Shown: positions 1 to 64,000 of the stretch, one piece after another
Layout of the letters: every line of letters begins with the position of its first letter
How positions within the stretch are numbered: position 1 is the first letter of the stretch
DNA from: Adlercreutzia hattorii
GTDB taxonomy: Bacteria; Actinomycetota; Coriobacteriia; Coriobacteriales; Eggerthellaceae
Assembly: GCF_011405655.1 (NCBI RefSeq)
Contig: NZ_AP022829.1
Coordinates: forward strand, 1-64,000
Reading direction: 5' to 3'
DNA: 64,000 nt
Position numbers and translations under genes: made by a program
The notes under the pieces: model-generated
The model's database searches: none
What the model was told of the DNA's origin: nothing
Seen by the model: the letters and a program-made list of their open reading frames with translations, nothing else

Positions 1-1715
1 AGCTTCTTGTCGTTGATCTGGGGCGTCATGATGGACATGAGGCTTTCCACCGTCTCGGGCAGATCGAAGTCCTCCTCCGACAGGCCCAAATTCCCGCTCT
101 CGATCTTCGCCATGTCGAGCACCTCGTTGATGAGCCCGAGCAAATGGCGGCTCGAGGTGGTGATCTTAGTGAGGCAGTCCTTCACGCGCTCCGGATCGTC
201 CAGATACATCGACGCGATGGCCGTCAGCCCCATGATGGAGTTCATGGGCGTGCGGATGTCGTGGCTCATGGAATTCAGGAAGTCGGTCTTCGCGCGGCTG
301 GCGCGCTCGGCCTCGCGGAAGGCGTCCTCCAGCGCGTTGCGGTTCGCGATCTCGCGCTCCTTCACGTCGGTGACGTCCTGCACCGACAAAAGCACGCTCG
401 TCACCACGCCGCTTCCATCGCGCTGCAGCGGCAGCATGGAGGCCTGGCTCCAGCGAACCTCGCCGGTTTCCTGATCCCGCAGGCGATACTCGAAGTGCAG
501 GTAGGGCACGTCCTCGGTGAGCCGCTCGCGGATGGCCTCCGGCTTCAGCTCCTCCTTCATGCGCTCCGCCTCGTCGTCATCGCAGAAGCGGGTCTGCCAA
601 TAGTAGCGGAACATGTGGTACTCGCCGTTGCGGGGCAAATCGTCCTTGATGCCCTCGTCCTTCAAGTATTCGTAGGTGTTGTTGGCCAGATCGATCACCG
701 CGAAACGGTTGAACAGCACCAGCGACGAGTTCACGATGCTCGTCACGTGCTCGCTCTCGCTTAAGAGCTTGCGGCGCTGGCGCATGGTCTGCACGAGCAA
801 AACGCCCGCCACCAGGGCCAAGGCGCCTCCGACCAAGCCGACCAGCACAAGTCCCGCCGCATTCGCCCGGCTCTGCATGCCGTCGGTGATAGAGCTGGGG
901 AAGGTGCGCATGATCAGCCAGTCGTAGTTCTCGATCGGCATCACGTAAGCGGTGCCCGACCCCGATTCGCCCTTGTAGTTGAAGGTGACCGACACGCCGC
1001 TTTGCAGCGACGACTCCAAATCGTCGCGGGAGATATTGCCCGACGAGCCCTCCTCGAAGTAGAGGTCGACGGCACTCTTCACGCCACTGCTGTAGGTAGT
1101 GGACGAGTGCGCCATCACATCGCCGTCGCGCTCGAGCAAGTAGGTGTTGGTCTGCTCGCCGAAGATATAGGTGCGCAGGAACTTCTCCATGGAGTCCTCG
1201 CGATAGGCACCGCAAATGACGCCGACCACTTCGCCGTCGAAGTACAGCGGCGCGTAGAAGATGACCGAGAGATCGTTGTAGAACAGCGAGTTGTCGACGG
1301 CACAGACGCCCGATTCACCCTCCATGCCCTGCATGAAGTACTCGCGATCGGCGGCATCGGCCTCCTGGCCCGTGTTGTCGATGGTTCGGCCGTCTTCCAG
1401 CGAGATCGTGGTGTAATCGAACTTCGTGTAGTTCGCCAACTGCTCGATGCCGGCAGCGCTGATTTCGTCAACGCCCGAAAGCGTGCTCGCGTACATCGAG
1501 GACAAAAGCTTGATCTCGGTCTGCGAGTCGGCCATCCACTCGCTGATGCGCCGCGCCGATTGCTCGGTGGAGCCCTGAAGGTACTTGGTGTTCTGCTCGG
1601 AGATGCGCTCGTTGTTCATCGTCGTGAACAACGCGAAGGCGGCGATGACTATGGCCAGCGCGATAAGAATCGAGGCTATGCGGCCGTATCTCGTTTTGTT
1701 GTCTGTTTCAGTCAT
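1..1715 (-). CDS. Membrane sensor histidine kinase (C-terminus beyond window edge)
   Basis: The reading frame opens at ATG 1715, nine bases after an AAAGGA ribosome site, and stays open to base 1, so the ATPase end is missing. A first membrane helix lies at about residues 13-30. A long extracytoplasmic region of the kind seen in Cache sensors follows, then a second helix near residue 270, a PAS-like segment, and the phosphoacceptor box SHDIRTPMN with His485. It is the last gene of a minus-strand run after the Hpt protein and the REC/HD-GYP/GGDEF protein. That arrangement suggests a phosphorelay with both. The ligand is unknown. Kinase identity is firm; any receiver or Hpt module after the cut cannot be seen. 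Confidence 0.88.
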   Translation of the reverse strand, partial: MTETDNKTRYGRIASILIALAIVIAAFALFTTMNNERISEQNTKYLQGSTEQSARRISEWMADSQTEIKLLSSMYASTLSGVDEISAAGIEQLANYTKFDYTTISLEDGRTIDNTGQEADAADREYFMQGMEGESGVCAVDNSLFYNDLSVIFYAPLYFDGEVVGVICGAYREDSMEKFLRTYIFGEQTNTYLLERDGDVMAHSSTTYSSGVKSAVDLYFEEGSSGNISRDDLESSLQSGVSVTFNYKGESGSGTAYVMPIENYDWLIMRTFPSSITDGMQSRANAAGLVLVGLVGGALALVAGVLLVQTMRQRRKLLSESEHVTSIVNSSLVLFNRFAVIDLANNTYEYLKDEGIKDDLPRNGEYHMFRYYWQTRFCDDDEAERMKEELKPEAIRERLTEDVPYLHFEYRLRDQETGEVRWSQASMLPLQRDGSGVVTSVLLSVQDVTDVKEREIANRNALEDAFREAERASRAKTDFLNSMSHDIRTPMNSIMGLTAIASMYLDDPERVKDCLTKITTSSRHLLGLINEVLDMAKIESGNLGLSEEDFDLPETVESLMSIMTPQINDKK

Positions 1716-1836
1716 TCGCTGTGTTCCTTTCGGGCTTCAGACCCCTTGGTCCGAACCTCGATCTTTCTGGTTGCGCGTGAAGGCCCGCGCGTCGTGCCCG
1801 CCATGGCGGCCCGTTGGCGCCAAGCGCCTTATTTCG

Positions 1837-2199
1837 CTAGATGATGGCGATGGCGTCGACGACCGTGCTGTAGGCGTCGCGCACGGCCGGCATCAGCTCG
1901 GGAACCGCTGCAACATTGGCCGGCACGCCGGCGTCATCGAGGCGCAGCGCGTCGGACAGCGCGGCGGCGGCCTCGAACAGGGGCGTGAAGCCCAAGTCGC
2001 GGCTCACGCCCTTCAGCGTGTGGGCTCCGCGATAGGCCTCGGGAAGGTCGCCCGCCTCAAGAGCGCTTTCCAACGTCTGCATCGATGTGTCCTGCAAAAA
2101 GATCTTCGCGAACTTCTCGATGCGCTCGTCGGTAAGCAAGCGTCCGCGCACGGTTTCCAAATCGCCGCCCATGGCAGCGTAAGCAATCTCCAACGACAT
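1837..2199 (-). CDS. Hpt-domain phosphotransfer protein
   Basis: This 120-residue protein is one histidine phosphotransfer domain. The signature AHTLKGVSRDLGF places the phosphorylatable His at residue 60, inside a predicted all-helical bundle. No output or catalytic domain is present and no membrane helix is seen. An AAAGGAGA ribosome site precedes ATG 2199. The gene lies 31 bases after the stop of the REC/HD-GYP/GGDEF gene and 121 bases before the histidine kinase, all on the minus strand. A free Hpt protein between a kinase and a receiver protein fits a multistep phosphorelay. That wiring is inferred from gene order only. Confidence 0.88.
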   Translation of the reverse strand: MSLEIAYAAMGGDLETVRGRLLTDERIEKFAKIFLQDTSMQTLESALEAGDLPEAYRGAHTLKGVSRDLGFTPLFEAAAALSDALRLDDAGVPANVAAVPELMPAVRDAYSTVVDAIAII

Positions 2200-2230
2200 C
2201 TCGGTCTCCTTTTATCCTTTGGGTGACAGT

Positions 2231-4339
2231 CTACTGGTCGGACTCGTCTCTGTCGATGCCCGAGAGCGCCGTATGCGCCCCTTCAAGCAACAAATCTCGC
2301 TCTTCCTCGTCTAAATCGCTGTAAAACACGTACCCGCTGCGGCCGCCGCGCTTCTTGTGGTATAGCGCCACATCGGCCCGGCGGAACAGCTCATCGTAGT
2401 CGCGCACATCGCTGCCGGCAATGGCCACGCCCATGGAAACCGACAGCGGGAAGCCCTCGAAGTCGCCCTCGAGCGACCGATGGATGCGGTCGATCAGCGG
2501 ACGCGGATCGACGGGGCATTCCATGCACAAGAGGAACTCATCGCCCCCCACACGGGCCACGACGTCCTCGCCGCGCACGCTTTCCTGCAGGCGCTCCGCG
2601 AAGTGCTTCAGCACGCGATCGCCGAATTGGTGGCCGTAGGTGTCGTTGGCCTGCTTGAAGAAATCCAGGTCGCACAGCGCCAGCACATGGCGGTCGCGAT
2701 GACGGTCGCACGCCTCCCCCGAGCCCAAGCGCTCGGCGATGACCTTGCGGGCGAAGGCGCCGTTGACCACTTCCGTCAGCGGATCGTGGTAGGCCTTGAA
2801 CTGCAGGTCGATCAGCTCGGCCTGGCGATCGTCGATATCGACGAGTTTGCCAATAGAGCCCAGGTAAACCGGATCGGACGGCCCCGACCACAGCGCGCGG
2901 GCCAGAACATGGAACCAACGCAGCTCGTCGCCCACGGTGGCTTCCATCTCCATATCGATCACCGGATCATCAATGGTGGTGGCGCGCAAAAGGCGGCTGA
3001 GCTTCTGCAGGTTCTCCTGGCCGAACGTCGCACAGAAGGCCTCGTCGTTGTAGGGATCCATGATGATTTCGGGCAGATCGAGCTTGTGGTCGCTCCAGTC
3101 GGACAGCACGATCATCGGCGGCTCTTCGGTGAACTCGAACTGCACCTCATTGCTCATGGAAGCGAAGAAGTGGTATTTCATGCGCTCGTAGTCGAGCAGC
3201 TCGAGAGTGCGGCTCGAGGCCTCGGCGTCGCCGTTATCCAGCGTCGCCTCGGACAAATGCAGCGAGTCAATCGAAATCTCGCGGCCCGTGATGCCGTGGT
3301 TCAGGCGCTTCTCCAGATCGTCCGCCACCGCCTCCAGGCACTCCAAAATCAGCGGGTTGAACGCGCCGCACTCCCCTTCGCGAATCATGCGCAGGGCCTC
3401 TTCGTGGCTGAAGGGCGGCTTGTAGACGCGACGGCTCGTCAGGGCGTCGTACACGTCGGCCAAAGCAACCACCTGGGCCGATATGGGAATGTCGTCGCCC
3501 GCCAGGCCGTCGGGGTAGCCGCGGCCGTCCCAGCGCTCATGGTGCCAGCGGCAAATATCCCGCGCTACACGCACGAGCTTCTCGTCTTTGTACAGCTCCA
3601 GATCGTCCAGCATATCCGAGCCCACAGCGGAGTGCGTCTTCATGATGGCGAACTCTTCGTCGGTGAAGCGGCCCGGCTTGTTCAGTATCTCCTCGGGAAT
3701 AGCGATCTTGCCGATGTCGTGCAGGCTGGAGGCCATCGTGATGAGCGAGATGTCCTCGGTGGTCAGCGGATACTGATCGGTCAGGCGCATGAGCTGCGTC
3801 AAGATCATCTCGGTCATGGCCTGCACATTCAGCACGTGCATGCCGCTTTCGCCGTTGCGGAACTCCACGATGTGCGACAAGATGTACACCATGAGGTTGT
3901 TGGACTTCTCGCGCTCGTACACCTGGTCGGCCACCATGCCCATGAGCGTGCGCTGCTTCTGGTACAGCATGAGCGTGTTCATGACGCGGCGGCGGACGAT
4001 GTTCACGTCGTAGGGGCGGTTGATGAAGTCGGTCACGCCCAGCTCGTAGGCGCGTTCGATATAGGCGGCGTCGGACTCGGCGGACACCATGATGACCGGG
4101 ATGTCCTTGATCCAGCCGTTTTTGTTCATGACCTCCAGCACGTCGAAGCCGTTCATCTGCGGCATGACGTAGTCGAGCAGCACGAGCGATATGCCCGCGC
4201 CCTCTTTCTGCAACGCCGCCACGGCCTGCTTGCCGTCCTCCGCCTCGATGATGCGGTAGGCATCGCCGATCATGTCGGCAAGCAGTGCGCGATTCAGCAT
4301 CGAGTCATCAACGATGAGGATCGTCTGCTTCTCACTCAA
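2231..4339 (-). CDS. Receiver / HD-GYP / GGDEF response regulator for cyclic-di-GMP
   Basis: The 702-residue protein starts with a receiver domain (acidic pair Asp11-Asp12, phospho-Asp56 in LLDYVMP). An HD-GYP phosphodiesterase domain follows, with HDIGK and HHERWDGRGYPDG. Next comes a middle region that may be a sensory fold, and last a GGDEF cyclase domain with an intact GGDEF motif. RGED sits five residues before GGDEF, the position of the product-inhibition site. Both catalytic signatures look intact, so it may make and break cyclic-di-GMP under control of the receiver. The start is a TTG at 4339 with no well-spaced ribosome site, so the exact N-terminus is uncertain. It lies 42 bases after the ligase gene and could share its transcript. 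Confidence 0.9.
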   Translation of the reverse strand: MSEKQTILIVDDSMLNRALLADMIGDAYRIIEAEDGKQAVAALQKEGAGISLVLLDYVMPQMNGFDVLEVMNKNGWIKDIPVIMVSAESDAAYIERAYELGVTDFINRPYDVNIVRRRVMNTLMLYQKQRTLMGMVADQVYEREKSNNLMVYILSHIVEFRNGESGMHVLNVQAMTEMILTQLMRLTDQYPLTTEDISLITMASSLHDIGKIAIPEEILNKPGRFTDEEFAIMKTHSAVGSDMLDDLELYKDEKLVRVARDICRWHHERWDGRGYPDGLAGDDIPISAQVVALADVYDALTSRRVYKPPFSHEEALRMIREGECGAFNPLILECLEAVADDLEKRLNHGITGREISIDSLHLSEATLDNGDAEASSRTLELLDYERMKYHFFASMSNEVQFEFTEEPPMIVLSDWSDHKLDLPEIIMDPYNDEAFCATFGQENLQKLSRLLRATTIDDPVIDMEMEATVGDELRWFHVLARALWSGPSDPVYLGSIGKLVDIDDRQAELIDLQFKAYHDPLTEVVNGAFARKVIAERLGSGEACDRHRDRHVLALCDLDFFKQANDTYGHQFGDRVLKHFAERLQESVRGEDVVARVGGDEFLLCMECPVDPRPLIDRIHRSLEGDFEGFPLSVSMGVAIAGSDVRDYDELFRRADVALYHKKRGGRSGYVFYSDLDEEERDLLLEGAHTALSGIDRDESDQ

Positions 4340-4381
4340 GCTCGTAATGATGGCTCTCGCCCCCTTTCGAATGCGGCGCGC

Positions 4382-5617
4382 TTAGTAGCGGCTGTCGAAG
4401 ATGCGCTTGGTCTTCTTTTCGGAACGCGGCAGCTCGCCCATGGGCACGCCCTTCGCCTCCGGCGTGCAGCCGAGCTTCGCCTTGAAGATGAGCGCGAGCT
4501 CCTCCTCGCAGCGCGCCAGCGCCTCGCCTTCAAGCGGCGTCTCGAACAGCACGGTGAGCACGTCGTGGCCATCGACGGCCTCGATCATCACCTGGTATTC
4601 GGAGCTGGTGCCGTCGGTGGCCTTGATGACCTCCTCCACCTGGGCCGGGAACATGTTGCAGCCCTTCACCTTGAACATGTCGTCGGTGCGCCCGGTGAGC
4701 GTGGCGATGCGTGGATGGCGGCTGCCGCAGGCGCAGGTGCCGGGCACGATGCGCGTGAGGTCGTGGGTGCGGTAGCGGATGAGCGGCGCGCCCTGCTTGC
4801 GCAGCGTGGTGAGTACCAGCTCGCCTTCCTGGCCGTCGGGCAGCACCTCGCCGGTTTCGGGATCGACGATCTCGATGTAGACGAAGTCGTCCCAGATGTG
4901 CATGCCGTCGTGGGCGTCGCAGGAAATGCCGATGCCCGGGCCGTACACCTCGGTGAGGCCGTAAATATCGTAAATCTCGATGCCCAGCTCGTCCTGAATG
5001 CGGTTGCGCATCTTCTCGCCCCAGCGCTCGGAGCCGATGACGCCCTTCTTCAGGTGAATCTTGTCGCGCAGGTTGCGCTTGGTGATCTCCTCGGCGAGAA
5101 GCAGCGCGTAGGAGCTGGTGGCGCAGATGACCGTGGACTTCAAATCCTGCATCATCTTCAGCTGCTTCTCGGTGTTGCCCGGCCCCATGGGAATGGCCAT
5201 GGCGCCCAGGCGCTCGGCGCCCAGCTGGAAACCGATGCCGGCCGTCCACAGGCCGTAGCCCGGGGTGATTTGGATGCGGTCGAGCGGGGTGATGCCCGCC
5301 ATCTCGTAGCAGCGGGCGAACTGCGTGGCCCAGTCGATGACGTCCTGCTGGGTGTAGGGGATGATAACCGGCGTGCCCGTGGTGCCCGAGGAGCTGTGGA
5401 TGCGCACGACTTCCTCGTCGGGCACCGCCTGCAACCCCAGCGGATACACCGCGCGCAGGTCATCTTTCTCGGAAAAGGGCAGCTTTTCGAAGTCGGCCTG
5501 GGTGCGCACGTCCGCGACATCGATACCTTCGAACTTCTTCGCGTAGAACGGCGACCGCTCCTTAATGGTGGCCAGCTGATTGGCGATAAGCTCAAGCTGC
5601 TCTTTCGTCATTTCCAT
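4382..5617 (-). CDS. Phenylacetate-CoA ligase family (PaaK-like) AMP-forming ligase
   Basis: The 411-residue adenylate-forming ligase has the family's usual length. The ATP-binding loop reads SSGTTGTPV, followed by YDIYGLTE, GELVLTTL, YRTHD and a C-terminal FKVKGCNMFPAQ segment typical of PaaK. The expected reaction is ATP-dependent activation of phenylacetate or another aryl acid to its CoA thioester in the cytoplasm. ATG 5617 is chosen over an upstream in-frame ATG at 5644 because GAAGGAG ends eleven bases before it. No other paa genes are nearby. The indolepyruvate oxidoreductase further along makes aryl-acetyl-CoA, and in anaerobes the two enzymes are often found in the same genome. Substrate is not provable from sequence. 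Confidence 0.9.
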   Translation of the reverse strand: MEMTKEQLELIANQLATIKERSPFYAKKFEGIDVADVRTQADFEKLPFSEKDDLRAVYPLGLQAVPDEEVVRIHSSSGTTGTPVIIPYTQQDVIDWATQFARCYEMAGITPLDRIQITPGYGLWTAGIGFQLGAERLGAMAIPMGPGNTEKQLKMMQDLKSTVICATSSYALLLAEEITKRNLRDKIHLKKGVIGSERWGEKMRNRIQDELGIEIYDIYGLTEVYGPGIGISCDAHDGMHIWDDFVYIEIVDPETGEVLPDGQEGELVLTTLRKQGAPLIRYRTHDLTRIVPGTCACGSRHPRIATLTGRTDDMFKVKGCNMFPAQVEEVIKATDGTSSEYQVMIEAVDGHDVLTVLFETPLEGEALARCEEELALIFKAKLGCTPEAKGVPMGELPRSEKKTKRIFDSRY

Positions 5618-5749
5618 GGGCGCGCATCTCTCCTTCGGACACATTTGTTGCGAGTATGCCCCATTCTAACAAACTGGCAACAACTCGCACTCGTGAATCA
5701 CGATAATCGCGCAGGGAAAAGGCGAGGTGATGGCTGGAAAGATGACGGA

Positions 5750-6412
5750 TTAACCCATAGATGGCGGATCGAATCGGTAGCCGAATTTGCGGATGGCCTT
5801 GATCTCCGCGTCCCAGCCCATCTTTTTCCGTAAACGCGCAACGGCTATATCGACAGCCTTCGACTTCGAAGGGTAATAACCGTGCCATACGCGCTCATAA
5901 ATATCTTCTCGGCTAAAAGCGCGATGGGGATTCCTCACGAACAGCATGAGCAGATCGTACTCTTTGGGGGAAAGAACCACTTCGCATCCGGCTATGCGCA
6001 CCTGCCGCGCCGTCGTATCGATCTCCGTCGTGCCCATGCGCAGCGTCTCGCGGAGCGCGCCGCGTTCGAGAAACTTATTGGCGCACGACAGCAGCTCCCG
6101 AACCGAAAAAGGCTTGATGATGCAGGCGCTTGCCCCGATTTCCATGCAGTGCAGGCACTCTTTCTCTTGAGAGGCGTCAAGCACCATGATCGTAGGGATA
6201 TCGAGCGTGCGAATGTACTCGAGTAATTGAATACTGTCGATGCCCGTCAGACCAAGGCCCAGAACGGCAAGATCGAAATCCGCTTCTACAATGGCGTCAA
6301 CGGCATCAAGCCCGTCACACACCGTGACGCAATAATGGCCCTCGCGCTCGAAGGCGGCTTTCACGACATCAGCCACGCATTGCTCGCCTTCAACAATAAC
6401 GATGTTCGCCAC
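5750..6412 (-). CDS. OmpR-type response regulator with a degenerate receiver
   Basis: The 220-residue protein joins a receiver-like fold (residues 1-115) to a winged-helix DNA-binding domain (about 125-220, with SPKEYDLLMLFVRNP and RKFGYRFDPP). The receiver lacks its chemistry. The acidic pair reads EGE rather than DDE, and the phosphoacceptor position is Gly52 (VLGLGLTG where LLDLMLPG is usual). The KPF lysine remains. The DNA sequence confirms the Gly codon. It is therefore probably a phosphorylation-independent regulator. No kinase gene is adjacent. It sits alone between the ligase gene and the surface-protein gene on the same strand. Its targets are unknown. Confidence 0.88.
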   Translation of the reverse strand: MANIVIVEGEQCVADVVKAAFEREGHYCVTVCDGLDAVDAIVEADFDLAVLGLGLTGIDSIQLLEYIRTLDIPTIMVLDASQEKECLHCMEIGASACIIKPFSVRELLSCANKFLERGALRETLRMGTTEIDTTARQVRIAGCEVVLSPKEYDLLMLFVRNPHRAFSREDIYERVWHGYYPSKSKAVDIAVARLRKKMGWDAEIKAIRKFGYRFDPPSMG

Positions 6413-6490
6413 GACTATCTGCCCCCTCTCCCGTTCGAAGGGGCGGCCGCAAGGACGGTCGGCGCGGTCGGCGCGGTCGCAACAGAGGGG

Positions 6491-6625
6491 TCAGCGCCCC
6501 TTGCGGCGCCTATTGTTTTCTGGGAGCCCCCCCCCCCCGAGCTGTTTTTTGCCCTGAGGATTAAAAGGGCAGCTGCAGCCGGCCGCACCAGCAGCAGTTC
6601 TCTTTAATTCCCTCGGAAAACCCAT
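6491..6625 (-). CDS. Possible small protein read across a 12-base homopolymer
   Basis: A 44-codon frame begins at ATG 6625, five bases after an AAAGGTG ribosome-site match, and stops at TGA 6491. The peptide is basic, contains AAGAAGCSCPF in its first half, and ends with an Arg/Lys-rich tail (NNRRRKGR). Codons 30-33 are four glycines encoded by an uninterrupted run of twelve G on the coding strand. I do not recognise a family. A change in run length would replace the C-terminal dozen residues. It may be non-coding leader for the regulator downstream. Confidence 0.3.
   Translation of the reverse strand: MGFPRELKRTAAGAAGCSCPFNPQGKKQLGGGGLPENNRRRKGR
6527..6538. repeat. Homopolymer of 12 C (G on the minus strand)
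   Basis: Twelve consecutive C bases lie 115 bases before the start of the degenerate-receiver regulator and inside the small ORF at 6491-6625. I noticed no other mononucleotide run of this length in the window. Such tracts are prone to slipped-strand length changes, and also to sequencing error. Confidence 0.9.
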
Positions 6626-6848
6626 CGGTTCACCTTTCTCATGCTTTACGGTGCGCAAAGCGAAGCGACTCGCCTCGCGCATCGCCGGATCCGCACCATC
6701 CGAAGCGAATCCCGTATCGCCCTTTTGCGATGTTACGATTTTACGCGAATCATACGATGCCCGACGGCTGCTTGGCGTCACCCTGCCCTACTTTCCTGCT
6801 AAACACGAGAGCTTGTCCTCTCGTAGCTCCATCCGATGATCCTTCCCG
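6626..6848. other. Intergenic stretch after the surface-protein gene
   Basis: This 223-base stretch follows the stop of the surface-protein gene and precedes the small ORF. I see no tRNA, no strong hairpin with a T tract and no conserved ORF in it. Confidence 0.4.
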
Positions 6849-9800
6849 CTATTTGGCGTGTCGACCCCTCGCAAGACGGCGCATGCGCCCGAAGGCTACT
6901 ACCGAAATGCCCGCCCCAAGTGCTGTTGCCACCAAAAGGACGACCACCCACCAACCCTGCGGATCGCCCGTCTGCGGAAGATGGATTAGCGTTTGGAACC
7001 AACTGGAACCGCCTCTGCCATTGGCCGCACTCGCGCCATCCGTCGCGGGGAGAATAGCCTGCTTCTCGCGATCGTAACCGCAAACCGAGCACACCTCGTG
7101 ACGACGCCCATCATCGGCCATCACCTCGCGGAACTCATGAGCCCCCGCAGCCGCCTTGACGTTGCAGACAGTGCACTCGCGCCAGTGCCCCGCCGCATCG
7201 GCCTTCCAACCGCCGAACACGTGCCCCACCGACGGGATGGGCGTCGCATATCTCGTTGCGCCGCAATGCTTGCAATGATTCGATTTCAGACCGTCCTCAA
7301 CGCAGGTAACGGGCTTGTCTACCGTGAAATTCGCCTCCCACTCGTGGGGAAGAACATCGAGCGGCCGTCTTTCAACGGCGTCACACGTAGTGCAGGTGCG
7401 CTTTTCGGTTCCTTGCTGAACGCAGGTCGAAGGAGTTTCGACAGCCCAGTCGCCCCAAACATGCTCCTGATACCCCCATGCCGCGTACACCGTTACATCG
7501 GCATCGACAAGCTCCACGCTATTAACATAGGCGTGGGAGGCCGCTCCATCGCGAGCCATGCCCTCATCGGCAGAGGTGGGCGCCGCCTCATGATCGAAGA
7601 TGCCGTCGACACGACTGAGCGTCCAGCCGAGGAACACCACTTCCTTGCCGTTCAGGCCGCTGTGAGTGGGCCGAGCACTGCCGAGAGATACCGTGTCGCC
7701 GGCAAGATGAAGCCCCTCATCAACGGGAAGCCCCTTAACTGTACCATTTTCCTGAGCGTTTCCGTCGTAGATGATCTTGTATGACGTTTCGGAGAAATCA
7801 GGTACTCCGCTATTGTTGCGGTCCTGTGCCCATACGGCATAGAGAGTAAGGTCTTCCGTTCCCATGATAATTTTGCCCGAGACCAGCGCCTTCTTTGCTT
7901 CATCTCGCTGCTCCGCTGTAAAGGCATCTTCGTGCTTAGCCCGACTCCAACCTGCGAAGATTTCTGTGATGCCGTCGGGATTTCTGGGCTGCCGGCTGAA
8001 GCCCGTATCCGACGTCAACGGAACCGGCGTGCCCTTCCTGATGTCGGTCTGGCCTGCCGGGGCAGAGCCAACGCCGCCATTCAAATCGTAGGAAAGCGAG
8101 TAGGTCTCCAATACGTCGGCGACATTGTTCCTGTTGTCGTCATAGCCCCAAGCGGCATAGACGGTTTTATCGGCATCGTCGAACGCAACGCTCGTTACCA
8201 AGGTCGGCTCGTCATCGCTGCGGCTCAGGATCTTGGCGGGCCGCTCCGTCCAACCAAGGAAAGCGATGCTCTTGCCGTCGGCAGAGTGATAGATTGGCGT
8301 AGCGGTGCTGAGCGTGACGGTTTCACTCGTCAGATGGATTTCGCTATCGCTGGGCAAGCCTTCGATCGACCCTCCCGACTGCGCGTTGCCGTCATAATTG
8401 ATCTTGTACTGCGGCTCTTGATAGTCCGCCACGTGGTTGCCGTTGCGGTCGGCAGCCCAAACGGCATACAACGTTCTGTCCGCCGTATCGAAAATGACGC
8501 TCGTGCCTGTGATGAGAGCCTGCTTGAGCTCCTCCTTCTGGGCCGCCGTGAAGGCATCCTCGTGTTCCGTGGCGCTCCATCCGACGAAAAGCTCATTGGC
8601 GTTGCGACGGAAACCTGCCTCCGTGGTCAGCTTGACTTCACTGCCTTTCGCGATATTGCTCACTTGCGCTGGAGGCGTTCCGCTGCCTCCGTTAAGATCG
8701 TAGATGAGAGAGTACGTTTCCAGCGCATCGGCCACGCCATCGTCGTCTTCGTCATAGCCCCAGGCAGCGTAGACTGTCTTGTCAGCAGCTCCAAAGGTGA
8801 CTTCGGTAACCGTAGCCGGCGCCTCATCGGCACGGCCGAAAATTGAATTCGTTTGCGTTTCGGTCCAACCGATGAAAACCACTTTCTTGCCATCTACATC
8901 GCTATGCGTGGGCTTGGCGTCGCTCAAGGTCACCTTGTCGGAGGGGATGTGCGCTCCGCTGATCGTGGGCATCGCGCCAACCGTGTCACCGTCTCTAGCG
9001 TTGGCTTCATAGGTCAGCTGATATTCTTCTGTGTAGTCAGCTACTTTGTTCCCGTTGCGATCGGCGGCCCAGACGGCGTAGACGTTGGTATTGCCATCTG
9101 CATCGGCGTACTTGCTCGTATCTTTAGCGTCATCCGCAGAAACGTCGGCGCCTGGCTTTGACAGCATCGTCACCTCTGTCACGATGCTGTCTTTCAAGTC
9201 ATCGTGATCCGCCTTGGTTTTTATCACACGGTCAAGGATCGGCGTAGTGCTCCAGCCGACAAAGATGTTGGTACCGTAAGTAAAGGTATGGTTTTTTACC
9301 TCAGCGGCAGCACTCGATGCGTCGTCATCATGCCCCAGGCTTTTACCGGAAACCGCACCGTTGGTGGAGAGCTGTTCCTTTGCCCCTATCACATGATGGT
9401 GGGGACAGATGATGTCGGTATAGTCACCATTGTTGCCGTGATAACGGACATGGACGGCATCGTCGTTGTAATCCGGATTGCTGTTACCATTGGCATCCAT
9501 CGCATAGACGGCATAAAGGTGGACGTCATGATCGGGCATGTCATGCTGATCCGTAGAGATGATCTTGCCGATGGTTTCTTGAGTCGCATCCTCCTGAAGA
9601 ACGTCCGCGATTTTCTCCAGGCTCCAGCCGACAAAGATCGTCTTCTCTCCCTTGTTCAGACTGCTGGTGCCCGTATAATTTGGCGAAACCTTCTCGCCTT
9701 CAACATGCTGCGTGGTTTCCGGAGCACCCGCTCCGGTTCCGCCGTTCAAGTCATAGGTCACCGAGTAGAGCTTCTTCACCTCGGCAGCAAAGGTCTTGTC

Positions 9801-12800
9801 ATCCGCATTGATTACCTGCTCCTTCAACTGGTCAGTGGTATACGTGGTGGCTTCGTCTGTCCAGTTCCCCGTGAATCTCCAGCCACTCGAGGCCGTAACC
9901 GTCGGAATGCCCTCCTTCAGCGCATCGTTGTGCCACACCTTGGTTGAAGAGGCGCTCAGCGTTGCGTTTTCTGCACTAAAGGAAACAGTATGGGGTTGCT
10001 GAAGACCAATCGCCAGATCGGCGGTGCCTTTGCCTGTTCCTTTTTCAAGCGTCACCGTGGCCGTAGCGGTCGTCTCGTCATCACCCAGACCAAACGCCCC
10101 TCCACTTTCTGGTAGAGAAAACTTCAGCGGATTATCGCCGTTGGCATCGCTGCTGCCGGGGTTGGCAACAATCACATGGTAGGTATCTGCCCGCCGGCCC
10201 GTGAATTTAAACACACCCGTTTCGGTAATTGTCTCGTGGCTTTCGGTGTCGTCGGCGCCAACTCCATTCTGATGAGGTGCACTTACTTTAATCTTACCGG
10301 TATAGAGATCATCCGCGTCTTCCGTATAGACGCCATCGAAGTCTTTATCAATAAAGACCTTCCCTTCAATAACGCCCGTCTGGAACTCAACTTGAATGCG
10401 TGACAAGGGGTTGTGCCCCTGATTGAGCGTGCTGCCCACGGAATAGGGAGACACGCCGCAAGGCCCAAAGTTGACCACGCTGCCCACAAGATCGGCGCTG
10501 CTGTCAAACTTTGGACTCAGACGCAGGTTAACTTTTAGATCCGCATCCTCCGGAATGCTTTCGGTATCACTCGTAGCCGCGATGCGAATCATTTTCACAT
10601 CGCCCCAATTGGTAATTTTTTCTGCCGTAACATAGTTATCATTCGTAACAGTACTATAGTGAAAAGAATCTCCAGGGGCTGCGCTTGCATCAACCTTGGT
10701 GCTGTACGTTACCTGAATATGATTGCGGACTGCAGATGCACCGCTGAGCGTCGGTTCTCCCGTCAGCATCATGTCAAAGTCAAATGCCTTATCTTGCATA
10801 TGACTATCCCAGAAATCCCCCTCTTTGGGCACCGGAATAAAGTAATAAAAGGCCTGCGCGTCGTCCTTGGAAAAAACTCGTCCAGTTTCATTCTTGAGGG
10901 TAAAAAGCATGTCCACAACATGATCCGCATCTTTGAGATAGACCTTGTCGCCCTTTTCCTCGAAGTTTGAGTAGTCGCCTGCGTCATAGTCTGGTTCCGT
11001 GTTTGACTTGTCCAGCATTCTTGCGCCGAAGGTGAAGGTCAAGCCCAGCCGGGCCGCCACCACCGAGAGCTTCGCGCCCTTTGCGTTGACGTTGAAGGTG
11101 CTGTACCGCACCCTATCATCCATAACCTGATATTGGGCCAGGGTGCCGTTGTTGGATGTGGAGGTCAGGGATGCGCTCTTGAACCGTACGCAGTCCCGCA
11201 TATCCAAGGTCATGGCATCGGCGTCCTTGGCGATCTCCATATCAAAGGAAATCCCGATCTGGTACTGCCCCAGCCCGTCGGTGAACCAGCCAACCTTTGC
11301 GGGGTTATCCGCGTCCATAAAGGTGATCTTGTACAGCTTATAGCCGGTTTCGGCAGCAGATGTTACCTCCACAAAGCTGTATGAGTCTTTGGCAATCTCG
11401 GTCCTTTGGGGACTCGTTACCGTCTCCGTAACCGCGTCGAGGAGGAAAACCTTATCCGCCATTCTTCCAACCTCTTGGTATAGCTTGAGGTTTTTGACCG
11501 TGATCTTTTCCGGCAGACGGATATAGATTTCCTGATCCGTTGTAATATTGTTGGAAGAATAAGGATAAGCGGACGAGCTGAGCAGACCGTTGAAGGTAAT
11601 GGTCTCTCCCGCTGTTGCGGAGGTCTTGCTCAGGATCGGCACCCGCTCCAAGGAATTCTCCTCGTACGCCTGCTCCATGGCCAAGGGGATCTCGCCCCTT
11701 GTGTTTGTGACCTTTACGGTATAGTTGCCCGATTTGGCCGTGCTATCACCTGAACCGGTATCGTACATTTTCATGGAAGCAAAGTTGGAATACGTAGCCT
11801 CGTCTGCGGTCAGCAGCTTGCCGAAGGTGGTAGCATATCCCGACGTGGGATCCTGATCACGGGAGGACACATAGCCCACGTAGTCCTTCTCATAGCTGCC
11901 TACGTTGGCCTTGATCTTGGTGAAATACTCGCCCTTGCCAAGTCCTGCCATCTGGGTGGTAAAGGCGACAAAGCCGCCGCTGCTGATGAGGGTGCCGTTG
12001 TACTTTTGTTCGGTTGGGTTCGTTGTCGTCGTGTACCAGACTTCCACAACATTGCCCGTGGTTGCAGGAATCTTCTGGGCGGTGACGCCGATTTTATCAT
12101 TGTTTCCATAGGTGAATTCCACCGTCTTATTGGCGCTCACGGCGCCGCCCTGGTTGACCACATGGAACTGTCCCAGATAATAGATAATATTGGAATCGCT
12201 TGCGTAATTATTATAGATTGGCTGATTGTTGGCTTTTCCATTCACGCTCATGCTCTCTCCTGCTTGAGCAGTGAAGCTGAGCGTAGTGCAGTCGCCATTA
12301 TAGAGATACCACGTACTGTCATCCTGCCAGGTGATCGTTCCGCCCACTGCGGAGGCATCGCCAGTAGTGGGCGTCTTCCCCTCGTAGCATCCGGGGGCTG
12401 TCTTACCGGTGTTGAGAATCGAATCGCTGCCCCACCTGACGGCATTTGTAGTTGTGATGTCACAATCGGACGTCCACTTAAAATAGGGGGTAAAGTAATC
12501 CTGCGCATACTCCAGGTACAAGTTTTCCCAGGTCAGTTTAACAGTGTGATTGGCATCGTCTACCGTCTTTGTGAAGTTAAAGCCGTCCTTATAGCTATCG
12601 TCACCACCCTTGTGGTTTTCCGGATCCAGCAGGTTGAGCCTGGTAGACTCTCCCGCAGGATCCCAGGTGATATGATCGAGTTTCGCATAAATATTGTTGC
12701 CATTTTCTGTGTAGTATGGCAAGGCAATGGTGAGCTCCAGCTTCTTAAAGAACTGGGGCATATCGATGTAGTCCTTGTCCGGGTTTATCCAGATTTGCCG

Positions 12801-13739
12801 CAGGGCAAAGGGCTGATTCGCCGCCGTGGGTACACCAGTCTTCACGCCAATCCGGGACAGTCTGGGGCCGGTCTGGATCGCTCTGTTGTCACTAGGCGTA
12901 TCATTGTATTTGCCCGTAATCTTTGGAGTGGCAGAGATTGTCTGATATGTTCGATCGCCTGTGTAGACTTCGATTTTGAGCGAATCCTTAAGCTCCTGCT
13001 CCTTTGTTCTGTTCCAGAGAACGGTGTCCGGGGCCAGAACGATATTAAAGCTGTTCTTTTCCGCCGTATTTTTGAGAGAATAGGTGATGGTGCCATTTGT
13101 GGGGTGGTAGCCGCCGTAGTTGTTCACACTGTGCAGCTGGTCAATGCTTTCAGGCGTTACGCTCTCCGCCATGTCACCCCGCTCGGGGATGGGGTACTCC
13201 ACCACGGTCAGCCCGTCGGGCACGGTGATCTCCACCTTTTTATTCGCCAGATTCAACTCGCTTTCCACCTCAATGTGCAGGGTGAATTGCTTGTTGAAGT
13301 CGACGGAGAAGGAGCTATCATTTGCCAAATTTTGATCGAGTACACCTTCTACCTTAATCAGGGCAGTCGTAATTCGCATTCCCTCAACCGCTCTCTGACC
13401 TCCAGATCGGGCGGCTAGGAGATTGGCACCCCGGCTCGCAATCTCCTTCAGGGCGGCATCGCTCCCACCTTCGGCAGCCACCTGCCAGAGCGCGTCGTCC
13501 TCAGCAGGAACAAGGCTGGAAGGCGCGGCGCTCAACGAGGCGGTATCCTGCAGGACGTCCACCACATCGAACCCGTCCGAACCCCCAGTAGCCGCAAGGG
13601 CGCTCGACACACCGCAAACACCCGCCAGCAACAAGCCCGCCGCCAGGGCCACCGTCCGATTCCTCAGCTGCTCTTTGCGCCTTTGGCGGCGCTTTTCCAT
13701 CAAGCTTTCCTTGCCATGATATTCGAAACGAGAAACCAT
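6849..13739 (-). CDS. Giant sortase-anchored surface protein with InlB-type repeats
   Basis: This ~2,290-residue protein starts with a signal peptide (KRRQRR, a hydrophobic stretch, then SSALA). A long adhesin-like N-terminal half follows. Near the middle is an SdrD/Cna-B-like domain (GVIEGKVFIDKDFDG). Then come seven or eight InlB/Listeria-Bacteroides-type repeats (YDLNGG...FVGW...LYAVWA), several ending in a D-x-N/D-x-D motif that may bind calcium (DRNGNHVADY). A CxxC-rich segment follows (CTTCDAVERR, CKHCGA, CTVCN, CSVCGYD), then the sorting signal LPQTG, a membrane helix and a basic tail. It should be wall-anchored. Two starts are possible: ATG 13739 with AGAAGGA eight bases before it, or ATG 13700 with AAGGA seven bases before it. 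The N-terminal half looks poorer in GC than the rest, suggesting a mosaic origin. Confidence 0.9.
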   Translation of the reverse strand: MVSRFEYHGKESLMEKRRQRRKEQLRNRTVALAAGLLLAGVCGVSSALAATGGSDGFDVVDVLQDTASLSAAPSSLVPAEDDALWQVAAEGGSDAALKEIASRGANLLAARSGGQRAVEGMRITTALIKVEGVLDQNLANDSSFSVDFNKQFTLHIEVESELNLANKKVEITVPDGLTVVEYPIPERGDMAESVTPESIDQLHSVNNYGGYHPTNGTITYSLKNTAEKNSFNIVLAPDTVLWNRTKEQELKDSLKIEVYTGDRTYQTISATPKITGKYNDTPSDNRAIQTGPRLSRIGVKTGVPTAANQPFALRQIWINPDKDYIDMPQFFKKLELTIALPYYTENGNNIYAKLDHITWDPAGESTRLNLLDPENHKGGDDSYKDGFNFTKTVDDANHTVKLTWENLYLEYAQDYFTPYFKWTSDCDITTTNAVRWGSDSILNTGKTAPGCYEGKTPTTGDASAVGGTITWQDDSTWYLYNGDCTTLSFTAQAGESMSVNGKANNQPIYNNYASDSNIIYYLGQFHVVNQGGAVSANKTVEFTYGNNDKIGVTAQKIPATTGNVVEVWYTTTTNPTEQKYNGTLISSGGFVAFTTQMAGLGKGEYFTKIKANVGSYEKDYVGYVSSRDQDPTSGYATTFGKLLTADEATYSNFASMKMYDTGSGDSTAKSGNYTVKVTNTRGEIPLAMEQAYEENSLERVPILSKTSATAGETITFNGLLSSSAYPYSSNNITTDQEIYIRLPEKITVKNLKLYQEVGRMADKVFLLDAVTETVTSPQRTEIAKDSYSFVEVTSAAETGYKLYKITFMDADNPAKVGWFTDGLGQYQIGISFDMEIAKDADAMTLDMRDCVRFKSASLTSTSNNGTLAQYQVMDDRVRYSTFNVNAKGAKLSVVAARLGLTFTFGARMLDKSNTEPDYDAGDYSNFEEKGDKVYLKDADHVVDMLFTLKNETGRVFSKDDAQAFYYFIPVPKEGDFWDSHMQDKAFDFDMMLTGEPTLSGASAVRNHIQVTYSTKVDASAAPGDSFHYSTVTNDNYVTAEKITNWGDVKMIRIAATSDTESIPEDADLKVNLRLSPKFDSSADLVGSVVNFGPCGVSPYSVGSTLNQGHNPLSRIQVEFQTGVIEGKVFIDKDFDGVYTEDADDLYTGKIKVSAPHQNGVGADDTESHETITETGVFKFTGRRADTYHVIVANPGSSDANGDNPLKFSLPESGGAFGLGDDETTATATVTLEKGTGKGTADLAIGLQQPHTVSFSAENATLSASSTKVWHNDALKEGIPTVTASSGWRFTGNWTDEATTYTTDQLKEQVINADDKTFAAEVKKLYSVTYDLNGGTGAGAPETTQHVEGEKVSPNYTGTSSLNKGEKTIFVGWSLEKIADVLQEDATQETIGKIISTDQHDMPDHDVHLYAVYAMDANGNSNPDYNDDAVHVRYHGNNGDYTDIICPHHHVIGAKEQLSTNGAVSGKSLGHDDDASSAAAEVKNHTFTYGTNIFVGWSTTPILDRVIKTKADHDDLKDSIVTEVTMLSKPGADVSADDAKDTSKYADADGNTNVYAVWAADRNGNKVADYTEEYQLTYEANARDGDTVGAMPTISGAHIPSDKVTLSDAKPTHSDVDGKKVVFIGWTETQTNSIFGRADEAPATVTEVTFGAADKTVYAAWGYDEDDDGVADALETYSLIYDLNGGSGTPPAQVSNIAKGSEVKLTTEAGFRRNANELFVGWSATEHEDAFTAAQKEELKQALITGTSVIFDTADRTLYAVWAADRNGNHVADYQEPQYKINYDGNAQSGGSIEGLPSDSEIHLTSETVTLSTATPIYHSADGKSIAFLGWTERPAKILSRSDDEPTLVTSVAFDDADKTVYAAWGYDDNRNNVADVLETYSLSYDLNGGVGSAPAGQTDIRKGTPVPLTSDTGFSRQPRNPDGITEIFAGWSRAKHEDAFTAEQRDEAKKALVSGKIIMGTEDLTLYAVWAQDRNNSGVPDFSETSYKIIYDGNAQENGTVKGLPVDEGLHLAGDTVSLGSARPTHSGLNGKEVVFLGWTLSRVDGIFDHEAAPTSADEGMARDGAASHAYVNSVELVDADVTVYAAWGYQEHVWGDWAVETPSTCVQQGTEKRTCTTCDAVERRPLDVLPHEWEANFTVDKPVTCVEDGLKSNHCKHCGATRYATPIPSVGHVFGGWKADAAGHWRECTVCNVKAAAGAHEFREVMADDGRRHEVCSVCGYDREKQAILPATDGASAANGRGGSSWFQTLIHLPQTGDPQGWWVVVLLVATALGAGISVVAFGRMRRLARGRHAK

Positions 13740-14113
13740 AAGACCGTTCCTTCTCGCACGTATTTCGCTCTCTCAAAAACCCTTCGATTTTATCAAGAAC
13801 AGATTCGGCATAAGTGGAGGTTAAGCCTGATAAAACACTCATATTGGTTTCAAAACGGACACAAAAATGAATCCCTTTTCCAGGGGCTCGAAAGCCGTCT
13901 CATGCCGCGGCCTCTTTCTTGACAAAAAAACTTCCAACGGATAGGCTCGGCCCCAGGTTTGCTACATTGTCTTCCACGAGCAAATTGCAGAGCCCGAGAC
14001 CAAACCCGCAGGAAGCATATCCAGCGGGCCAGAAAATGCCCGTCTAACAAAAACGGATACTTGGGCTTTTCTCGACCAAAAGACATGGTTTGCTTATTTC
14101 AAGGGAGGGGATC
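13740..14113. other. Divergent intergenic region
   Basis: This 374-base region separates the minus-strand surface-protein gene from the plus-strand LuxR regulator, so it must carry promoters for both. A TTGACA at 13919-13924 followed after 17 bases by TAGGCT is a possible plus-strand promoter. The half nearest the surface-protein gene is AT-rich. No ORF or structured RNA is evident. Confidence 0.4.
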
Positions 14114-15310
14114 GTGCAAATCAATCTGAAGGCCCATAGGGTCAACCGGAAACAGGCAGCGCAGATAGCCCTACTCGATGCCATCATCTGGCTCTGGCTG
14201 CATCAAATTAATTACGACAGCCTTTTCACCGTATCCTTTATCGACTCTGTTGCAACGCCCGCCATACCAGGCCCACTCATCGGCATCGCCTTGGTCATAG
14301 GCATAGGCCGGGCGCGATGGGATCGCATCCCCAAAGCCATTCGCATCGGCGGCGCCCTTGCGGCCACGTTCACGACCCTCGGCTTGGCCCTAGAGCCCCA
14401 CATGCCCATCTCCAGTGCCACACTGCATGCGACGCTCATTCTTTCCTTGACCGTGGCTTGCACTTTCGCCGCATTGCTTCGACTGGAGACCTTGGCGAAA
14501 TGCGATGACTTTTCCACGCTATCGGTGGCGCTGTCCGGCTCGCTGCTGCTTTTCTACCTGTTAAACCTGGGGCTCTTGCTCGTGCCGCGAGCCGTATACG
14601 ACGCTTGCATCATAGCCGCACCCCTCGTCATGCTCGCAGGCGCAAACAACCCCGCACCAAGTTCCACACGCCTGGGGCCTCTGCCCAAGAAGGTACGCCT
14701 GTCCTCGCCTATCGTCGTACCGTGCCTCGTCGGTCTCGCAACCGGTTTGGTGGTGGCACTCGGCACGGTATCCATGGCCACCTCCCCCTCGGAGCTGTTC
14801 ACTCGCCCCGCACCGCTGTTCCTCATCTCGCAGCTGCTCTTCCTGCTGCTCGGCATTATCACGGCGTTCGGCCTCGATTTGCGGAAGGCCACCTACTTCG
14901 CCCTCATTAACCTATGCTGGGGCCTCGGCATTGCGATCGGGCTGATCGGCCGTGAGCATTTCATCCCGCTGCCAGACCCTATTCTCGTTGATCTGTCTTC
15001 CTTCGTGTGCCTTCTCACCCTTGTGGGGTTCTTCGCCTTCTCGGGGATATGGGTGAACACTCTGGGACGCGCGGCAAGCATGAGTCGCGAATCGGCCGTA
15101 GAGGACGTAGCTCGAAAGGCAGGCCTCACCAAAAGGGAGACCGAAGTGGCGTCCCTTCTCCTAGAGGGACGAAGCCTGCGCATTGTGCAGCAAGAGCTGT
15201 TCATCTCGGAGGGCACGGCCCGCACCCACGCGAAGCGCATCTACGCGAAACTCGGCATCCACTCCAAACAGGAGCTTATCGACTACTTCAAGCAGAACCT
15301 CCCTCATTAG
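14114..15310 (+). CDS. Membrane-bound LuxR-family transcriptional regulator
   Basis: The 398-residue protein has an N-terminal part made of about ten hydrophobic helices (roughly residues 20-320) and a C-terminal LuxR helix-turn-helix (LTKRETEVASLLLEG ... ISEGTARTHAKRIYAKLGI). This architecture is very common in Eggerthellaceae, where such genes typically sit beside oxidoreductase genes and control them. GTG 14114 is chosen because AGGGAGGGG ends just before it; an upstream in-frame TTG at 14090 has no such site. It converges on the broken flavoprotein gene, its likely former target. The signal sensed by the membrane part is unknown. Confidence 0.9.
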   Translation: MQINLKAHRVNRKQAAQIALLDAIIWLWLHQINYDSLFTVSFIDSVATPAIPGPLIGIALVIGIGRARWDRIPKAIRIGGALAATFTTLGLALEPHMPISSATLHATLILSLTVACTFAALLRLETLAKCDDFSTLSVALSGSLLLFYLLNLGLLLVPRAVYDACIIAAPLVMLAGANNPAPSSTRLGPLPKKVRLSSPIVVPCLVGLATGLVVALGTVSMATSPSELFTRPAPLFLISQLLFLLLGIITAFGLDLRKATYFALINLCWGLGIAIGLIGREHFIPLPDPILVDLSSFVCLLTLVGFFAFSGIWVNTLGRAASMSRESAVEDVARKAGLTKRETEVASLLLEGRSLRIVQQELFISEGTARTHAKRIYAKLGIHSKQELIDYFKQNLPH

Positions 15311-15358
15311 CAAAAGGAATGCTCCCCATTAAAGCGCCTTCCTTCCGTTGATAAAGGA

Positions 15359-15384
15359 GGCGGCTTCGCCGAAGCGAAGCCGCC
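15359..15384. terminator. Hairpin between convergent genes
   Basis: GGCGGCTTCG and CGAAGCCGCC form a perfect 10-bp stem around a 6-base loop, between the stops of the LuxR gene and the flavoprotein pseudogene. A short T-rich stretch follows on the minus strand. It probably serves as a terminator for one or both genes. Confidence 0.6.
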
Positions 15385-15442
15385 AAAGGGAAGGGTATGG
15401 GCTGGCAGCGTAGGGAGGGATCCGCTGCCAGCAGAAGTTGGC

Positions 15443-16724
15443 TTAAGCCTTGGCGGCCAGGACGTGGTTCACGGCCACCCAGCTCATGACGGCGCCCGAA
15501 CCCAGGCTGATGCCGCCGTGCACGTACGTTCCACCCGATACGCCGGAGGAGCAGTTGCCCACGGCGTACAGGTGCTCGATGGGCTCGCCGTTCACGTTCA
15601 CGACCTGAGCGTTCTCGTTAATGGTGAGACCGCCGGCGGTGCCGCAGGTGCCGGGCACATACACGGCGCCGTAGAACGGGCCCGTGGCCAGCGGCGCGAG
15701 CACCGGGTTCGCCAGATCGGTTCGGCTACCGGCCATAACGCCGGTGGTGTTGATGTCCAGGTGCTTCTCGCCGCGATGGTACACCGGGTCAACGCCCTTG
15801 GCAGCGTTCTCGTTGAAGGTCGCAATCTCGGCAGCGAGGCCAGCCGCGTCGATACCCAGCTTCTCGGCGAGCTCTTCCAGAGTGTCGGCCTTCACGAAAT
15901 GCGCCGGCACCTCCGACGGGTCGGAAGCTTCTCCGCCGTAGGTCTCGTTGAAGTAGCTGTCCTCGCCATCGCCCACGGCGCCTACCGTGTGGCCGGGAAG
16001 CGAGTAGGTAGCCCAGCAGGCAGCATCGCAAATGAAGTAGGCGGGGATGTTCACATGGCCCGGCTCGCCCGTGTCATAGTAGGCGAACGCCTGGTTGAAC
16101 AGGTCGTAGGGACATCTGATCCCACATCTGAGCAGCCGAGAGCGAACCGCTGGCGTCGGCGGCGCCGAGGCTGCCGCGACCCATGGGAATCCAGCCATCC
16201 ATGGGCTCGTAGTAATCGCCGAATAGCGGCGAGGCTGCGAACTTCCAGCCCATCTCCTCAGAAATCCAGTCGATGAAGGTGCTGCCGTTATCGATGAACG
16301 AGTTGAGCACAGCCTGATCGACGCGACCGTCGGTGGCGTTGGTGAAGTACTTGACCACCTCTTCCTTGCTGTCGGTGATGCCGGCGTCGGTGGCGGCGTA
16401 GGTCAGCGGCACAGCCAGGCCGCCGCCCGAGGTAGCGGCAGTGCCGCCCCACATGGTTCCCTTCTCGACAAGGCACACCGATTCGGCGCCCTTGGCCGCG
16501 GCGACCAGAGCCGCGAACGCACCGGTGCCCGAGCCGATGACGAGCACGTCTACTTCCTTATCCCAAGCAACATCGGCGCCGGCGCTCGCCTTCGCGCTCG
16601 CGCCCTTTTCCGCGCCCGTCGAGGGGGCACAACCCGTCAGTGCAGCAGCACCTCCCAGCGCCAGACCAGAGAGAGCAGCCGTCTTCAAGAAGTCGCGACG
16701 ACCCATTCCCTTGATTTCTCCCAT
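15443..16724 (-). pseudogene. Tat-exported FAD flavoprotein (fumarate-reductase type), internally deleted
   Basis: From ATG 16724 (AAAGGAGG six bases before it) the frame encodes a Tat signal (MGRRDFLKTAALSG), a lipobox-like TGC and the FAD site VLVIGSGTGAFAAL. It runs to AQMWDQM near 16113 and then leaves the family pattern, stopping at 16074. A second frame picks up family sequence at PYDLFNQAFAYYDTG (16111) and continues to a normal C-terminus (LYAVGNCSSGVSGGTYVHGG). The two parts total about 425 residues against roughly 550 in the intact relative at 32795. A central block of perhaps 100-150 residues is therefore missing and the frame is shifted at 16111-16115. The product cannot be a working reductase unless this is an assembly error. 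Confidence 0.85.
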
Positions 16725-16920
16725 TACTTCCTCCTTTCGGCGAACCAGCGTCCCTGCCGGTTCGGTTACCCCTGCATCGTAAGGACATTGGCGCCTCGCC
16801 GTCAGTCTCACGAAAGCGGCGATATGTCCTAAAGCACTCATCCGAAAGGTATGATTTTAGGGAAAATGGCCGATCAGAACCAAAAATGAGAAACGCAGCG
16901 ACAGCCTATCCCGTCACTCG

Positions 16921-17652
16921 CTACTCTGCCGCCAGCTTATAGCCAACGCGCCAGACAGTGAGCAGATATCGCGGCTCGCTGGGATTGTTCTCAATCTTTT
17001 CGCGGATCTTGCGCATGAACACCGTGATGGAGTTCTCATCCACCTCCGCCGTCTCGCCCCACAGGTGCTCGTAGATGCGGCGTCGCGTGAACACCTCTCC
17101 GGGGCTTTCGGCCAAAAGCGCAAGTATTTCAAATTCCTTAGCCGTCAGAGGAACTGTCTCGCCGTGCAAATGCACTTCGTAGCGATCGAAGAACACTTCC
17201 AGATCTCCTATGCGGCACGGTTCGCGGCGCGCCAGCTCGCTGGCATCGGTTGAATTTTTGCGCGCATGTTCGATGTCGCCGCGGTGACGCCGCACGTGAG
17301 CGTCGATGCGCAGCAGCAGCTCATCGGCGATGAAGGGCTTGGTCACGTAGTCATCGGCACCGGCCTTGAAACCCGTGCTCTTGTCTACGATGTCGTTTTT
17401 CGCCGTGAGAAAGATAACGGGAATGCGACGTCCCTCCTCGCGCATTTGCTGGCAGACGTCGAAGCCATTCATGCCGGGCATCATCACGTCGAGAAGCAAC
17501 AGATCGGGGTGCTCGTCATCCAACAGCCGAAGCCCCTCTCGCCCGCCAAGAGCCCCGCAGAACTCGTAGCCCGCTTCTTCTACGACGGCTCGAAGACTTT
17601 CGTGAATGCCCGGATCGTCGTCGATAAGCATCACTTTGATGGGTCGATTCAT
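16921..17652 (-). CDS. OmpR-family response regulator
   Basis: The 243-residue protein has an N-terminal receiver (Asp11-Asp13, phospho-Asp55 in LLLLDVMMPGMNG, VTKPF lysine) and a C-terminal OmpR-type winged helix (LTAKEFEILALLAESPG, VWRVGYKLAAE). Its start overlaps the stop of the upstream haem-motif kinase by four bases, which indicates translational coupling and makes that kinase its partner. It is the last gene of the molybdo-oxidoreductase run, so autoregulation of the operon is likely but inferred. All key residues are present. Confidence 0.93.
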   Translation of the reverse strand: MNRPIKVMLIDDDPGIHESLRAVVEEAGYEFCGALGGREGLRLLDDEHPDLLLLDVMMPGMNGFDVCQQMREEGRRIPVIFLTAKNDIVDKSTGFKAGADDYVTKPFIADELLLRIDAHVRRHRGDIEHARKNSTDASELARREPCRIGDLEVFFDRYEVHLHGETVPLTAKEFEILALLAESPGEVFTRRRIYEHLWGETAEVDENSITVFMRKIREKIENNPSEPRYLLTVWRVGYKLAAE

Positions 17653-19391
17653 GATTGTTCCCCCTTCGGAAGGTCTTCGCCACTAGGCCCGCTACCAGAT
17701 TTCTCGTCCTTCTCTGCCGTTTCTCGCGAAACCGGGCCAGACACAGGGATGCGCACGACAAAGGAAGCTCCCTGGCCCAGCTCGCTTTCCACGCTCACAG
17801 AGCCCCCGTGCATCTCGGCGTACTCGCGCACGATGGCGAGTCCCAATCCCGTACCGTTGTAGCGCCGGGTGGATGAGGAATCCACCTGCACGAACTTCTC
17901 GAAGATACGTTCCTGATCTGCGGCATCTATGCCGATGCCGCTATCAGCCACCGTAAGCCATACCTCATCGACAGCGTCTTTTGAGCTGGCAGGGTGGAAA
18001 GCGGCCCCAAGATGCACGGTACCCCCGTCAGGCGTAAATTTCACCGCGTTGCCGCACAAATTCTGTAGCACGTGGACGAGCTTGTCGAAATCGCCCTGCA
18101 CGAGCGGCACGTCCGGAGCCACCTCGTTCGTGAACTCCAAATGCTCCTTAGCCGCCAGGGGCCCTACCGTGGCGCGCACGATGCCCACCACATCGCCGAC
18201 GTCCACCACTTCCAGACTCAGCTTCACGCGACCGGCATCAAGACGACTCATCTCCAGGATGTCGTTGATCATCAGCATGAGCGCCTGGGAGTTAGCTTCG
18301 ATGCCCGCCAAGGCCTTAGCCTCGTTCTCGTCAGCTCCTGCACGATGCTTGCTCAGCAGATCGGCAAAGGCCACGATGGAAGTGAGCGGCGTGCGCAGCT
18401 CATGGCTCACCATAGAGAGGAAGTCGCTCTTGTACTGATTCTCATCCACCAGCTGAGCGTTGACCGCTTCCAGCTGGCGGCGCTGCTGCTCGAGCACCTC
18501 GTTAGCCTGCTGCAGCTGAGCCGTCCGATCAGCCACCTCGTCTTCAAGTCCTGCGTAAACATCAGCAAGCTCGTGGGCCATGTCGTTGAAGGCCGTCGTG
18601 AGCGAACTCATTTCTTGGGACGATTCGCTATAGCTGAGACGCACATCAAGATTGCCTTCTGACACCTCGTCCACACCGGAACGAATTTTGCCCAAAGGCC
18701 GTGTGACCAAATAGGTCAGCGCCACATACACCACGACCAAGCACACCGCCAGCATGACGGCGAAGAACAGGACATCTTGAGCAATGGAATCGCGCTCATT
18801 GGCCTGGTACACGTCGAGCGGCATAATGATGCTGATGGCGCCACCGATATCCCCCATTTTCCACCCCTCTTTGGGAGTGCCGGTCACGTCCAGCTCCCCA
18901 GCCGGTTCGCCATGGCACTGCAGGCAGGCCTCATCTATGGTCATGGGAGCCACATATCGAAAGACTTGGTGTCCCTCATAGTCGGTAAAGCCGTAGTAGT
19001 CGGCACGACTTGCATCGTCGTGGAACGCGGAGAGCGCGGCCGCCTCGTAGCCATCGGGCTCACCAGCTTTATTGCGCGGATTGAAATTCACGAACCGCGT
19101 CGTGTAATCGGAATGCATCGTGAAAGACTGACCGATGATGCGACCAGCAATGGCGCAGTGAAGCCCTTGGTACACGCCATCTTCCGTGAAGGCCACTTGG
19201 GCCAGGCGGTCTTGATTGGCCACCATGAATTCCCAGACGGCATCCATTTGCTGAGCGAGGGCGCGCGCCTGCTCCCGCAACTCGTTTTCCATTTGGGCAT
19301 GCTTGTTTGCGGAAGTCCAAACCAAGTTCGCACCGAGCGACACCGCCAGCAGCACGGCGATCAGGCAGAGAAATTTGGTTTTCAGCTTCAC
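17649..19391 (-). CDS. Sensor histidine kinase with a c-type haem (CxxCH) sensor domain
   Basis: The 580-residue protein has a membrane helix at residues 8-26. A Tll0287-like (DUF3365) extracytoplasmic domain follows, containing CLQCH (Cys156, Cys159, His160). A second helix lies at about 207-229, then a HAMP linker, a coiled coil (270-320), the H-box VSHELRTPLTSIV with His330, and an HATPase domain (NLCGNAVKFTPDGG, DSGIGI, GTGLGLAI). CxxCH outside the membrane is the site for covalent haem, so this probably senses redox state or a small electron acceptor. The start is GTG 19391 behind GGAAGGGG. It sits between the oxidoreductase subunits and its response regulator. Haem attachment requires a cytochrome c maturation system, not seen in this window. 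Confidence 0.9.
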   Translation of the reverse strand: MKLKTKFLCLIAVLLAVSLGANLVWTSANKHAQMENELREQARALAQQMDAVWEFMVANQDRLAQVAFTEDGVYQGLHCAIAGRIIGQSFTMHSDYTTRFVNFNPRNKAGEPDGYEAAALSAFHDDASRADYYGFTDYEGHQVFRYVAPMTIDEACLQCHGEPAGELDVTGTPKEGWKMGDIGGAISIIMPLDVYQANERDSIAQDVLFFAVMLAVCLVVVYVALTYLVTRPLGKIRSGVDEVSEGNLDVRLSYSESSQEMSSLTTAFNDMAHELADVYAGLEDEVADRTAQLQQANEVLEQQRRQLEAVNAQLVDENQYKSDFLSMVSHELRTPLTSIVAFADLLSKHRAGADENEAKALAGIEANSQALMLMINDILEMSRLDAGRVKLSLEVVDVGDVVGIVRATVGPLAAKEHLEFTNEVAPDVPLVQGDFDKLVHVLQNLCGNAVKFTPDGGTVHLGAAFHPASSKDAVDEVWLTVADSGIGIDAADQERIFEKFVQVDSSSTRRYNGTGLGLAIVREYAEMHGGSVSVESELGQGASFVVRIPVSGPVSRETAEKDEKSGSGPSGEDLPKGEQS

Positions 19392-19485
19392 TTTCGCCCC
19401 CCTTCCACCTTCGACCAGTGTAGCGCGGAAAGCCGGACCGTACGACGGGAGGGAGGTCGCACGGCCCGGCTCGGCGGAAAGGTGG

Positions 19486-20082
19486 CTACAGAACGAGCTG
19501 CTTCAGCTCGCCGGCAAAGGCCGCCTGACGGGCATCGATAACCACCGAGGGATCGGTGGTGGGCTCGGGCAGCACCGAGATCTGGTTCACCCCGTCAGGA
19601 TGAGCAGCGCGCAATTCCTCGATAGGCCCGAAATCGAGTGCGCGCATGGGGCAAGCCGCCACGCAAGCCGGCTTCTCCCCTGCCGAGCGAAGATCGATGC
19701 ATCCGTCGCAACGATGCACGACGTTCAACTCCTCGATGAGCACCGGGTGTCCATAGGGGCAAGCCTTCACGCAGTAGCCGCAGCCGATGCACGCTTCATC
19801 GTCATGCTGCACCGTGCCGTCTTCCTCGTTGATGTAAGTGGCGCCAGCAGGACACACTTCCACACAGGCCGGAGTATGGCAGTGGTTGCAGGCCCCGGAG
19901 TAGTGGAAAGTGGCGGGAGCGGGGAATTCCCCCACTTCGAAGCTTTCCACCCGGCGAAAGAGGTAGCCTACTTCCAGGTCGTTCTTATCCTTGCAGGCCA
20001 CCTGACACGTACGGCAGCCTATGCACATCTGCTGGTTGAAATAGAATCCCTGCGGGTTCTTGTTCTCTTTCACGTCGGCCAT
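19486..20082 (-). CDS. Four-cluster Fe-S electron-transfer subunit (DmsB/NrfC-like)
   Basis: The 198-residue ferredoxin-like protein has four cysteine groups: CIGCRTCQVAC, CNHCHTPACVEVCP, CIGCGYCVKACP, and CDGCIDL with CVAACP. This is the standard pattern for four [4Fe-4S] clusters in the beta subunits of DMSO-reductase-type enzymes. It should pass electrons to the catalytic subunit encoded three bases upstream. No signal peptide is present; partners of this kind are usually exported together with the Tat-carrying alpha subunit. No DmsC/NrfD membrane anchor gene follows, so the quinol-side electron donor is not visible. Confidence 0.93.
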   Translation of the reverse strand: MADVKENKNPQGFYFNQQMCIGCRTCQVACKDKNDLEVGYLFRRVESFEVGEFPAPATFHYSGACNHCHTPACVEVCPAGATYINEEDGTVQHDDEACIGCGYCVKACPYGHPVLIEELNVVHRCDGCIDLRSAGEKPACVAACPMRALDFGPIEELRAAHPDGVNQISVLPEPTTDPSVVIDARQAAFAGELKQLVL

Positions 20083-20085
20083 AGG

Positions 20086-22752
20086 TTACTCACCATCCTT
20101 GCAGACAATGCGAAGCGGCTGCTCGGCATCGGGAGCCAAAGCCTCGCCCGTGTACTTCTCAATCTTGCAGAGCGCGGAATTGTAGCCCGACACGCCCTGA
20201 CCGTTGGGGGCGGGGCCCGTCAGGCAGTTGTCAGCGCCGGCCACATCGATACCAGTCTCTTCGTCCACGGCCACCCACGCGCCGTGAGGCAGAGCCACCA
20301 CGCCGGGCATGAGGCCCGCATACACGCAGGCGTTGCGCACGCACTGGCCGTAGGGGCTCGAGACGAGCACCGTGTCGCCGTCGGACACCCCGGCCGCATC
20401 GGCGTCGGCAGTGCTGATGAACACCGGGTTCGTCCACGCCTCGCGCAACCAGCCGATATTGTCGAACACCGAGTGAGCACGACGCAGATAGTGGGGGTTC
20501 ATCACCTGCAGGGGATACTCAGCCCCGGACGCGGAGGCGTCCTCGTAGCCGTTGGTCACCTTCACATAGGTGGGAATGGGGGTCACCGTGTCCCAACCCA
20601 TGGCCGAGAACGTGTCCGCAAGCGTCTGGCTGTATATCTCCAGCTTACCGGAGGGCGTTTCCAGCGGATTAGCCTCGGGGTCTTCCACAAAGTCCTTGAA
20701 AGCAATATAGCCGTAGTTGTCGTCGGGAGTGCGCTTGACCTGATACACGCCGAGCTGCTTGAGCTCCTGATAGGCCAGCTTGCCCTCCTGGGGCTCGCCT
20801 TCCACGCCCAGCTCGTCGATGTCTTCCTGGGTGATGCCCACGGCCGGCACATAGGTTTTGCCGTCCTCGTCGCACACCTCCATGGAAGCCAGCCGATTGA
20901 AATACTGCTGCTTCACATCGAAGGGGTACACATCAGCGCGCGCGATGCCCAGCTTCTCGGCTAGCTCGCAGGCAATGTCCTGGTCGGACTTTGCCTCGTA
21001 CAAGGGGTCGATGATCTGCTGATAGGCCACCATCATCTCGCGGTTCGACTTATGGCCGAGCGTGCCGCCGAACAGACCGTCGAAGCGCTCCCACTCGGTG
21101 GTGAGGGGCAGGATGATGTCGGCATAGCGGGCAGCCGAGGTAAAGAACTGGGCATGGGCCACCACCATGTCCACCTTGCGATGGGCCTCGATGGCGCGGG
21201 CCATGCCCACGTTGGTCTGCAGTTTGTTGCCGCTTGAATGGTAGATGACGTGGATGTCGATATCGCGCTTCTCGGCCGGGTCGTAGTGCTTCGTGCCCGT
21301 GAAAGTATAAGTGCCATCGATGACAGCATCCCACACCTCGTTGCCATTGATGTGGTCATCCACGGGGTTCTTGATCTCGGGCAGACCGTCCTTGCCGGCC
21401 TTAATGAGAGCCGGCCCGCCATTACCCGAAGTCACATGCATGGTGGAACCCGTCATGTGGCCCGACTTGCCCATGTGGCCGCCCATGGCGCCCACGGTCA
21501 TGACGAGCTGGGGCAGGTTGTCGGTGTTGTTGACGCGGGCCGAGGCAGCCGACACGAGGAAGCCCACCTTGTGATCCTTGCCCATAGCGCGGGCCAGATT
21601 GCGGATGGCCTCGGGCGAGGCACCGCAGATTTCGCTGGCCCATTCCGGCGTTTTCGGCGTGTTGTCGTAGGCGCCCTGCACGTAGTCCTTGAAGTTCGTC
21701 TGCTGTTTAGCATCGGACGGCATATGCTCGGCATCGAAGCCCACGGTGCAGCGGTTCAGGAAGTCCCAGTCAATGAGGCCCTCAGCCTCGTCGGCCTCCA
21801 GCATGGCGTAGGCCACGCCGAGCAGGAAGGCCATGTCGGTGGCCGGGCGAATGGGAATCCACTCCGCATCCAAGGTGGCCGCCGTCTCGCTGTACATGGG
21901 ATCAACGACGATGAACTTCGCGCCGGCGGCCTTGGCCTGCCAGTAGTTCCACATTTGGCTGCCCGCAGCGCTCCAGGCCGGGTTCATAGCCATCATGACG
22001 ATGGTCTCGCAGTTGCGCAGGTCGTAACGGTCGTTGATAGTCTGGTCCTGCATGTTGTCGTGATGGAACCCGATGACGAACGGAGTCTTCGACCAGGAGC
22101 CATAGGAGTTGGTGTCCCAGAAGTTCGTGAAGCCGCCGAAGGCGCCCATGGTGCGGGTCATCTCGGGATTCCAACCCTTCAGGAGCAGGATGGAGCGGTT
22201 GCCATACTGCTCCTTGGCGCGAGTCAGGCCCTGAGCCACCAGATCGAGCGCCTCGTCCCAGCTCACACGCTCCCACTCGTCCTTGCCGCGCAACTCGCCA
22301 TTGGGAGCGTCCAAGCTCCAGCCGGCGCGCTTGAGCGGATACTTGATGCGATCCTCGGCGAACACCTGCTTGCGCTGGCTGCGGCCGCGCAGGCACCCGC
22401 GCTGCTGCGGATAGTCCGGACTGTCCTCGTGGGTGTCGTCGGTCTTCTGGCGCACGACAACGCCGTCTTGCACAAGCACCTTGTTCAGGCAGCGACCACC
22501 GCAGTTGTGCCAGCAGGCCGCCGTCTTCCACTCGCCTGACACGATATCGCGACCGACCGGATGGGCAGCTTCAGCATCTTCACCCGTAGCGGCCAAATCG
22601 CTCGTAGCCGGAGCGCAAGCAGTCAGCGAGCTAGCCGCGGCCAAAGCCGTAGCAGCCGTAGTGGCTTTGATAAAGCTGCGGCGAGTCAGATGAGCAGCGT
22701 TCCGAGTCGTCGGGTGCGAATCAACGTGGAGCGTCTCTTCATTGCGAGCCAT
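20086..22752 (-). CDS. Tat-exported molybdopterin oxidoreductase, catalytic subunit
   Basis: The 888-residue protein has a twin-arginine signal (TRRSFIKA, residues 23-30) and then an N-terminal [4Fe-4S] site (CWHNCGGRC ... CLRG). Molybdopterin-domain blocks follow (GWNPEMTRTMG, NPAWSAAGSQMWNYW, LPLTTEWERFDG) and a C-terminal cofactor-binding domain (VLVSSPYGQC). It belongs to the DMSO reductase family. Relatives in Eggerthellaceae include reductases of small acceptors and catechol dehydroxylases, and the substrate cannot be told from sequence. SYGSWSKT is the likely region of the Mo ligand. GGAGG precedes ATG 22752. It heads a four-gene run with the Fe-S subunit, haem-motif kinase and regulator. 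Confidence 0.92.
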   Translation of the reverse strand: MARNEETLHVDSHPTTRNAAHLTRRSFIKATTAATALAAASSLTACAPATSDLAATGEDAEAAHPVGRDIVSGEWKTAACWHNCGGRCLNKVLVQDGVVVRQKTDDTHEDSPDYPQQRGCLRGRSQRKQVFAEDRIKYPLKRAGWSLDAPNGELRGKDEWERVSWDEALDLVAQGLTRAKEQYGNRSILLLKGWNPEMTRTMGAFGGFTNFWDTNSYGSWSKTPFVIGFHHDNMQDQTINDRYDLRNCETIVMMAMNPAWSAAGSQMWNYWQAKAAGAKFIVVDPMYSETAATLDAEWIPIRPATDMAFLLGVAYAMLEADEAEGLIDWDFLNRCTVGFDAEHMPSDAKQQTNFKDYVQGAYDNTPKTPEWASEICGASPEAIRNLARAMGKDHKVGFLVSAASARVNNTDNLPQLVMTVGAMGGHMGKSGHMTGSTMHVTSGNGGPALIKAGKDGLPEIKNPVDDHINGNEVWDAVIDGTYTFTGTKHYDPAEKRDIDIHVIYHSSGNKLQTNVGMARAIEAHRKVDMVVAHAQFFTSAARYADIILPLTTEWERFDGLFGGTLGHKSNREMMVAYQQIIDPLYEAKSDQDIACELAEKLGIARADVYPFDVKQQYFNRLASMEVCDEDGKTYVPAVGITQEDIDELGVEGEPQEGKLAYQELKQLGVYQVKRTPDDNYGYIAFKDFVEDPEANPLETPSGKLEIYSQTLADTFSAMGWDTVTPIPTYVKVTNGYEDASASGAEYPLQVMNPHYLRRAHSVFDNIGWLREAWTNPVFISTADADAAGVSDGDTVLVSSPYGQCVRNACVYAGLMPGVVALPHGAWVAVDEETGIDVAGADNCLTGPAPNGQGVSGYNSALCKIEKYTGEALAPDAEQPLRIVCKDGE

Positions 22753-23107
22753 AGGTCCTCCTCTTCTCCCTTACTCAGAAGCACGTTCTCCTCAACGTGT
22801 CTACAAGAGTACGAGAACCAGACCCCAATAGCCATTACCGCCATCCGCAATCTTTCTTTCCGAATTATTAATTGCCCCGAGGCCAAGCGTTCTTCGAGCG
22901 AGTGCAGATAATCCTCTTTGCCGTAAAAATCTCCGCTGCGGGAGATTATTTCACGAATTTTTCTCCCAAATCAGAATTACCCGTACTCCTCCCCTCCGTA
23001 GTTCTAATAGGTCTTTGCAGGGAACCCCTTGCAAACTTAGAGGAACTTAGAAGCTATCATGGAAGAAAATTCTTTCACTCCAAGCGGTAAATCCCGCTGG
23101 AAGTCCT
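22753..23107. other. Promoter region of the molybdo-oxidoreductase operon
   Basis: This AT-richer stretch precedes the operon. It contains an inverted repeat at 22927-22946, AATCTCC and GGAGATT around a 6-base loop, flanked by further GATAATC/GATTATT sequence, which may be an operator. No ORF is convincing. Confidence 0.4.
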
Positions 23108-23171
23108 TTAATACTCGACCAGGCTGTAGGTGTCGATGGATTGGCGCTGGTGCATGATGCGGTACACCGTA
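23108..23171 (-). pseudogene. 64-bp copy of the RelE-type toxin 3' end
   Basis: These 64 bases match 24682-24745, the last 20 codons and stop of the toxin gene, with three mismatches. The encoded end reads YRIMHQRQSIDTYSLVEY, against LIEY in the intact gene. The copy stops exactly one base before the stop codon of the DUF4143 ATPase gene, so that gene and its upstream repeats lie between two direct copies. Confidence 0.9.
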
Positions 23172-24479
23172 TCAGTCTGCCAGCGCCCTGAGGGGCACGA
23201 CGTAAATGCCCTCTTCCACTTCTCTAGCATACGAGCCAATGCCGGTTATCACACAGAGGAACTCTGGAGGACGCCCCTGCGCTCGTGGGTTTTCTGCAAC
23301 TTTCTTCCGCAGCCGCCTGAGAGATTTCACCGCATCGGGAACCTTCTCTTCGCTGAGCTTGAACTCGAAGGCGGCCCATCTACCATCCAGGGTCTCTATG
23401 ACAGCATCGGCCTCTAACCCCGAATCGTCCCGATAGTAGTAAACAGCCGCCGGCATCGAAGGATCCATCGCCTGGGCGTATACCTTGAGATCGCGAATGC
23501 AAAGATTCTCGAAAACAAGACCGAAGGTCTGCCCATCCGCGAGGAGGGAATCCGGCGAAAGCAATAGCAGGGCGGCGGCCAACGACGGATCGGCGAAGTA
23601 GCGCTTCGGCTTCGTCGCTAGGCGCTTTTTTGAGCGCTTTGGCGGCACCCAGCCCGGCACCTCCTCGACAAGGTAGATCGAGCGAAGAAACTCCAGATAC
23701 GAGGCGAGCGTCTGCTCGGTTACGAGGGATGATGGATTGTCCTCTCCGCCGTACATATCGCTGATGATGGTCTTGTAGGTTGGAGACTGTCCCAAATTGC
23801 GGGCAATCGACAAGCACAACCGACGGGCCACCTCTCCACTCTTGCCATGTTTAGGAGCACTCTTTTCGAAAACAAGACGCAGATATTCTCTTGCAACGAG
23901 CTGACCGTTTTCAGCGGAAAGATCGAGGGCTTCGGGCCATCCCCCACGGCAGATCAACTCAGCTAGCTGACGCGTATCGTTTTCAACTTTCGCTGGCTGA
24001 AACCGGTGAGCGAATAGACCGCGGAGCGAGACAGAACGTTCAGACTCCCCAGACTCGGCCAAGCTGAAGGGATACATCCTCACAGAGCCAATCCGACCCG
24101 CACCACTATGCCTGCTCTGGCCCTCTTGGTCATCGGACGAGATCGGGGTGGACGACCCAGTCAGCAGCCACGCTCCCCTTAACCCCCGCTCGTCATCTAT
24201 GGCATGACGAACTGCATTCCAAATCGCAGGCGCAAGCTGCCATTCGTCTATAACGTGGGGGCGATCGCCTATGAGCATGAGTTTTGGGTCGGCACGAGCC
24301 ATGTCCAACTCTTCATCCACATAGCTGACGCTTTGCGCGTGGGCCAAAGCCGTCCACGTCTTTCCGCACCACTTCGTACCAGCCACCTCTACGGCCCCGA
24401 AGACCTCGAGATAGCGCTCTATTTGCTCGTCCACAAGACGCGGCAGATATCCATTCTTTACAAGCGTTTTCCGAGGCAT
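23172..24479 (-). CDS. AAA ATPase with DUF4143 domain (first of two)
   Basis: The 435-residue protein has an N-terminal P-loop domain (GTKWCGKTWTA as Walker A, PHVIDEWQLAP as Walker B region, WLLTGSST as the sensor strand). A linker region with a helix-turn-helix-like stretch follows, then the C-terminal DUF4143 domain (RYFADPSLAAALL, FENLCIRDLKVY, YYYRDDSGLEADAVIE, WAAFEFKLS). The last blocks resemble a nuclease fold, but activity is unproven. Proteins of this family are widespread and poorly understood, and often sit with mobile DNA. The gene stands alone between direct repeats of a toxin 3' end and has 23-bp tandem repeats 60 bases upstream. A paralogue lies at 49639. Its first codons include CTCGGAAAAC, the core of those repeats. 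Confidence 0.9.
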   Translation of the reverse strand: MPRKTLVKNGYLPRLVDEQIERYLEVFGAVEVAGTKWCGKTWTALAHAQSVSYVDEELDMARADPKLMLIGDRPHVIDEWQLAPAIWNAVRHAIDDERGLRGAWLLTGSSTPISSDDQEGQSRHSGAGRIGSVRMYPFSLAESGESERSVSLRGLFAHRFQPAKVENDTRQLAELICRGGWPEALDLSAENGQLVAREYLRLVFEKSAPKHGKSGEVARRLCLSIARNLGQSPTYKTIISDMYGGEDNPSSLVTEQTLASYLEFLRSIYLVEEVPGWVPPKRSKKRLATKPKRYFADPSLAAALLLLSPDSLLADGQTFGLVFENLCIRDLKVYAQAMDPSMPAAVYYYRDDSGLEADAVIETLDGRWAAFEFKLSEEKVPDAVKSLRRLRKKVAENPRAQGRPPEFLCVITGIGSYAREVEEGIYVVPLRALAD

Positions 24480-24539
24480 GGCCCACGCAACCTTTTCTCT
24501 ACGAGCGGCTTCTTTGCATCGACCCTATACTATCAAACT

Positions 24540-24606
24540 ATTCATGGTTTTCCGAGTTTTTGATTCATGGTTTTCCGAGTTTTTGATTCATGTTTTTCCG
24601 AGTTTG
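24540..24606. repeat. Three tandem ~23-bp repeats upstream of the DUF4143 ATPase
   Basis: Units start at 24540, 24563 and 24586, each containing TTCATGG(or T)TTTTCCGAGTTT. The first two are identical and the third has small changes. On the gene's strand the core reads CTCGGAAAAC. They lie 61-127 bases before the start codon, a suitable place for an operator or for sites recognised by the gene product. Confidence 0.88.
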
Positions 24607-24681
24607 ATCGGTTGAGGGTTGATTGAGATCAACTGTTTTCGAATTATACCTTGGCAACCTATACTGATTCTGGATTGAGTG

Positions 24682-24993
24682 TTAATACTCAATCAGGCTG
24701 TAGGTGTCGATGGATTGGCGCTGATGCATGATGCGGTACACCGTAAGCGTAGTGGCATTGTAACGGTAGTAGATGATGTAGGGGCCCGCAAGCGTCGTGC
24801 GGTACTCGTGCTCGAGATGGTCGTCGGTAAAGTGGCCGCCGGCGTCCGGAAAGGTTCGTACGGTTTCCAAAGCCGCATCGATACCCTTTATCGCATCGAG
24901 GGCCGCCTGGGGCATTCCCCGCTCGAGGCCGAGGTAAATGGCGATGGACTCCCGATCGAGCTGCGCCCGCGGACGCCATGCAAGATCAAGCAT
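24682..24993 (-). CDS. RelE/ParE-family toxin
   Basis: The 103-residue basic protein has the ParE/RelE layout: AWRPRAQLDRESIAIYL, the GGHFTDD turn, EYRTTLAGPYIIYYRY and a final VYRIMHQRQSID. It should be an mRNA interferase or gyrase-directed toxin. The start ATG 24993 lies eight bases inside the antitoxin gene, so the two are translationally coupled; a longer upstream frame is only the antitoxin read out of frame. Its last 20 codons are duplicated at 23108. Confidence 0.88.
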   Translation of the reverse strand: MLDLAWRPRAQLDRESIAIYLGLERGMPQAALDAIKGIDAALETVRTFPDAGGHFTDDHLEHEYRTTLAGPYIIYYRYNATTLTVYRIMHQRQSIDTYSLIEY

Positions 24994-25291
24994 AGTCGAG
25001 CCCCCATACCTTGAAGATTTCGGCCATGCGCGCGTCGGATTCCTCCGCTGTGAGCGCCTCCGGGCGGTAGCGCTCTTCAATTTCCGCCTCACGCAAGGCG
25101 AGGAACATGCGGTTGCGCTGAGCGGCGGCCTCATAAGCGGCGCAGTCTTCCAGCACATAGGCCGGTACGCCGTTTTTCGTGAGGATGATGGGTTCCTGGC
25201 TCTCCGTCGCCTGAGCGCACACGTCATTGAACTGCGTGCGCAAATCAGTGATAGGTCGAATAAGCGGAAGCGCTGCCACAGCGGCTGTCAT
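24986..25291 (-). CDS. Phd/YefM-family antitoxin
   Basis: The 101-residue protein begins with a YefM/Phd-type DNA-binding half (PITDLRTQFNDVCAQATESQEPIILTKNG, given here as a position: residues 13-41) with the typical GVPAYVLED. Its C-terminal helix (EERYRPEALTAEES) would bind the toxin. It is the first gene of the pair and overlaps the toxin start by eight bases. A perfect 16-bp palindrome lies 18 bases before its start codon, as expected for autorepression. Confidence 0.9.
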   Translation of the reverse strand: MTAAVAALPLIRPITDLRTQFNDVCAQATESQEPIILTKNGVPAYVLEDCAAYEAAAQRNRMFLALREAEIEERYRPEALTAEESDARMAEIFKVWGLDYA

Positions 25292-25308
25292 AAGGCACCT
25301 ACTTTCAT

Positions 25309-25355
25309 TACCATAATTATGGTATTAATTATAGATGCTTTAATTGACAAATCAA
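25309..25355 (-). promoter_or_regulatory. Toxin-antitoxin promoter with palindromic operator
   Basis: On the minus strand TTGATT (25355-25350), a 16-base spacer and TATAAT (25333-25328) make a good promoter. The perfect palindrome TACCATAATTATGGTA at 25309-25324 lies at the expected start site. Binding of the antitoxin complex there would block transcription. Confidence 0.75.
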
Positions 25356-25418
25356 GCAACACGTCTATGAGAACTCTTGCATGTTATTCAGCTAGAGCAA
25401 ATTATCCGAGGCCCTCTG

Positions 25419-26120
25419 TTATCCGAAGTTGGCGACGGCGGTGTCAATGGCGGCGAGGTTCATGGCGACGAACTGGGGCTTCACGCGGGCGCGCACCGCA
25501 TCTTTCAGCTCGTCGACGGTGAGCGGCACACGGCCCTGGGCCACGGCCACGGCGAGCAGCATCATGTTGAGGGACTTGCGGGAGCTCGCACCGGCCTCGC
25601 GCACGAGGGCCTCGTCGTCTACGGGAACGAACAGGGGCACCGGGTAGCCTTCCACACCGGGGGCTTCGGCGTCCTGGGTGTTGGCCTTGGCATTCGGCGC
25701 AATGGCGACCTCGGCCGCTTGCTCGCGGGACGCCTCCGCCTGAAGAGAATTCGCCAAAGCCGCCACCACGTCGCCGGCGCGATAGGGCGTAGACGACAGG
25801 GCCGCGGTCACCGGTTGGATAGCCGTCGTCGCCGTGACGAGCACGCCGCCGGGCGCCAGAAACGGCAGGGCGCGGGCTGCCTCGCCGGGCTCCAGGGCGA
25901 TGACGACATCGGCCGTGCCGGGGGTGATGAGCGGCGAGTACACCGCCTCCCCGTTCGATCCCATGCGCACGTGGCTCGTCACGTTGCCGCCGCGCTGGGC
26001 CATGCCGATGGTCTCGGCCGTGCGCACCTGCCAGCCCTTGCTCTGAGCCGCCTGGGCCAGCACCTTCGCAGCCAGCACCGTGCCCTGGCCGCCCACGCCC
26101 GCAAGCAGGATATCGATCAT
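25419..26120 (-). CDS. iorB: Indolepyruvate:ferredoxin oxidoreductase, beta subunit
   Basis: The 233-residue protein starts MIDILLAGVGGQGTVLAAK, the hallmark of the gamma/beta subunit of 2-oxoacid:ferredoxin oxidoreductases. GMAQRGG, VTSHVRMG and DVVIALEPGEAARALPFL follow. With IorA it oxidatively decarboxylates aryl pyruvates from aromatic amino acids to aryl-acetyl-CoA, reducing ferredoxin. ATG 26120 overlaps the iorA stop (ATGA), so the pair is coupled. A longer upstream frame is a shadow of iorA. The length is slightly above the usual ~200 residues because of an Ala-rich insertion near residue 120. Confidence 0.93.
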   Translation of the reverse strand: MIDILLAGVGGQGTVLAAKVLAQAAQSKGWQVRTAETIGMAQRGGNVTSHVRMGSNGEAVYSPLITPGTADVVIALEPGEAARALPFLAPGGVLVTATTAIQPVTAALSSTPYRAGDVVAALANSLQAEASREQAAEVAIAPNAKANTQDAEAPGVEGYPVPLFVPVDDEALVREAGASSRKSLNMMLLAVAVAQGRVPLTVDELKDAVRARVKPQFVAMNLAAIDTAVANFG

Positions 26121-28423
26121 CGGGCACCCCCTTCTTCCACTGCATCTCCGCCGCATTCCAACTCTTCCCCACTGAAAGTCAAACCAGAGATCGGGCCGGT
26201 TTGGAACGGATCGGGGTTCGGGGCGTAGATGGTCGGTTCCACTGGAGCCGCCCCGCCGAAACCCACGGCACCCTGGATGGCGTCGAAGGGACACACCTGG
26301 GTGCAAAGCCCGCAGCCGTCGCACAAGCCCGTATCCACAAAAGCTTGGCCGCGTGTGCCCGACTTCGGACCGCGCAGCCCCTCGTCGAAGCCGATGCCGG
26401 GGCACCCGATGGAGGTGATGCACTTCTTGCAGCCCGTGCACGTATCAGCGTCGATAGTCACCGGCGCATCGGGCTTCTTCAGCTGGATGCACGGGGCGCG
26501 GAAGATGATCGCCGACGGGCCTTCGAAGTCGATGGCCGCGCGCGCCGCCGCCACGGAGCTTTCCAGGCTGTGCGGATTCGCGAACCCAATGTGCTGGACG
26601 CCCAGACCGTGCAGCACTTCCTCAATCACAATGGGACGCCGCCGCTCGCCCATGAGCGTGACGCCCGTGCCGGGGTGCGGCTGGCTGCCGGTCATGGCCG
26701 TGGTGGCGTTGTCCAGAATGGCGAAGGTGACGTCGTGACCGTTGTACACGGCATTGGCGATGCCGGTCATGGCGCTGGCGAAGAACGTGGAGTCGCCTAC
26801 GAAGGCCACCTGCTTCTTGCCCGGCTCGGCCACGGCGAAGCCCTGGGCCATAGTGATGCCCGCGCCCATGCAAAGGCAGGTGTCCACGGCGTCGAGCGGC
26901 TGGGCATTGCCGAGCGTGTAGCAGCCGATGTCGCCGCACAGCACCGCCTCGCGGCCGCGGAGCGCCTGCTTCACGGCATAGAAGCTGCCGCGATGGGGGC
27001 AGCCCGCGCACAGCACCGGCGGACGCACCGGCAAGGGGCCGTCGTAGCCGAGGTTGTTGGCGCCGATGATGGACGCCACCAGGGCGGCAAGGGAACCAGC
27101 CTGTCCGCACCCGGCGTCGGGGGAGGCCCCGTGCTCAGTCTCGGAAGAGCAGCGCGAGGGCGGCGGTACCTCCTCGCGCGCAGGTTGCGCAGCGAACGGA
27201 ACAGCCCAGTGGGCTGTTCCGCCGAGCGAGCCATTGCTTGAGCACGTGGAGGTGCCGCCGCCCTCGCGCGGAGAGTCAGCAGACGCGCTCGTGCGGTCGA
27301 AGAACCTTCCCAGGCGGCCGGCGATGTTCTCCGTCGTGTTCTCGCCGCGATCGTTAGCCTCGCCCGTCAGCTTGCCATGCACCCGCAGCGGCAGATGGCG
27401 CTCGCCGGTCAGCTTCAGCATTTCCTCTTCCAGCACGGAATCGAGTTCTTCGAAGACGATCACATCGGTCAGCTCCTCGGCGAAGGCCGCCGCCGTCTCG
27501 GCCGGGAAAGGGTAGGGCGTGCCTACGGCCATGAAACGGTAGCGGGGCACAGGAATTCCGGCGCGGGAGGCCTGGGCCTCAATAAGCGATAACGCCTCGC
27601 GGGCGTAGGCTGCCGATACGCCGCCAGCCACAATGCCCACCGCAGGAGCGGACGCTCCAGCACCTTCGACGCCATTCTGCACGACGCCAATCGTCTCACC
27701 TTCCCCGCCCCCTTCGAACACTTCGTTGAACTGCGCAAATGCAGGGTCGTGAGCGTAGTCCCAAGCGATCTGGGCCAGGCGGCGGTTAATCTCGCCGTGG
27801 CCTTCGTAGGCACGCTTGGGAAAAATGACCCATTTGGGATCCTTCTGGAAGCCCCCTTCAGGCAGCGGACGGCCATGAGTCTCTTCGGCCACCTCGAAGA
27901 ACGTGGAGGCGTGATTGATGCGCGTGGTAGGGCGCACGATGACCGGCGTGTGGTAGCGCTCGGACAAATCAAACGCCGCCTTCATCATGGCGAAGCCCTG
28001 CTCGGGCGTGGCCGGATCGAGCACCGGCACCTTCGCGAAGGAGCCGAACCGGCGCGTGTCCTGCTCGGTTTGGGAGGAGATGGGGCCCGGATCGTCGGCC
28101 ACGAACAGCACGCAGCCGCCGCCCGTGCCCACGTAGTTCAGCGACATGAGCGCATCGGAAGCGACGTTCAGCCCCACCTGCTTGCAGGTGAACAGCACCC
28201 GCGCGCCGCAGTAGGACGCGCCGGCCAGCATCTCGAGCGCCGCCTTCTCGTTGGTGGACCATTCCACATGCACGTCCTGGGCCGCGCCCGCCGCGTGCAG
28301 CTTCGCCACAGTTTCCACCAGCTCGGACGACGGCGTGCCAGGATACCCCGCCACCACGTTCACCCCGGCCTCCAAAGCCGCATGGGCGAACGCCTCATTG
28401 CCCATCAAAAGTTTCTTCACCAT
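26117..28423 (-). CDS. iorA: Indolepyruvate:ferredoxin oxidoreductase, alpha subunit, with in-frame insertion
   Basis: The 768-residue protein carries the N-terminal pyrimidine domain (MGNEAFAHAALEAGV, GYPGTPSSE), the thiamine-diphosphate region (GDIGCYTLG, VGDSTFFASAMTG, LDNATTAMTG) and two C-terminal [4Fe-4S] ferredoxin motifs (CTGCKKCITSIGCPG, CDGCGLCTQVCPFDA). It catalyses oxidative decarboxylation of indolepyruvate and related aryl pyruvates. ATG 28423 is taken because the family N-terminus follows directly; further upstream the frame loses resemblance. Residues about 372-435 are a Ser/Gly/Pro-rich stretch unlike the family, encoded by a palindromic DNA element at 27152-27269. The flanking blocks remain in frame, so the enzyme may still work. 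Confidence 0.93.
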   Translation of the reverse strand: MVKKLLMGNEAFAHAALEAGVNVVAGYPGTPSSELVETVAKLHAAGAAQDVHVEWSTNEKAALEMLAGASYCGARVLFTCKQVGLNVASDALMSLNYVGTGGGCVLFVADDPGPISSQTEQDTRRFGSFAKVPVLDPATPEQGFAMMKAAFDLSERYHTPVIVRPTTRINHASTFFEVAEETHGRPLPEGGFQKDPKWVIFPKRAYEGHGEINRRLAQIAWDYAHDPAFAQFNEVFEGGGEGETIGVVQNGVEGAGASAPAVGIVAGGVSAAYAREALSLIEAQASRAGIPVPRYRFMAVGTPYPFPAETAAAFAEELTDVIVFEELDSVLEEEMLKLTGERHLPLRVHGKLTGEANDRGENTTENIAGRLGRFFDRTSASADSPREGGGTSTCSSNGSLGGTAHWAVPFAAQPAREEVPPPSRCSSETEHGASPDAGCGQAGSLAALVASIIGANNLGYDGPLPVRPPVLCAGCPHRGSFYAVKQALRGREAVLCGDIGCYTLGNAQPLDAVDTCLCMGAGITMAQGFAVAEPGKKQVAFVGDSTFFASAMTGIANAVYNGHDVTFAILDNATTAMTGSQPHPGTGVTLMGERRRPIVIEEVLHGLGVQHIGFANPHSLESSVAAARAAIDFEGPSAIIFRAPCIQLKKPDAPVTIDADTCTGCKKCITSIGCPGIGFDEGLRGPKSGTRGQAFVDTGLCDGCGLCTQVCPFDAIQGAVGFGGAAPVEPTIYAPNPDPFQTGPISGLTFSGEELECGGDAVEEGGAR
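27152..27269. repeat. Palindromic element inserted within iorA
   Basis: Outer arms 27152-27173 and 27248-27269 are 22-base inverted repeats with one mismatch (GCGCGAGGGCGGCGGTACC and its complement). The inner arms GGAACAGCCC and GGGCTGTTCC at 27198-27220 form a hairpin with a 3-base loop. The element is read through in frame. It resembles REP or MITE-like palindromes. I cannot say whether it recurs elsewhere in the genome. Confidence 0.85.
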
Positions 28424-28553
28424 GTTCGTTCCGCCACTCTCGTCAACCTGTTGGAACAACCTATCCGCTGGCGTCAACCTAACGGACGCTCTTTCCGTCG
28501 GTATCAACTTACTATCTACCCGCCGACTCAATCTACTGGGACAATTTGCCTAT

Positions 28554-28742
28554 CGGCTTTTCGCCAAAAATTGCGGTTGTTAGCATTTTCTGCAGACATT
28601 CGAGACGGAAGACCTCGCCTCATGTCCACTTTCTGCCCCTAAATTGAACCATTTGCCCTCATTATCGTCATTTTCGCCCCTTAGATTTCCCGCGGCTCCA
28701 CTGCAGATGCTAACAAACGCAATTTTTTGGGAAAAATCGGAG
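28554..28742. repeat. Long inverted repeat around a ~105-bp core
   Basis: Bases 28554-28595 and 28701-28742 are imperfect inverted copies. Both contain CAAAAATTGCG-TTGTTAGCAT-CTGCAG, with a 3-base insertion in the left arm and a few mismatches. They lie in the 417-base gap between iorA and purE, which has no other gene. This could be a MITE-like element or a large regulatory palindrome upstream of iorA. Confidence 0.75.
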
Positions 28743-28840
28743 GCCAAACTGCCTGCAACCACGAACAAGGCCGCCTCTGCCACGCAAACCGTCGAGCAAA
28801 TTGCATGGCGCAGACCGCACCCATCACAAGACGAGAACGC

Positions 28841-29302
28841 TTACGACGCCATCTCTGCCTTCAGGTCGGCCACCTTTTGCAGCATGGCCTCGTCGTTCGT
28901 GCCCATCATCTGCACGGCCAGAATGGCGGCGTTCTTCGCGCCGTTGATGGCCACACAGGCCACCGGCACGCCCGAGGGCATCTGCACCATGGACAGCAGC
29001 GAGTCCAGGCCGCCCAAATCGCTCGTCTTCATGGGCACGGCGATGACCGGTAGCGGCGTGAACGCGGCCACCACCCCGCCCAGATGCGCAGCCTTGCCGG
29101 CGGCGGCGATGATCACCTTGATGCCGCGGTCATGGGCCGTTTCCGCCCACTCGTGCACCACGGCCGGTTTGCGGTGGGCGCTCGCCACCTTCACCTCGTA
29201 GGGCACGCCCATGGCGTCCAGCTGGGCCATGCACGGCTCCATGGCCGGCATGTCCGATTCCGATCCCATAATGATGCCGACCACCGGCGTCGCGTCTGCC
29301 AT
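28841..29302 (-). CDS. purE: N5-carboxyaminoimidazole ribonucleotide mutase (PurE)
   Basis: The 153-residue protein matches PurE in length and motifs: [13 protein letters not shown] (phosphate site), VASAHRKP (catalytic His) and [25 protein letters not shown]. It shifts a carboxylate on aminoimidazole ribonucleotide in de novo purine synthesis. Bacterial enzymes of this class usually work after PurK, but no purK or other pur gene is nearby, so it stands alone. It could instead use CO2 directly, as class II enzymes do; the sequence by eye does not settle this. Confidence 0.9.
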
Positions 29303-29479
29303 ATTCGCGTCCTTTCCCTCGCGTCTTCAATGCCCTCCATTATAGAACCGTCCCGTTGCAAAACGCCTACGAATGGCCGCGACGGGACGGCTCGCCCACC
29401 TGAAGGCGTAAGGTGTAAAAGATACATGAGGTCACGCGGAGCGCTTCAGAGTGCCACGTGCAAGTTGAAAGGAACCGCC

Positions 29480-29710
29480 ATGAGCGAAGAGACGCTGCAG
29501 CAGCACCTGGAACAGCAGGAGAAGCATATCGCCGACCACGAACGCGCGGAGAAGCACGCCGAGAAGGAGCGTGAGCACCGCGCCGACCACGGCATTCACG
29601 ATTACATCGGCCACGAGATCGCCCACGAGGAGCGCGCCGAGCGTCGCCAGCAGAACGAGACCGATGCCGCCCTCGCGGAAGCCGCCGACACCATCCTGCG
29701 CGGGGAATAG
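29480..29710 (+). CDS. Small highly charged coiled-coil protein, unknown function
   Basis: The 76-residue protein begins at ATG 29480, seven bases after GAAAGGA. It is extremely rich in Glu, His, Lys and Arg (for example EKHAEKEREHRADHG and HEERAERRQQ). It should form a single long amphipathic helix or coiled coil. The many histidines could bind metal. No membrane segment, signal or known domain is seen. It lies alone just before the tRNA-Leu gene. I do not recognise a family. Confidence 0.65.
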   Translation: MSEETLQQHLEQQEKHIADHERAEKHAEKEREHRADHGIHDYIGHEIAHEERAERRQQNETDAALAEAADTILRGE

Positions 29711-29795
29711 ACGATTCCCGAAAAAACTTCTTGCGCCCGCGCGGTAAGTCGGGTATTATCAACTACGCTCTTTTGGCAAAGCCGAAACAGCACCT

Positions 29796-29882
29796 GCGGG
29801 CGTGGCGGAATTGGCAGACGCGTACGGTTCAGGTCCGTATGGGGGCAACCCCATGGAGGTTCAAGTCCTCTCGCCCGCACCA
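29796..29882 (+). tRNA. tRNA-Leu (anticodon CAG)
   Basis: The 87-base gene has a 7-bp acceptor stem (GCGGGCG/CGCCCGC), the anticodon arm TACGG-TTCAGGT-CCGTA with anticodon CAG, and the long variable arm typical of leucine tRNA (GGGGGCAACCCC). It has the T arm GGTTCAAGTCC and an encoded CCA end. Its last 34 bases recur at 35518-35551. Confidence 0.95.
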
Positions 29883-29894
29883 CTTTAAAGCACC

Positions 29895-29940
29895 AGGCCA
29901 GCTTGATAAAACGAGCTGGCCTAATTTGTTTCTCCGTCCC
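29895..29940 (+). terminator. Terminator after tRNA-Leu
   Basis: AGGCCAGCT and AGCTGGCCT form a 9-bp stem with a 20-base loop region, followed by AATTTGTTT. It lies 12 bases after the tRNA. Confidence 0.75.
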
Positions 29941-30005
29941 CCAGGCGCAAATGATCAGCCGATCAAATAAACAATAGCCTGGAAACCCCTTTGAGCCTTA
30001 ACCTC

Positions 30006-30049
30006 GAAGCTGCCCGGGCGTGACGGAGCACCTGCCGTCATTGGAGCGC
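30006..30049. repeat. Copy of the sequence upstream of the type I toxin
   Basis: GAAGCTGCCCGG, CGTGACGGAGCACC and the following CATTG-AGCG match 35190-35233 with several differences. At the other site this sequence lies in the leader of the 28-residue toxin. Here no toxin ORF follows, so it may be a remnant. The rest of the 29941-30214 gap shows no gene. Confidence 0.7.
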
Positions 30050-30214
30050 GCACTGATAGCTATTCGGCGATAAGCGCAAATGAACGTCAGTTTGATTTCC
30101 CTCCCGTAACGAGCATCCCGGCAGCGCGCACCCTTCGCATTGAAAGCGGGACAATGGGAGCGTCGGGGACCCATACCCGACGCTCTTGCCGTCTATTCCA
30201 GGAGGTGCGTTGCC

Positions 30215-31216
30215 ATGAAGCACTCCACCATGCCCGCGGCCGCGAAGATTGCCGTCGGCGCTGGCGCTGCGGTCGCAGGCGCCGCGGTGGCCTTCGCCCC
30301 CGTACTCGCCAAGCGCCATCGCGTGCGCGCTACCTGCAAGCCCTTCTACAGCGAGGCCACGCGCCACTTCAAGATTCCCGACATCAACCACGGCTTCGTG
30401 CCCCAGGATCTCTTCTATCTGGACGACGAGAAAACATGGTTGTTCAGCGGATACATGGCCAACCGCAAGCCCTCGCCCATCTTCCAGGTGGGCGAGGGCG
30501 GCGAAGTGCGGCGCCACGAGGTGCGCCTGCCCGACGGATCGCTTTATCGTGGGCACGGCGCTGCCATCACAGCTGCCGGTCCTCACGTCTTCCTTACCGT
30601 GCGCGACGGCTTCGTGGTTCTCGACCGTGCCGCCCTGGCCACCGCAGCCGACGGCGATACCCTTGAGGCCACCGGCCGCCGGGCCATTCCCCTTGAGCCC
30701 GCGTTCATGAACGTGCAGAAGGGCATGCTCTACATCGGCGAGTTCCAGCACCGGCTGTTCTACCCCACGCCGAAAAGCCACTGGCTCACCTGCCCTTCCG
30801 GCGAGGTGAACCCGGCGCTCGTGTACGCCTACGCGCCGCATGCCCACGGGCCCTTCGGCTTCGGCGAGCATCCGGCGGCGGTGTACTCCATTCCCGGCAA
30901 CGTGCAGGGGCTATGCGTGACGCCCGACGGTAACATCGCGCTCAGCCTGTCCTGGGGTTTCGGCGATGCCGAAGTGCGCATCTACGACCCAGCTCGCGCG
31001 CATCGAGGAGGAAGCTACCTGGTGGACGGCCATCGCTGCCCGCTGTACTTCCTGGACGACGCGACCCTCGTGCAGACGCTGACGGTGCCGCCCATGGCCG
31101 AGGGCATCGACGAAGTGGACGGCGAGATATACTTGGCCAGCGAATCGGCGAGCAACCTGCACCTTCTCGGGAAGTTCTACGGCGGCGGCCACGTGTACTC
31201 ATTCCCCGCGGAGTAG
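30215..31216 (+). CDS. Predicted beta-propeller protein (first of two paralogues)
   Basis: The 333-residue protein starts at ATG 30215 behind CCAGGAGG. A hydrophobic N-terminal helix (residues 8-30, IAVGAGAAVAGAAVAFAPVL) is probably an uncleaved membrane anchor. The rest is rich in short beta strands with repeating patterns (QDLFYLDDEKTWLFSGY, YSIPGNVQGLCVTPDGNIAL, FGDAEVRIYD, PMAEGIDEVDGEIYLASE), as in six-bladed propeller or SMP-30-like folds. No catalytic residues can be assigned. A paralogue of identical length, about three-quarters identical by eye, lies at 36682. It is the first gene inside the tRNA-bounded segment. Function unknown. Confidence 0.72.
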   Translation: MKHSTMPAAAKIAVGAGAAVAGAAVAFAPVLAKRHRVRATCKPFYSEATRHFKIPDINHGFVPQDLFYLDDEKTWLFSGYMANRKPSPIFQVGEGGEVRRHEVRLPDGSLYRGHGAAITAAGPHVFLTVRDGFVVLDRAALATAADGDTLEATGRRAIPLEPAFMNVQKGMLYIGEFQHRLFYPTPKSHWLTCPSGEVNPALVYAYAPHAHGPFGFGEHPAAVYSIPGNVQGLCVTPDGNIALSLSWGFGDAEVRIYDPARAHRGGSYLVDGHRCPLYFLDDATLVQTLTVPPMAEGIDEVDGEIYLASESASNLHLLGKFYGGGHVYSFPAE

Positions 31217-31219
31217 ACG

Positions 31220-32566
31220 CTAGGCAAGTGCGGCGCGGCCCGAACGAGCGAACACCACATCCCCCATGTGAGGCACTGGGGAGAACACCTGCTTCTTGCC
31301 AACTTCGGCAAGGGAGAGAAAGCCCATCTGCACGAGCTTCTTCAAATCGGCGCGGGCCGTAACGAGCGTGACGTCATAGCGGCGCTCGTAGGTTGCTGCG
31401 TCGATGCTTCCTGACGGGTTCATAACCAGCTCCATGAGCAAGCTCTGCTGGCGATGGTTGAGCCGCGTATCGGCCGCCAGCGCCGCGTGGCACCGGTCGA
31501 ACTGGGCTACCATGGCGTCGGTCTCGCGCTCCAAGTCATCGAGACCGCGTTCCAGAAACTGCAGCAGCTGTCTCAGATAGGGCGTCGTATTGTTGCCGTA
31601 ACGACTATGGAGAATGGCCTGCCCGAAGGCGAAGGGCAGTTCCTGGGCCGAGGGCAGCCCCAACTCCCAATCGAGCAGAGCCCGAGAGAACGACACGAAG
31701 GCCAGCGCCCGCATGCCGATGCGCTCGAAGAACAGGCGCCGCAGAATGACCTCCATGAACCCGTTCCACCGAGCGAAGGGAAGTTCCTCGCAAATGAGGT
31801 CGCAGGCAATGACAACCGCCACGACGCCTTCGGCGCGACCCTGGTACGCCTCGTTCACATGGGTGCTGATCAGCTCGAGGCACCAGCTCTTCTGCTCGGC
31901 GTCGTAGCGTGAAAGCGGGTCGTTGCCATCGGCGCTTCCATAGGCGTTATAACTCGTCTCCGGGCGGCGCATGGGCCGATAGGGAAACGCCGCACAGCCT
32001 TCATCAAGACGAGACTGGATCTCCCCGTAGAGGGACTCGTCGAAGGCGCGGTCGCAATACTCGTCGAGCGACCGCAAAACGGCGAGGGCGTTTGCTGCCA
32101 GACGCTCTGCCGGCGTTGCAGGTGTGCGCGTCCCCGCCGCAAGAGCGACTACCGCATCGGGGTCGATCTCAACCCCATCGCGGGCCGCAGCAGCGGAAAG
32201 ATCGGCCACGAGAAACGGAGACTTCCCGTAAGCGCTCCGATATTGAGCCAAGCGGGCATCAAGAGTCCCAGCAGTACGGCCGCGGTGCATCAAGCGCGCG
32301 AGCACGGCGCTCATCTCCGAGGAAATGCTGTACCAGGAGCCTTCTCCCACACATGCCTCATCAGACTGGCTAAACGGCATCTGCTCGTCTACCCCCACCA
32401 AGCGGACAAATTCGATGACCTCCCACATCGTTTCGGGAGACAAGCCGGCCGGCATGGGAAGGCCCTGGAACTGATCCCAGGAAACAAGCTCTCCGGCATG
32501 CCGCGTCACAAAAGCCGCAACCTCCTCGTTGCGAATGAACTCGCTGATGCTCATGGAATCGCTCAC
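31220..32566 (-). CDS. Fic-like regulator without the catalytic motif, with C-terminal winged helix
   Basis: The 448-residue protein starts at GTG 32566, five bases after AGGTGAGG. The frame is open further upstream, but that part lies antisense to the flavoprotein gene and is not coding. The middle (about residues 225-345) is helical and resembles a Fido domain in spacing, but has no HPFxxGNGR. The C-terminus (LNHRQQSLLMELV ... YDVTLVTARADLKKLVQMG) matches the winged helix found at the end of many Fic proteins. It is probably a DNA-binding regulator, not an AMP-transferase. It is divergent from the flavoprotein at 32795, with palindromic sites between them, so it likely controls that gene. 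Confidence 0.7.
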   Translation of the reverse strand: MSDSMSISEFIRNEEVAAFVTRHAGELVSWDQFQGLPMPAGLSPETMWEVIEFVRLVGVDEQMPFSQSDEACVGEGSWYSISSEMSAVLARLMHRGRTAGTLDARLAQYRSAYGKSPFLVADLSAAAARDGVEIDPDAVVALAAGTRTPATPAERLAANALAVLRSLDEYCDRAFDESLYGEIQSRLDEGCAAFPYRPMRRPETSYNAYGSADGNDPLSRYDAEQKSWCLELISTHVNEAYQGRAEGVVAVVIACDLICEELPFARWNGFMEVILRRLFFERIGMRALAFVSFSRALLDWELGLPSAQELPFAFGQAILHSRYGNNTTPYLRQLLQFLERGLDDLERETDAMVAQFDRCHAALAADTRLNHRQQSLLMELVMNPSGSIDAATYERRYDVTLVTARADLKKLVQMGFLSLAEVGKKQVFSPVPHMGDVVFARSGRAALA

Positions 32567-32651
32567 CGCAGCCTCACCTCTCCCCGCAAACTTCCCCTGC
32601 CCTGTGCGCCCTATAATAGCGCCAGCTTTGCTTCGGAGCACCCCAAGGCTC

Positions 32652-32720
32652 CTGAAAATTATTTTCAGTTGTTCGAAAAACTGACTTTGAACTGCGTATT
32701 CTTCTGAAAAATACTTTTCT
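32652..32720. promoter_or_regulatory. Paired palindromic operator candidates between divergent genes
   Basis: CTGAAAATTATTTTCAG at 32652-32668 is a perfect palindrome with a 3-base centre. CTGAAAAATACTTTTCT at 32704-32720 is a degenerate copy 52 bases on. Both lie between the Fic-like regulator and the flavoprotein gene, as expected for binding sites of the regulator. Confidence 0.6.
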
Positions 32721-32794
32721 TGAACCCCTCTTTTCCCTCTGCACACAATGCGGCCGTTCCCTAAGGGACGCAAATCGACAAGGAGGAGAAAAGC

Positions 32795-34423
32795 ATGGAG
32801 CGAAGGGATTTCCTGAAACTGGGATGCGTTGGCGCGAGCGCCGCGGTAGTGGCCGGTCTTGCCGGCTGCGCCCCTCAAACTAAGTCGGGGCCGACAGAAC
32901 TTGCCGGCACCAGCGCCAGCGACGTGAACTGGACTGACGAGTACGACGTCGTCGTAGTCGGCGGCGGCGGGGCGGGTTTCTGCGCCGCCATCGAAGCCGC
33001 CGAGGCAGGCGCGAGCGTGCTCATCATGGAGAAATCGGGCACCTGCGGCGGCGACACCGCGCTGTCGAACGGCATGATCCTCGGCGCCGGCACTCCCCAG
33101 CAGGCAGAGCTCGAGGGTTGCACCGACGACTCGGGCGAGAAATTCGCCGAGGAACAAATTGCCTACGCTCAGGGCTTCGGCGACGAGGACATGATCCGCG
33201 AGATGTGCATGGAAAGCGCTGCTGCCGTCGAGTGGCTCGTGAACGACTGCGGCCGCGTGTACGCAACCGTGGACGTCGTGGCGCCGGTCAACGCCTACAC
33301 CGACGAGTTCTACCCGCGCTCTCACTGGGACTACTACGCTATCATAGCGAGTATTCACGGCGAGGAAACCGACCCCACGGCGACGCATTTCGGCTGCCTG
33401 CAGAAGAAGGCCAACACCTACGAGAACATCACCGTCAAGACCAATACCGAGGCGGTGCACCTCATCATGGACGGCAAGGAGGTCGTGGGCGTGCAGTCTG
33501 CCGACGATGACTTCTTCAAAGCGAGGAAGGGTGTTATCCTGGCTACCTGCTCCATTGGCGACAACATGGAGATGGCCCGTGCCATGAACCCTCAGCAGTA
33601 CTGGGGCCTGTATCAGCGCGAGGTGAACGGAGCGCCGGTGCAGGTAGGCGCGAGCCCCTATAACACAGGCGATGGCATCCGCATGGGCCTGGAAGTAGGC
33701 GCTGATCTGGCCCTCAGCGAAGCTTGCGTCATGCTCGACACCCTCTACTTCGGCGGGGTAGGCGAGGGGCGCGGCAACAAGGATGAGAACATCTACAAGT
33801 CCACGCCGGTCAAGGGCGCGATCATCGTCAACCCCCGCGGCAATCGCTTCGTCCAGGAAGATGCTGACTGGGGTTATATCAGCACTATGCAGTACTTTGA
33901 GAACGCCAAGATGGGCGGCGGCCCCGACTGCAAGATCTGGTGCATCGTCGACTCCAACCAGACCGACTACATGGAAAACGTCGTGCAATGGATGATCGAG
34001 CAGGACACCGAGGGCCGCTTCGTGAAAGTTGCCGATACGCTGGAGGAACTTGCCGCCGCAGCCGAGCTGCCCGCCGATAACCTCAAGCGCACGGTGGAGA
34101 AGTGGAACGAGTACTCGAAGAAGGGCGTCGATCCCGATTTCGACCGCCGTACCGACTTCGGCCCCATCGAGACTGGCCCGTTCTACGCGATCCGGATCGT
34201 GCAGAACCCGCTTGGCGCCTGCGGCGGCCTGCGCACCGACATCGAGACGCGCGTGCTGAACACCGCCGGCGAGCCCATCGAGCGCCTGTTTGCCGCCGGG
34301 CAGATTGCCTCGGGCATGTTCACCGGGCCGTTCTACCCCGGTTGCGGCTGGGCCGTGCTCGGCACGGTTCACTGGGGCCGCAAGGCCGGGCGCAACGCCG
34401 CCGCTTTGGACGCACGAGCCTAG
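32795..34423 (+). CDS. Tat-exported FAD-dependent fumarate-reductase-type flavoprotein
   Basis: The 542-residue protein has a short Tat signal (RRDFLKLGCVGAS) ending at a lipobox-like AGC. The FAD-binding fold follows (VVVVGGGGAGFCAAIEA, MEKSGTCGGDTALSNG), then a cap domain, and a C-terminal FAD_binding_2 end (GACGGLRTDIETRVL, RLFAAGQIASGMF). Such exported flavoproteins reduce C=C bonds of fumarate, urocanate or plant-derived acrylates with electrons from cytochromes or quinols. The substrate here is unknown, and no haem-carrying partner is adjacent. AAGGAGGAG precedes ATG 32795. It is divergent from its probable regulator. The length is normal and all domains are intact, unlike the relative at 15443. 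Confidence 0.92.
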   Translation: MERRDFLKLGCVGASAAVVAGLAGCAPQTKSGPTELAGTSASDVNWTDEYDVVVVGGGGAGFCAAIEAAEAGASVLIMEKSGTCGGDTALSNGMILGAGTPQQAELEGCTDDSGEKFAEEQIAYAQGFGDEDMIREMCMESAAAVEWLVNDCGRVYATVDVVAPVNAYTDEFYPRSHWDYYAIIASIHGEETDPTATHFGCLQKKANTYENITVKTNTEAVHLIMDGKEVVGVQSADDDFFKARKGVILATCSIGDNMEMARAMNPQQYWGLYQREVNGAPVQVGASPYNTGDGIRMGLEVGADLALSEACVMLDTLYFGGVGEGRGNKDENIYKSTPVKGAIIVNPRGNRFVQEDADWGYISTMQYFENAKMGGGPDCKIWCIVDSNQTDYMENVVQWMIEQDTEGRFVKVADTLEELAAAAELPADNLKRTVEKWNEYSKKGVDPDFDRRTDFGPIETGPFYAIRIVQNPLGACGGLRTDIETRVLNTAGEPIERLFAAGQIASGMFTGPFYPGCGWAVLGTVHWGRKAGRNAAALDARA

Positions 34424-34436
34424 CCCGTCTTCCCTG

Positions 34437-34467
34437 AAGGCTCGGCCTCCCTCCCCTGCCGAGCCTT
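34437..34467 (+). terminator. Terminator after the flavoprotein gene
   Basis: AAGGCTCGGC pairs with GCCGAGCCTT around an 11-base loop, 14 bases after the stop codon, followed by CTCCTTC. It is the first of three consecutive hairpins. Confidence 0.7.
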
Positions 34468-34476
34468 CTCCTTCAT

Positions 34477-34503
34477 GCGGCTCGGCTACCCTGGCCGAGC
34501 CGC
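34477..34503. terminator. Second hairpin in the convergent gap
   Basis: GCGGCTCGGC and GCCGAGCCGC form a perfect 10-bp stem with a 7-base loop, with no clear T tract. It shares the GGCTCGGC core with the preceding hairpin. Confidence 0.5.
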
Positions 34504-34520
34504 CCCCACACCCTCCCCTT

Positions 34521-34560
34521 GCGAGAGGCCGCTGCCCCCAACGCAGCGGCCTCTCGCTTT
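34521..34560. terminator. Third, strongest hairpin in the convergent gap
   Basis: A perfect 15-bp stem (GCGAGAGGCCGCTGC and its complement) with a 7-base loop is followed by TTT on the plus strand. It lies between the flavoprotein gene and the oppositely oriented small-protein gene. Confidence 0.7.
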
Positions 34561-34591
34561 CGAGCAGACAGAAGCCAACTGCTGCAGGCCA

Positions 34592-34921
34592 CTACCGCGC
34601 AGGCTTGGAGGTGAGGTGCCAGCCGTTGCAGTAGGGGCACTGGTACACGTGCAGCGGCGGGGCGCCGTGCTCGGCGCATTCGGCAGCGGTGAGCTCCGCC
34701 TCGTAGCGGCTGGCGTAGCGGTTCTTGCGCTCGCAGGCCCTGCGGCGCAAGGCTGCCTCGTGAGCTTCGTCGCGCGCGGCGCGGGCAGCCGATTCGCGGG
34801 CGAAAGGGTCGCGGCCGGAATCGTCCCCGAGGCCGAGTTCCGCGAACAAGTCGCCCTCGCCGAGCGATGCGGCGAATTGTGCCTTCTGCTTCTGCCATGC
34901 CGAGCGCTTCTTGCTGCCCAT
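34592..34921 (-). CDS. Small protein with a C-terminal Cys/His motif (first of two paralogues)
   Basis: The 109-residue protein starts at ATG 34921 with GGAGGG just upstream. The N-terminus is basic (MGSKKRSAWQKQKAQFAAS). The middle is variable and Ala/Glu/Arg-rich. The conserved C-terminus contains CERKNRYASRYEAELTAAEC and then VYQCPYCNGWHLTS, a CxxCxxxH arrangement suggesting a small zinc-binding knuckle. It may bind nucleic acid, but this is a guess from charge and motif. A paralogue with the same ends but a shorter middle lies at 39400. Both lie downstream of, and opposite to, a propeller-protein gene. Confidence 0.75.
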   Translation of the reverse strand: MGSKKRSAWQKQKAQFAASLGEGDLFAELGLGDDSGRDPFARESAARAARDEAHEAALRRRACERKNRYASRYEAELTAAECAEHGAPPLHVYQCPYCNGWHLTSKPAR

Positions 34922-34951
34922 GATGCTTTCCCTCCGAACCAAAAACAGGGG

Positions 34952-34980
34952 CTGTGCTGCCGCGGCCACCATGCTATAAT
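34952..34980 (+). promoter_or_regulatory. Extended -10 promoter of the small RNA
   Basis: TGCTATAAT at 34972-34980 is an extended -10 element (TGn before TATAAT). The -35 region is poor. Transcription would start near 34986. Confidence 0.55.
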
Positions 34981-34985
34981 GCGAA

Positions 34986-35068
34986 CAGACGGTGCCCCGT
35001 TCTGCCGGGCGGCGTCGGTTATTTGATTAAGCCGGGTTTACTTTCGACAGGTGGCCCGGCTTCTTCTT
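34986..35068 (+). ncRNA. Candidate antitoxin RNA of a type I toxin system
   Basis: The segment runs from the extended -10 promoter to a terminator hairpin (AAGCCGGG at 35029-35036, CCCGGCTT at 35055-35062, then CTTCTTT). It is transcribed towards the 3' end of the 28-residue toxin gene, so it would be complementary to the toxin mRNA tail. Its layout resembles the convergent RNA of TxpA/RatA-like loci. No protein is encoded. Confidence 0.5.
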
Positions 35069-35085
35069 TGGCCAAACACCGTCCG

Positions 35086-35172
35086 TCACTCCTTCCTCAC
35101 CAGAGTAAGTCCGATGATTCCGATAACCACAAGCATCAGATCGCACACGGCGATCACGGTCTGGGTGTCCAT
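35086..35172 (-). CDS. 28-residue membrane peptide, candidate type I toxin
   Basis: ATG 35172 follows AAAGGAG with good spacing and the frame ends at TGA 35086. The peptide is a short polar start (MDTQT), one hydrophobic helix (VIAVCDLMLVVIGIIGLTLV) and a basic end (RKE). This is the pattern of holin-like type I toxins such as the TxpA/Fst groups. An opposing small RNA with its own promoter and terminator lies at its 3' side. Toxicity is inferred only from this arrangement; it could be a harmless small membrane protein. Confidence 0.55.
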   Translation of the reverse strand: MDTQTVIAVCDLMLVVIGIIGLTLVRKE

Positions 35173-35189
35173 AGGCAGGCTCCTTTCAT

Positions 35190-35233
35190 GAAGCTGCCCG
35201 GACGTGACGGAGCACCGGCGGACATTGTAGCGG
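35190..35233. repeat. Toxin leader sequence shared with 30006-30049
   Basis: GAAGCTGCCCGG-CGTGACGGAGCACC and the next bases are a near copy of 30006-30049. They lie 18 bases before the toxin start codon on the minus strand, so they belong to its leader or promoter. The two copies sit near opposite ends of the tRNA-bounded segment in the same orientation. Confidence 0.7.
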
Positions 35234-35517
35234 ATGGGACATACAAGCGTCAGAAGCTCTACCAGAATGCAGCGGCTTTCCGCAAAGCGACTGTGCTATA
35301 CTTGACGTTGTATTATTGGTAGACCGTGTGGGAATGAAGGATTGTTACTCTTTTGACAAGGTTGCGGGAGCGCTGGAAAAGAGCGCCACGCCCTGAGGGA
35401 CGTTGCAGCAATGCGTGCAGCAAAACGATGGTTCGAGCGAGGTCTTTAAGGGCCATTTGCTCCCACCCATGGTTTGCAAAAGGCCAGGTAGGGATAAGGA
35501 TGTCCAGGGTTTTGTAG

Positions 35518-35551
35518 CCCCATGGAGGTTCAAGTCCTCTCGCCCGCACCA
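35518..35551 (+). repeat. 34-bp copy of the tRNA-Leu 3' end (attachment-site-like)
   Basis: These 34 bases are identical to 29849-29882, covering part of the variable arm, the T arm, the acceptor 3' strand and CCA. No 5' half of a tRNA precedes them. Such 3'-end copies are the usual mark of integration of an element into a tRNA gene. The segment between them is 5.7 kb. No integrase gene is visible. Confidence 0.88.
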
Positions 35552-35560
35552 TTTGAAACG

Positions 35561-35584
35561 AACGCCCTCTTCGGAGGGCGTTTT
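35561..35584 (+). terminator. Terminator after the tRNA fragment
   Basis: AACGCCCTC and GAGGGCGTT with a TTCG-type loop, followed by TTTA, form a strong terminator ten bases after the tRNA fragment. It may be the original terminator of the tRNA gene, displaced by insertion. Confidence 0.85.
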
Positions 35585-35634
35585 ACTTTCCGTCACCTCC
35601 ACTCAGCAGAAAGGGTCAACGAGAAGGATGGGCT

Positions 35635-36519
35635 ATGTCTGCCGATAGCTTCGACGACTTCCCCTATGAGACCGACACCCACGCCTCCGATGCAGAGGCG
35701 CGGCGGCACTACTGGGCTGTGGCCATCGGGCTGCAGGCGGTGGACGGGCTGGAAGTATCTCCCTACCTGCACGACCTGGCCCGCAGCTACGAACAGGGCC
35801 AGTACACCTTGCAGGAGACAGGCGAGCTCATCCGCGCCTATCACACGGGGGAAGCGGACGGGCGACAGGCCACGGCCGAGGCCGATCTGGTCAGCCAGCG
35901 CATCGCCGAGATGCTGGAGGCCGGCAGCTTCGTCTTCGCCCCCGACATGCTCTCCCTTATCCACCGCGCGCTGTTCCAAGATCTCGATGCCGAGACCTAT
36001 CGACCGGGCCAGTTCAAAACCGAGCGACTCGTAAAGCAGGAGGATATTCTCAACGGCGACAGCGTGCTGTACGCCGACCCGGCCATGATCCAGACGTCGC
36101 TGGACTACCTGTTCCGCGAGGAAGGCCGCCAGACTTACGGAACGACGCTCTCCGAGGCCGATGTCGCGCGGCTCGCGCAGTTCATCGCGTTTCTCTGGCA
36201 GGTGCACCCCTTCGTCGAGGGCAACACCCGCACCGTGGCTGTGTTCTCGGAACTGTACCTCGGCTCGCTCGGCTTCACCGTGGGCAACGAGCCCTTCCAA
36301 AAGCACGCGCGTTACTACCGCGACGCCCTGGTGCGGGCCAACTACCGCAACAACGAGGCCGGTATCTTGCCCGAGCGGAAACCGCTGGAGGCATTTTACG
36401 AGAATCTGCTGCTAGGCGCCGAGCACGCCCTTAATCGCGAGGCCCTTCTCTGCCCCGAGCTCTTCGACAATCCCCAGCTTCTCAAGCACATCGACCCCTC
36501 AAGGGCGCTGAGAAGATAG
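35635..36519 (+). CDS. Fic-domain protein with a VbhA-like N-terminal segment
   Basis: The 294-residue protein starts at ATG 35635 behind AGAAGGA. Residues about 15-75 resemble the VbhA antitoxin fold (YLHDLARSYEQGQYTLQETG). A Fic domain follows with catalytic HPFVEGNTRT, in which His is the expected base. Fic proteins usually transfer AMP to a target protein. In VbhA the inhibitory motif is S-x-x-x-E-G; the matching stretch here reads LQAVDGLE, with Asp where Glu would sit, so autoinhibition may be weak. The gene lies just outside the tRNA-bounded segment. Its target is unknown. Confidence 0.85.
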   Translation: MSADSFDDFPYETDTHASDAEARRHYWAVAIGLQAVDGLEVSPYLHDLARSYEQGQYTLQETGELIRAYHTGEADGRQATAEADLVSQRIAEMLEAGSFVFAPDMLSLIHRALFQDLDAETYRPGQFKTERLVKQEDILNGDSVLYADPAMIQTSLDYLFREEGRQTYGTTLSEADVARLAQFIAFLWQVHPFVEGNTRTVAVFSELYLGSLGFTVGNEPFQKHARYYRDALVRANYRNNEAGILPERKPLEAFYENLLLGAEHALNREALLCPELFDNPQLLKHIDPSRALRR

Positions 36520-36681
36520 CCACAGTCCCGCAAGGTGTTTCTGACCTGCGCGTAACAAACGCGACGGGCGGCCTGCGCCGCGGGGAAACGGACGCACAAT
36601 GGAACCGATGCGCAGCCCGCGCCGGCTCTTCGGCGCGACTCTGCGCACGACGCGCAATCTTTCGCCGTTGGGAGGTTCCTT

Positions 36682-37683
36682 ATGAGCGGGAAGTCCAAGA
36701 CCTTGCCCACCATCGTCGCCGCAAGCGCCGGCATTGCCGCCGGTGCCGCCGTGGCCTTCGCGGGATTCCTGCTGAAGCGCCGCGCGGTGCGCACTACGTG
36801 CAAGCCGTTCTACGCCGAGGCCACGCGCCGCTTCAAGATTCCCGGCATCAGCGAGGGCTTCGTGCCCCAGGACCTGTTCTACCTGTCCGACGAGCAAACC
36901 TGGCTCTTCAGCGGTTACCTGGCGAACCGCCGACCCTCCCCCATCTACCAGGTGGGCGCCGACGGTACGGCGCGCCGCCACGAGGTGCGCCTGCCCGAGG
37001 GCTCGCTGTACCGCGGTCACGGCGCCGCCGTGACAGCTGCCGGGCCCTTCGTGTTCCTCACCGTGCGCGACGGGTTCATCGCGCTGGATCGCGCCGAGCT
37101 AGCCAAGGCGGCCGACGGCGACGTGCTGCAGGCAACCGGGCACCGCGCCGTGCCGCTTATGCCCGCCTTCATGACCGTGCAGAAGGACATGCTCTACATC
37201 GGCGAGTTCTCCCATCGGCTGTTCTACCCCACACCGAAGAGCCACTGGCTGCGCTGCCCCTCCGGCGAGACGAACCCGGCTCTCCTGCTTGCCTACTCCC
37301 CGCACGACGGCGGCCCCTTCGGCTTCGGCGAGCATCCCTCGGCGGTGTACTCCATTCCCGGCAACGTGCAGGGCATGTGCGTCACGCCCGAGGGGAACAT
37401 CGTCCTCAGCCTGGCGTGGGGGTTCGGCGACGCCGAGGTGCGCATCTACGACCCGGCCCAGGCCAAGCGCGGCGGCAGCTATCTCGTGGAGGGGCACAAG
37501 GCGCCGCTGTACTTCCTGGACGAGGCCACGCGGGTGGAGACGCTTACCGTGCCGCCCATGGCCGAGGGCATCGACGACGTGAACGGCGAGGTGTACCTGG
37601 CCAACGAGGCGGCGAGCAACCTCTACCTGCTCGGCAAGTTCTATGGCGGCCAGTACGTGTACTCGTTCCCGACGAGGGAATAG
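36682..37683 (+). CDS. Predicted beta-propeller protein (second paralogue)
   Basis: The 333-residue protein matches the one at 30215 along its whole length, with no gaps noticed and the same N-terminal hydrophobic helix (residues 10-31). The most conserved parts are FVPQDLFYL, RHEVRLPEGSLYRGHGAA, LFYPTPKSHWL, FGFGEHPSAVYSIPGNVQG and PMAEGIDDVNGEVYLANE. GGGAGG precedes ATG 36682. The two copies must come from duplication, and together with the paired small proteins at 34592 and 39400 they suggest a duplicated block. Function unknown; a propeller fold is inferred from the strand pattern. Confidence 0.72.
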   Translation: MSGKSKTLPTIVAASAGIAAGAAVAFAGFLLKRRAVRTTCKPFYAEATRRFKIPGISEGFVPQDLFYLSDEQTWLFSGYLANRRPSPIYQVGADGTARRHEVRLPEGSLYRGHGAAVTAAGPFVFLTVRDGFIALDRAELAKAADGDVLQATGHRAVPLMPAFMTVQKDMLYIGEFSHRLFYPTPKSHWLRCPSGETNPALLLAYSPHDGGPFGFGEHPSAVYSIPGNVQGMCVTPEGNIVLSLAWGFGDAEVRIYDPAQAKRGGSYLVEGHKAPLYFLDEATRVETLTVPPMAEGIDDVNGEVYLANEAASNLYLLGKFYGGQYVYSFPTRE

Positions 37684-37870
37684 CTGCGCCGTCCCGCCAC
37701 CCTTTGCTTTCGGCAGGCCCGGCGAGAGTCAATGTTTCCGCGGGAAAACGGCTTGCGTGAGAAGTGATGACAGCTTGCGAGCACGAGCGGCCGCGCGGAA
37801 GACGCCTCCTATACTAAAGTCGATATTTTTGCTCAGAAATAATCGATGGAGCCGAGGATCGGAGACCGTC

Positions 37871-39271
37871 ATGAACGCTTCAACGAAACGAACTGTCCGC
37901 GTTGTCGCCCTGTGGATACTGGCGCTGTGCCTCGTTATCCCCCTCGGGGCGTGCGCCTACCAGCAGGGAAGCAGCGCCATCCAGGCCCTGGCCTCGACGG
38001 CTTCCGACACGAACGCGGAAGCTGCCGAGACCAGCGATGCCGCAGCGGAAGACAACGCCGCCCCCGCGGCCGATACATCTGATGAAAGCTCAGCGGCCGA
38101 GAACACTGAAGGCTCCACCAGCACCGACGCAACAGCGGCCGAGGGGACACCAGCAGAAGGCAACGCCTCTCCCGACGCCCATGAAAGCAACGAGAAGGCT
38201 GCTGAGGGGGCACCGACCACGGCGACGATCATGTACTACGAAAACGTCAATTACGACGACGGCGATACCGAGCCCGACGAGAACGGCCGGGTGTTGCTGG
38301 GTTCCTACGAGCTCACCGACGTACACGTCGGGCAAACGATCAACGCATGGGATTACGTAGTCGACATCCCCGGGCATTTCTTCTGGGACGGCTGGCCGCA
38401 GAATCTCACGTTGACTGAGAACCCTTCCGATAACGTCATCAACCTCTTCTACTTCAAGCTGTGGAACAACGAGTACACCGTGAACTACTACCTCATGGAA
38501 AACGCCGACCTGACCGCCGACAACTGGAAGGACGCGCTGGCGCCCGATGACGTGAAGTTCGTCAAAATGGGGTCGGAAACCTTCACCAACCAGCGCTTCG
38601 ACCAACTCGTCAAGGGCGACGCCTACGAGTACAAGATCGACGGCACCTATGTGGTGGACACCTATCCTTCCGAGATACATGTGGGCGTAAATCCCGACGA
38701 CAACGTCATCAATGTGCTCTATGTGCCCGATTCCGCGAATCTGCCCGACGATATTGAGATTCCCAGCGGCACGACGCAGCCGGGCGATGGGACGCAGCCG
38801 GGCGATGGGGCGCAGCCCGACGATAGCGAAAACGGCGACGATTCCGCCGACCAACCCGCCGATGACTCCGACGCCGACAAGCCAGCGGACGATTCCAGCG
38901 CCAGCAAGCCCGCCGATACGCCGAGCGCTGATGGAAGCACCGCACCGAGCATGCCGAGCGACACCACTTTCGATAAGGACGAGATCGAAGACGCCCTGCC
39001 TGACGATGTGAAGGACGAGATCGTGAAGGACTTCATCGAATCGGGCGACGCTCAAGACAAGACGGAAATCACCGACGAAATGATCGAGAACCCCGTGAGC
39101 AAGTCCGACGCCGACTACGTGAAGAATGTCTACGAGACCGGCTTGAAGGAGGGCGAACGGCTGGCCCAAACGGGAGATCTCGTCCCCTTTGCCATCATCG
39201 CAAGCATCGCCCTGGGAGCAGCGGCAGCCGGCGCCATCGCCTTCGCCATGAACCGCCGCGCCCGGCGCTGA
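37871..39271 (+). CDS. Lipoprotein with MucBP-like domains and a sortase-like C-terminus
   Basis: The 466-residue protein begins with a lipoprotein signal (basic start, hydrophobic stretch, lipobox PLGAC with Cys28). A low-complexity Ala/Glu/Thr stretch (35-115) follows. Two related beta-rich units (about 118-200 and 205-290) end in NPSDNVINLFYFK and NPDDNVINVLYVP, like MucBP-type repeats. A Pro/Asp/Ser spacer contains GTQPGDGAQP repeats. The end carries LAQTGD, a hydrophobic helix and a basic RRARR tail, close to an LPxTG sorting signal. Having both lipid and sortase-type anchors is unusual. The weak ribosome site (GGAG) leaves some doubt about the start, but the signal peptide fits ATG 37871. 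Confidence 0.82.
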   Translation: MNASTKRTVRVVALWILALCLVIPLGACAYQQGSSAIQALASTASDTNAEAAETSDAAAEDNAAPAADTSDESSAAENTEGSTSTDATAAEGTPAEGNASPDAHESNEKAAEGAPTTATIMYYENVNYDDGDTEPDENGRVLLGSYELTDVHVGQTINAWDYVVDIPGHFFWDGWPQNLTLTENPSDNVINLFYFKLWNNEYTVNYYLMENADLTADNWKDALAPDDVKFVKMGSETFTNQRFDQLVKGDAYEYKIDGTYVVDTYPSEIHVGVNPDDNVINVLYVPDSANLPDDIEIPSGTTQPGDGTQPGDGAQPDDSENGDDSADQPADDSDADKPADDSSASKPADTPSADGSTAPSMPSDTTFDKDEIEDALPDDVKDEIVKDFIESGDAQDKTEITDEMIENPVSKSDADYVKNVYETGLKEGERLAQTGDLVPFAIIASIALGAAAAGAIAFAMNRRARR

Positions 39272-39399
39272 GCCCGCCACGCTGCCCGAAACAGGAAATT
39301 ACCGCGCAACGGGCCCCTCCCCCTTTTTGCGAAACTTGCGAAACTCTGCGAAAGATGCGAAAGGCTTGGGGGCTACACTAGAAGTGTTCGCGTGTCTGG

Positions 39400-39687
39400 T
39401 TACTCCCCCTTTGAGGTGAGGTGCCAGCCGTTGCAGTAGGGGCAGCGGTAGACGTGCAGGGGCGGGGCGCCGTGTTCGGCGCACTCGGCGGCGGTGAGTT
39501 CGGCCTCGTAGCGGCTGGCATAGCGGTTCTTGCGCTCGCAGGCCTTGTGGCGAAGGGCCGCGGCGCGCTCCTCGTCATGGCGCTGGCTGCGCGCGTTCTC
39601 GCTGGCGAACAGGTCGTCCATGCCGCCGAGAGATGCGGCGAACTCTGCTTTCTGCTTCTGCCACGCCGACCGCTTCTTGCTGCCCAC
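39400..39687 (-). CDS. Small protein with a C-terminal Cys/His motif (second paralogue)
   Basis: The 95-residue protein starts at GTG 39687 behind AAGGAGG. The N-terminus (MGSKKRSAWQKQKAEFAAS) and C-terminus (ECAEHGAPPLHVYRCPYCNG, then WHLTS) nearly match the protein at 34592, while the middle is shorter. The CPYC-x3-H arrangement suggests a zinc site. It faces the lipoprotein gene tail-to-tail, with only a short gap and no obvious terminator. Function unknown. Confidence 0.78.
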   Translation of the reverse strand: MGSKKRSAWQKQKAEFAASLGGMDDLFASENARSQRHDEERAAALRHKACERKNRYASRYEAELTAAECAEHGAPPLHVYRCPYCNGWHLTSKGE

Positions 39688-39902
39688 GGACGCCTCCTTT
39701 TCCGCAACACCTTCTCACGGCACGGGCACTGCAAACCATGCTATAACCCAACCTAGAACTAGCACAATCGTAGAATATCCTGCCATGCTTATCGCAATGC
39801 TAACAGATCATATTTTCCTGTCGATCTGACAGTCGTCTACCGTACCATAAGAGCCAGAAAGAAGAGCATGATCGCAGCCCTCTATCATGAAGGAGAGAAC
39901 TC

Positions 39903-40799
39903 ATGGAGCGCGCCTTTTCCCTTTCCGTCTCCGTCCCAACACCATTCCGAATCCCGCATAGGGTACTGGCCCTTATCGGCGTCATCACATTCATTCTTGC
40001 CTGCTGCTTGGCCGGCTGTACCTCGAATGCCGCCGATAGCGACAGCTCTGCCACCGACGGCAACGCCACCGGCGAAAAGACCCTCCGCGTGGCTATGGAA
40101 CTGGCCTACCCGCCCTTCGAAACGAAGGACGACGCCGGCAACCCCGAGGGGCTGGCCGTCGACTTCATCCGCGACTTCGGAGCTGCCTACGGCTACGACG
40201 TGCAGATAGAGAACACCGCTTGGGACGGGCTTATCCCGTCGCTGCAGTCGGACAAGGCCGATCTCGTCATCAGCTCCATGACCATCACCGACGAGCGCAA
40301 GCAGTCCGTGGACTTCTCCGACGCCTACGCCATGGCCCAGCTGGCCATTCTGGCGAACGCGGATTCCGGCGTGGCCTCCATCGACGACTTGAACCAGCCG
40401 GGCAAGAAGGTGGCCGTGAAGACCGGCTCCACCGGGGACGTGTACGCCACGAAGAACCTGACCAACGCTGAAATCGCGCGCCTGGCCGACGAGAGCGCGT
40501 GCGTGACTGAAGTAGTGCAGGGCAAGGCCGACGGCTTCCTCTACGACCAGCTGACCATCTACCGCAACCACCAGGCGAACCCGGATACCACCGAGGCCGT
40601 GTTCATCCCCTTTCAGGATGCCGAGGAATGGGGCATCGCTGTGAAGAAGGGCAACACCGAGCTCTTGGACCAGCTGAACGCCTTCATCGCGCAGTCGAAA
40701 ACCGACGGCGAGTTCGATCGCCTCACCGAGAAGTACCTCGCGGACGAAAAGAAGGCCTTCGACCAGTACGGTTTCAAATGGTTCTTCGATTTCGAGTAA
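39903..40799 (+). CDS. Amino-acid ABC transporter, solute-binding lipoprotein
   Basis: The 298-residue protein starts at ATG 39903 behind AAGGAG. It has a long basic/hydrophobic signal ending at the lipobox CLAGC, then a family 3 solute-binding fold: LRVAMELAYPPFE, VDFIRDFGAAYGYDVQI, WDGLIPSLQSDKADLVIS, MTITDERKQSVDFSDAYA, and VAVKTGSTGDVYA. It captures a polar amino acid or similar solute outside the cell for the permease and ATPase genes that follow. The exact ligand cannot be read from sequence. Confidence 0.94.
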   Translation: MERAFSLSVSVPTPFRIPHRVLALIGVITFILACCLAGCTSNAADSDSSATDGNATGEKTLRVAMELAYPPFETKDDAGNPEGLAVDFIRDFGAAYGYDVQIENTAWDGLIPSLQSDKADLVISSMTITDERKQSVDFSDAYAMAQLAILANADSGVASIDDLNQPGKKVAVKTGSTGDVYATKNLTNAEIARLADESACVTEVVQGKADGFLYDQLTIYRNHQANPDTTEAVFIPFQDAEEWGIAVKKGNTELLDQLNAFIAQSKTDGEFDRLTEKYLADEKKAFDQYGFKWFFDFE

Positions 40800-40898
40800 T
40801 TTCCAGTACTCTGTAGAAAGCACGCGCAGAAAACCTGAGCGCTCAGCGCAGGCGCTCATCCCGATTCCCGAAGCTTGCGAAGGAGGCGATTAGGGCCG

Positions 40899-41729
40899 AT
40901 GCCCGAAACCGCAACAACTGCAACCCCCGATCGCCCGCAGCGTCGGCGCGCAGCGAGCCCCTTCATGGCCCCGACCGGTGCGCCCGTGCGCCCGGCGAAG
41001 GCGGCTCTGAACTACCTGGCGGTGTGCGTGGCGGTGATCGCCGTGGTGTGGGCATCGCTGGCCGCAGCGGGCATCTCGCTGAACTTCGATTTCGTGGCTC
41101 AGTACCGCGTGCGCATCTGGGACGGCTTCTGCATGACCGTGGGCATTTCAGCGGCATCCCTCGTGCTGAGCCTTGTGCTCGGCGTGCTCGTGGCCGCGGG
41201 CCAAGGCGCGCGCTTCCTGCCACTGCGCTACCTGTGCGACTTCTACGTGAAAATCATCCGCGGCACGCCGCTCATCGTGCAGGTGTACTTCTTCTACTAC
41301 ATCATCGGCACAGCCTGGGGCATTGACAACCGCGTGCTCGCCGGCATCATCATCCTGTCGCTGTTCTCCGGCGCCTACATCGCCGAAATCGTGCGCGGCA
41401 GCCTGCTGTCGCTGGACGCGGGGCAGATGGAAGCGGCCCGGGCCGTCGGCTTCACCCGCGCCCAAACCTTGCGCTACGTGGTGGCGCCGCAGCTGGTGGC
41501 GCGCACGCTGCCGGCACTTACGGGGCAGGTGGCCTCCATTATCAAAGATTCGTCGCTGCTGTCGGTCATCGCCGTCATCGAGCTCACCCAAACCATACGC
41601 GAGATCACCGCCACGAACTACAACTTCTTCGGCGGCTTTCTACTGCTCGGCGCGCTGTATTTGGTGCTCACGCTGCCCATCATGGCCGTGAGTCGCCACT
41701 TCGAGAAGAGGCTCGACTATGCGCATTAG
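40899..41729 (+). CDS. Amino-acid ABC transporter, permease
   Basis: The 276-residue protein is a His/Glu/Gln-type permease with about five membrane helices. It has the conserved cytoplasmic loop (GQMEAARAVGFTRAQTLRYVVAPQ) that contacts the ATPase and the family block IKDSSLLSVIAVIELT. The N-terminus has an Ala/Pro-rich cytoplasmic extension of about 35 residues. ATG 40899 follows GGAGG at 12 bases; a TTG further up at 40875 contains that ribosome site and is rejected. Its last 17 bases are repeated at the start of the ATPase gene. Confidence 0.93.
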   Translation: MPETATTATPDRPQRRRAASPFMAPTGAPVRPAKAALNYLAVCVAVIAVVWASLAAAGISLNFDFVAQYRVRIWDGFCMTVGISAASLVLSLVLGVLVAAGQGARFLPLRYLCDFYVKIIRGTPLIVQVYFFYYIIGTAWGIDNRVLAGIIILSLFSGAYIAEIVRGSLLSLDAGQMEAARAVGFTRAQTLRYVVAPQLVARTLPALTGQVASIIKDSSLLSVIAVIELTQTIREITATNYNFFGGFLLLGALYLVLTLPIMAVSRHFEKRLDYAH

Positions 41730-41847
41730 AACCGACACCGCCGCTCGCCTCTTATCCCATAGATGCTTTCTCGGCACAGCCGCGCACCGCATGTTGAGTG
41801 AGAGCACGCGCCCCCTCCCCTTCCCGGAGGTCGACTATGCGCATTAG
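41713..41847. repeat. 118-bp duplication/insertion marked by 17-bp direct repeats
   Basis: TCGACTATGCGCATTAG occurs at 41713-41729, ending with the permease stop, and at 41831-41847, containing the ATPase start. The 101 bases between have no counterpart in normal operons of this type, where the two genes overlap. Removing one repeat plus the spacer would make the genes overlap by 11 bases. Confidence 0.85.
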
Positions 41848-42571
41848 CTTGGACCACCTGTGCAAATCTTTCGACGGCGTGGAAGTCCTGCGCGACATCA
41901 CCTTCGACGAAGAGGTGTCGGCGCTCGCCATCATCGGCCCCTCCGGCGGTGGGAAGTCCACCCTGCTGCGCATCATCGGCGGCCTGGAGACACCCACGTC
42001 CGGCGCCATGGCGGTGGATGGCTCCCCCGTCTCCCTCGACGAGACTTCCCTGCGTGCCTACCGCGCCACCTTGGGCTTCGTCTTCCAAGACGGTGGCCTG
42101 TTCCACCACATGACCGCTTTGGAGAACGTGGCGCTCCCCTTGCAGGTGGTTCATGGCGCGAGCTCCGATGAGGCTGATGACCGCGCTCGCGAACTGCTCG
42201 CGCGCCTCGGTTTGGAAGACTCGCTAGCAAAGCGCCCGGCCCAGCTGTCCGGCGGCCAAAAGCAGCGCGTCGCCATCGCCCGCGCCCTCGCAGCCCGTCC
42301 GCGCCTCCTTCTGCTGGACGAGCCCACAAGCGCCCTAGACCCAGAGTTCACCACCGAAGTGCTCGACGTCGTGCGCGACCTCGCCGAAGTCGGCACGCGC
42401 TTCATCATCGTCACCCACGAGATGGGCTTCGCCCGCCACGCCTGCGACCACGTCGCTTTCCTCTACGGCGGCCGGCTTCTGGAATACGGCGCCGCCGCCC
42501 GCCTCTTCGACCACCCCGAAACCCCCGAACTCACCCGCTTCCTCAGCCGCCTTTTGGAATGGAGCATGTGA
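41837..42571 (+). CDS. Amino-acid ABC transporter, ATP-binding protein
   Basis: The 244-residue ATPase has Walker A GPSGGGKSTL, the Q loop FVFQDGGLF, the signature LSGGQKQRVAIARALA, Walker B LLLLDEPTSALD and the switch His in VTHEMGFARHA. It powers the importer formed with the two preceding genes. ATG 41837 follows CCCGGAGG at a normal distance; that ribosome site is supplied by the 101-base spacer. The length is typical. Confidence 0.95.
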   Translation: MRISLDHLCKSFDGVEVLRDITFDEEVSALAIIGPSGGGKSTLLRIIGGLETPTSGAMAVDGSPVSLDETSLRAYRATLGFVFQDGGLFHHMTALENVALPLQVVHGASSDEADDRARELLARLGLEDSLAKRPAQLSGGQKQRVAIARALAARPRLLLLDEPTSALDPEFTTEVLDVVRDLAEVGTRFIIVTHEMGFARHACDHVAFLYGGRLLEYGAAARLFDHPETPELTRFLSRLLEWSM

Positions 42572-42580
42572 GGAGGGGGG

Positions 42581-43186
42581 TTACGCCCTCCACAGCTCGT
42601 TGTCGCGCACGGCGTTCATGAACCAGGCTCCGTGTTTAGCCACGTCGCCCACCCATGAGAGAACGCCGGCGCTCCAGCGAGCGAGGGCAACGAACTCGAC
42701 GGTGTTGTCCAGAATCGTCGCCTCGTCGCATAGGTCGAGAGCGCGCGACAGGTTCCCCAGGGACGCTCGGTAGCGACGTAGCACCGCCCCCTCGTCGATA
42801 TCATGACCGCCTACGGCCACCCGATGGGCAATGCGGTCGAGGGCCACTGCGGCCGTATCGACGCCGATGTAGTACAGCACCACCCGGTATCCAGCCTCCC
42901 GCGCCCGGCTCATATTGCGAAGCACCGCGTGACCCGTCAGCGTCGTTTCCTGGTTGAAGCTGCGCCGGCGAGAAAGGCACTCTTCTATGAGGAGGACCGC
43001 CTCACGCCCGGCACGCAGCTGATCGGCGCTGGAGGCCGGATCACCGCCCTGGGCCACGACGATCTCGTCGGAGTTCACACGCGCCATGGTGCGCGGCATG
43101 TCCTCCGTGCGCCAAAGACCCGTGCGATAGAACGTCGATTTCCCCGCCCCGTTCACGCCGGCGAAGACCACGTACACGGGCTGCAT
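42581..43186 (-). CDS. Zeta-toxin-like P-loop kinase
   Basis: The 201-residue protein has Walker A AGVNGAGKSTFY near its start, VNSDEIVVAQGG, an arginine-rich lid (LSRRRSFNQETTLTGH) and YYIGVDTAAVALDRI. These match zeta/PezT-type kinases and their relatives. Such toxins phosphorylate UDP-N-acetylglucosamine and block wall synthesis; other family members act on small molecules without toxicity. ATG 43186 overlaps the stop of the upstream gene (TGATG), so the two are coupled. The frame is open further upstream but only as a shadow. The toxin role is inferred. Confidence 0.82.
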   Translation of the reverse strand: MQPVYVVFAGVNGAGKSTFYRTGLWRTEDMPRTMARVNSDEIVVAQGGDPASSADQLRAGREAVLLIEECLSRRRSFNQETTLTGHAVLRNMSRAREAGYRVVLYYIGVDTAAVALDRIAHRVAVGGHDIDEGAVLRRYRASLGNLSRALDLCDEATILDNTVEFVALARWSAGVLSWVGDVAKHGAWFMNAVRDNELWRA

Positions 43187-43596
43187 CAGAACACGCCCTC
43201 CTTCACCAGCTCCCGCTGGCGCTGCTGCAGAAAGAAGTCGAACACGGCCATATAGAAGGAAGCCTCTTCCTGGCACCGCGCCGCCTTCATCATCTCAGTT
43301 GGGGGGAGGCGCCCAAACGCGTGCCGACATGCGTCGTACAGATCGTGCGCGCAAGCAACGGCTTCTGCGCGAGCCGCGGCCGCCGATCCCTGCGAGTGCT
43401 CCCCAAGTGCGTCGGCCACACCCACGCGCGGCCTCCCCGCGCGAGGGGAGGCCATCAGCCTTTGCAGCACGTCCTCTTCCCGAATCATCCACTCGCGGCC
43501 GTTCTTCGCTGCAGGAAGACGTCCCTCCTTGATAAGCGCTCGCACCCGGGACGGACTCACCCCTAGCTGTCGAGCACTTTCCCCAACTGACAACAT
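43186..43596 (-). CDS. Helix-turn-helix partner (antitoxin) of the zeta-like kinase
   Basis: The 136-residue protein begins with an excisionase/MerR-like helix-turn-helix (SVGESARQLGVSPSRVRALI, then REWMIREEDVLQRL), followed by a helical C-terminal part (residues 75-136) that would bind the kinase. ATG 43596 is chosen because AAGGAGG lies just before it; the frame extends to 43620 without a better site. A perfect 22-bp palindrome lies 20 bases upstream, so it probably represses its own operon. Confidence 0.8.
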   Translation of the reverse strand: MLSVGESARQLGVSPSRVRALIKEGRLPAAKNGREWMIREEDVLQRLMASPRAGRPRVGVADALGEHSQGSAAAARAEAVACAHDLYDACRHAFGRLPPTEMMKAARCQEEASFYMAVFDFFLQQRQRELVKEGVF

Positions 43597-43615
43597 GGCA
43601 TCCTCCTTCAAACTA

Positions 43616-43637
43616 ATCATTGCGTTAACGCAATGAT
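43616..43637. promoter_or_regulatory. 22-bp perfect palindromic operator
   Basis: The palindrome is centred on GCGTTAACGC and extends to ATCATT/AATGAT on either side with no mismatch. It lies directly upstream of the ribosome site of the antitoxin gene. Confidence 0.8.
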
Positions 43638-43721
43638 ATCACAAGGAGAAACCATTCTTTTACTCAGGCATCACGGGCACCCGCCGCAGAGGCTGCGCGC
43701 CTCCACCTTGCAGGAAACGGC

Positions 43722-44405
43722 CTACTCCAGGCCCATCTCCTTCTTCAGGCGGGCCAGATCGTCGTCGACGGCGGCTTCGGCGCCAGCGGCAGCGTACTTC
43801 TTCGCCAAGTCCTCGGTGGGGTCGGCCGGCTGCTCGGACAGCTCGGCCACGGCATTGGCGCGGTCGAGCATCTCGTCGGCCTTGGCCTCCATGCGGTCAA
43901 AGGCACTGCGGGCACCCTCGGCACGGTCGCCGGCAGAGGTCATCTCATTCACCTTGGACTGGGTCTTCGCCACGGCGGCCTTCGCCTTAATAGTGGCCTT
44001 CCGCGCGTTCAGCTCCTCGATGTCGGCCACCAGCTTGTCGTGCATCTGGCGCATCTTGTCGGCGTTGGCCTTCGCGCTCTCGTAGGCCACGGTCAGCCCC
44101 TCGGCGCGCCCGGCCAGCTCTTGCTTCTTCGCAAGGAACACGCGAGCATCGGCCTCATTGCCAGCGGCGAGCGCCTTGCGGGCCAGTTCCTCGTACTTCT
44201 CCGTTTCCTCGCGGTTCTCATCGAGGAGCTTCTTGCAGCGCTTCTCCTCGGCCATAACGCCGGCGGTGGCCTCGCGCACCTCGGCGAGCGACTCGGTCAT
44301 CTCGCGCAGGTACTGGTCGACCATCTTCTCGGGGTCTTCGGCCTTGTCCAAAAGCTCGTTGATATTCGCCTTCACGATGGAGGTGAAGCGATCGAGGATT
44401 CCCAT
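43722..44405 (-). CDS. PspA/IM30-family membrane-stress protein
   Basis: The 227-residue protein is almost entirely long coiled coil, with the family start MGILDRFTSIVKANINELLDKAEDPEKM (given as residues 1-28) and blocks such as MTESLAEVREATAGVMAEEKR and ARVFLAKKQELAGRAEGL. PspA-like proteins assemble on the inner face of stressed membranes. It is the third gene of a minus-strand run after a UspA protein and a Gly-rich membrane protein. It lies 49 bases after the latter, supporting a joint envelope-stress role. Confidence 0.92.
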   Translation of the reverse strand: MGILDRFTSIVKANINELLDKAEDPEKMVDQYLREMTESLAEVREATAGVMAEEKRCKKLLDENREETEKYEELARKALAAGNEADARVFLAKKQELAGRAEGLTVAYESAKANADKMRQMHDKLVADIEELNARKATIKAKAAVAKTQSKVNEMTSAGDRAEGARSAFDRMEAKADEMLDRANAVAELSEQPADPTEDLAKKYAAAGAEAAVDDDLARLKKEMGLE

Positions 44406-44454
44406 GTCAGTCTCCTATCTGGCCCGAAGGCCGGGTTGAATACCGCAGCGTCGC

Positions 44455-45627
44455 CTAAGGCCGCGGCTTCATCGGCTGCACCGGCGGCGCGTCCGAAGCG
44501 CCTGCCTGCGCGTACTTCTTTTCCAAATCCGCCAGCTCGGCGTCGGCGAGCGACTCCAGCGGCGTGTTCAGAATCTCCTGCATGCGCTCTGCCTCGCGCT
44601 GCTGCGCCAGACGGCGGTTGCGCACGATGAGGAACACGACGACGGCCACTATTATCACTGCCGCGCATACCGCGATGATCGGCAGCGGCGAAGGCGTCAC
44701 CGTCATGACACGGTCGGCCGTGTCGGCAAAGGCGTCGGAGAAGATCTCCTCTTCCGTGAGGCTCATGTCGTCGTAGTTCTGGCTGAGGTAGGCTTTGAAG
44801 ATGTTGATGGCCTCGTCGTCGAGCACCGAGCCAGTCATCGCGCCGGCCCAGTAGGCGGCGTTGAACCGCCCGTTGCCGTCGTCGCAGAACACGAGCACGA
44901 AATGGGCTTGGTCGGTGAACAGCTCGTCGTACTTCTCCTGGGCGATGGACTGCAGCTCCTGGTAGGAGCGCACCGATCCGTTCGGCAGGATGTACACGTA
45001 GGGCTGCACGCCCGTTTCCTCGTAGAAGTGGCGCAAGCCGCGTTCGAGCTCGGCCGGGTCGTGGATCCAGTCGCCGTCCTCGTCGGTGAAGTAGCCGGTC
45101 TCGTTCACGGATCCAGCAGGAAGGGCCGTGCGCTCCACCGTGGATGCGGGCACATTCGCGCCCGTGCAGCTGCCGCCGCCGAGAGCCACCACCAGCAGCA
45201 GCACGAGCAGCACGGCCGCAACGATGACGAACACGGTGCCGCATCCGCTGTTGGAGGACTTGCCCTGAGAGGAGCCGGGTTGCGGGCCATTGCCGCCGGG
45301 GCCGTCGCCCGATCCGGGCTGCTGCGGGCCGCTCGGCTGCGGGGACATTTGCGGCGGCACCGAGCCGCCACCGCCACCGCCGCTGCGGCTCGAACCCATC
45401 AGGCCGCCGAGGAACCCGCCCCAGAAGCTGCCACCCCCGAAGCCTCCCCCATAGTAGCCGCCGCCGTGATAGCCCCCGCCGAAACCAGAGCCACCATGCC
45501 CGGCCGAGCGGCCGCCCGACCCCGAGCCGCCAGAGAATCCGCCGCCGAAGCCGCCGCCGCTACTTCCAAAGCCTCCGCCAAAGCCGCCGCCTCCCGAGAA
45601 GCCGCCGCCTCCGCCCGATCGTCCCAT
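44455..45627 (-). CDS. Gly-rich membrane protein with a TPM-like domain
   Basis: The 390-residue protein opens with about 90 residues of Gly/Ser repeats (GGGFGGGFGSSGGG) and a Pro/Gln/Gly linker. A membrane helix (about 128-150, VFVIVAAVLLVLLLVVALGG) follows, then a domain (175-300) with YFTDEDGDWIHDPAELERGL, PYVYILPNG and HFVLVFCDDG, reminiscent of TPM-type domains. A second helix (305-330) leads to a charged tail ending LADLEKKYAQAGASDAPP. That tail resembles the end of the neighbouring PspA protein (DLAKKYAAAGAEA), hinting at a shared interaction motif. The gene lies 10 bases after the UspA gene. The enzymatic role is unknown. Confidence 0.8.
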   Translation of the reverse strand: MGRSGGGGGFSGGGGFGGGFGSSGGGFGGGFSGGSGSGGRSAGHGGSGFGGGYHGGGYYGGGFGGGSFWGGFLGGLMGSSRSGGGGGGSVPPQMSPQPSGPQQPGSGDGPGGNGPQPGSSQGKSSNSGCGTVFVIVAAVLLVLLLVVALGGGSCTGANVPASTVERTALPAGSVNETGYFTDEDGDWIHDPAELERGLRHFYEETGVQPYVYILPNGSVRSYQELQSIAQEKYDELFTDQAHFVLVFCDDGNGRFNAAYWAGAMTGSVLDDEAINIFKAYLSQNYDDMSLTEEEIFSDAFADTADRVMTVTPSPLPIIAVCAAVIIVAVVVFLIVRNRRLAQQREAERMQEILNTPLESLADAELADLEKKYAQAGASDAPPVQPMKPRP

Positions 45628-45637
45628 GGCCGCAAGC

Positions 45638-46108
45638 CTATTTCACGATGAGCACGGGCACGTTGGTCTTGTGCAGAACCGAGTAGCACACGCTGCCGAG
45701 CATGCCGCGCACGGCGCCAAGGCCGCGGTGGCCCATAACGATGCAGTCGTAGCCGCCCTCGTCGGCGTAAGCGGTGATGGAATCGTGCGGCGAGCCGTTC
45801 ACCACGGCGATGCCAATGCCCTCGGCGTCGCCCACCAGAGGCGCGATGTTATCGGCAATGGCGTCCATATCGGCCTTGATGGCCTCGTTCTCCACTTCGG
45901 AGATCACGTCCATGTCCATGGTGTCGCCCATGACGCCGGACATGCGCGAGGCAATTTTGAACGTCTCGGCGTTGAAGTCGTGCCAGTCGACCACCGACAG
46001 CACGGTGATCTGGGCACCGGGCACGCCGGCCGCCAGATCGAGCGCCGCGCCCAGCGCGTTTTTCGCCGGCTCGGACTTGTCGTAGGGGACGAGAATCTTC
46101 TTGTACAT
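45638..46108 (-). CDS. Universal stress protein (UspA family)
   Basis: The 156-residue protein starts MYKKILVPYDKSEPAKNAL, the standard UspA opening. It contains the nucleotide-binding end GHRGLGAVRGMLGSVCYSVLHKTNVPVLIV, described here as residues 125-154, with the G-x2-G-x9-G(S/T) pattern. It probably binds ATP. ATG 46108 has GGAGG upstream. It is the first gene of the UspA / Gly-rich protein / PspA run. Confidence 0.93.
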   Translation of the reverse strand: MYKKILVPYDKSEPAKNALGAALDLAAGVPGAQITVLSVVDWHDFNAETFKIASRMSGVMGDTMDMDVISEVENEAIKADMDAIADNIAPLVGDAEGIGIAVVNGSPHDSITAYADEGGYDCIVMGHRGLGAVRGMLGSVCYSVLHKTNVPVLIVK

Positions 46109-46346
46109 GGGGGGCCTCCTTACCCTCGCGGCACCACAAGCGACAACGCCCGCGAACTGCAAGCCTATCAGCCGAATGCAGCTTGCGTACTCGAGCATCG
46201 CCGGATAATGCTTACCCTGCGGCTCATCCTAATGAGCCACTGCCATTTTACCACGGGCCTTTTCCGTTCCCCCGCCGCCGCCCACCTGTAGACGCGACGT
46301 TACGCATCCCTACCGCGGTTCCAACTGCACTCGCCAACTTCAACGG

Positions 46347-46453
46347 CTATCGGTTAATGCTTTAGCAGCAAAGGACGAAACGGAGGAAGTTGAGTTAATT
46401 TCGACTCTCATTTTTAACTCAATTCTCTCTCGCACCTTCCGATTCGGTTAAAT
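46347..46453. repeat. Upstream ~107-bp direct repeat of the Fic gene, with inverted-repeat operator
   Basis: This stretch matches 47710-47815 at most positions. It contains TTGAGTTAA (46390-46398) and TTAACTCAA (46414-46422), a perfect 9-bp inverted repeat 15 bases apart, probably an operator for the Fic protein's winged helix. A further half site, CAACTCAA, lies at 46467-46474. The rest of the 46109-46346 gap shows no gene. Confidence 0.85.
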
Positions 46454-46503
46454 TCTGCTAGTATTTCAACTCAATACAGACCGTATCTTCAGAAGAAGGC
46501 GCT

Positions 46504-47703
46504 ATGACATATCTCGACCTCCGCAAGGCCTTTCACGACCCCGCGCAAGATGCGGATCAGCTATACGATCGCCGATTCAACGATGAGCGCACCTGGCATC
46601 TCAAAACGTCTATCGCCGGTAGTCCCGCCTTTGTCTACATGGCTCCGGAAATCTACGAAGCCCTGCTCGAAGCTGCTCAAATCGACAAAGATATCCTTCG
46701 CCTGGAAGCCGCGCTTCCCCAGCGAGCCCTCGATAGCTACCGTGACAGCTGCCTTATCGACGAAATCGTGCTGACCAATGAAATAGAAGGTGTGCACTCA
46801 ACGCGGCGCGAAATAGGCGAGGTGCTCGAGCGCCTGAAGCAAAATGATCGCCGTGGGCGTTTTTTCGGTATTGTTCAAAAGTATGCTCTCCTCCAGACGC
46901 GACCGGACATCGCCCTTCGAACCTGCGCCGATGTGCGTGATGTCTACGACGACCTTGTGCTGGCAGAGGTTCGCATCTCGGATCCCCACAACGTCCCCGA
47001 TGGCACCTACTTTCGCACTAAAATGATGCATGTGATCAACGAGGCAGGCATCCCCATCCACGACGGAATCGAACCCGAGGCAAGGATCATAGAGGAGATG
47101 GATCAGGCTCTTGACGTCCTCAACGACGAGTCACGAGAGCCTCTTCTCCGCATTGCTCTTTTCCACTTCCTTTTTGGTTACATACACCCTTTCTACGATG
47201 GCAATGGAAGAACAAATCGCTTCATTAGCAGCTATCTCATCTCCCGCCAATACGAGCCTATCGTGGGATTGGGCATCTCCTACGCCGTAAAGCAGGAGAT
47301 TGAAAAATACTATAAGGCCTTTTCTCGGTGCGAGCACCCCCTCAATAGAGGCGATATCACGCCTTTTGTCATCGCTTTCTCAGAGATATGCGTGAATGCG
47401 ATGTGCAATCTTCGCGATGCTCTCACAGAAAAGAAAAGCCAGATGGATATGTATCTCCATCGCTCGGCCGTGCTTGTCCCAGAACCGCTGCGCACCCTTG
47501 TCGAATCGCTTATCACCGCCACGCTGTTCACCTTTGACGGCGTAACCGCAAAAGAGCTTTGTGAGGCTGAGCGTCTCTCCCGGCAGACGCTTTATAAGCG
47601 TCTGTCCGAGCTGAGAAAACTCGGCCTCTTGCAAGAGGAGAAGATAGGGCGAAAGGTATTCTACAAACTCAACGAGGAGGCCTTCCTTCTGAGAGGATGC
47701 TGA
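46504..47703 (+). CDS. Fic-domain AMP-transferase with inhibitory helix and winged helix
   Basis: The 399-residue protein has the class II inhibitory motif T-x-x-x-E-G (TNEIEGVHSTR, Thr91 to Gly96) and the full catalytic loop HPFYDGNGRTNR with His228. A C-terminal winged helix (about 330-399, AKELCEAERLSRQTLYKRLSELRKLGLL) completes it. It should transfer AMP to a hydroxyl of a target protein, held inactive by its own helix, and may repress its own gene through the winged helix. The start is ATG 46504, with AGAAGG nearby. The gene is flanked by ~107-bp direct repeats that contain an inverted-repeat operator. Lower GC than its neighbours by eye suggests transfer. Confidence 0.92.
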   Translation: MTYLDLRKAFHDPAQDADQLYDRRFNDERTWHLKTSIAGSPAFVYMAPEIYEALLEAAQIDKDILRLEAALPQRALDSYRDSCLIDEIVLTNEIEGVHSTRREIGEVLERLKQNDRRGRFFGIVQKYALLQTRPDIALRTCADVRDVYDDLVLAEVRISDPHNVPDGTYFRTKMMHVINEAGIPIHDGIEPEARIIEEMDQALDVLNDESREPLLRIALFHFLFGYIHPFYDGNGRTNRFISSYLISRQYEPIVGLGISYAVKQEIEKYYKAFSRCEHPLNRGDITPFVIAFSEICVNAMCNLRDALTEKKSQMDMYLHRSAVLVPEPLRTLVESLITATLFTFDGVTAKELCEAERLSRQTLYKRLSELRKLGLLQEEKIGRKVFYKLNEEAFLLRGC

Positions 47704-47709
47704 AGCGCT

Positions 47710-47815
47710 CTATCGAGTTAACGCTTTAACAGCAAAGAGTGAAACGGGAGTAATTGAGTTAAATTCGACCCCTGTTTTTAACTCAATGCTCTCTCATTCT
47801 TCCGATTCAGTTAAA
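47710..47815. repeat. Downstream direct repeat of the Fic gene
   Basis: The copy begins 7 bases after the Fic stop codon and contains the same inverted repeat: TTGAGTTAA at 47754-47762 and TTAACTCAA at 47778-47786, again 15 bases apart. No gene follows it on the plus strand; the next gene is the oppositely oriented UbiB-type kinase. Confidence 0.85.
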
Positions 47816-47856
47816 AAGCGGTGGCTCACGTACTGCCTCGAACCGCGCAACATCAC

Positions 47857-49509
47857 CTACCGCGGCTCCTCGTTGTTCAGAAGGCGATGGCGAGAGACCA
47901 GGATATGGAACACCGTGTAGGCGCCCAGCACGAAGGCGCCCACATAGCCGAGCACGCCGAGCAGGGGCACGCCGAGCAGCTGCGGCTGCATGGCCGTGGT
48001 GCACAGGATAGACGAGCCCAGAAACAGCCCCGCCGACAGCGTCGCCAGGGAGATGCGCCCCACGGAGGCGTAGGCGGTAGCCAGAATGCGCGAGGACACT
48101 TCGATGTCGCCGTTCACCTTGATCTGCCCGCGATCGAGCATCTCCAACGTGTTCGACAGCTGAGTCGGCAACTTCGCCAAGGCCTCGGCCGAGGCGGCGC
48201 TCGTCGTGGCAAGATCGATCAGCTGCGTCGCCAGAAACTTCGGGTCGGCCTGCTGGGCGATGACGTGCTTCGACACAATCTCGATGACGCTGATATCGGG
48301 CGCCACCTGGGCAATGACCCCCTCGATGGTCACAAACCCGCGAGCGAGCATGGTCACCGACGAGGTCATCATCATGTTCTGGCCGCGCAGCACCTCGATG
48401 ACCTCGGTGAGCACCGTGCCCACGTTGATCTCCTTCATCTCGGCAGTGCTGTACTCGGCGAGCAGCCGCGAGAGCGCCTCCAGCAGCGCCCCATGGTCCA
48501 CCGGCCCCAGCACATGCACAAGGCCCATCACCGCTTCCTTCAGCAGATAGGCGTTGTCGGTGGCCACCGCCGTGAACACCTTCCCGACGAGCATTCGCTC
48601 CGACACCGTCAGCGTGCCCACCATGCCCAGATCGATCCACACCACGTTCCCATCGCGTATGAGAATGTTGCCCGGATGTGGGTCGGCGTGGAAGAACCCG
48701 TCGTCGAGCACCTGGGTCACGTAGCTTTGGCACACGCGGCGCGCGAGCGCGTTCACGTCGATACCCTGCTGGCGCAGCTCTTCGGTGTGGGAGATTTCGG
48801 TTCCCTGGACGAACTCCATGACGAGCACCGACTCGCAGGAATATTGCGGATAGGCCACCGGGGACGTGACCCCTTCCTCGTCGGCCAGCTCGTCGTGGAA
48901 GCGCATGAGGTTGTGCAGCTCGGAGGTGAAATTCACCTCGCTGGCCGTCGTACGCTCGATTTCCTCGACGAAGCCCTCGAGCGACAGCAAGATGCTGCGA
49001 TGGGAATTGGAAGCGAACTCGCCCAAGGCCAGCAGGTGCTTCATGAGCATGATGTCCTCGGCCATAGACTCAGCCACGCCCGGGCGGCGCACCTTCACGG
49101 CCACCGTCGTGCCGTCGAGCAGCGTCGCCTTGTGCACCTGAGCGATGGAGGCCGCGCCCAAAGGCACCGGGTCGATGGAGGCGAACACCTCGTGCCACGA
49201 CTTCCCGTACGCGCGGTCAATCTGCTCGATCACCACGTCGAAGGGCATCGGGTTTGCATCGTCGCGCAGTTTCTCGAAGGCATCGCAGTAAGCCTTGGGC
49301 AGAAGGTCGGAGCGGTTCGAGGCCAGCTGGCCGATCTTCACGTAGGTGGGGCCAAGGGCCTGCAGCACCTCCACCGCCTGGGCGGGAGTCAGCCCATGCA
49401 GCACCTTGTACTGGCGCATGATGCGCACGATTTCGTTCATGCGCGCATGAGAGGTCTTGTCCTTGAGGGAAATCTCGGCGACTTTCATGAACTCTTCGAA
49501 CGTGGCCAT
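47857..49509 (-). CDS. ABC1/UbiB-family atypical kinase
   Basis: The 550-residue protein carries the KxGQ motif (YVKIGQLASNRSDLLP), the Ala-rich loop AASIAQVH, VAVKVRRPGV with the ATP-binding Lys, FFHADPHPGNILI and WIDLGMVG. Two hydrophobic helices close the C-terminus (about 490-540). UbiB proteins support isoprenoid quinone synthesis or lipid handling at the membrane. In an anaerobe with menaquinone a role in quinone metabolism is plausible but unproven. GGAGG precedes ATG 49509. It stands alone. Confidence 0.93.
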   Translation of the reverse strand: MATFEEFMKVAEISLKDKTSHARMNEIVRIMRQYKVLHGLTPAQAVEVLQALGPTYVKIGQLASNRSDLLPKAYCDAFEKLRDDANPMPFDVVIEQIDRAYGKSWHEVFASIDPVPLGAASIAQVHKATLLDGTTVAVKVRRPGVAESMAEDIMLMKHLLALGEFASNSHRSILLSLEGFVEEIERTTASEVNFTSELHNLMRFHDELADEEGVTSPVAYPQYSCESVLVMEFVQGTEISHTEELRQQGIDVNALARRVCQSYVTQVLDDGFFHADPHPGNILIRDGNVVWIDLGMVGTLTVSERMLVGKVFTAVATDNAYLLKEAVMGLVHVLGPVDHGALLEALSRLLAEYSTAEMKEINVGTVLTEVIEVLRGQNMMMTSSVTMLARGFVTIEGVIAQVAPDISVIEIVSKHVIAQQADPKFLATQLIDLATTSAASAEALAKLPTQLSNTLEMLDRGQIKVNGDIEVSSRILATAYASVGRISLATLSAGLFLGSSILCTTAMQPQLLGVPLLGVLGYVGAFVLGAYTVFHILVSRHRLLNNEEPR

Positions 49510-49638
49510 GGGCGTTCCTCCTTTCTGGAAAGCCCATGGTACCGTGCGAAACGAAGAGCGATCTCCTCATCAATTCACCTGGCATCAAGCTGTTGTTTCA
49601 ACCGCTTTGCCTGCAATAGAGAAGCAGGTAGAAAACCG

Positions 49639-50910
49639 TCACGCGCCTAATACCGCCAAAGGAACGACGAACACGCCGTCTTCCCGATAGTAGCTATAGT
49701 CGCCAACCGCAGTAAGCACCATGAGGAACGACGGCGATCCCGTGGTCGAAACATCTATCTTGTTGCGCAGACTCAAGAGGCTCTTCGCCCCTTCGTCGAC
49801 AAGCGATTCTCCACCCAGCTTCACTTCCACCAATCCATAGGCTCCGTTATGCAAATGGATGACTGCATCTGCCTCTAAGCCAGAACGATCTCGATAGTGA
49901 TACACCTCGCCTCCTAGCGCATCGGCATATACGCGCAGATCACGTAAGCACATCGTCTCGAACAAAAGGCCAAATGTGTTCAGATCGGCCATAAGGTCTC
50001 CCGGACCAAGCGCCAAAGCAGCTGCGGCAATAGAGGGATCAACGAAGTGTCTCGTAGGAGCAGTCCGGACAGCTGTTTTCGAACGCAAATTAGGATTCCA
50101 AGCAAGGAGATCCTCTAGAACAAAAATTTGTTCCAGCGCACGAATGTAGTCGCGCACCGTACTTTCACTTGCCTGCACTCCCTGCGCATTTACATCGGCC
50201 AGCATTTCGGTAACTTTCCCTTGCGATGCTGAAAAGCGCGCGTAAGAACGCAGCAATGCACGAGCCACACGAGGATTGCGCTCTTTTTCGTCCACGCGGG
50301 ACACGTCTGAGTTTATCACGCCGTCCAGGTAATCGGGCGCTTGCAGCAGCGCCGATTCATCGTCCAGACCCACGGCGCGAGGCCATCCCCCTCGGCAAAG
50401 TAAAAAGGCCATGTGTTCCAAGCTGCACTCAGATCGCGCAATGGGAACCTGCTCTCCAGCGAACAAAGCGCTCAGAGATACCGCACCTGTTGAATCTCCC
50501 GACTCGTAAAGACTCATGGGACGCATTTTCATACGAGCGATGCGCCCAGTACCGGTATGGCTCATTTTCTTAGGATCAGGGGGAACCGCCGAACCCGTCA
50601 GAATGAACTGTCCGAACTCTTCTCTATGGTCAACTTTGAACCGAACTGCGTCCCACAGTTGCGGAGCAAGCTGCCACTCGTCGATGAGACGCGGCGTGGC
50701 GCCCCTCAGCAATTCAAGAGGAGCGATCTCCGCAAGGCGAATGTTCTGCGCCTTGGTGCTCGGGTCCTGCAGGTATATCGCACTCTCAGCAAGCCTCTCG
50801 CATGTAGTGGTCTTGCCGCACCACTTAGCCCCCTCGACCAGAACGGCGCCTTTCGCTCTTACACGTTTTTTAAGCAATGGGTCGTATATTCTAGGTAGAT
50901 ACTCACGCAT
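49639..50910 (-). CDS. AAA ATPase with DUF4143 domain (second of two)
   Basis: The 423-residue protein has the same layout as the one at 23172: P-loop GAKWCGKTTTCERLA, PRLIDEWQLAP, FILTGSAVPPDPKKM, then DUF4143 (RHFVDPSIAAAAL, FETMCLRDLRVYADAL, YHYRDRSGLEADAVIH, YGLVEVKLGG). ATG 50910 fits the family N-terminus (REYLPRIYD); an in-frame TTG at 50922 lies closer to AAGGAG and is possible. Four 23-bp repeats lie about 50-130 bases upstream. The nuclease-like end and the repeats suggest a DNA-directed function, not established. Sequence divergence from the other copy shows they are not a recent duplication. Confidence 0.9.
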   Translation of the reverse strand: MREYLPRIYDPLLKKRVRAKGAVLVEGAKWCGKTTTCERLAESAIYLQDPSTKAQNIRLAEIAPLELLRGATPRLIDEWQLAPQLWDAVRFKVDHREEFGQFILTGSAVPPDPKKMSHTGTGRIARMKMRPMSLYESGDSTGAVSLSALFAGEQVPIARSECSLEHMAFLLCRGGWPRAVGLDDESALLQAPDYLDGVINSDVSRVDEKERNPRVARALLRSYARFSASQGKVTEMLADVNAQGVQASESTVRDYIRALEQIFVLEDLLAWNPNLRSKTAVRTAPTRHFVDPSIAAAALALGPGDLMADLNTFGLLFETMCLRDLRVYADALGGEVYHYRDRSGLEADAVIHLHNGAYGLVEVKLGGESLVDEGAKSLLSLRNKIDVSTTGSPSFLMVLTAVGDYSYYREDGVFVVPLAVLGA

Positions 50911-50958
50911 TCTTGACCCCAATTCACTCCTTATCGAAGGATAACTTGAACAGGTATT

Positions 50959-51043
50959 TTATCAGTTTTGGTAAGTTTACGTTACTACTTTTGGTAAATT
51001 CCTGTTACTAGTTTTGGTAAATTCCTGTTACTAGTTTTGGCAA
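50959..51043. repeat. Four tandem 23-bp repeats upstream of the second DUF4143 ATPase
   Basis: Units start at 50959, 50982, 51005 and 51028 (last one partial) and share TTACTAGTTTTGGTAAATTC. The period equals that of the array at 24540, and both unit types contain AGTTTT, but the rest differs. The 51044-51338 stretch that follows, before fhaA, has no other feature I can identify. Confidence 0.9.
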
Positions 51044-51338
51044 TCGGTCAAGCAGGTCAAGCACAAGGTCCCGGCGAAGGAATTTCGGGGGTGCGCGCGG
51101 TACCAAACCCTGTCGTTTTGCCCAAACTCTGGCGCGTTATTTCCGCGGTCGGGCCATCCTGCAAGGCCAATCGAACAAAATTGTCACTGTGGCAATTAAG
51201 TAAAATGGTTGGTCGATGAGGTGCGTGCATAGGTTTTATGGCAAAATAAGCTGCTGTGCTACTGAACGCTGCACCGAAAGCGCAGCGCAACCACGCAAGA
51301 AGAACGCAGCTTAAACACGCAAGAACAAGGAGAAGCAC

Positions 51339-52208
51339 ATGGGACTCCTCTCAAAATTCGAAGGCAAGATGGAAGACACCGTGGAAGGCGCCGCCGATCG
51401 CATGGGCGCAGCGCCCCTGTCTCCCGTGCAGATTGCCAAGAAGGCCGAGAAGCAGATGCGCCGCGAGAAGATGGTCGGCGCAGGCAAGCAGTACGCTCCC
51501 ACGCTTTATACCGTGCTCGTCAACGCCGACGATGACCGCCGCCTTCTGGGCTACTACCCCACCCTGGCTGGCGAAACCGAAACCTACCTTTCCGCCAAAG
51601 CCGCCGAGCAGGGCCTCGTCATGGACGGACAGCCCCTCGTGCGCTTCATCGTGGGCGACGATTTGCGCCACGGCAAGTTCGACGTCATTGCCGAAATGGT
51701 GGCCTCCCCCTTGGTTGAGCAGCTGCGCCAGGAAGAGTACGCCCGCTACGGCATCCGCCCCGGTGGCGGTCCGGCCCGCGCGGCCACCCCGCAAGCCGGC
51801 TACGGCTACCAGCAGCCGGCACCCGCCCCGGCTCCGGCCCCGGCACCCGCCGGCGGCTACGACTACCAGGCCGCGCCCGTCGACGAGTACGTGGAAGACG
51901 ACTACTACGAGGACGACGAGCCACGCCAAGCTTATATATATGACATCACCAACGACCGCGCCTTCACGCTGCCCGGCCAGGCCGAGACCATCGGGCGTGA
52001 GTCGAAGAACGACATCGTCATTCCCGACATCAACGTCTCCCGCGTGCATGCGGAAATCCGCCAGGACGAGTCCGGCGCCTGGATCCTCACCGACCTCGGT
52101 TCCACCAACGGCACCTTCGTCAACGGCCGCCAGATCAAGTCCACCGCACTGCACGACGCCGACCGCATCATCGTGGGCACCACCAACCTCGAGTTCCAGC
52201 TCATCTAG
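51339..52208 (+). CDS. fhaA: FHA-domain protein FhaA with N-terminal DUF3662 domain
   Basis: The 289-residue protein has an N-terminal DUF3662 domain (about 1-130, MGLLSKFEGKMEDTVEGAAD, LSPVQIAKKAEKQM, ARYGIRPGG). A Pro/Ala/Tyr-rich linker follows, then a C-terminal FHA domain with the phosphothreonine-binding residues in IGRESKNDIV, VSRVHAEI and LGSTNGTFVNG. FhaA binds phosphorylated partners of the PknB kinase and tunes wall synthesis. AAGGAG precedes ATG 51339. It is the first gene of the fhaA-fhaB-pstP-rodA/pbpA-pknB run. Confidence 0.95.
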   Translation: MGLLSKFEGKMEDTVEGAADRMGAAPLSPVQIAKKAEKQMRREKMVGAGKQYAPTLYTVLVNADDDRRLLGYYPTLAGETETYLSAKAAEQGLVMDGQPLVRFIVGDDLRHGKFDVIAEMVASPLVEQLRQEEYARYGIRPGGGPARAATPQAGYGYQQPAPAPAPAPAPAGGYDYQAAPVDEYVEDDYYEDDEPRQAYIYDITNDRAFTLPGQAETIGRESKNDIVIPDINVSRVHAEIRQDESGAWILTDLGSTNGTFVNGRQIKSTALHDADRIIVGTTNLEFQLI

Positions 52209-52244
52209 CCCGCCCGCACCTCAGCGAGCCAAAGGAGGCTATCG

Positions 52245-52658
52245 GTGATCGATCTCGTTCTGCTCATCGCGCGCCTGTTGTTCGTGGCGCTGCTCTATCT
52301 GTTTCTGTTCGCCATCATGCGCACCGGCATCGGCATGGTCAAAGGCTCCCGCAAGAAGGAGCGCGGCTGGACGGTGTCGGTGGAGCGCGGCCCCAAAGAG
52401 CTGCGCGGCGTCTCCATCGCCGTGCACGGGCCTGTTATTGTAGGCCGCTCGCCGGGCGCCGACATCGTCATCGGCGCCGGCTACGTGTCCGGCCGCCACG
52501 CCCGTTTCCAGCTGATGGGCCAGAACCTCTTCGTGGAAGATCTGGGTTCGAAGAACGGCACGGCCGTGAACGGCCGCCCCGTCCATGACCCGGTGGCCCT
52601 GCGCAACAAGGATCTCGTCACCATCGGCGACGTCGACATCCGCGTGAGGAACCAGTAA
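52245..52658 (+). CDS. fhaB: FHA-domain protein FhaB
   Basis: The 137-residue protein starts at GTG 52245 behind AAAGGAGG. It has one N-terminal membrane helix (residues 2-24, LVLLIARLLFVALLYLFLFA) and an FHA domain with VGRSPGADIVIG, SGRHARFQL and LGSKNGTAVNG. In other actinobacteria FhaB (FipA) links the kinase to division proteins. Its stop shares a base with the pstP start (TAATG), so the genes are coupled. Confidence 0.94.
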   Translation: MIDLVLLIARLLFVALLYLFLFAIMRTGIGMVKGSRKKERGWTVSVERGPKELRGVSIAVHGPVIVGRSPGADIVIGAGYVSGRHARFQLMGQNLFVEDLGSKNGTAVNGRPVHDPVALRNKDLVTIGDVDIRVRNQ

Positions 52659-53974
52659 TGGCCCGGGCAAAGCGCAAGAAGAGCGGCGCTACTTTCGGCA
52701 GTCGCACCGACGTCGGCTGCGTACGCGAGCACAACGAGGACTCGCTGGCCGTTGCCCCGCCGCTGTACGTGGTGTGCGACGGCATGGGCGGCCACGCCGC
52801 GGGGGAAGTAGCATCCGAAATCGCCGTGGACGTCATCTGCGACCGCGCGCCGGCGCACCCCGATGCCTCGGCTTTGGGACAGGCCGTGGAAGAGGCGAAC
52901 CTCGCCATCATCCGCGCCGCCCGCGAGGGCGTCGGCCGCGCCGGCATGGGCTGCACCTGCACCGCCGCTATGCTGGAGAAGGACAAGCTCGTCATCGCCC
53001 AGGTGGGCGACTCGCGCGCCTACCTTTTGCATAAGGGGCAGATGCAGCAGCTCACCCGCGACCACTCGCTTGTGGCCGACCTTATTGAGGCCGGGCAAAT
53101 TACTGAGGCCGAGGCCCGCGTTCATCCCCAGCGCTCGGTCATCACCCGCGCCTTGGGCAGCGACCCGCGCACCCAGCCGGACTTGTTCGAGCTGACCGTG
53201 GAAGCCGGCGACCGTCTGCTTCTGTGCTCCGACGGGCTTTCCACGATGTTGGAAGATGACCAGATTGCCAAGATCCTCGCCAGCCACAGCGAGCCCCAGC
53301 GCTGCGCGGCCCAGCTGGTGAACGAGGCCGTGGGCCGGGGCGGCTACGACAACGTCACTGTCATCGTCGTGGACGTGACGGGCCTGGCCGAGCAGCACCG
53401 CCGCAAGCTGACGCGCAAGAGCCGCGCGACGGCTATCATGCTGGCGCTTTTGCTGGTGGCCATCATCGCCGGTTGCGCCTATGGGTTCAACTACCTGGCG
53501 TCCAACGCCGCCTATTTGGTGGCCCAGGATGGGAAGGTCGCCGTGTACCAGGGTGTTCCCGGCGACATTTTCGGATTCTCGTTCAATCACCTCGACCGCG
53601 TGACCGACGTGGCTCTGGACGACTTGCAGCCGGGCACTGCCAACCGCCTGCGCGAGGAGGGCGTCAAGGTGGATTCCCTGGAAGCCGCCAACAGCCTCGT
53701 CGCGGAATACGAGAAGGAAATCGCCGACCGCCGCGCCGCCGAAGAGGAAGCGGCCCGGGCAGCGGCTGAGGCCAACCAGCCTGAGGAACCCGCGAAGGGT
53801 ACGGAAGGTGCTGGCGGCGGCGCGGCCGGTGGCGAGCAGGGTGGCACGGACTCGCAAGACACTGAACCCCCGGCCGGTGCCGGCTCCGGCACGACCGGCA
53901 AGGGCACGGGCAACCCCGACGCTGGCGCAAGAGGTAGCACGGCCGGGGGCACCTCGGGAGGAACCAACCGATGA
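52658..53974 (+). CDS. pstP: PP2C-type Ser/Thr phosphatase PstP
   Basis: The 438-residue protein has a PP2C catalytic domain (GSRTDVGCVREHNEDSLAV, VVCDGMGGHAAGEVASE, VGDSRAYLLHKGQM, LLLCSDGLSTML, GGYDNVTVIVVD) with the metal-binding aspartates present. A membrane helix at about 258-280 and an extracellular region ending in an Ala/Gly/Glu/Thr-rich tail follow. It removes phosphates placed by PknB. Its stop overlaps the next start (ATGA). Confidence 0.95.
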   Translation: MARAKRKKSGATFGSRTDVGCVREHNEDSLAVAPPLYVVCDGMGGHAAGEVASEIAVDVICDRAPAHPDASALGQAVEEANLAIIRAAREGVGRAGMGCTCTAAMLEKDKLVIAQVGDSRAYLLHKGQMQQLTRDHSLVADLIEAGQITEAEARVHPQRSVITRALGSDPRTQPDLFELTVEAGDRLLLCSDGLSTMLEDDQIAKILASHSEPQRCAAQLVNEAVGRGGYDNVTVIVVDVTGLAEQHRRKLTRKSRATAIMLALLLVAIIAGCAYGFNYLASNAAYLVAQDGKVAVYQGVPGDIFGFSFNHLDRVTDVALDDLQPGTANRLREEGVKVDSLEAANSLVAEYEKEIADRRAAEEEAARAAAEANQPEEPAKGTEGAGGGAAGGEQGGTDSQDTEPPAGAGSGTTGKGTGNPDAGARGSTAGGTSGGTNR

Positions 53975-56754
53975 CCCGGCGCAACATAGAGCTGATGCTT
54001 CTGCTCATCGCCTCGCCCATCGTCATCGTGCTTTTTGCCATGATGGTGGTCACCGGCGGGCAGGAGCTCTCCTTCAACACCCTGGGCGTGCCCCTCGGCA
54101 TCTTCGCCGCATTCCTTGTGGCCCACATTGCCGTGCGCTTGCTCGCCCCGGCGGCCGACCCGGCCATCCTGCCTATCTCGTTCGCGCTGTCGGGCGTCGG
54201 CATCGCCTTCGTCACCCGTATTGTGCCCGATTTGGCCGTGAATCAGCTGCTGTGGCTGTTCATCGGCATCGCGGCCATGATCGCCACGCTCGCCGTCGTG
54301 CGCAACCTGGACAAGCTCGCCAATTACAAGTACACGCTCATGATCGTGGGCATTCTGCTGCTGCTTTCCCCCATGTTGCCGGTCATCGGCTACGAATCCG
54401 GCGGCGGCCAGCTGTGGCTGCGCTTCGGCAGCTTCAGCTTCCAGCCCGGCGAGCTGGCGAAGATTCTCATCGTGTTCTTCATCGCCGCCTACCTGGCCGC
54501 CAACCGCGAGATGCTTTCGGTGTTCACGTGGAAGGTAGGGCCGCTGTGGCTGCCGAGCCTCGCCACCCTTCTGCCCCTCATCGTCATGTGGGCGCTCGCC
54601 TTCATCGTCGTCGTGCTGGAGAAAGACCTCGGCCTCGCCCTGGTGCTGTTTTCCGTGTTCGTCATCATGCTGTATGTGGCCACGGGGAAGAAGCTCTACC
54701 TGGTGGTGTCCATTGGGCTTGCGGCCATTGCGGCCGTGGCCCTTTACGGCATGATGGGCCACGTGCAGACCCGCGTCGCCATTTGGCAGGACCCCTTCGC
54801 CGAGGCCCAGGGCGGCGGCTTCCAGCTGGTGCAGAGCTTGTATTCCATCGCCGACGGCGACCTGTTCGGCACCGGCATCGGCCGGGGCATGGGCGGTCAG
54901 CCCGTAGCCGAGGGCGGCATCCCCGTCGCCGAGAGCGACTTCATCTTCCCGGTCATCGCCGAGGAAACGGGCCTGCTCGGCGCGGCCGGTGTGCTGCTGC
55001 TGTATTTGTGCTTCGCCATCCGCGGCATTGTCACGGCGGCCCGGGCGAAATCCGACGTCAGCTCGTTCACCGCCGTGGGCCTCACCTCCATCATCGTGCT
55101 GCAGGCGTTTATCATCGTCGGCGGCGTCACGCGCCTCATCCCGCTGACCGGCATCACGCTGCCCTTCATCAGCCAGGGCGGCTCGTCGCTCATCGCCAGC
55201 TTCATCATCGTCGGCTGCCTGCTGCGCTGCGGAGACGAGGGCACCGGCGTGAATTCCGAAATGCGCCAGACCGGGGCCATCGGCGCCCACGGATCGGACG
55301 CAGTGCTGGGACGCGTGGCCTTGGGCAAGCGGCTCACCGGCACCATGATCGTTTTCTCGGTGCTCTTCGCGGTACTGGTGGCGAACCTCACCTACCTCAT
55401 GGTCATCAAGGCGCCGGAGTACCAGAGCATGCCGTCGAACAACCACACCATCGCCAAGGAAGCGCGCATGGAGCGGGGCACCATCTCTACCGCCGACGGC
55501 ACGGTGCTCGCTACCTCGGTACGCCAGGAGGACGGCTCCTATAAGCGCGAGTATCCGGCTGGCGAGCTGGCGGCGCACATCGTGGGCTACACCTCCCAGC
55601 GCTTCGGCACCGCCGGCATCGAGGCCGCCTACAACGACACCCTGCGCGGCGAGCAGAACTTCGCCAGCTTCACCGACGTAGTGAACTCGCTCGCGGGCAT
55701 CCAGACCAAGGGCAACGACGTCGTGCTTTCCATCGATTCCCGCATTCAGCAGGCGGCCCAGGACGCCCTGGCCGGGCAGGTGGGCGCCGTGGTGGCCTTG
55801 AACCCCGAGACCGGCGCCGTGTACGCCCTGGCCTCCTCCCCCACCTTCGACGCCGCCAATTACGAGGAGCTGCTCACGGCGGCTGCGGACGGCGGCAGCG
55901 ACTCCTCCGAGCTGTTCAACCGCGCCACCCAGGCGCTGTACGCGCCAGGCTCCACCTTCAAGATGGTGACCCTGGCCGCCGCGCTGCAGAACCACATCGC
56001 CACGGCGGACACGGTGTACGACTCCCCCGGCGAGATGGACATCGGCAACGCGCCGGTGACCAACGTGAAGAAGCGCTCCTACGGCAAAATCACCCTGGAG
56101 CAGGCCCTGTGGTACTCGTCGAACACGGTGTTCGGCCAGGTGGGCGTGGAACTCGGCAGCGATTTGCTCGTGCAGATGGCCACAAGTTTCGGGTTCAACG
56201 AGGCTATCCCCTTCGACCTTCCCCTGGCCACGTCCCTCATGCCCGACCCCGAGGAGATGACCACCTGGGAGACGGCCTGGGCCGCCTGCGGCGAGCCCGT
56301 GGGCGAGCATGAAAGCCCCGCCGGCCCCCAGGCCACCGTGCTGCAAATGGCGCTGGTAGGTTCCGCTATCGCCAACGAGGGCGCCATCATGCAGCCCTAC
56401 CTGGTCGACGGCATCTACAACGCCAACGGCGAGCGCAGCTTCTCGCCCATTCCCGTGAAGCTGAAGCAGGCCATGGACGCCGACACCGCCGCCGCTGAGA
56501 TCGACATCATGAAGGGCGTCGTCACCGAAGGCACCGGCGGCAAGGCGGCCCTAGACGACGTGGCCGTGGCCGGCAAGACCGGCACCCACGAGCGCGGCGA
56601 TGGCAGCGACGACAGCTGGTTCGTGGGAATGGCCCCCGCTGCCGACCCCAAGGTCGTGGTGGCCGTCGTCATCGAAAAGGGCGAGTCGGGGGCCGGTGCC
56701 AGCGCCGCCCACGACGTTCTGGAAACGGCTCTCGAAGTGACGGGGGCGCTGTAG
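53971..56754 (+). CDS. Fused SEDS glycosyltransferase (RodA/FtsW) and class B penicillin-binding protein
   Basis: One 927-residue frame covers two proteins that are separate genes in most actinobacteria. Residues 1-425 are a SEDS protein with about ten helices (YESGGGQLWLRFGSFSFQPGE, FISQGGSSLI), the lipid II polymerase. A further helix at about 458-478 begins the penicillin-binding part, with the transpeptidase motifs STFK (Ser661, Lys664), SSN (716-718) and KTG (Lys869). The fusion couples glycan polymerisation to crosslinking in one chain. No stop or frameshift was seen between the parts. The C-terminal domain is of the PbpA type. Elongation or division role is not decided by sequence. Confidence 0.93.
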   Translation: MTRRNIELMLLLIASPIVIVLFAMMVVTGGQELSFNTLGVPLGIFAAFLVAHIAVRLLAPAADPAILPISFALSGVGIAFVTRIVPDLAVNQLLWLFIGIAAMIATLAVVRNLDKLANYKYTLMIVGILLLLSPMLPVIGYESGGGQLWLRFGSFSFQPGELAKILIVFFIAAYLAANREMLSVFTWKVGPLWLPSLATLLPLIVMWALAFIVVVLEKDLGLALVLFSVFVIMLYVATGKKLYLVVSIGLAAIAAVALYGMMGHVQTRVAIWQDPFAEAQGGGFQLVQSLYSIADGDLFGTGIGRGMGGQPVAEGGIPVAESDFIFPVIAEETGLLGAAGVLLLYLCFAIRGIVTAARAKSDVSSFTAVGLTSIIVLQAFIIVGGVTRLIPLTGITLPFISQGGSSLIASFIIVGCLLRCGDEGTGVNSEMRQTGAIGAHGSDAVLGRVALGKRLTGTMIVFSVLFAVLVANLTYLMVIKAPEYQSMPSNNHTIAKEARMERGTISTADGTVLATSVRQEDGSYKREYPAGELAAHIVGYTSQRFGTAGIEAAYNDTLRGEQNFASFTDVVNSLAGIQTKGNDVVLSIDSRIQQAAQDALAGQVGAVVALNPETGAVYALASSPTFDAANYEELLTAAADGGSDSSELFNRATQALYAPGSTFKMVTLAAALQNHIATADTVYDSPGEMDIGNAPVTNVKKRSYGKITLEQALWYSSNTVFGQVGVELGSDLLVQMATSFGFNEAIPFDLPLATSLMPDPEEMTTWETAWAACGEPVGEHESPAGPQATVLQMALVGSAIANEGAIMQPYLVDGIYNANGERSFSPIPVKLKQAMDADTAAAEIDIMKGVVTEGTGGKAALDDVAVAGKTGTHERGDGSDDSWFVGMAPAADPKVVVAVVIEKGESGAGASAAHDVLETALEVTGAL

Positions 56755-56832
56755 TACAATGGCAAGACTCACCAGAGTTCGCATACTTAAACCGCAAACG
56801 CACTCGTACATGGAACTTTAAGGAGTATCAAG

Positions 56833-58755
56833 GTGACCGGACAGGGAACAATGACGGGCAAGGTCTTTGGCGGCCGTTACGAGATAAAGGACCGCATCGG
56901 CATCGGCGGCATGGCCGAGGTGTACCGCGCCCAGGACAGCACGCTGGGCCGCGTCGTCGCCGTGAAGGTGATGCTGCCGCAATTCGCCGCCGACCCCTCT
57001 TTCACCCAGCGCTTCCGCCAGGAGGCCGCCGCTGCCGCGAATCTGCAGAGCCCCTACATCGTGAACGTGTACGACTGGGGCCAGGACGACGAGACCTACT
57101 ACATCGTCATGGAATTCGTGCGCGGGTCCGACCTGAAGACCGCCATTCAGCAGCGCGGCGCCATCAACCAGCGCAAGGCCGCTGAAATCGGCTCCCAGGT
57201 GTGCCAGGCCCTCACCGTGGCCCACAACCAGGACATCATCCACCGCGACATCAAGCCGCAGAACATCATGGTGCAGCCCGACGGCAACGTGAAGGTGATG
57301 GATTTCGGCATCGCCCGAGCGAAGAACTCCGTGAACGACAAAACCTCCGCTGTGCTGGGCACCGCCCATTACATCTCGCCGGAGCAGGCCCAGGGCAAGG
57401 ACCTCACCGCCGCCAGCGACATTTACTCGCTGGGCATCGTGCTATACGAGGCCACCACGGGCAAGCTGCCCTTCGACGGTCCAGACGCCGTATCAGTGGC
57501 CATGCAGCAGGTGAAGGACGAACCGGCGGCCCCCTCTTCCATCAACCCGAACATCGATCCCGACCTTGAGGACATCATCATGGTGGCCCTTTCGAAGGAT
57601 CCGGCGCGTCGCTTCGCCACGGCTAACGACATGCGCATCGCGCTGATGGACTACCTGGCCGGACGCCCCGTCACCCTGCCGGCTGGCGCGATGAGCTCGT
57701 CGTTCACCGAGGCCCAGACCCGCATGATGGGCGCGGTGCCGGGTGCGGTGCCGGGCATGACGAGCACCCAGGTTATGCCGACGGTTGCCGGCGGCACGGC
57801 GGCCATGTCGCCGAGCTCCACGGGCAATTTCCAGGCGACGAACTTCCACGATGCCAACACGAAGAAGAGCAAGAAACCCGTCATCATCGCCCTTTGCGCC
57901 ATTTTGGCCATTGCGCTGGTGGCTGGCATCGCGTTCGCCGTTTCCGGCGGCTTCAAGCCGGCGGCCCCTGCCGACGAGCTCATTGAGGTCCCCAGCGTGG
58001 TGGGCAACACCGAGCAGGAGGCCACCTTCACGCTGGAGCAGGCCGGCTTCCAGGTGCAGATTACGACCAAGGAAGACGAATCCGTCGACGAGGGCACGGT
58101 GCTTGCGCAAGACCCGGCCGGCGGCACCAAGCAGCAGAAGGGGGCGACCATCACCCTCACCATTGCCGTGGGGCCCGATACCGTGGACGCGCCCAACTTC
58201 AAGAACATGACCATGGATAAGGCACGCCAAGCGGCCGAGGACGCCGGCCTTAAGGTTGTGGAAGCCGAGAGCAAGTACTCGGAAGATGTCGCCGAGGGCA
58301 AGATCATTTCGCAAAGCCCCGCCGCCGGCGACCCGGTGAAGCCCGGCACCACCATCGAGGTCGTCACCTCCCGCGGAAGCGAGCTGACCACGGTGCCCAA
58401 CGTCATTGGCATGACCGAGGAGGATGCCATCGACAAGCTGCAGTCCGAGGGATTCGGCGCCGATGTGAAGGCCCGCGAGTACAGCGACAAGCAGGGCGAG
58501 GGCCGCGTCATGAAGCAGGATCCGCTGAACGACAAGGTGAAGCCCGGTGCCACGGTGCAGATCACCATTTCGAAGGGCCCCGAGCCGGAGCCCGAACCGG
58601 AACCGGAACCCGCCCAGCCGTCGAACCCCGGCACCACCGATCCGGGCACCACTAACCCTGGCGGCACCACTGATCCGGGCACGACGGATCCCGGTACCAC
58701 CAACCCGGGCAACCAGGGCGGCGACACCGGCACCACCACCCCCGCCACTAACTAG
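56833..58755 (+). CDS. pknB: PASTA-domain Ser/Thr protein kinase PknB
   Basis: The 640-residue kinase starts at GTG 56833, eight bases after AAGGAG. It has the Gly loop RIGIGGMAEVYRA, Lys45, catalytic HRDIKPQN (Asp139), DFG at 157-159 and the activation-loop start. A membrane helix at about 350-372 leads to three extracellular PASTA domains (from about 385, 455 and 520) and a Pro/Glu then Gly/Thr/Asp-rich tail (PEPEPEPEP, TTDPGTTNPG). PASTA domains sense muropeptides or lipid II, and the kinase coordinates growth. It closes the cluster and is followed by a strong terminator. TACAAT at 56755 could be an internal promoter. Confidence 0.96.
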   Translation: MTGQGTMTGKVFGGRYEIKDRIGIGGMAEVYRAQDSTLGRVVAVKVMLPQFAADPSFTQRFRQEAAAAANLQSPYIVNVYDWGQDDETYYIVMEFVRGSDLKTAIQQRGAINQRKAAEIGSQVCQALTVAHNQDIIHRDIKPQNIMVQPDGNVKVMDFGIARAKNSVNDKTSAVLGTAHYISPEQAQGKDLTAASDIYSLGIVLYEATTGKLPFDGPDAVSVAMQQVKDEPAAPSSINPNIDPDLEDIIMVALSKDPARRFATANDMRIALMDYLAGRPVTLPAGAMSSSFTEAQTRMMGAVPGAVPGMTSTQVMPTVAGGTAAMSPSSTGNFQATNFHDANTKKSKKPVIIALCAILAIALVAGIAFAVSGGFKPAAPADELIEVPSVVGNTEQEATFTLEQAGFQVQITTKEDESVDEGTVLAQDPAGGTKQQKGATITLTIAVGPDTVDAPNFKNMTMDKARQAAEDAGLKVVEAESKYSEDVAEGKIISQSPAAGDPVKPGTTIEVVTSRGSELTTVPNVIGMTEEDAIDKLQSEGFGADVKAREYSDKQGEGRVMKQDPLNDKVKPGATVQITISKGPEPEPEPEPEPAQPSNPGTTDPGTTNPGGTTDPGTTDPGTTNPGNQGGDTGTTTPATN

Positions 58756-58781
58756 AGTCGGATAACGAAACCGTGAAGACC

Positions 58782-58815
58782 GGGCGCCTCCTCCTTCGGG
58801 ATGGAGGCGCCCTTC
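58782..58815 (+). terminator. Terminator of the pknB operon
   Basis: GGGCGCCTCC and GGAGGCGCCC form a 10-bp stem with an 11-base loop, followed by TTCT, 27 bases after the pknB stop. Confidence 0.85.
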
Positions 58816-58821
58816 TATAAT
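58816..58821 (+). promoter_or_regulatory. -10 element of the mscS gene
   Basis: TATAAT lies 7 bases before the ATG at 58828, so transcription would start at or next to the start codon and give a leaderless mRNA. No good ribosome site is present. A -35 element cannot be separated from the terminator hairpin. Confidence 0.5.
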
Positions 58822-58827
58822 GAGGCC

Positions 58828-59700
58828 ATGCCCAATTTGCTCGACATATTCGATAAGTTCATCCACGCCGACTGGTTCAATACCATGCTCGGCGTCGTGA
58901 TCATCTGCGCAATCACCTTCGTCGTCGCCCGCATCACCGTGGCCTTTATGCGCCGGGTGCTGAACAAGACCTCGCTTCTGCCCTCCAGCTCCATTTTCAT
59001 CAACTTGGTGCGCATCGTGGTGTGGGTCATCGGCATCTGCTGCGTGCTTTCCATGTGCTTCAACGTGAACATTTCGGCCATGATCACCGGCCTTGGCGTT
59101 GTCGGTATCGCGGTGTCGCTGGGCTTTCAGGACACGCTCTCGAACCTCATCGGCGGCCTGACCGTCAGCGTGTCGCGCACGGTGGAACCCGGCGACAACA
59201 TCCGCATGGGGCCTTCCGGCGTCACCGGCGTCGTGCAGGACGTCACTTGGCGCTACACCTCCATCAAGGACAGCTCGGGCACCATCACCAATATCCCCAA
59301 CTCGCTCATGACCTCCACGGCTGTCTGCAAGCTGTCCCCCTTGAACGAGATTTCCATTCCCCTGGTGGTCACCACCAACAGCGAGCGGCTCACCGCCACG
59401 GCCCACCACATTGAGGACGCCGCCGAGAAGGCCGTCGCCCGCGTGAGCAAACTGAAGAAGCGGCCCAGCGTGTCGTTCTCATCCATCAGCGACTACGGAT
59501 TCAAAGGTTCGCTGAGCTTCACTATCGCGGAGGCGTCCAAGGCCTCCTCTGCCACCGATGCCGCCATCCGCGCCGTGGCCCCCTACGTGCACAACCATCT
59601 CATTGAAGAGGCCATGGGCGACCTAACCGGGCAGAAACTTACCGATGCCACCGGCTCGCTCGTGCCCGTGAAAGACGAGGAAGGCGCCTCCAGCAACTGA
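58828..59700 (+). CDS. MscS-family mechanosensitive channel
   Basis: The 290-residue protein has three N-terminal helices (about 14-33, 60-80, 87-107). The pore helix carries GLGVVGIAVSLGFQDTLSNLIGG, given here as residues 88-110, followed by the beta domain (VEPGDNIRMGPSGVTGVVQD, ITNIPNSLM). It releases solutes under hypo-osmotic stress. The start at 58828 is preferred because the upstream in-frame ATG at 58801 lies within the terminator hairpin. Length is typical of small MscS channels. Confidence 0.93.
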   Translation: MPNLLDIFDKFIHADWFNTMLGVVIICAITFVVARITVAFMRRVLNKTSLLPSSSIFINLVRIVVWVIGICCVLSMCFNVNISAMITGLGVVGIAVSLGFQDTLSNLIGGLTVSVSRTVEPGDNIRMGPSGVTGVVQDVTWRYTSIKDSSGTITNIPNSLMTSTAVCKLSPLNEISIPLVVTTNSERLTATAHHIEDAAEKAVARVSKLKKRPSVSFSSISDYGFKGSLSFTIAEASKASSATDAAIRAVAPYVHNHLIEEAMGDLTGQKLTDATGSLVPVKDEEGASSN

Positions 59701-59739
59701 GTTCGCGTAGCGCAGAACTTCATGGCGCTTTTGGGCGCA

Positions 59740-59908
59740 AAAATAGCCCTGCCCCACGCCAGAGGATGAACCCACCTCAAAAGGTGGGTGCTCGCATCGG
59801 GTCTCCCGGCTTTCGCATCAACGGATGCGAATCTCCGTTCCAACCGCTTCTAGAGCTCCCTCGTCACAATACGTCGGTCCATCGCAATATATGGCGGGAA
59901 CAGGACTT
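59740..59908 (-). ncRNA. ssrS: 6S RNA
   Basis: On the minus strand a TATACT -10 (59920-59915) is followed by AAGTCCTG, which pairs with CAGGGCT near the 3' end to close a long stem. In between are GCGGTTG and a hairpin CACCCACCTTTTGAGGTGGG followed by TTCA; all three landmarks match known 6S RNAs such as Bacillus 6S-1. The 3' end runs into ATTTTTG. 6S RNA binds RNA polymerase and mimics an open promoter in slow growth. It fills most of the 378-base gap between mscS and nrdG. Confidence 0.82.
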
Positions 59909-60065
59909 ACCTTCAGTATACGCAAAACCCGATGACAGGAAAGTCTTGACATGCGACGCAACATAAGCTGTTGGGTAAACGTTGCCCACCATCGCAGCTT
60001 GAAGAAGCGGTCATGCCAACTTTATGACAGAGACGCAGCCGACGGATGCATGGACCGGAGTGCGC

Positions 60066-60071
60066 TACAAT
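60066..60071 (+). promoter_or_regulatory. -10 element of nrdG
   Basis: TACAAT ends 7 bases before the ATG at 60079, which predicts transcription starting at the start codon. The -35 element is unclear. Confidence 0.4.
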
Positions 60072-60078
60072 GGCGGCT

Positions 60079-60630
60079 ATGGAAAACGACTTCGAAAACA
60101 CCACCATCTCGCTGTACGGCACCGTGCCCGACTCCATCGTGGACGGCCCCGGCCTGCGCTACGCCGTGTTCGTCCAAGGGTGCTCGCACCACTGTCCCGG
60201 CTGCCACAACCCCGAAAGCCAGCCGGCCGAGGGCGGCACCGAAACGACGCTGGCGGCCCTTCTGGCCGATATTCGCGCCAACGGCCTCGTGCATGACGTC
60301 ACCCTCTCCGGTGGCGAGCCCTTCGAGCAGCCGGAGGCCTGCGCGGCTCTGGCGGCCGCGCTGAAGCGCGAGGGTTACGGCATCTGGTGCTACACGGGCT
60401 ACCTCTACGACGATCTTGCGGGGCGGACGGATCCTGCCATCGCCAACTTGCTCGACCATATCGACGTGCTGGTGGACGGCCCCTTCGTGGAATCGCGCAA
60501 GTCCCTCGAGCTGAAGTGGTGCGGCTCCTCCAACCAGCGCCTGATCGACCTACCGGCCACACGACGTGCCGGCTCCGTCGTGGAATGGCAACCTGCCTCG
60601 TTCTCGCTAGAAAAACCTTCTAACTGGTAA
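60079..60630 (+). CDS. nrdG: Anaerobic ribonucleotide reductase activating protein (radical SAM)
   Basis: The 183-residue protein has the radical SAM cluster motif CSHHCPGC, the family start VDGPGLRYAVFVQGC, the SAM site LSGGEPFEQ, and TGYLYDDL and LVDGPFVE. It generates the glycyl radical on NrdD for anaerobic dNTP synthesis. ATG 60079 begins the conserved part; the upstream frame is not conserved. There is no ribosome site, and the promoter spacing suggests a leaderless message. nrdD, normally adjacent, is not in this window. Confidence 0.92.
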   Translation: MENDFENTTISLYGTVPDSIVDGPGLRYAVFVQGCSHHCPGCHNPESQPAEGGTETTLAALLADIRANGLVHDVTLSGGEPFEQPEACAALAAALKREGYGIWCYTGYLYDDLAGRTDPAIANLLDHIDVLVDGPFVESRKSLELKWCGSSNQRLIDLPATRRAGSVVEWQPASFSLEKPSNW

Positions 60631-60689
60631 GGCAAGAGCCTCTAAAGGCTCAGCCTTGCAAGCACTTTTACTATTTCTGGAAATCTTTG

Positions 60690-61541
60690 TCAGCCGATGG
60701 GTAGACGCACCGTAAAGCGAGTACCGACATCTTCCTCGCTTTCCACGAACACCTCGCCGCCGTGGTAGAGGGCGGCGTGCTTGACGATGGCCAGGCCCAA
60801 TCCCGTGCCGCCCAGTTCCTTGGAGCGACTCTTCTCCAGGCGGTAGAAGCGCTCGAAGATTTTCTCCAGCTTGTCGGCGGGAATACCCGCGCCCGTATCG
60901 TTCACGCGGACGATGCCGATACGGACGCCCCCCTCGCCGCTTGCGCCCTCGCCAGCGGGGACGTCCTCCTCGCACACCTCCACGAGCACGTGGCCGCCTT
61001 CGCGGTTGTAGCGGATGGCGTTTTCCACCAGGTTGTAGATCATCTGCTTGAGCAGGGTCTCGTTGCCCTGGACAGTAACTGGTTCCGCCTTGAGGTGCAC
61101 CTCCACATCGGCATCGGCGGCCAGCTTGGTCAAACGTCCCACGACGCGTTCGGCCACGGCGCGCAGGTCCACCGCCTCGGCTTCGTCGGCGCCGGGAGCC
61201 ATCTCGTCAAGACGCGACAAAATGAGCACGTCGTCGATCAACGCGCGCATGGCCTGGGATTCCTCATAAATGAGCTGGGCGAACCGGGGCACATCCTCGG
61301 GGGGCACCAGACCGTTGGCCATCAGCTCGGCATAGCCGGAAATCACTTGCAGGGGCGTCTTCATTTCATGGGAGACATTGGCCGTGAACTCGCGGCGCAT
61401 CTTCTCGGCCCGGGCCAGCTCCTCGTTGCGCGCGAGAGCCGAGGCCGATCGCGCCGGCTTGTCAGCGCCCGGCGTAGGCGCTGACGCAGGTGCCGCAGCC
61501 GCCCGAGCATCGCCGCAACGGGACTTATCAGCGGCACTCAC
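60690..61541 (-). CDS. PhoR-like histidine kinase without a sensor domain
   Basis: The 283-residue protein starts at GTG 61541, overlapping the regulator's stop by four bases (GTGA). An Ala/Pro-rich linker (1-45) leads directly to the H-box TANVSHEMKTPLQVISGYAE with His58 and an HATPase domain (NLVENAIRYNREGG, VNDTGAGIP, FERFYRLEKSRS, GGTGLGLAIVKH). The core is of the PhoR/KdpD-like class, but membrane helices and PAS domain are absent. An in-frame extension upstream is only the regulator read in another frame. It may take its signal from a protein partner such as the phosphate cotransporter nearby. Confidence 0.9.
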   Translation of the reverse strand: MSAADKSRCGDARAAAAPASAPTPGADKPARSASALARNEELARAEKMRREFTANVSHEMKTPLQVISGYAELMANGLVPPEDVPRFAQLIYEESQAMRALIDDVLILSRLDEMAPGADEAEAVDLRAVAERVVGRLTKLAADADVEVHLKAEPVTVQGNETLLKQMIYNLVENAIRYNREGGHVLVEVCEEDVPAGEGASGEGGVRIGIVRVNDTGAGIPADKLEKIFERFYRLEKSRSKELGGTGLGLAIVKHAALYHGGEVFVESEEDVGTRFTVRLPIG

Positions 61542-62269
61542 GAGGCACTCTTCTTCAATCGATAGCCCACGCCGCGCACGGTGGCGACGGCTTCTTCGGA
61601 GCCGGGGGCCGCTTCGGCCAGCTTGCGACGAAGCGTCTTCACGTGCATGTCCACCGTGCGCGTCTCGCCGACGAAGCTTACGCCCCACACCTGCTCGAGC
61701 AGCTGCTCGCGGGTGAGCACACGGCCCTTATTCTCCATAAGCGTGCGCAGAAGGTCGAACTCCTTGCGCGTGAGGTTGACTTCACGGCCGTCTGCCATCA
61801 CCGTACGGGCGGACGGCGACAGCTTGATCGCGCCGACGACCATAAGGTCACTGGGTTCCGCTATCTCTTCTGCGGCGCCTTGGGCCGGACGATTCGCACG
61901 GCGCAACAGCGCGTTCACCCGCGAGATGAGTTCCATCATGCCGAAGGGCTTTGCCAGATAGTCATCGGCGCCGGCGTCGAGTCCCACCACTTTGTCGAAC
62001 TCGGTGCCTTTGGCCGTGAGCATCATGATGGGCATATTCTCCGTCGCCGTATTGCCGCGCAGGGCCTGCAGCAGCACGAGGCCGTCGTCTCCGGGCAGCA
62101 TGATGTCCAGCAGCACCGCATCGGGCGGCTCGGCCGCACACCGCTCAACGAGACCGTCGCCGTCATGGAACGCACGCACTTCCATGCCCGCCTGATGCAG
62201 CGCGTAAGCCGTCAGGTCGCGAATGTGCTCGTCGTCCTCCACGTAATAGATGAGCGGGGCTTTGCTCAT
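61538..62269 (-). CDS. OmpR/PhoB-type response regulator
   Basis: The 243-residue protein has a receiver (EDDEH at 11-15, phospho-Asp55 in LLDIMLPGDDG, LAKPFG lysine) and an OmpR-type winged helix (LTRKEFDLLRTLMENKG, TVRGVGYRLKKSA). ATG 62269 follows AAAGGA at six bases. It is coupled to the kinase gene by a four-base overlap and lies 186 bases after the Na+/phosphate cotransporter gene on the same strand. A phosphate-responsive role is inferred from that neighbour. Confidence 0.93.
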   Translation of the reverse strand: MSKAPLIYYVEDDEHIRDLTAYALHQAGMEVRAFHDGDGLVERCAAEPPDAVLLDIMLPGDDGLVLLQALRGNTATENMPIMMLTAKGTEFDKVVGLDAGADDYLAKPFGMMELISRVNALLRRANRPAQGAAEEIAEPSDLMVVGAIKLSPSARTVMADGREVNLTRKEFDLLRTLMENKGRVLTREQLLEQVWGVSFVGETRTVDMHVKTLRRKLAEAAPGSEEAVATVRGVGYRLKKSAS

Positions 62270-62455
62270 GGGGATCCTTTCTGGAACAGGTGCGCGGCCA
62301 TTGTAGCGCAACAGCCGCGTAGCGCGGAGGTGGGCGGTGAGACGTCAGAGAGCCGTGGGGCGAACCGAACAGCCCACACGGCCTCGGCGCAACCGGAAAC
62401 CTACGCGAAAGCGACCGACGGCGCGGGGCGGTGTCATCGATCGCGAGGTGCGGGG

Positions 62456-63499
62456 TTAGGCGGCCGCCGCGTCGGGGGCCAGCGGCGTCTCCAGCGTGTC
62501 CGCCAAAGGATCGCGGGGACGGCGCAGCTTCTCGGGGAGAATCGCCATAACGATCTTCACCATCACCGACACAAGCGGCAGCCACAGCACCGTCATGGTC
62601 ACGTTGAACAGCGTGTGCGCGTTGGCAATCTGCCGGGCGATGACCTCCACTTCGGGGCCGGCCGGCGAGATGGCGGCCACCACCGCGGCGGCAGGGCCGA
62701 TGAGCCACACGAACAGCAGGCAGCCCGACAGGTTGAAGATGCAGTGGGACAGGGCCACGCGCTTGGCGTCGCGGGACTGGCCGATGGCGGCGAGAAGCGC
62801 CGTGATGGTGGTGCCCAAATTGTCGCCGAGCAGGATGGGAATGGCGCCCTCCAGGCCGATGATGCTGGCTCCATCGACGCCCGGCGTGGCGGCGAAGTTC
62901 TGCAGCACGGCGATGGTGGCGCTGGAGCTTTGCACCACGAGCGTCATGAGGGTGCCCACCAGAACGCCGAGCACCGGCACGCCCGTCACCTGGGCAATCA
63001 TGTCGGTGAACACGGGGTTCTCGGCCAAGGGCTTCATGACAGCGCCCATGGTGTCGATGCCGAGGAACAAAAGCCCGAAGCCGAAGACGGCGGTGCCGAC
63101 GTACTTCATCTGCCCCTGCTTGGCAAGCTGCATGACGAGGAAGCCCACAAGCACGATACCGAGCACGTAATCGGACAGCTTGAAGGCGATGATCTGCGCC
63201 GTGATGGTGGTGCCGATATTCGCTCCCATGATGATGGGGATGGCCTGGCGCAGCCCCATGAGGCCGGCCGCCACGAAACCGATGGCCATGACCGTGGTGG
63301 CGCTGGAGCTTTGCAGCACCGCCGTGGCCAGCGCACCGGCCAGAACGCCGAAGAAGGGGTTCTTCGTCACGGCGGCCAGAATGGCGCGCATGCGCTCGCC
63401 AGCTGCCTCCTGCAAGTTGTTGCTCATGAGGTTCATGCCGTACAGGAACAGGGCCAAACCGCCGAACAGTCCCAGCCCGATTTGCAGCAATTCTTCCAC
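62456..63499 (-). CDS. Na+/phosphate cotransporter (NptA/SLC34 type)
   Basis: The 347-residue membrane protein has the duplicated family signature QSSSAT (in AVLQSSSATTVMAIGF and VVQSSSATIAVLQNF) and paired ANIGTT / DNLGTT blocks. It should import phosphate with sodium. GTG 63499 follows AAGGAG at nine bases; the frame upstream is not conserved. A PhoU-like C-terminal domain, present in longer relatives of about 550 residues, is missing. The phosphate-type regulator pair follows on the same strand. Confidence 0.9.
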   Translation of the reverse strand: MEELLQIGLGLFGGLALFLYGMNLMSNNLQEAAGERMRAILAAVTKNPFFGVLAGALATAVLQSSSATTVMAIGFVAAGLMGLRQAIPIIMGANIGTTITAQIIAFKLSDYVLGIVLVGFLVMQLAKQGQMKYVGTAVFGFGLLFLGIDTMGAVMKPLAENPVFTDMIAQVTGVPVLGVLVGTLMTLVVQSSSATIAVLQNFAATPGVDGASIIGLEGAIPILLGDNLGTTITALLAAIGQSRDAKRVALSHCIFNLSGCLLFVWLIGPAAAVVAAISPAGPEVEVIARQIANAHTLFNVTMTVLWLPLVSVMVKIVMAILPEKLRRPRDPLADTLETPLAPDAAAA

Positions 63500-63655
63500 C
63501 TCTGCGTCTCCTTCTCGCGGCCCGCTCCTCCGCGGGACAGACATGGCGGCGCACCTCGCGCACGCCGGTTTTCCGTAGGCTGCAGTATGGAGCCCCCATG
63601 AGCGCCCCGAGTAAGCCACACGTAAAGGGAAAGTAAAACTTTGCTGATGAAGCAC

Positions 63656-63689
63656 GAGCGGGGCACCGACCTTAATCGGCGCCCCGCTC
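63656..63689. terminator. Hairpin between the flavoprotein and cotransporter genes
   Basis: GAGCGGGGC and GCCCCGCTC form a 9-bp stem, extended by an inner ACCGA/TCGGC pairing. No clear T tract follows on either strand. It probably ends the flavoprotein transcript arriving from the right edge. Confidence 0.5.
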
Positions 63690-63761
63690 GGGGGAGGGCT
63701 CGTCTACATCCGGCAGCCTTAAGCTTCCAAGGCTGATCGGTCAAGAGAGGGCTCGCCTAGC

Positions 63762-64000
63762 CTAGAACACCCTTTGCAATAACATCTCCGTACCCCAGAA
63801 CCTGGAGGCAGGGCTGACCACACACCTCCCCGACGGCAAAAAGACCCGCAATCGGCTGGCCACCGTCGTCGAGCACACGGAAGCGCTCGTCCACCGTAAG
63901 ACCGTCAACAGTGATAAGCACGGCCCACGTCCCTGGCGAAGCGTAGAAGGGGCCCTCAACGATGGGAGCTGTTTCCTCAAAATATGTCCGTCCGAATTCA
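63762..64000 (-). CDS. C-terminal end of an FAD flavoprotein (start beyond window edge)
   Basis: The open frame entering from the right edge ends at TAG 63762 and encodes about 79 residues. The order GPFYAS, then a strand, LTVDERFRVLDDGGQPI, and GLFAVGEVCG is the standard C-terminal part of fumarate-reductase-type flavoproteins, where the last block touches the FAD. Exported relatives are at 15443 and 32795. Nothing can be said about its N-terminus or substrate. Confidence 0.85.
   Translation of the reverse strand, partial: NSDGHILRKQLPSLRAPSTLRQGRGPCLSLLTVLRWTSASVCSTTVASRLRVFLPSGRCVVSPASRFWGTEMLLQRVF

Follow-up and report, generated by a model that had tools for sequence, protein, structure and literature searches.

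Direct repeats of about 22 bp, the iterons, lie on plasmids beside the gene of a DNA-binding initiator, and autoregulation is a common theme in these systems. Toxin-antitoxin repressors and the C proteins of restriction-modification systems are encoded in portable modules that likewise have their own operator beside their own promoter. The candidate phage-defence system PDC-S01 has been described as an ATPase joined to a domain of the PD-(D/E)XK type; according to the accessible sections of the source it ranks fourth in frequency among the defences of all prokaryotes, most candidates of this kind still awaiting validation (PMC12988326). PDC-S01 is also reported, in the accessible part of a rumen study, to be found in rumen genomes more often than any other individual locus, with 10,358 occurrences (PMC13356809), and one table row of a Thermus study, likewise accessible in part, has a gene with AAA_14 and DUF4143 domains up 6.6-fold with a plasmid present in an Argonaute-bearing strain (PMC4406477). 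In its accessible sections PMC12988326 has no mention of tandem or direct repeats, iterons, promoters, operators or autoregulation, and describes PDC-S27 as an ATPase with a PD-(D/E)XK domain, a similar domain plan.

The window that we analysed, the first 64,000 nucleotides of contig NZ_AP022829.1 of Adlercreutzia hattorii, contains two genes of this abundant phage-defence candidate, and the feature added here is an array of direct repeats in front of each. No description of such arrays was found in the literature searched, which comprised titles and abstract openings, most subscription papers and preprints lying outside it. The likeness to iterons and their initiators consists of direct repeats of similar size adjoining the gene of a presumed DNA binder, whereas here the genes lie on a 2.9-Mb contig, have no match to a Rep family, occur as many paralogues per genome and include other clades with periods of 32-33 and about 40 bp. 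Compared with toxin-antitoxin and C-protein autoregulators, the presumed regulator would here be the ATPase-nuclease itself; a separate regulator gene does not fit, since the gap from array to start measures just 47 and 60 bases at the two window loci.

In front of the first gene, four TTTACCAAAACTAGTAAC-type boxes follow each other at exact 23-bp steps (Table 1), the box closest to the gene having four differences from the unit pattern that matches the three others. The array (50958-51044) lies 48-134 bases upstream of the ATG at 50910 on the minus strand, which bears out the claim of the earlier note that four units of period 23 are found 50-130 bases upstream. Tandem Repeats Finder (TRF) reported period 23, 3.3 copies, 88% matches and a score of 119 for 50964-51040, and the self-alignment score of the array was 44, whereas none of 300 dinucleotide shuffles exceeded 12. 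The second gene was said to have an array of equal period and different unit, and this was confirmed (24540-24608); the equal period is explained by both genes belonging to the same 23-bp subfamily. A consensus scan of the upstream regions of both genes yielded no sigma-70 promoter. Two 24-nt direct repeats at 51281-51328 (CGCAGC..AA.CACGCAAGAA), in front of an FhaA-like gene, are unrelated to the arrays.

Table 1. Features of the two DUF4143 loci in the window (positions of the 64,000-nucleotide stretch; residue numbers refer to the protein of the first gene).
Feature	Position	Strand	Basis
DUF4143/AAA_14 ATPase gene (PDC-S01-like)	49639..50910	-	423 aa from ATG
C-terminal domain with ExD...ExK, PD-(D/E)XK-like, residues 310-420	49651..49983	-	conserved residues
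Predicted winged helix, residues 211-290, presumed recognition helix 249-261	50041..50280	-	model secondary structure, assignment inferred
AAA/STAND-like ATPase core, residues 20-165	50416..50853	-	AlphaFold model and fold matches
Array box 4, CTTACCAAAACTGATAAA, closest to gene	50958..50975	-	read from sequence
Array box 3, TTTACCAAAAGTAGTAAC	50981..50998	-	pattern match
Array box 2, TTTACCAAAACTAGTAAC	51004..51021	-	pattern match
Array box 1, ATTGCCAAAACTAGTAAC	51027..51044	-	pattern match
Gene and array missing from otherwise matching locus of close relative L258 (approximate ends)	49595..51170	.	
Second DUF4143/AAA_14 ATPase gene	23172..24479	-	
Own 23-bp array of second gene, 3 units, other sequence	24540..24608	-	
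64-bp repeat, distal copy, directly after DUF4143 stop	23108..23171	-	
64-bp repeat, proximal copy, 3' end of ParE-like gene	24682..24745	-	

The arrays are not limited to these two genes. The A. hattorii genome contains 15 DUF4143 genes, 13 of which had an array score with p <= 0.0066 (300 shuffles), the weak cases being L001 (0.027), which has a dyad in place of an array, and L009 (0.023); under the stricter score of at least 14, which we call a strong array, 12 of the 15 were counted. The lag between repeats was 22-23 at six genes with a KWCGKT-like P-loop (L005-L008, L010 and L011), 32-33 at six of the seven with an RQVGKT-like P-loop (the exception being L009) and 40 at the gene with an RRCGKS-like P-loop. 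L004 also has, further upstream of its 33-bp array, a second and different repeat of about 40 bp (CTAAGTTTTACTAAGGAGTT-like).

A larger set of genes was collected on the basis of the protein, through its family or its motifs, and without regard to arrays. From the genus and family it took those loci of each genome that scored best. To these were added 80 named loci from different phyla (the best 80 of 573 listed), 30 loci chosen from 146 matches in nine other genomes, and stretches taken from some genomes; the sampled genes are the top-scoring loci of a genome or of the matches listed, a subset of the DUF4143 genes. After 22 of 267 model matches with no nearby P-loop or less than half of the model had been dropped, 245 were left, of which 233 genes remained upon duplicate removal and 230 had upstream sequence (two of the 233 were dropped by length for the count of period by P-loop). 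A strong array was found near the start of 155 of the 230 genes. In equal control windows taken from these loci, strong arrays were present in 14 of 218 lying further upstream and in 31 of 224 downstream. The counts are not independent events, because related genes share arrays by descent, and one array common to a head-to-head gene pair appears in them twice. Near the start the lags were piled up at 21-24 (36 genes), 31-34 (102) and 39-42 bp (15), with two others, whereas those in the control windows were scattered. The rate was 12/15 in the A. hattorii genome itself, 16/26 in the genus, 11/25 in the family, 62/77 for the named loci, 14/25 in the nine genomes and 40/62 in the stretches. The 31-34-bp arrays of the named loci (59/77 strong, 10 weak) came from seven named phyla, of which two are archaeal; the only Chloroflexota gene had neither a strong nor a weak one. 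The median distance from array end to first ATG was 30-41 nt in the four main classes (starts guessed).

Some genomes have 29-32 DUF4143 matches. Two genomes rich in these genes show the same feature, with strong arrays of mostly different units at 19/30 genes of a Bacilli MAG and at 24/31 of a Methanomassiliicoccales archaeon. DUF4143 paralogues were also seen clustered as neighbours (L180, L182, L183 and L184 in G052; L212 in G030). Six records picked from other collections (four of seven phage and two of 61 plasmid records opened) all had the expected period, 23 in four and 32 in two; the phage records may be bacterial DNA, since they are short and marked unverified. Three exact unit patterns (18-22 bases) had no matches each in viral contigs, a search that diverged sites would escape.

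A further finding was that the period follows the clade of the encoded protein, in bacteria and archaea, being about 23, 32-33 or 39-42 bp. On a tree of 231 proteins (152 labelled rows) the period class changes nine times, against a mean of 45.4 and a minimum of 41 in 100 shuffles of the labels, and prediction from the nearest clade was correct in 141 of 152 cases, the 11 mispredictions including five of the 15 genes of the 40-bp class, which were called 33. Sorted by P-loop pattern, 22 of 27 class-A arrays had a period of 23, as did all eight GPRQSGK arrays; 92 of 97 class-B arrays had 33, and only 10 of 17 class-C arrays had 40. The class-A pattern, which also served for the correlations with protein segments and for the distances from array to start, catches some G.RQCGK or G.RQTGK proteins of the 33-bp type as well, so that a few rows are misfiled; the tree-based test is independent of it. 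The lag is conserved while the spacers between the cores diverge; the contrast of core with spacer is partly built in, since the core was picked for agreement.

Genes that lack a strong array often have another element in its place. In the 33-bp clade a weak array of 31-34 bp was found at 22 of 31 such genes tested (p<0.05; other lag ranges gave 1 and 0), and weak arrays at the class lag were seen at only 2/22 array-less genes of the 23-bp clade and 2/21 of the 39-42-bp clade. An inverted repeat with a score of at least 10 precedes 21 of 22 array-less genes of the 23-bp clade, as against 6 of 21 far controls, the dyad arms being 18-25 bp apart, centre to centre, in 16 of the 22; in the 40-bp clade an inverted repeat was found at 11/22 array-less genes versus 0/19 far controls. 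Any element, that is a strong array, a weak 33-class array or a dyad of score 12, was present in 207/228 near, 33/216 far and 67/224 downstream windows, the weak-array rule covering near windows only and dyads possibly being terminators. The earlier note had named two findings that would speak against it, arrays absent from most homologues and arrays shared by unrelated genes. The former does not agree with the rates given above; as to the latter, strong arrays were found at 34 of 44 DUF4143 genes but at seven of 69 other genes of the same stretches, at least two of which face a DUF4143 gene and share its array (by eye). Of the PDC-S27 loci only 3/23 have arrays, with scattered lags and none in common, which rules out the array as a trait of any ATPase with a PD-(D/E)XK domain. 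AT-rich repeats or dyads were observed before the start of the PDC-S27 genes L247, L253 and L256.

We also found that the units of the two window genes are private. Searched in its own genome with up to three mismatches, the unit of the first gene matched three of its own boxes and one other site (L223, G000:C1:2727321-2727338, three mismatches), which adjoins the 3' end of the paralogue L011, and that of the second gene matched its own three boxes only. The repeats adjoin their own start, and their privacy was seen for these two units in this one genome. Among 96 class-B genes, at least 10 of the 12 core bases agreed in 9/10 pairs of proteins more than 80% identical, in 25/64 pairs at 60-80%, in 39/187 at 50-60% and in 32/4299 below 50% identity, and in none of 261 pairs above 50% when the core was compared in reverse orientation. 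Paralogues within a genome, none of these pairs being more than 63% identical, reached this agreement in 2/100 class-B and 0/31 class-A pairs. The motif GAAAA was present in the gene sense in 58 of 102 units of the 33-bp class and as reverse complement in 12 (shuffled mean 24), an enrichment that gives the array a preferred orientation relative to the gene. The notion of co-evolving pairs of protein and DNA, put forward in the earlier note, holds insofar as units are kept in the same orientation in close homologues, differ between paralogues and have a period that follows the clade; a function as operators or iterons is putative. The expected correlation between unit and predicted DNA-binding segment was not demonstrated, the winged helix being no better a predictor than other protein segments: partial correlations in class B were 0.112 for the middle segment (0/300 permutations), 0.048 for the winged helix (17/300), 0.047 for the nuclease (28/300) and 0.013 for the ATPase (115/300), and in class A no segment fell below 27/300.

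Both window proteins matched Pfam PF13173 (AAA_14) and PF13635 (DUF4143), with 52.5 and 102.1 bits for the first and 38 and 104.9 bits for the second (cut-offs 27 and 28.1); at E up to 0.001 these were the only Pfam matches and no replication-initiator (Rep) family was among them, nor did NCBIfam match either protein. The PADLOC models for PDC-S01 matched both (7.2e-63 and 2e-60), as well as all 65 class-B proteins scanned (alignment A4). AlphaFold models had a pLDDT of 95.6 for the first window protein and 94.7 for L012, and show the order ATPase core, helical middle, winged helix and C-terminal domain. In the latter E346, E362 and K364 are invariant and D348 nearly so in a mixed set of 64 sequences, as are E364, E379, K381 and D366, respectively, in the class-B set of 65. 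D...ExK is the active-site motif of PD-(D/E)XK nucleases, and the C-terminal domain is, by its kept active-site residues, PD-(D/E)XK-like and a predicted nuclease. The first PDB matches in Foldseek were SSO1545, PABY2304 and Cdc6/Orc1 on origin DNA; the first ten included, at low TM-score, Cdn1 and Card1, which we take to be ancillary CRISPR nucleases, and the list also contained 8bob of the maltose system, presumably MalT. In VIA-align, a comparison that covers about residues 1-300 and barely the C-terminal part, Z was 15.0 for PABY2304 (2qen), 13.2 for SSO1545 (2fna) and about 11-12 for NLRs and CED-4. The models therefore point to a STAND-like ATPase fold over the NTPase and winged-helix domains; this fold is shared, over about residues 1-300, with STAND ATPases such as SSO1545, PABY2304, CED-4/Apaf-1, NLRs and MalT, whereas the extra PD-(D/E)XK-like domain and the DNA repeats before the own gene set the present proteins apart. 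The matches listed from a viral structure library were general AAA proteins only.

Gene and array can be absent together. One of eight relatives compared (L258) keeps both flanks of the first locus and lacks a stretch of about 1.58 kb with the gene and its array; two others (L264 and L265) keep the left flank, with other sequence in between, and five share the right flank only. The second gene is flanked by two copies of a 64-bp repeat, 61 of 64 positions being identical. The relative L270 has a ParE-like gene, whose matching part contains one stop, and other sequence after it; at the three sites where the repeat copies differ, L270 has the distal base twice and the proximal base once (by eye). 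Flanking repeats with a score of at least 20 were found at 25 of 237 DUF4143 genes and at 4 of 177 other genes, as against none of 442 mismatched flank pairs, although several of the 25 resemble terminators or dispersed repeats (by eye). A SoFic-like Fic gene in the window (46504-47703), of a PADLOC defence family, has an imperfect flanking direct repeat of 79 nt, and in L015 (2154-3162) an ADP-ribosylglycohydrolase gene directly follows a DUF4143 gene and is itself followed by a partial copy of the latter's 3' end. Since SoFic and ADP-ribosylglycohydrolase genes have similar flanking repeats, the insertion route may be general, as if such single-gene cassettes shared a route that duplicates neighbouring sequence.

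In our opinion these observations are best explained, with good though not full confidence, by a self-insulated portable cassette, the product of which would bind the array in front of its gene and so repress its own synthesis. Such a cassette would encode a STAND-like ATPase to which a winged helix and a nuclease domain of PD-(D/E)XK-like type are joined, and would have its own operator in front. The protein would bind its own units, a single protomer on each and the next one beside it along the DNA, and the architecture of the subfamily would set the distance between bound protomers; on this proposal that distance accounts for a period of 23, 32-33 or about 40 bp depending on the clade, while the sequence can vary freely. 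Binding beside the start would repress the gene and hold a potentially harmful nuclease low, and private sequences would stop co-resident paralogues from silencing each other, so that the cassette would work wherever it lands. A role in defence would come from release or activation upon invasion. An extension, which we regard as rather unlikely, is that these genes are minimal portable elements with a single protein as ATPase, sequence-specific DNA binder and nuclease, and that the array is an address read by this protein that sets both silence in the host and the target, which may be iteron-like sites of invaders or rival cassettes.

Alternatively, the array may be an iteron- or end-like working site where the ATPase-nuclease comes together in order to mobilise, copy or home its cassette, a reading to which we give a small chance. 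The joint absence of gene and array as one stretch in L258, the 64-bp repeat around the other cassette, the excess of flanking repeats over other genes and the resemblance of the fold to initiators and, at a lower level, to the MuB ATPase are in line with it. However, the array is present on the 5' side only, 212 of 237 genes have no such flanking repeat, several of the remaining 25 look like terminators or dispersed repeats, and similar repeats are found at SoFic and ADP-ribosylglycohydrolase genes; there is also no room for an integrase, since the cassettes of about 1.5 kb in the window are nearly filled by the DUF4143 gene. Binding by a regulator of the host rather than by the encoded protein would be compatible with the arrays as such, their binder being deduced indirectly, yet it appears improbable, given that units differ between paralogues of the same genome in nearly all pairs, that the two units tested are private and that the period tracks the clade of the encoded protein across phyla. 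Some arrays are near-perfect (L109 and L199), as neutral tandem duplication by slippage would produce; this origin is nevertheless hardly credible, for the lags near the start pile up where those in controls are scattered, the lag is kept despite diverged spacers between the cores, and presence depends on the gene family. Slippage or chance was rejected on the basis of the shuffles and of the control windows of these loci.

The self-repressing cassette remains the preferred reading, and it implies that each promoter displays the DNA which the protein of its gene presumably binds. The arrays would then form a natural series of protein/DNA pairs in which specificity changes while geometry is fixed. 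If the reading of addresses should be true, the dozens of paralogues per genome would constitute a repertoire of addresses with a fixed pitch per clade. The array is, in addition, a sequence signature that can be used for annotation. Most sampled members of a very common candidate defence family have a cis element private to the gene, the pitch of which is specific to the clade.
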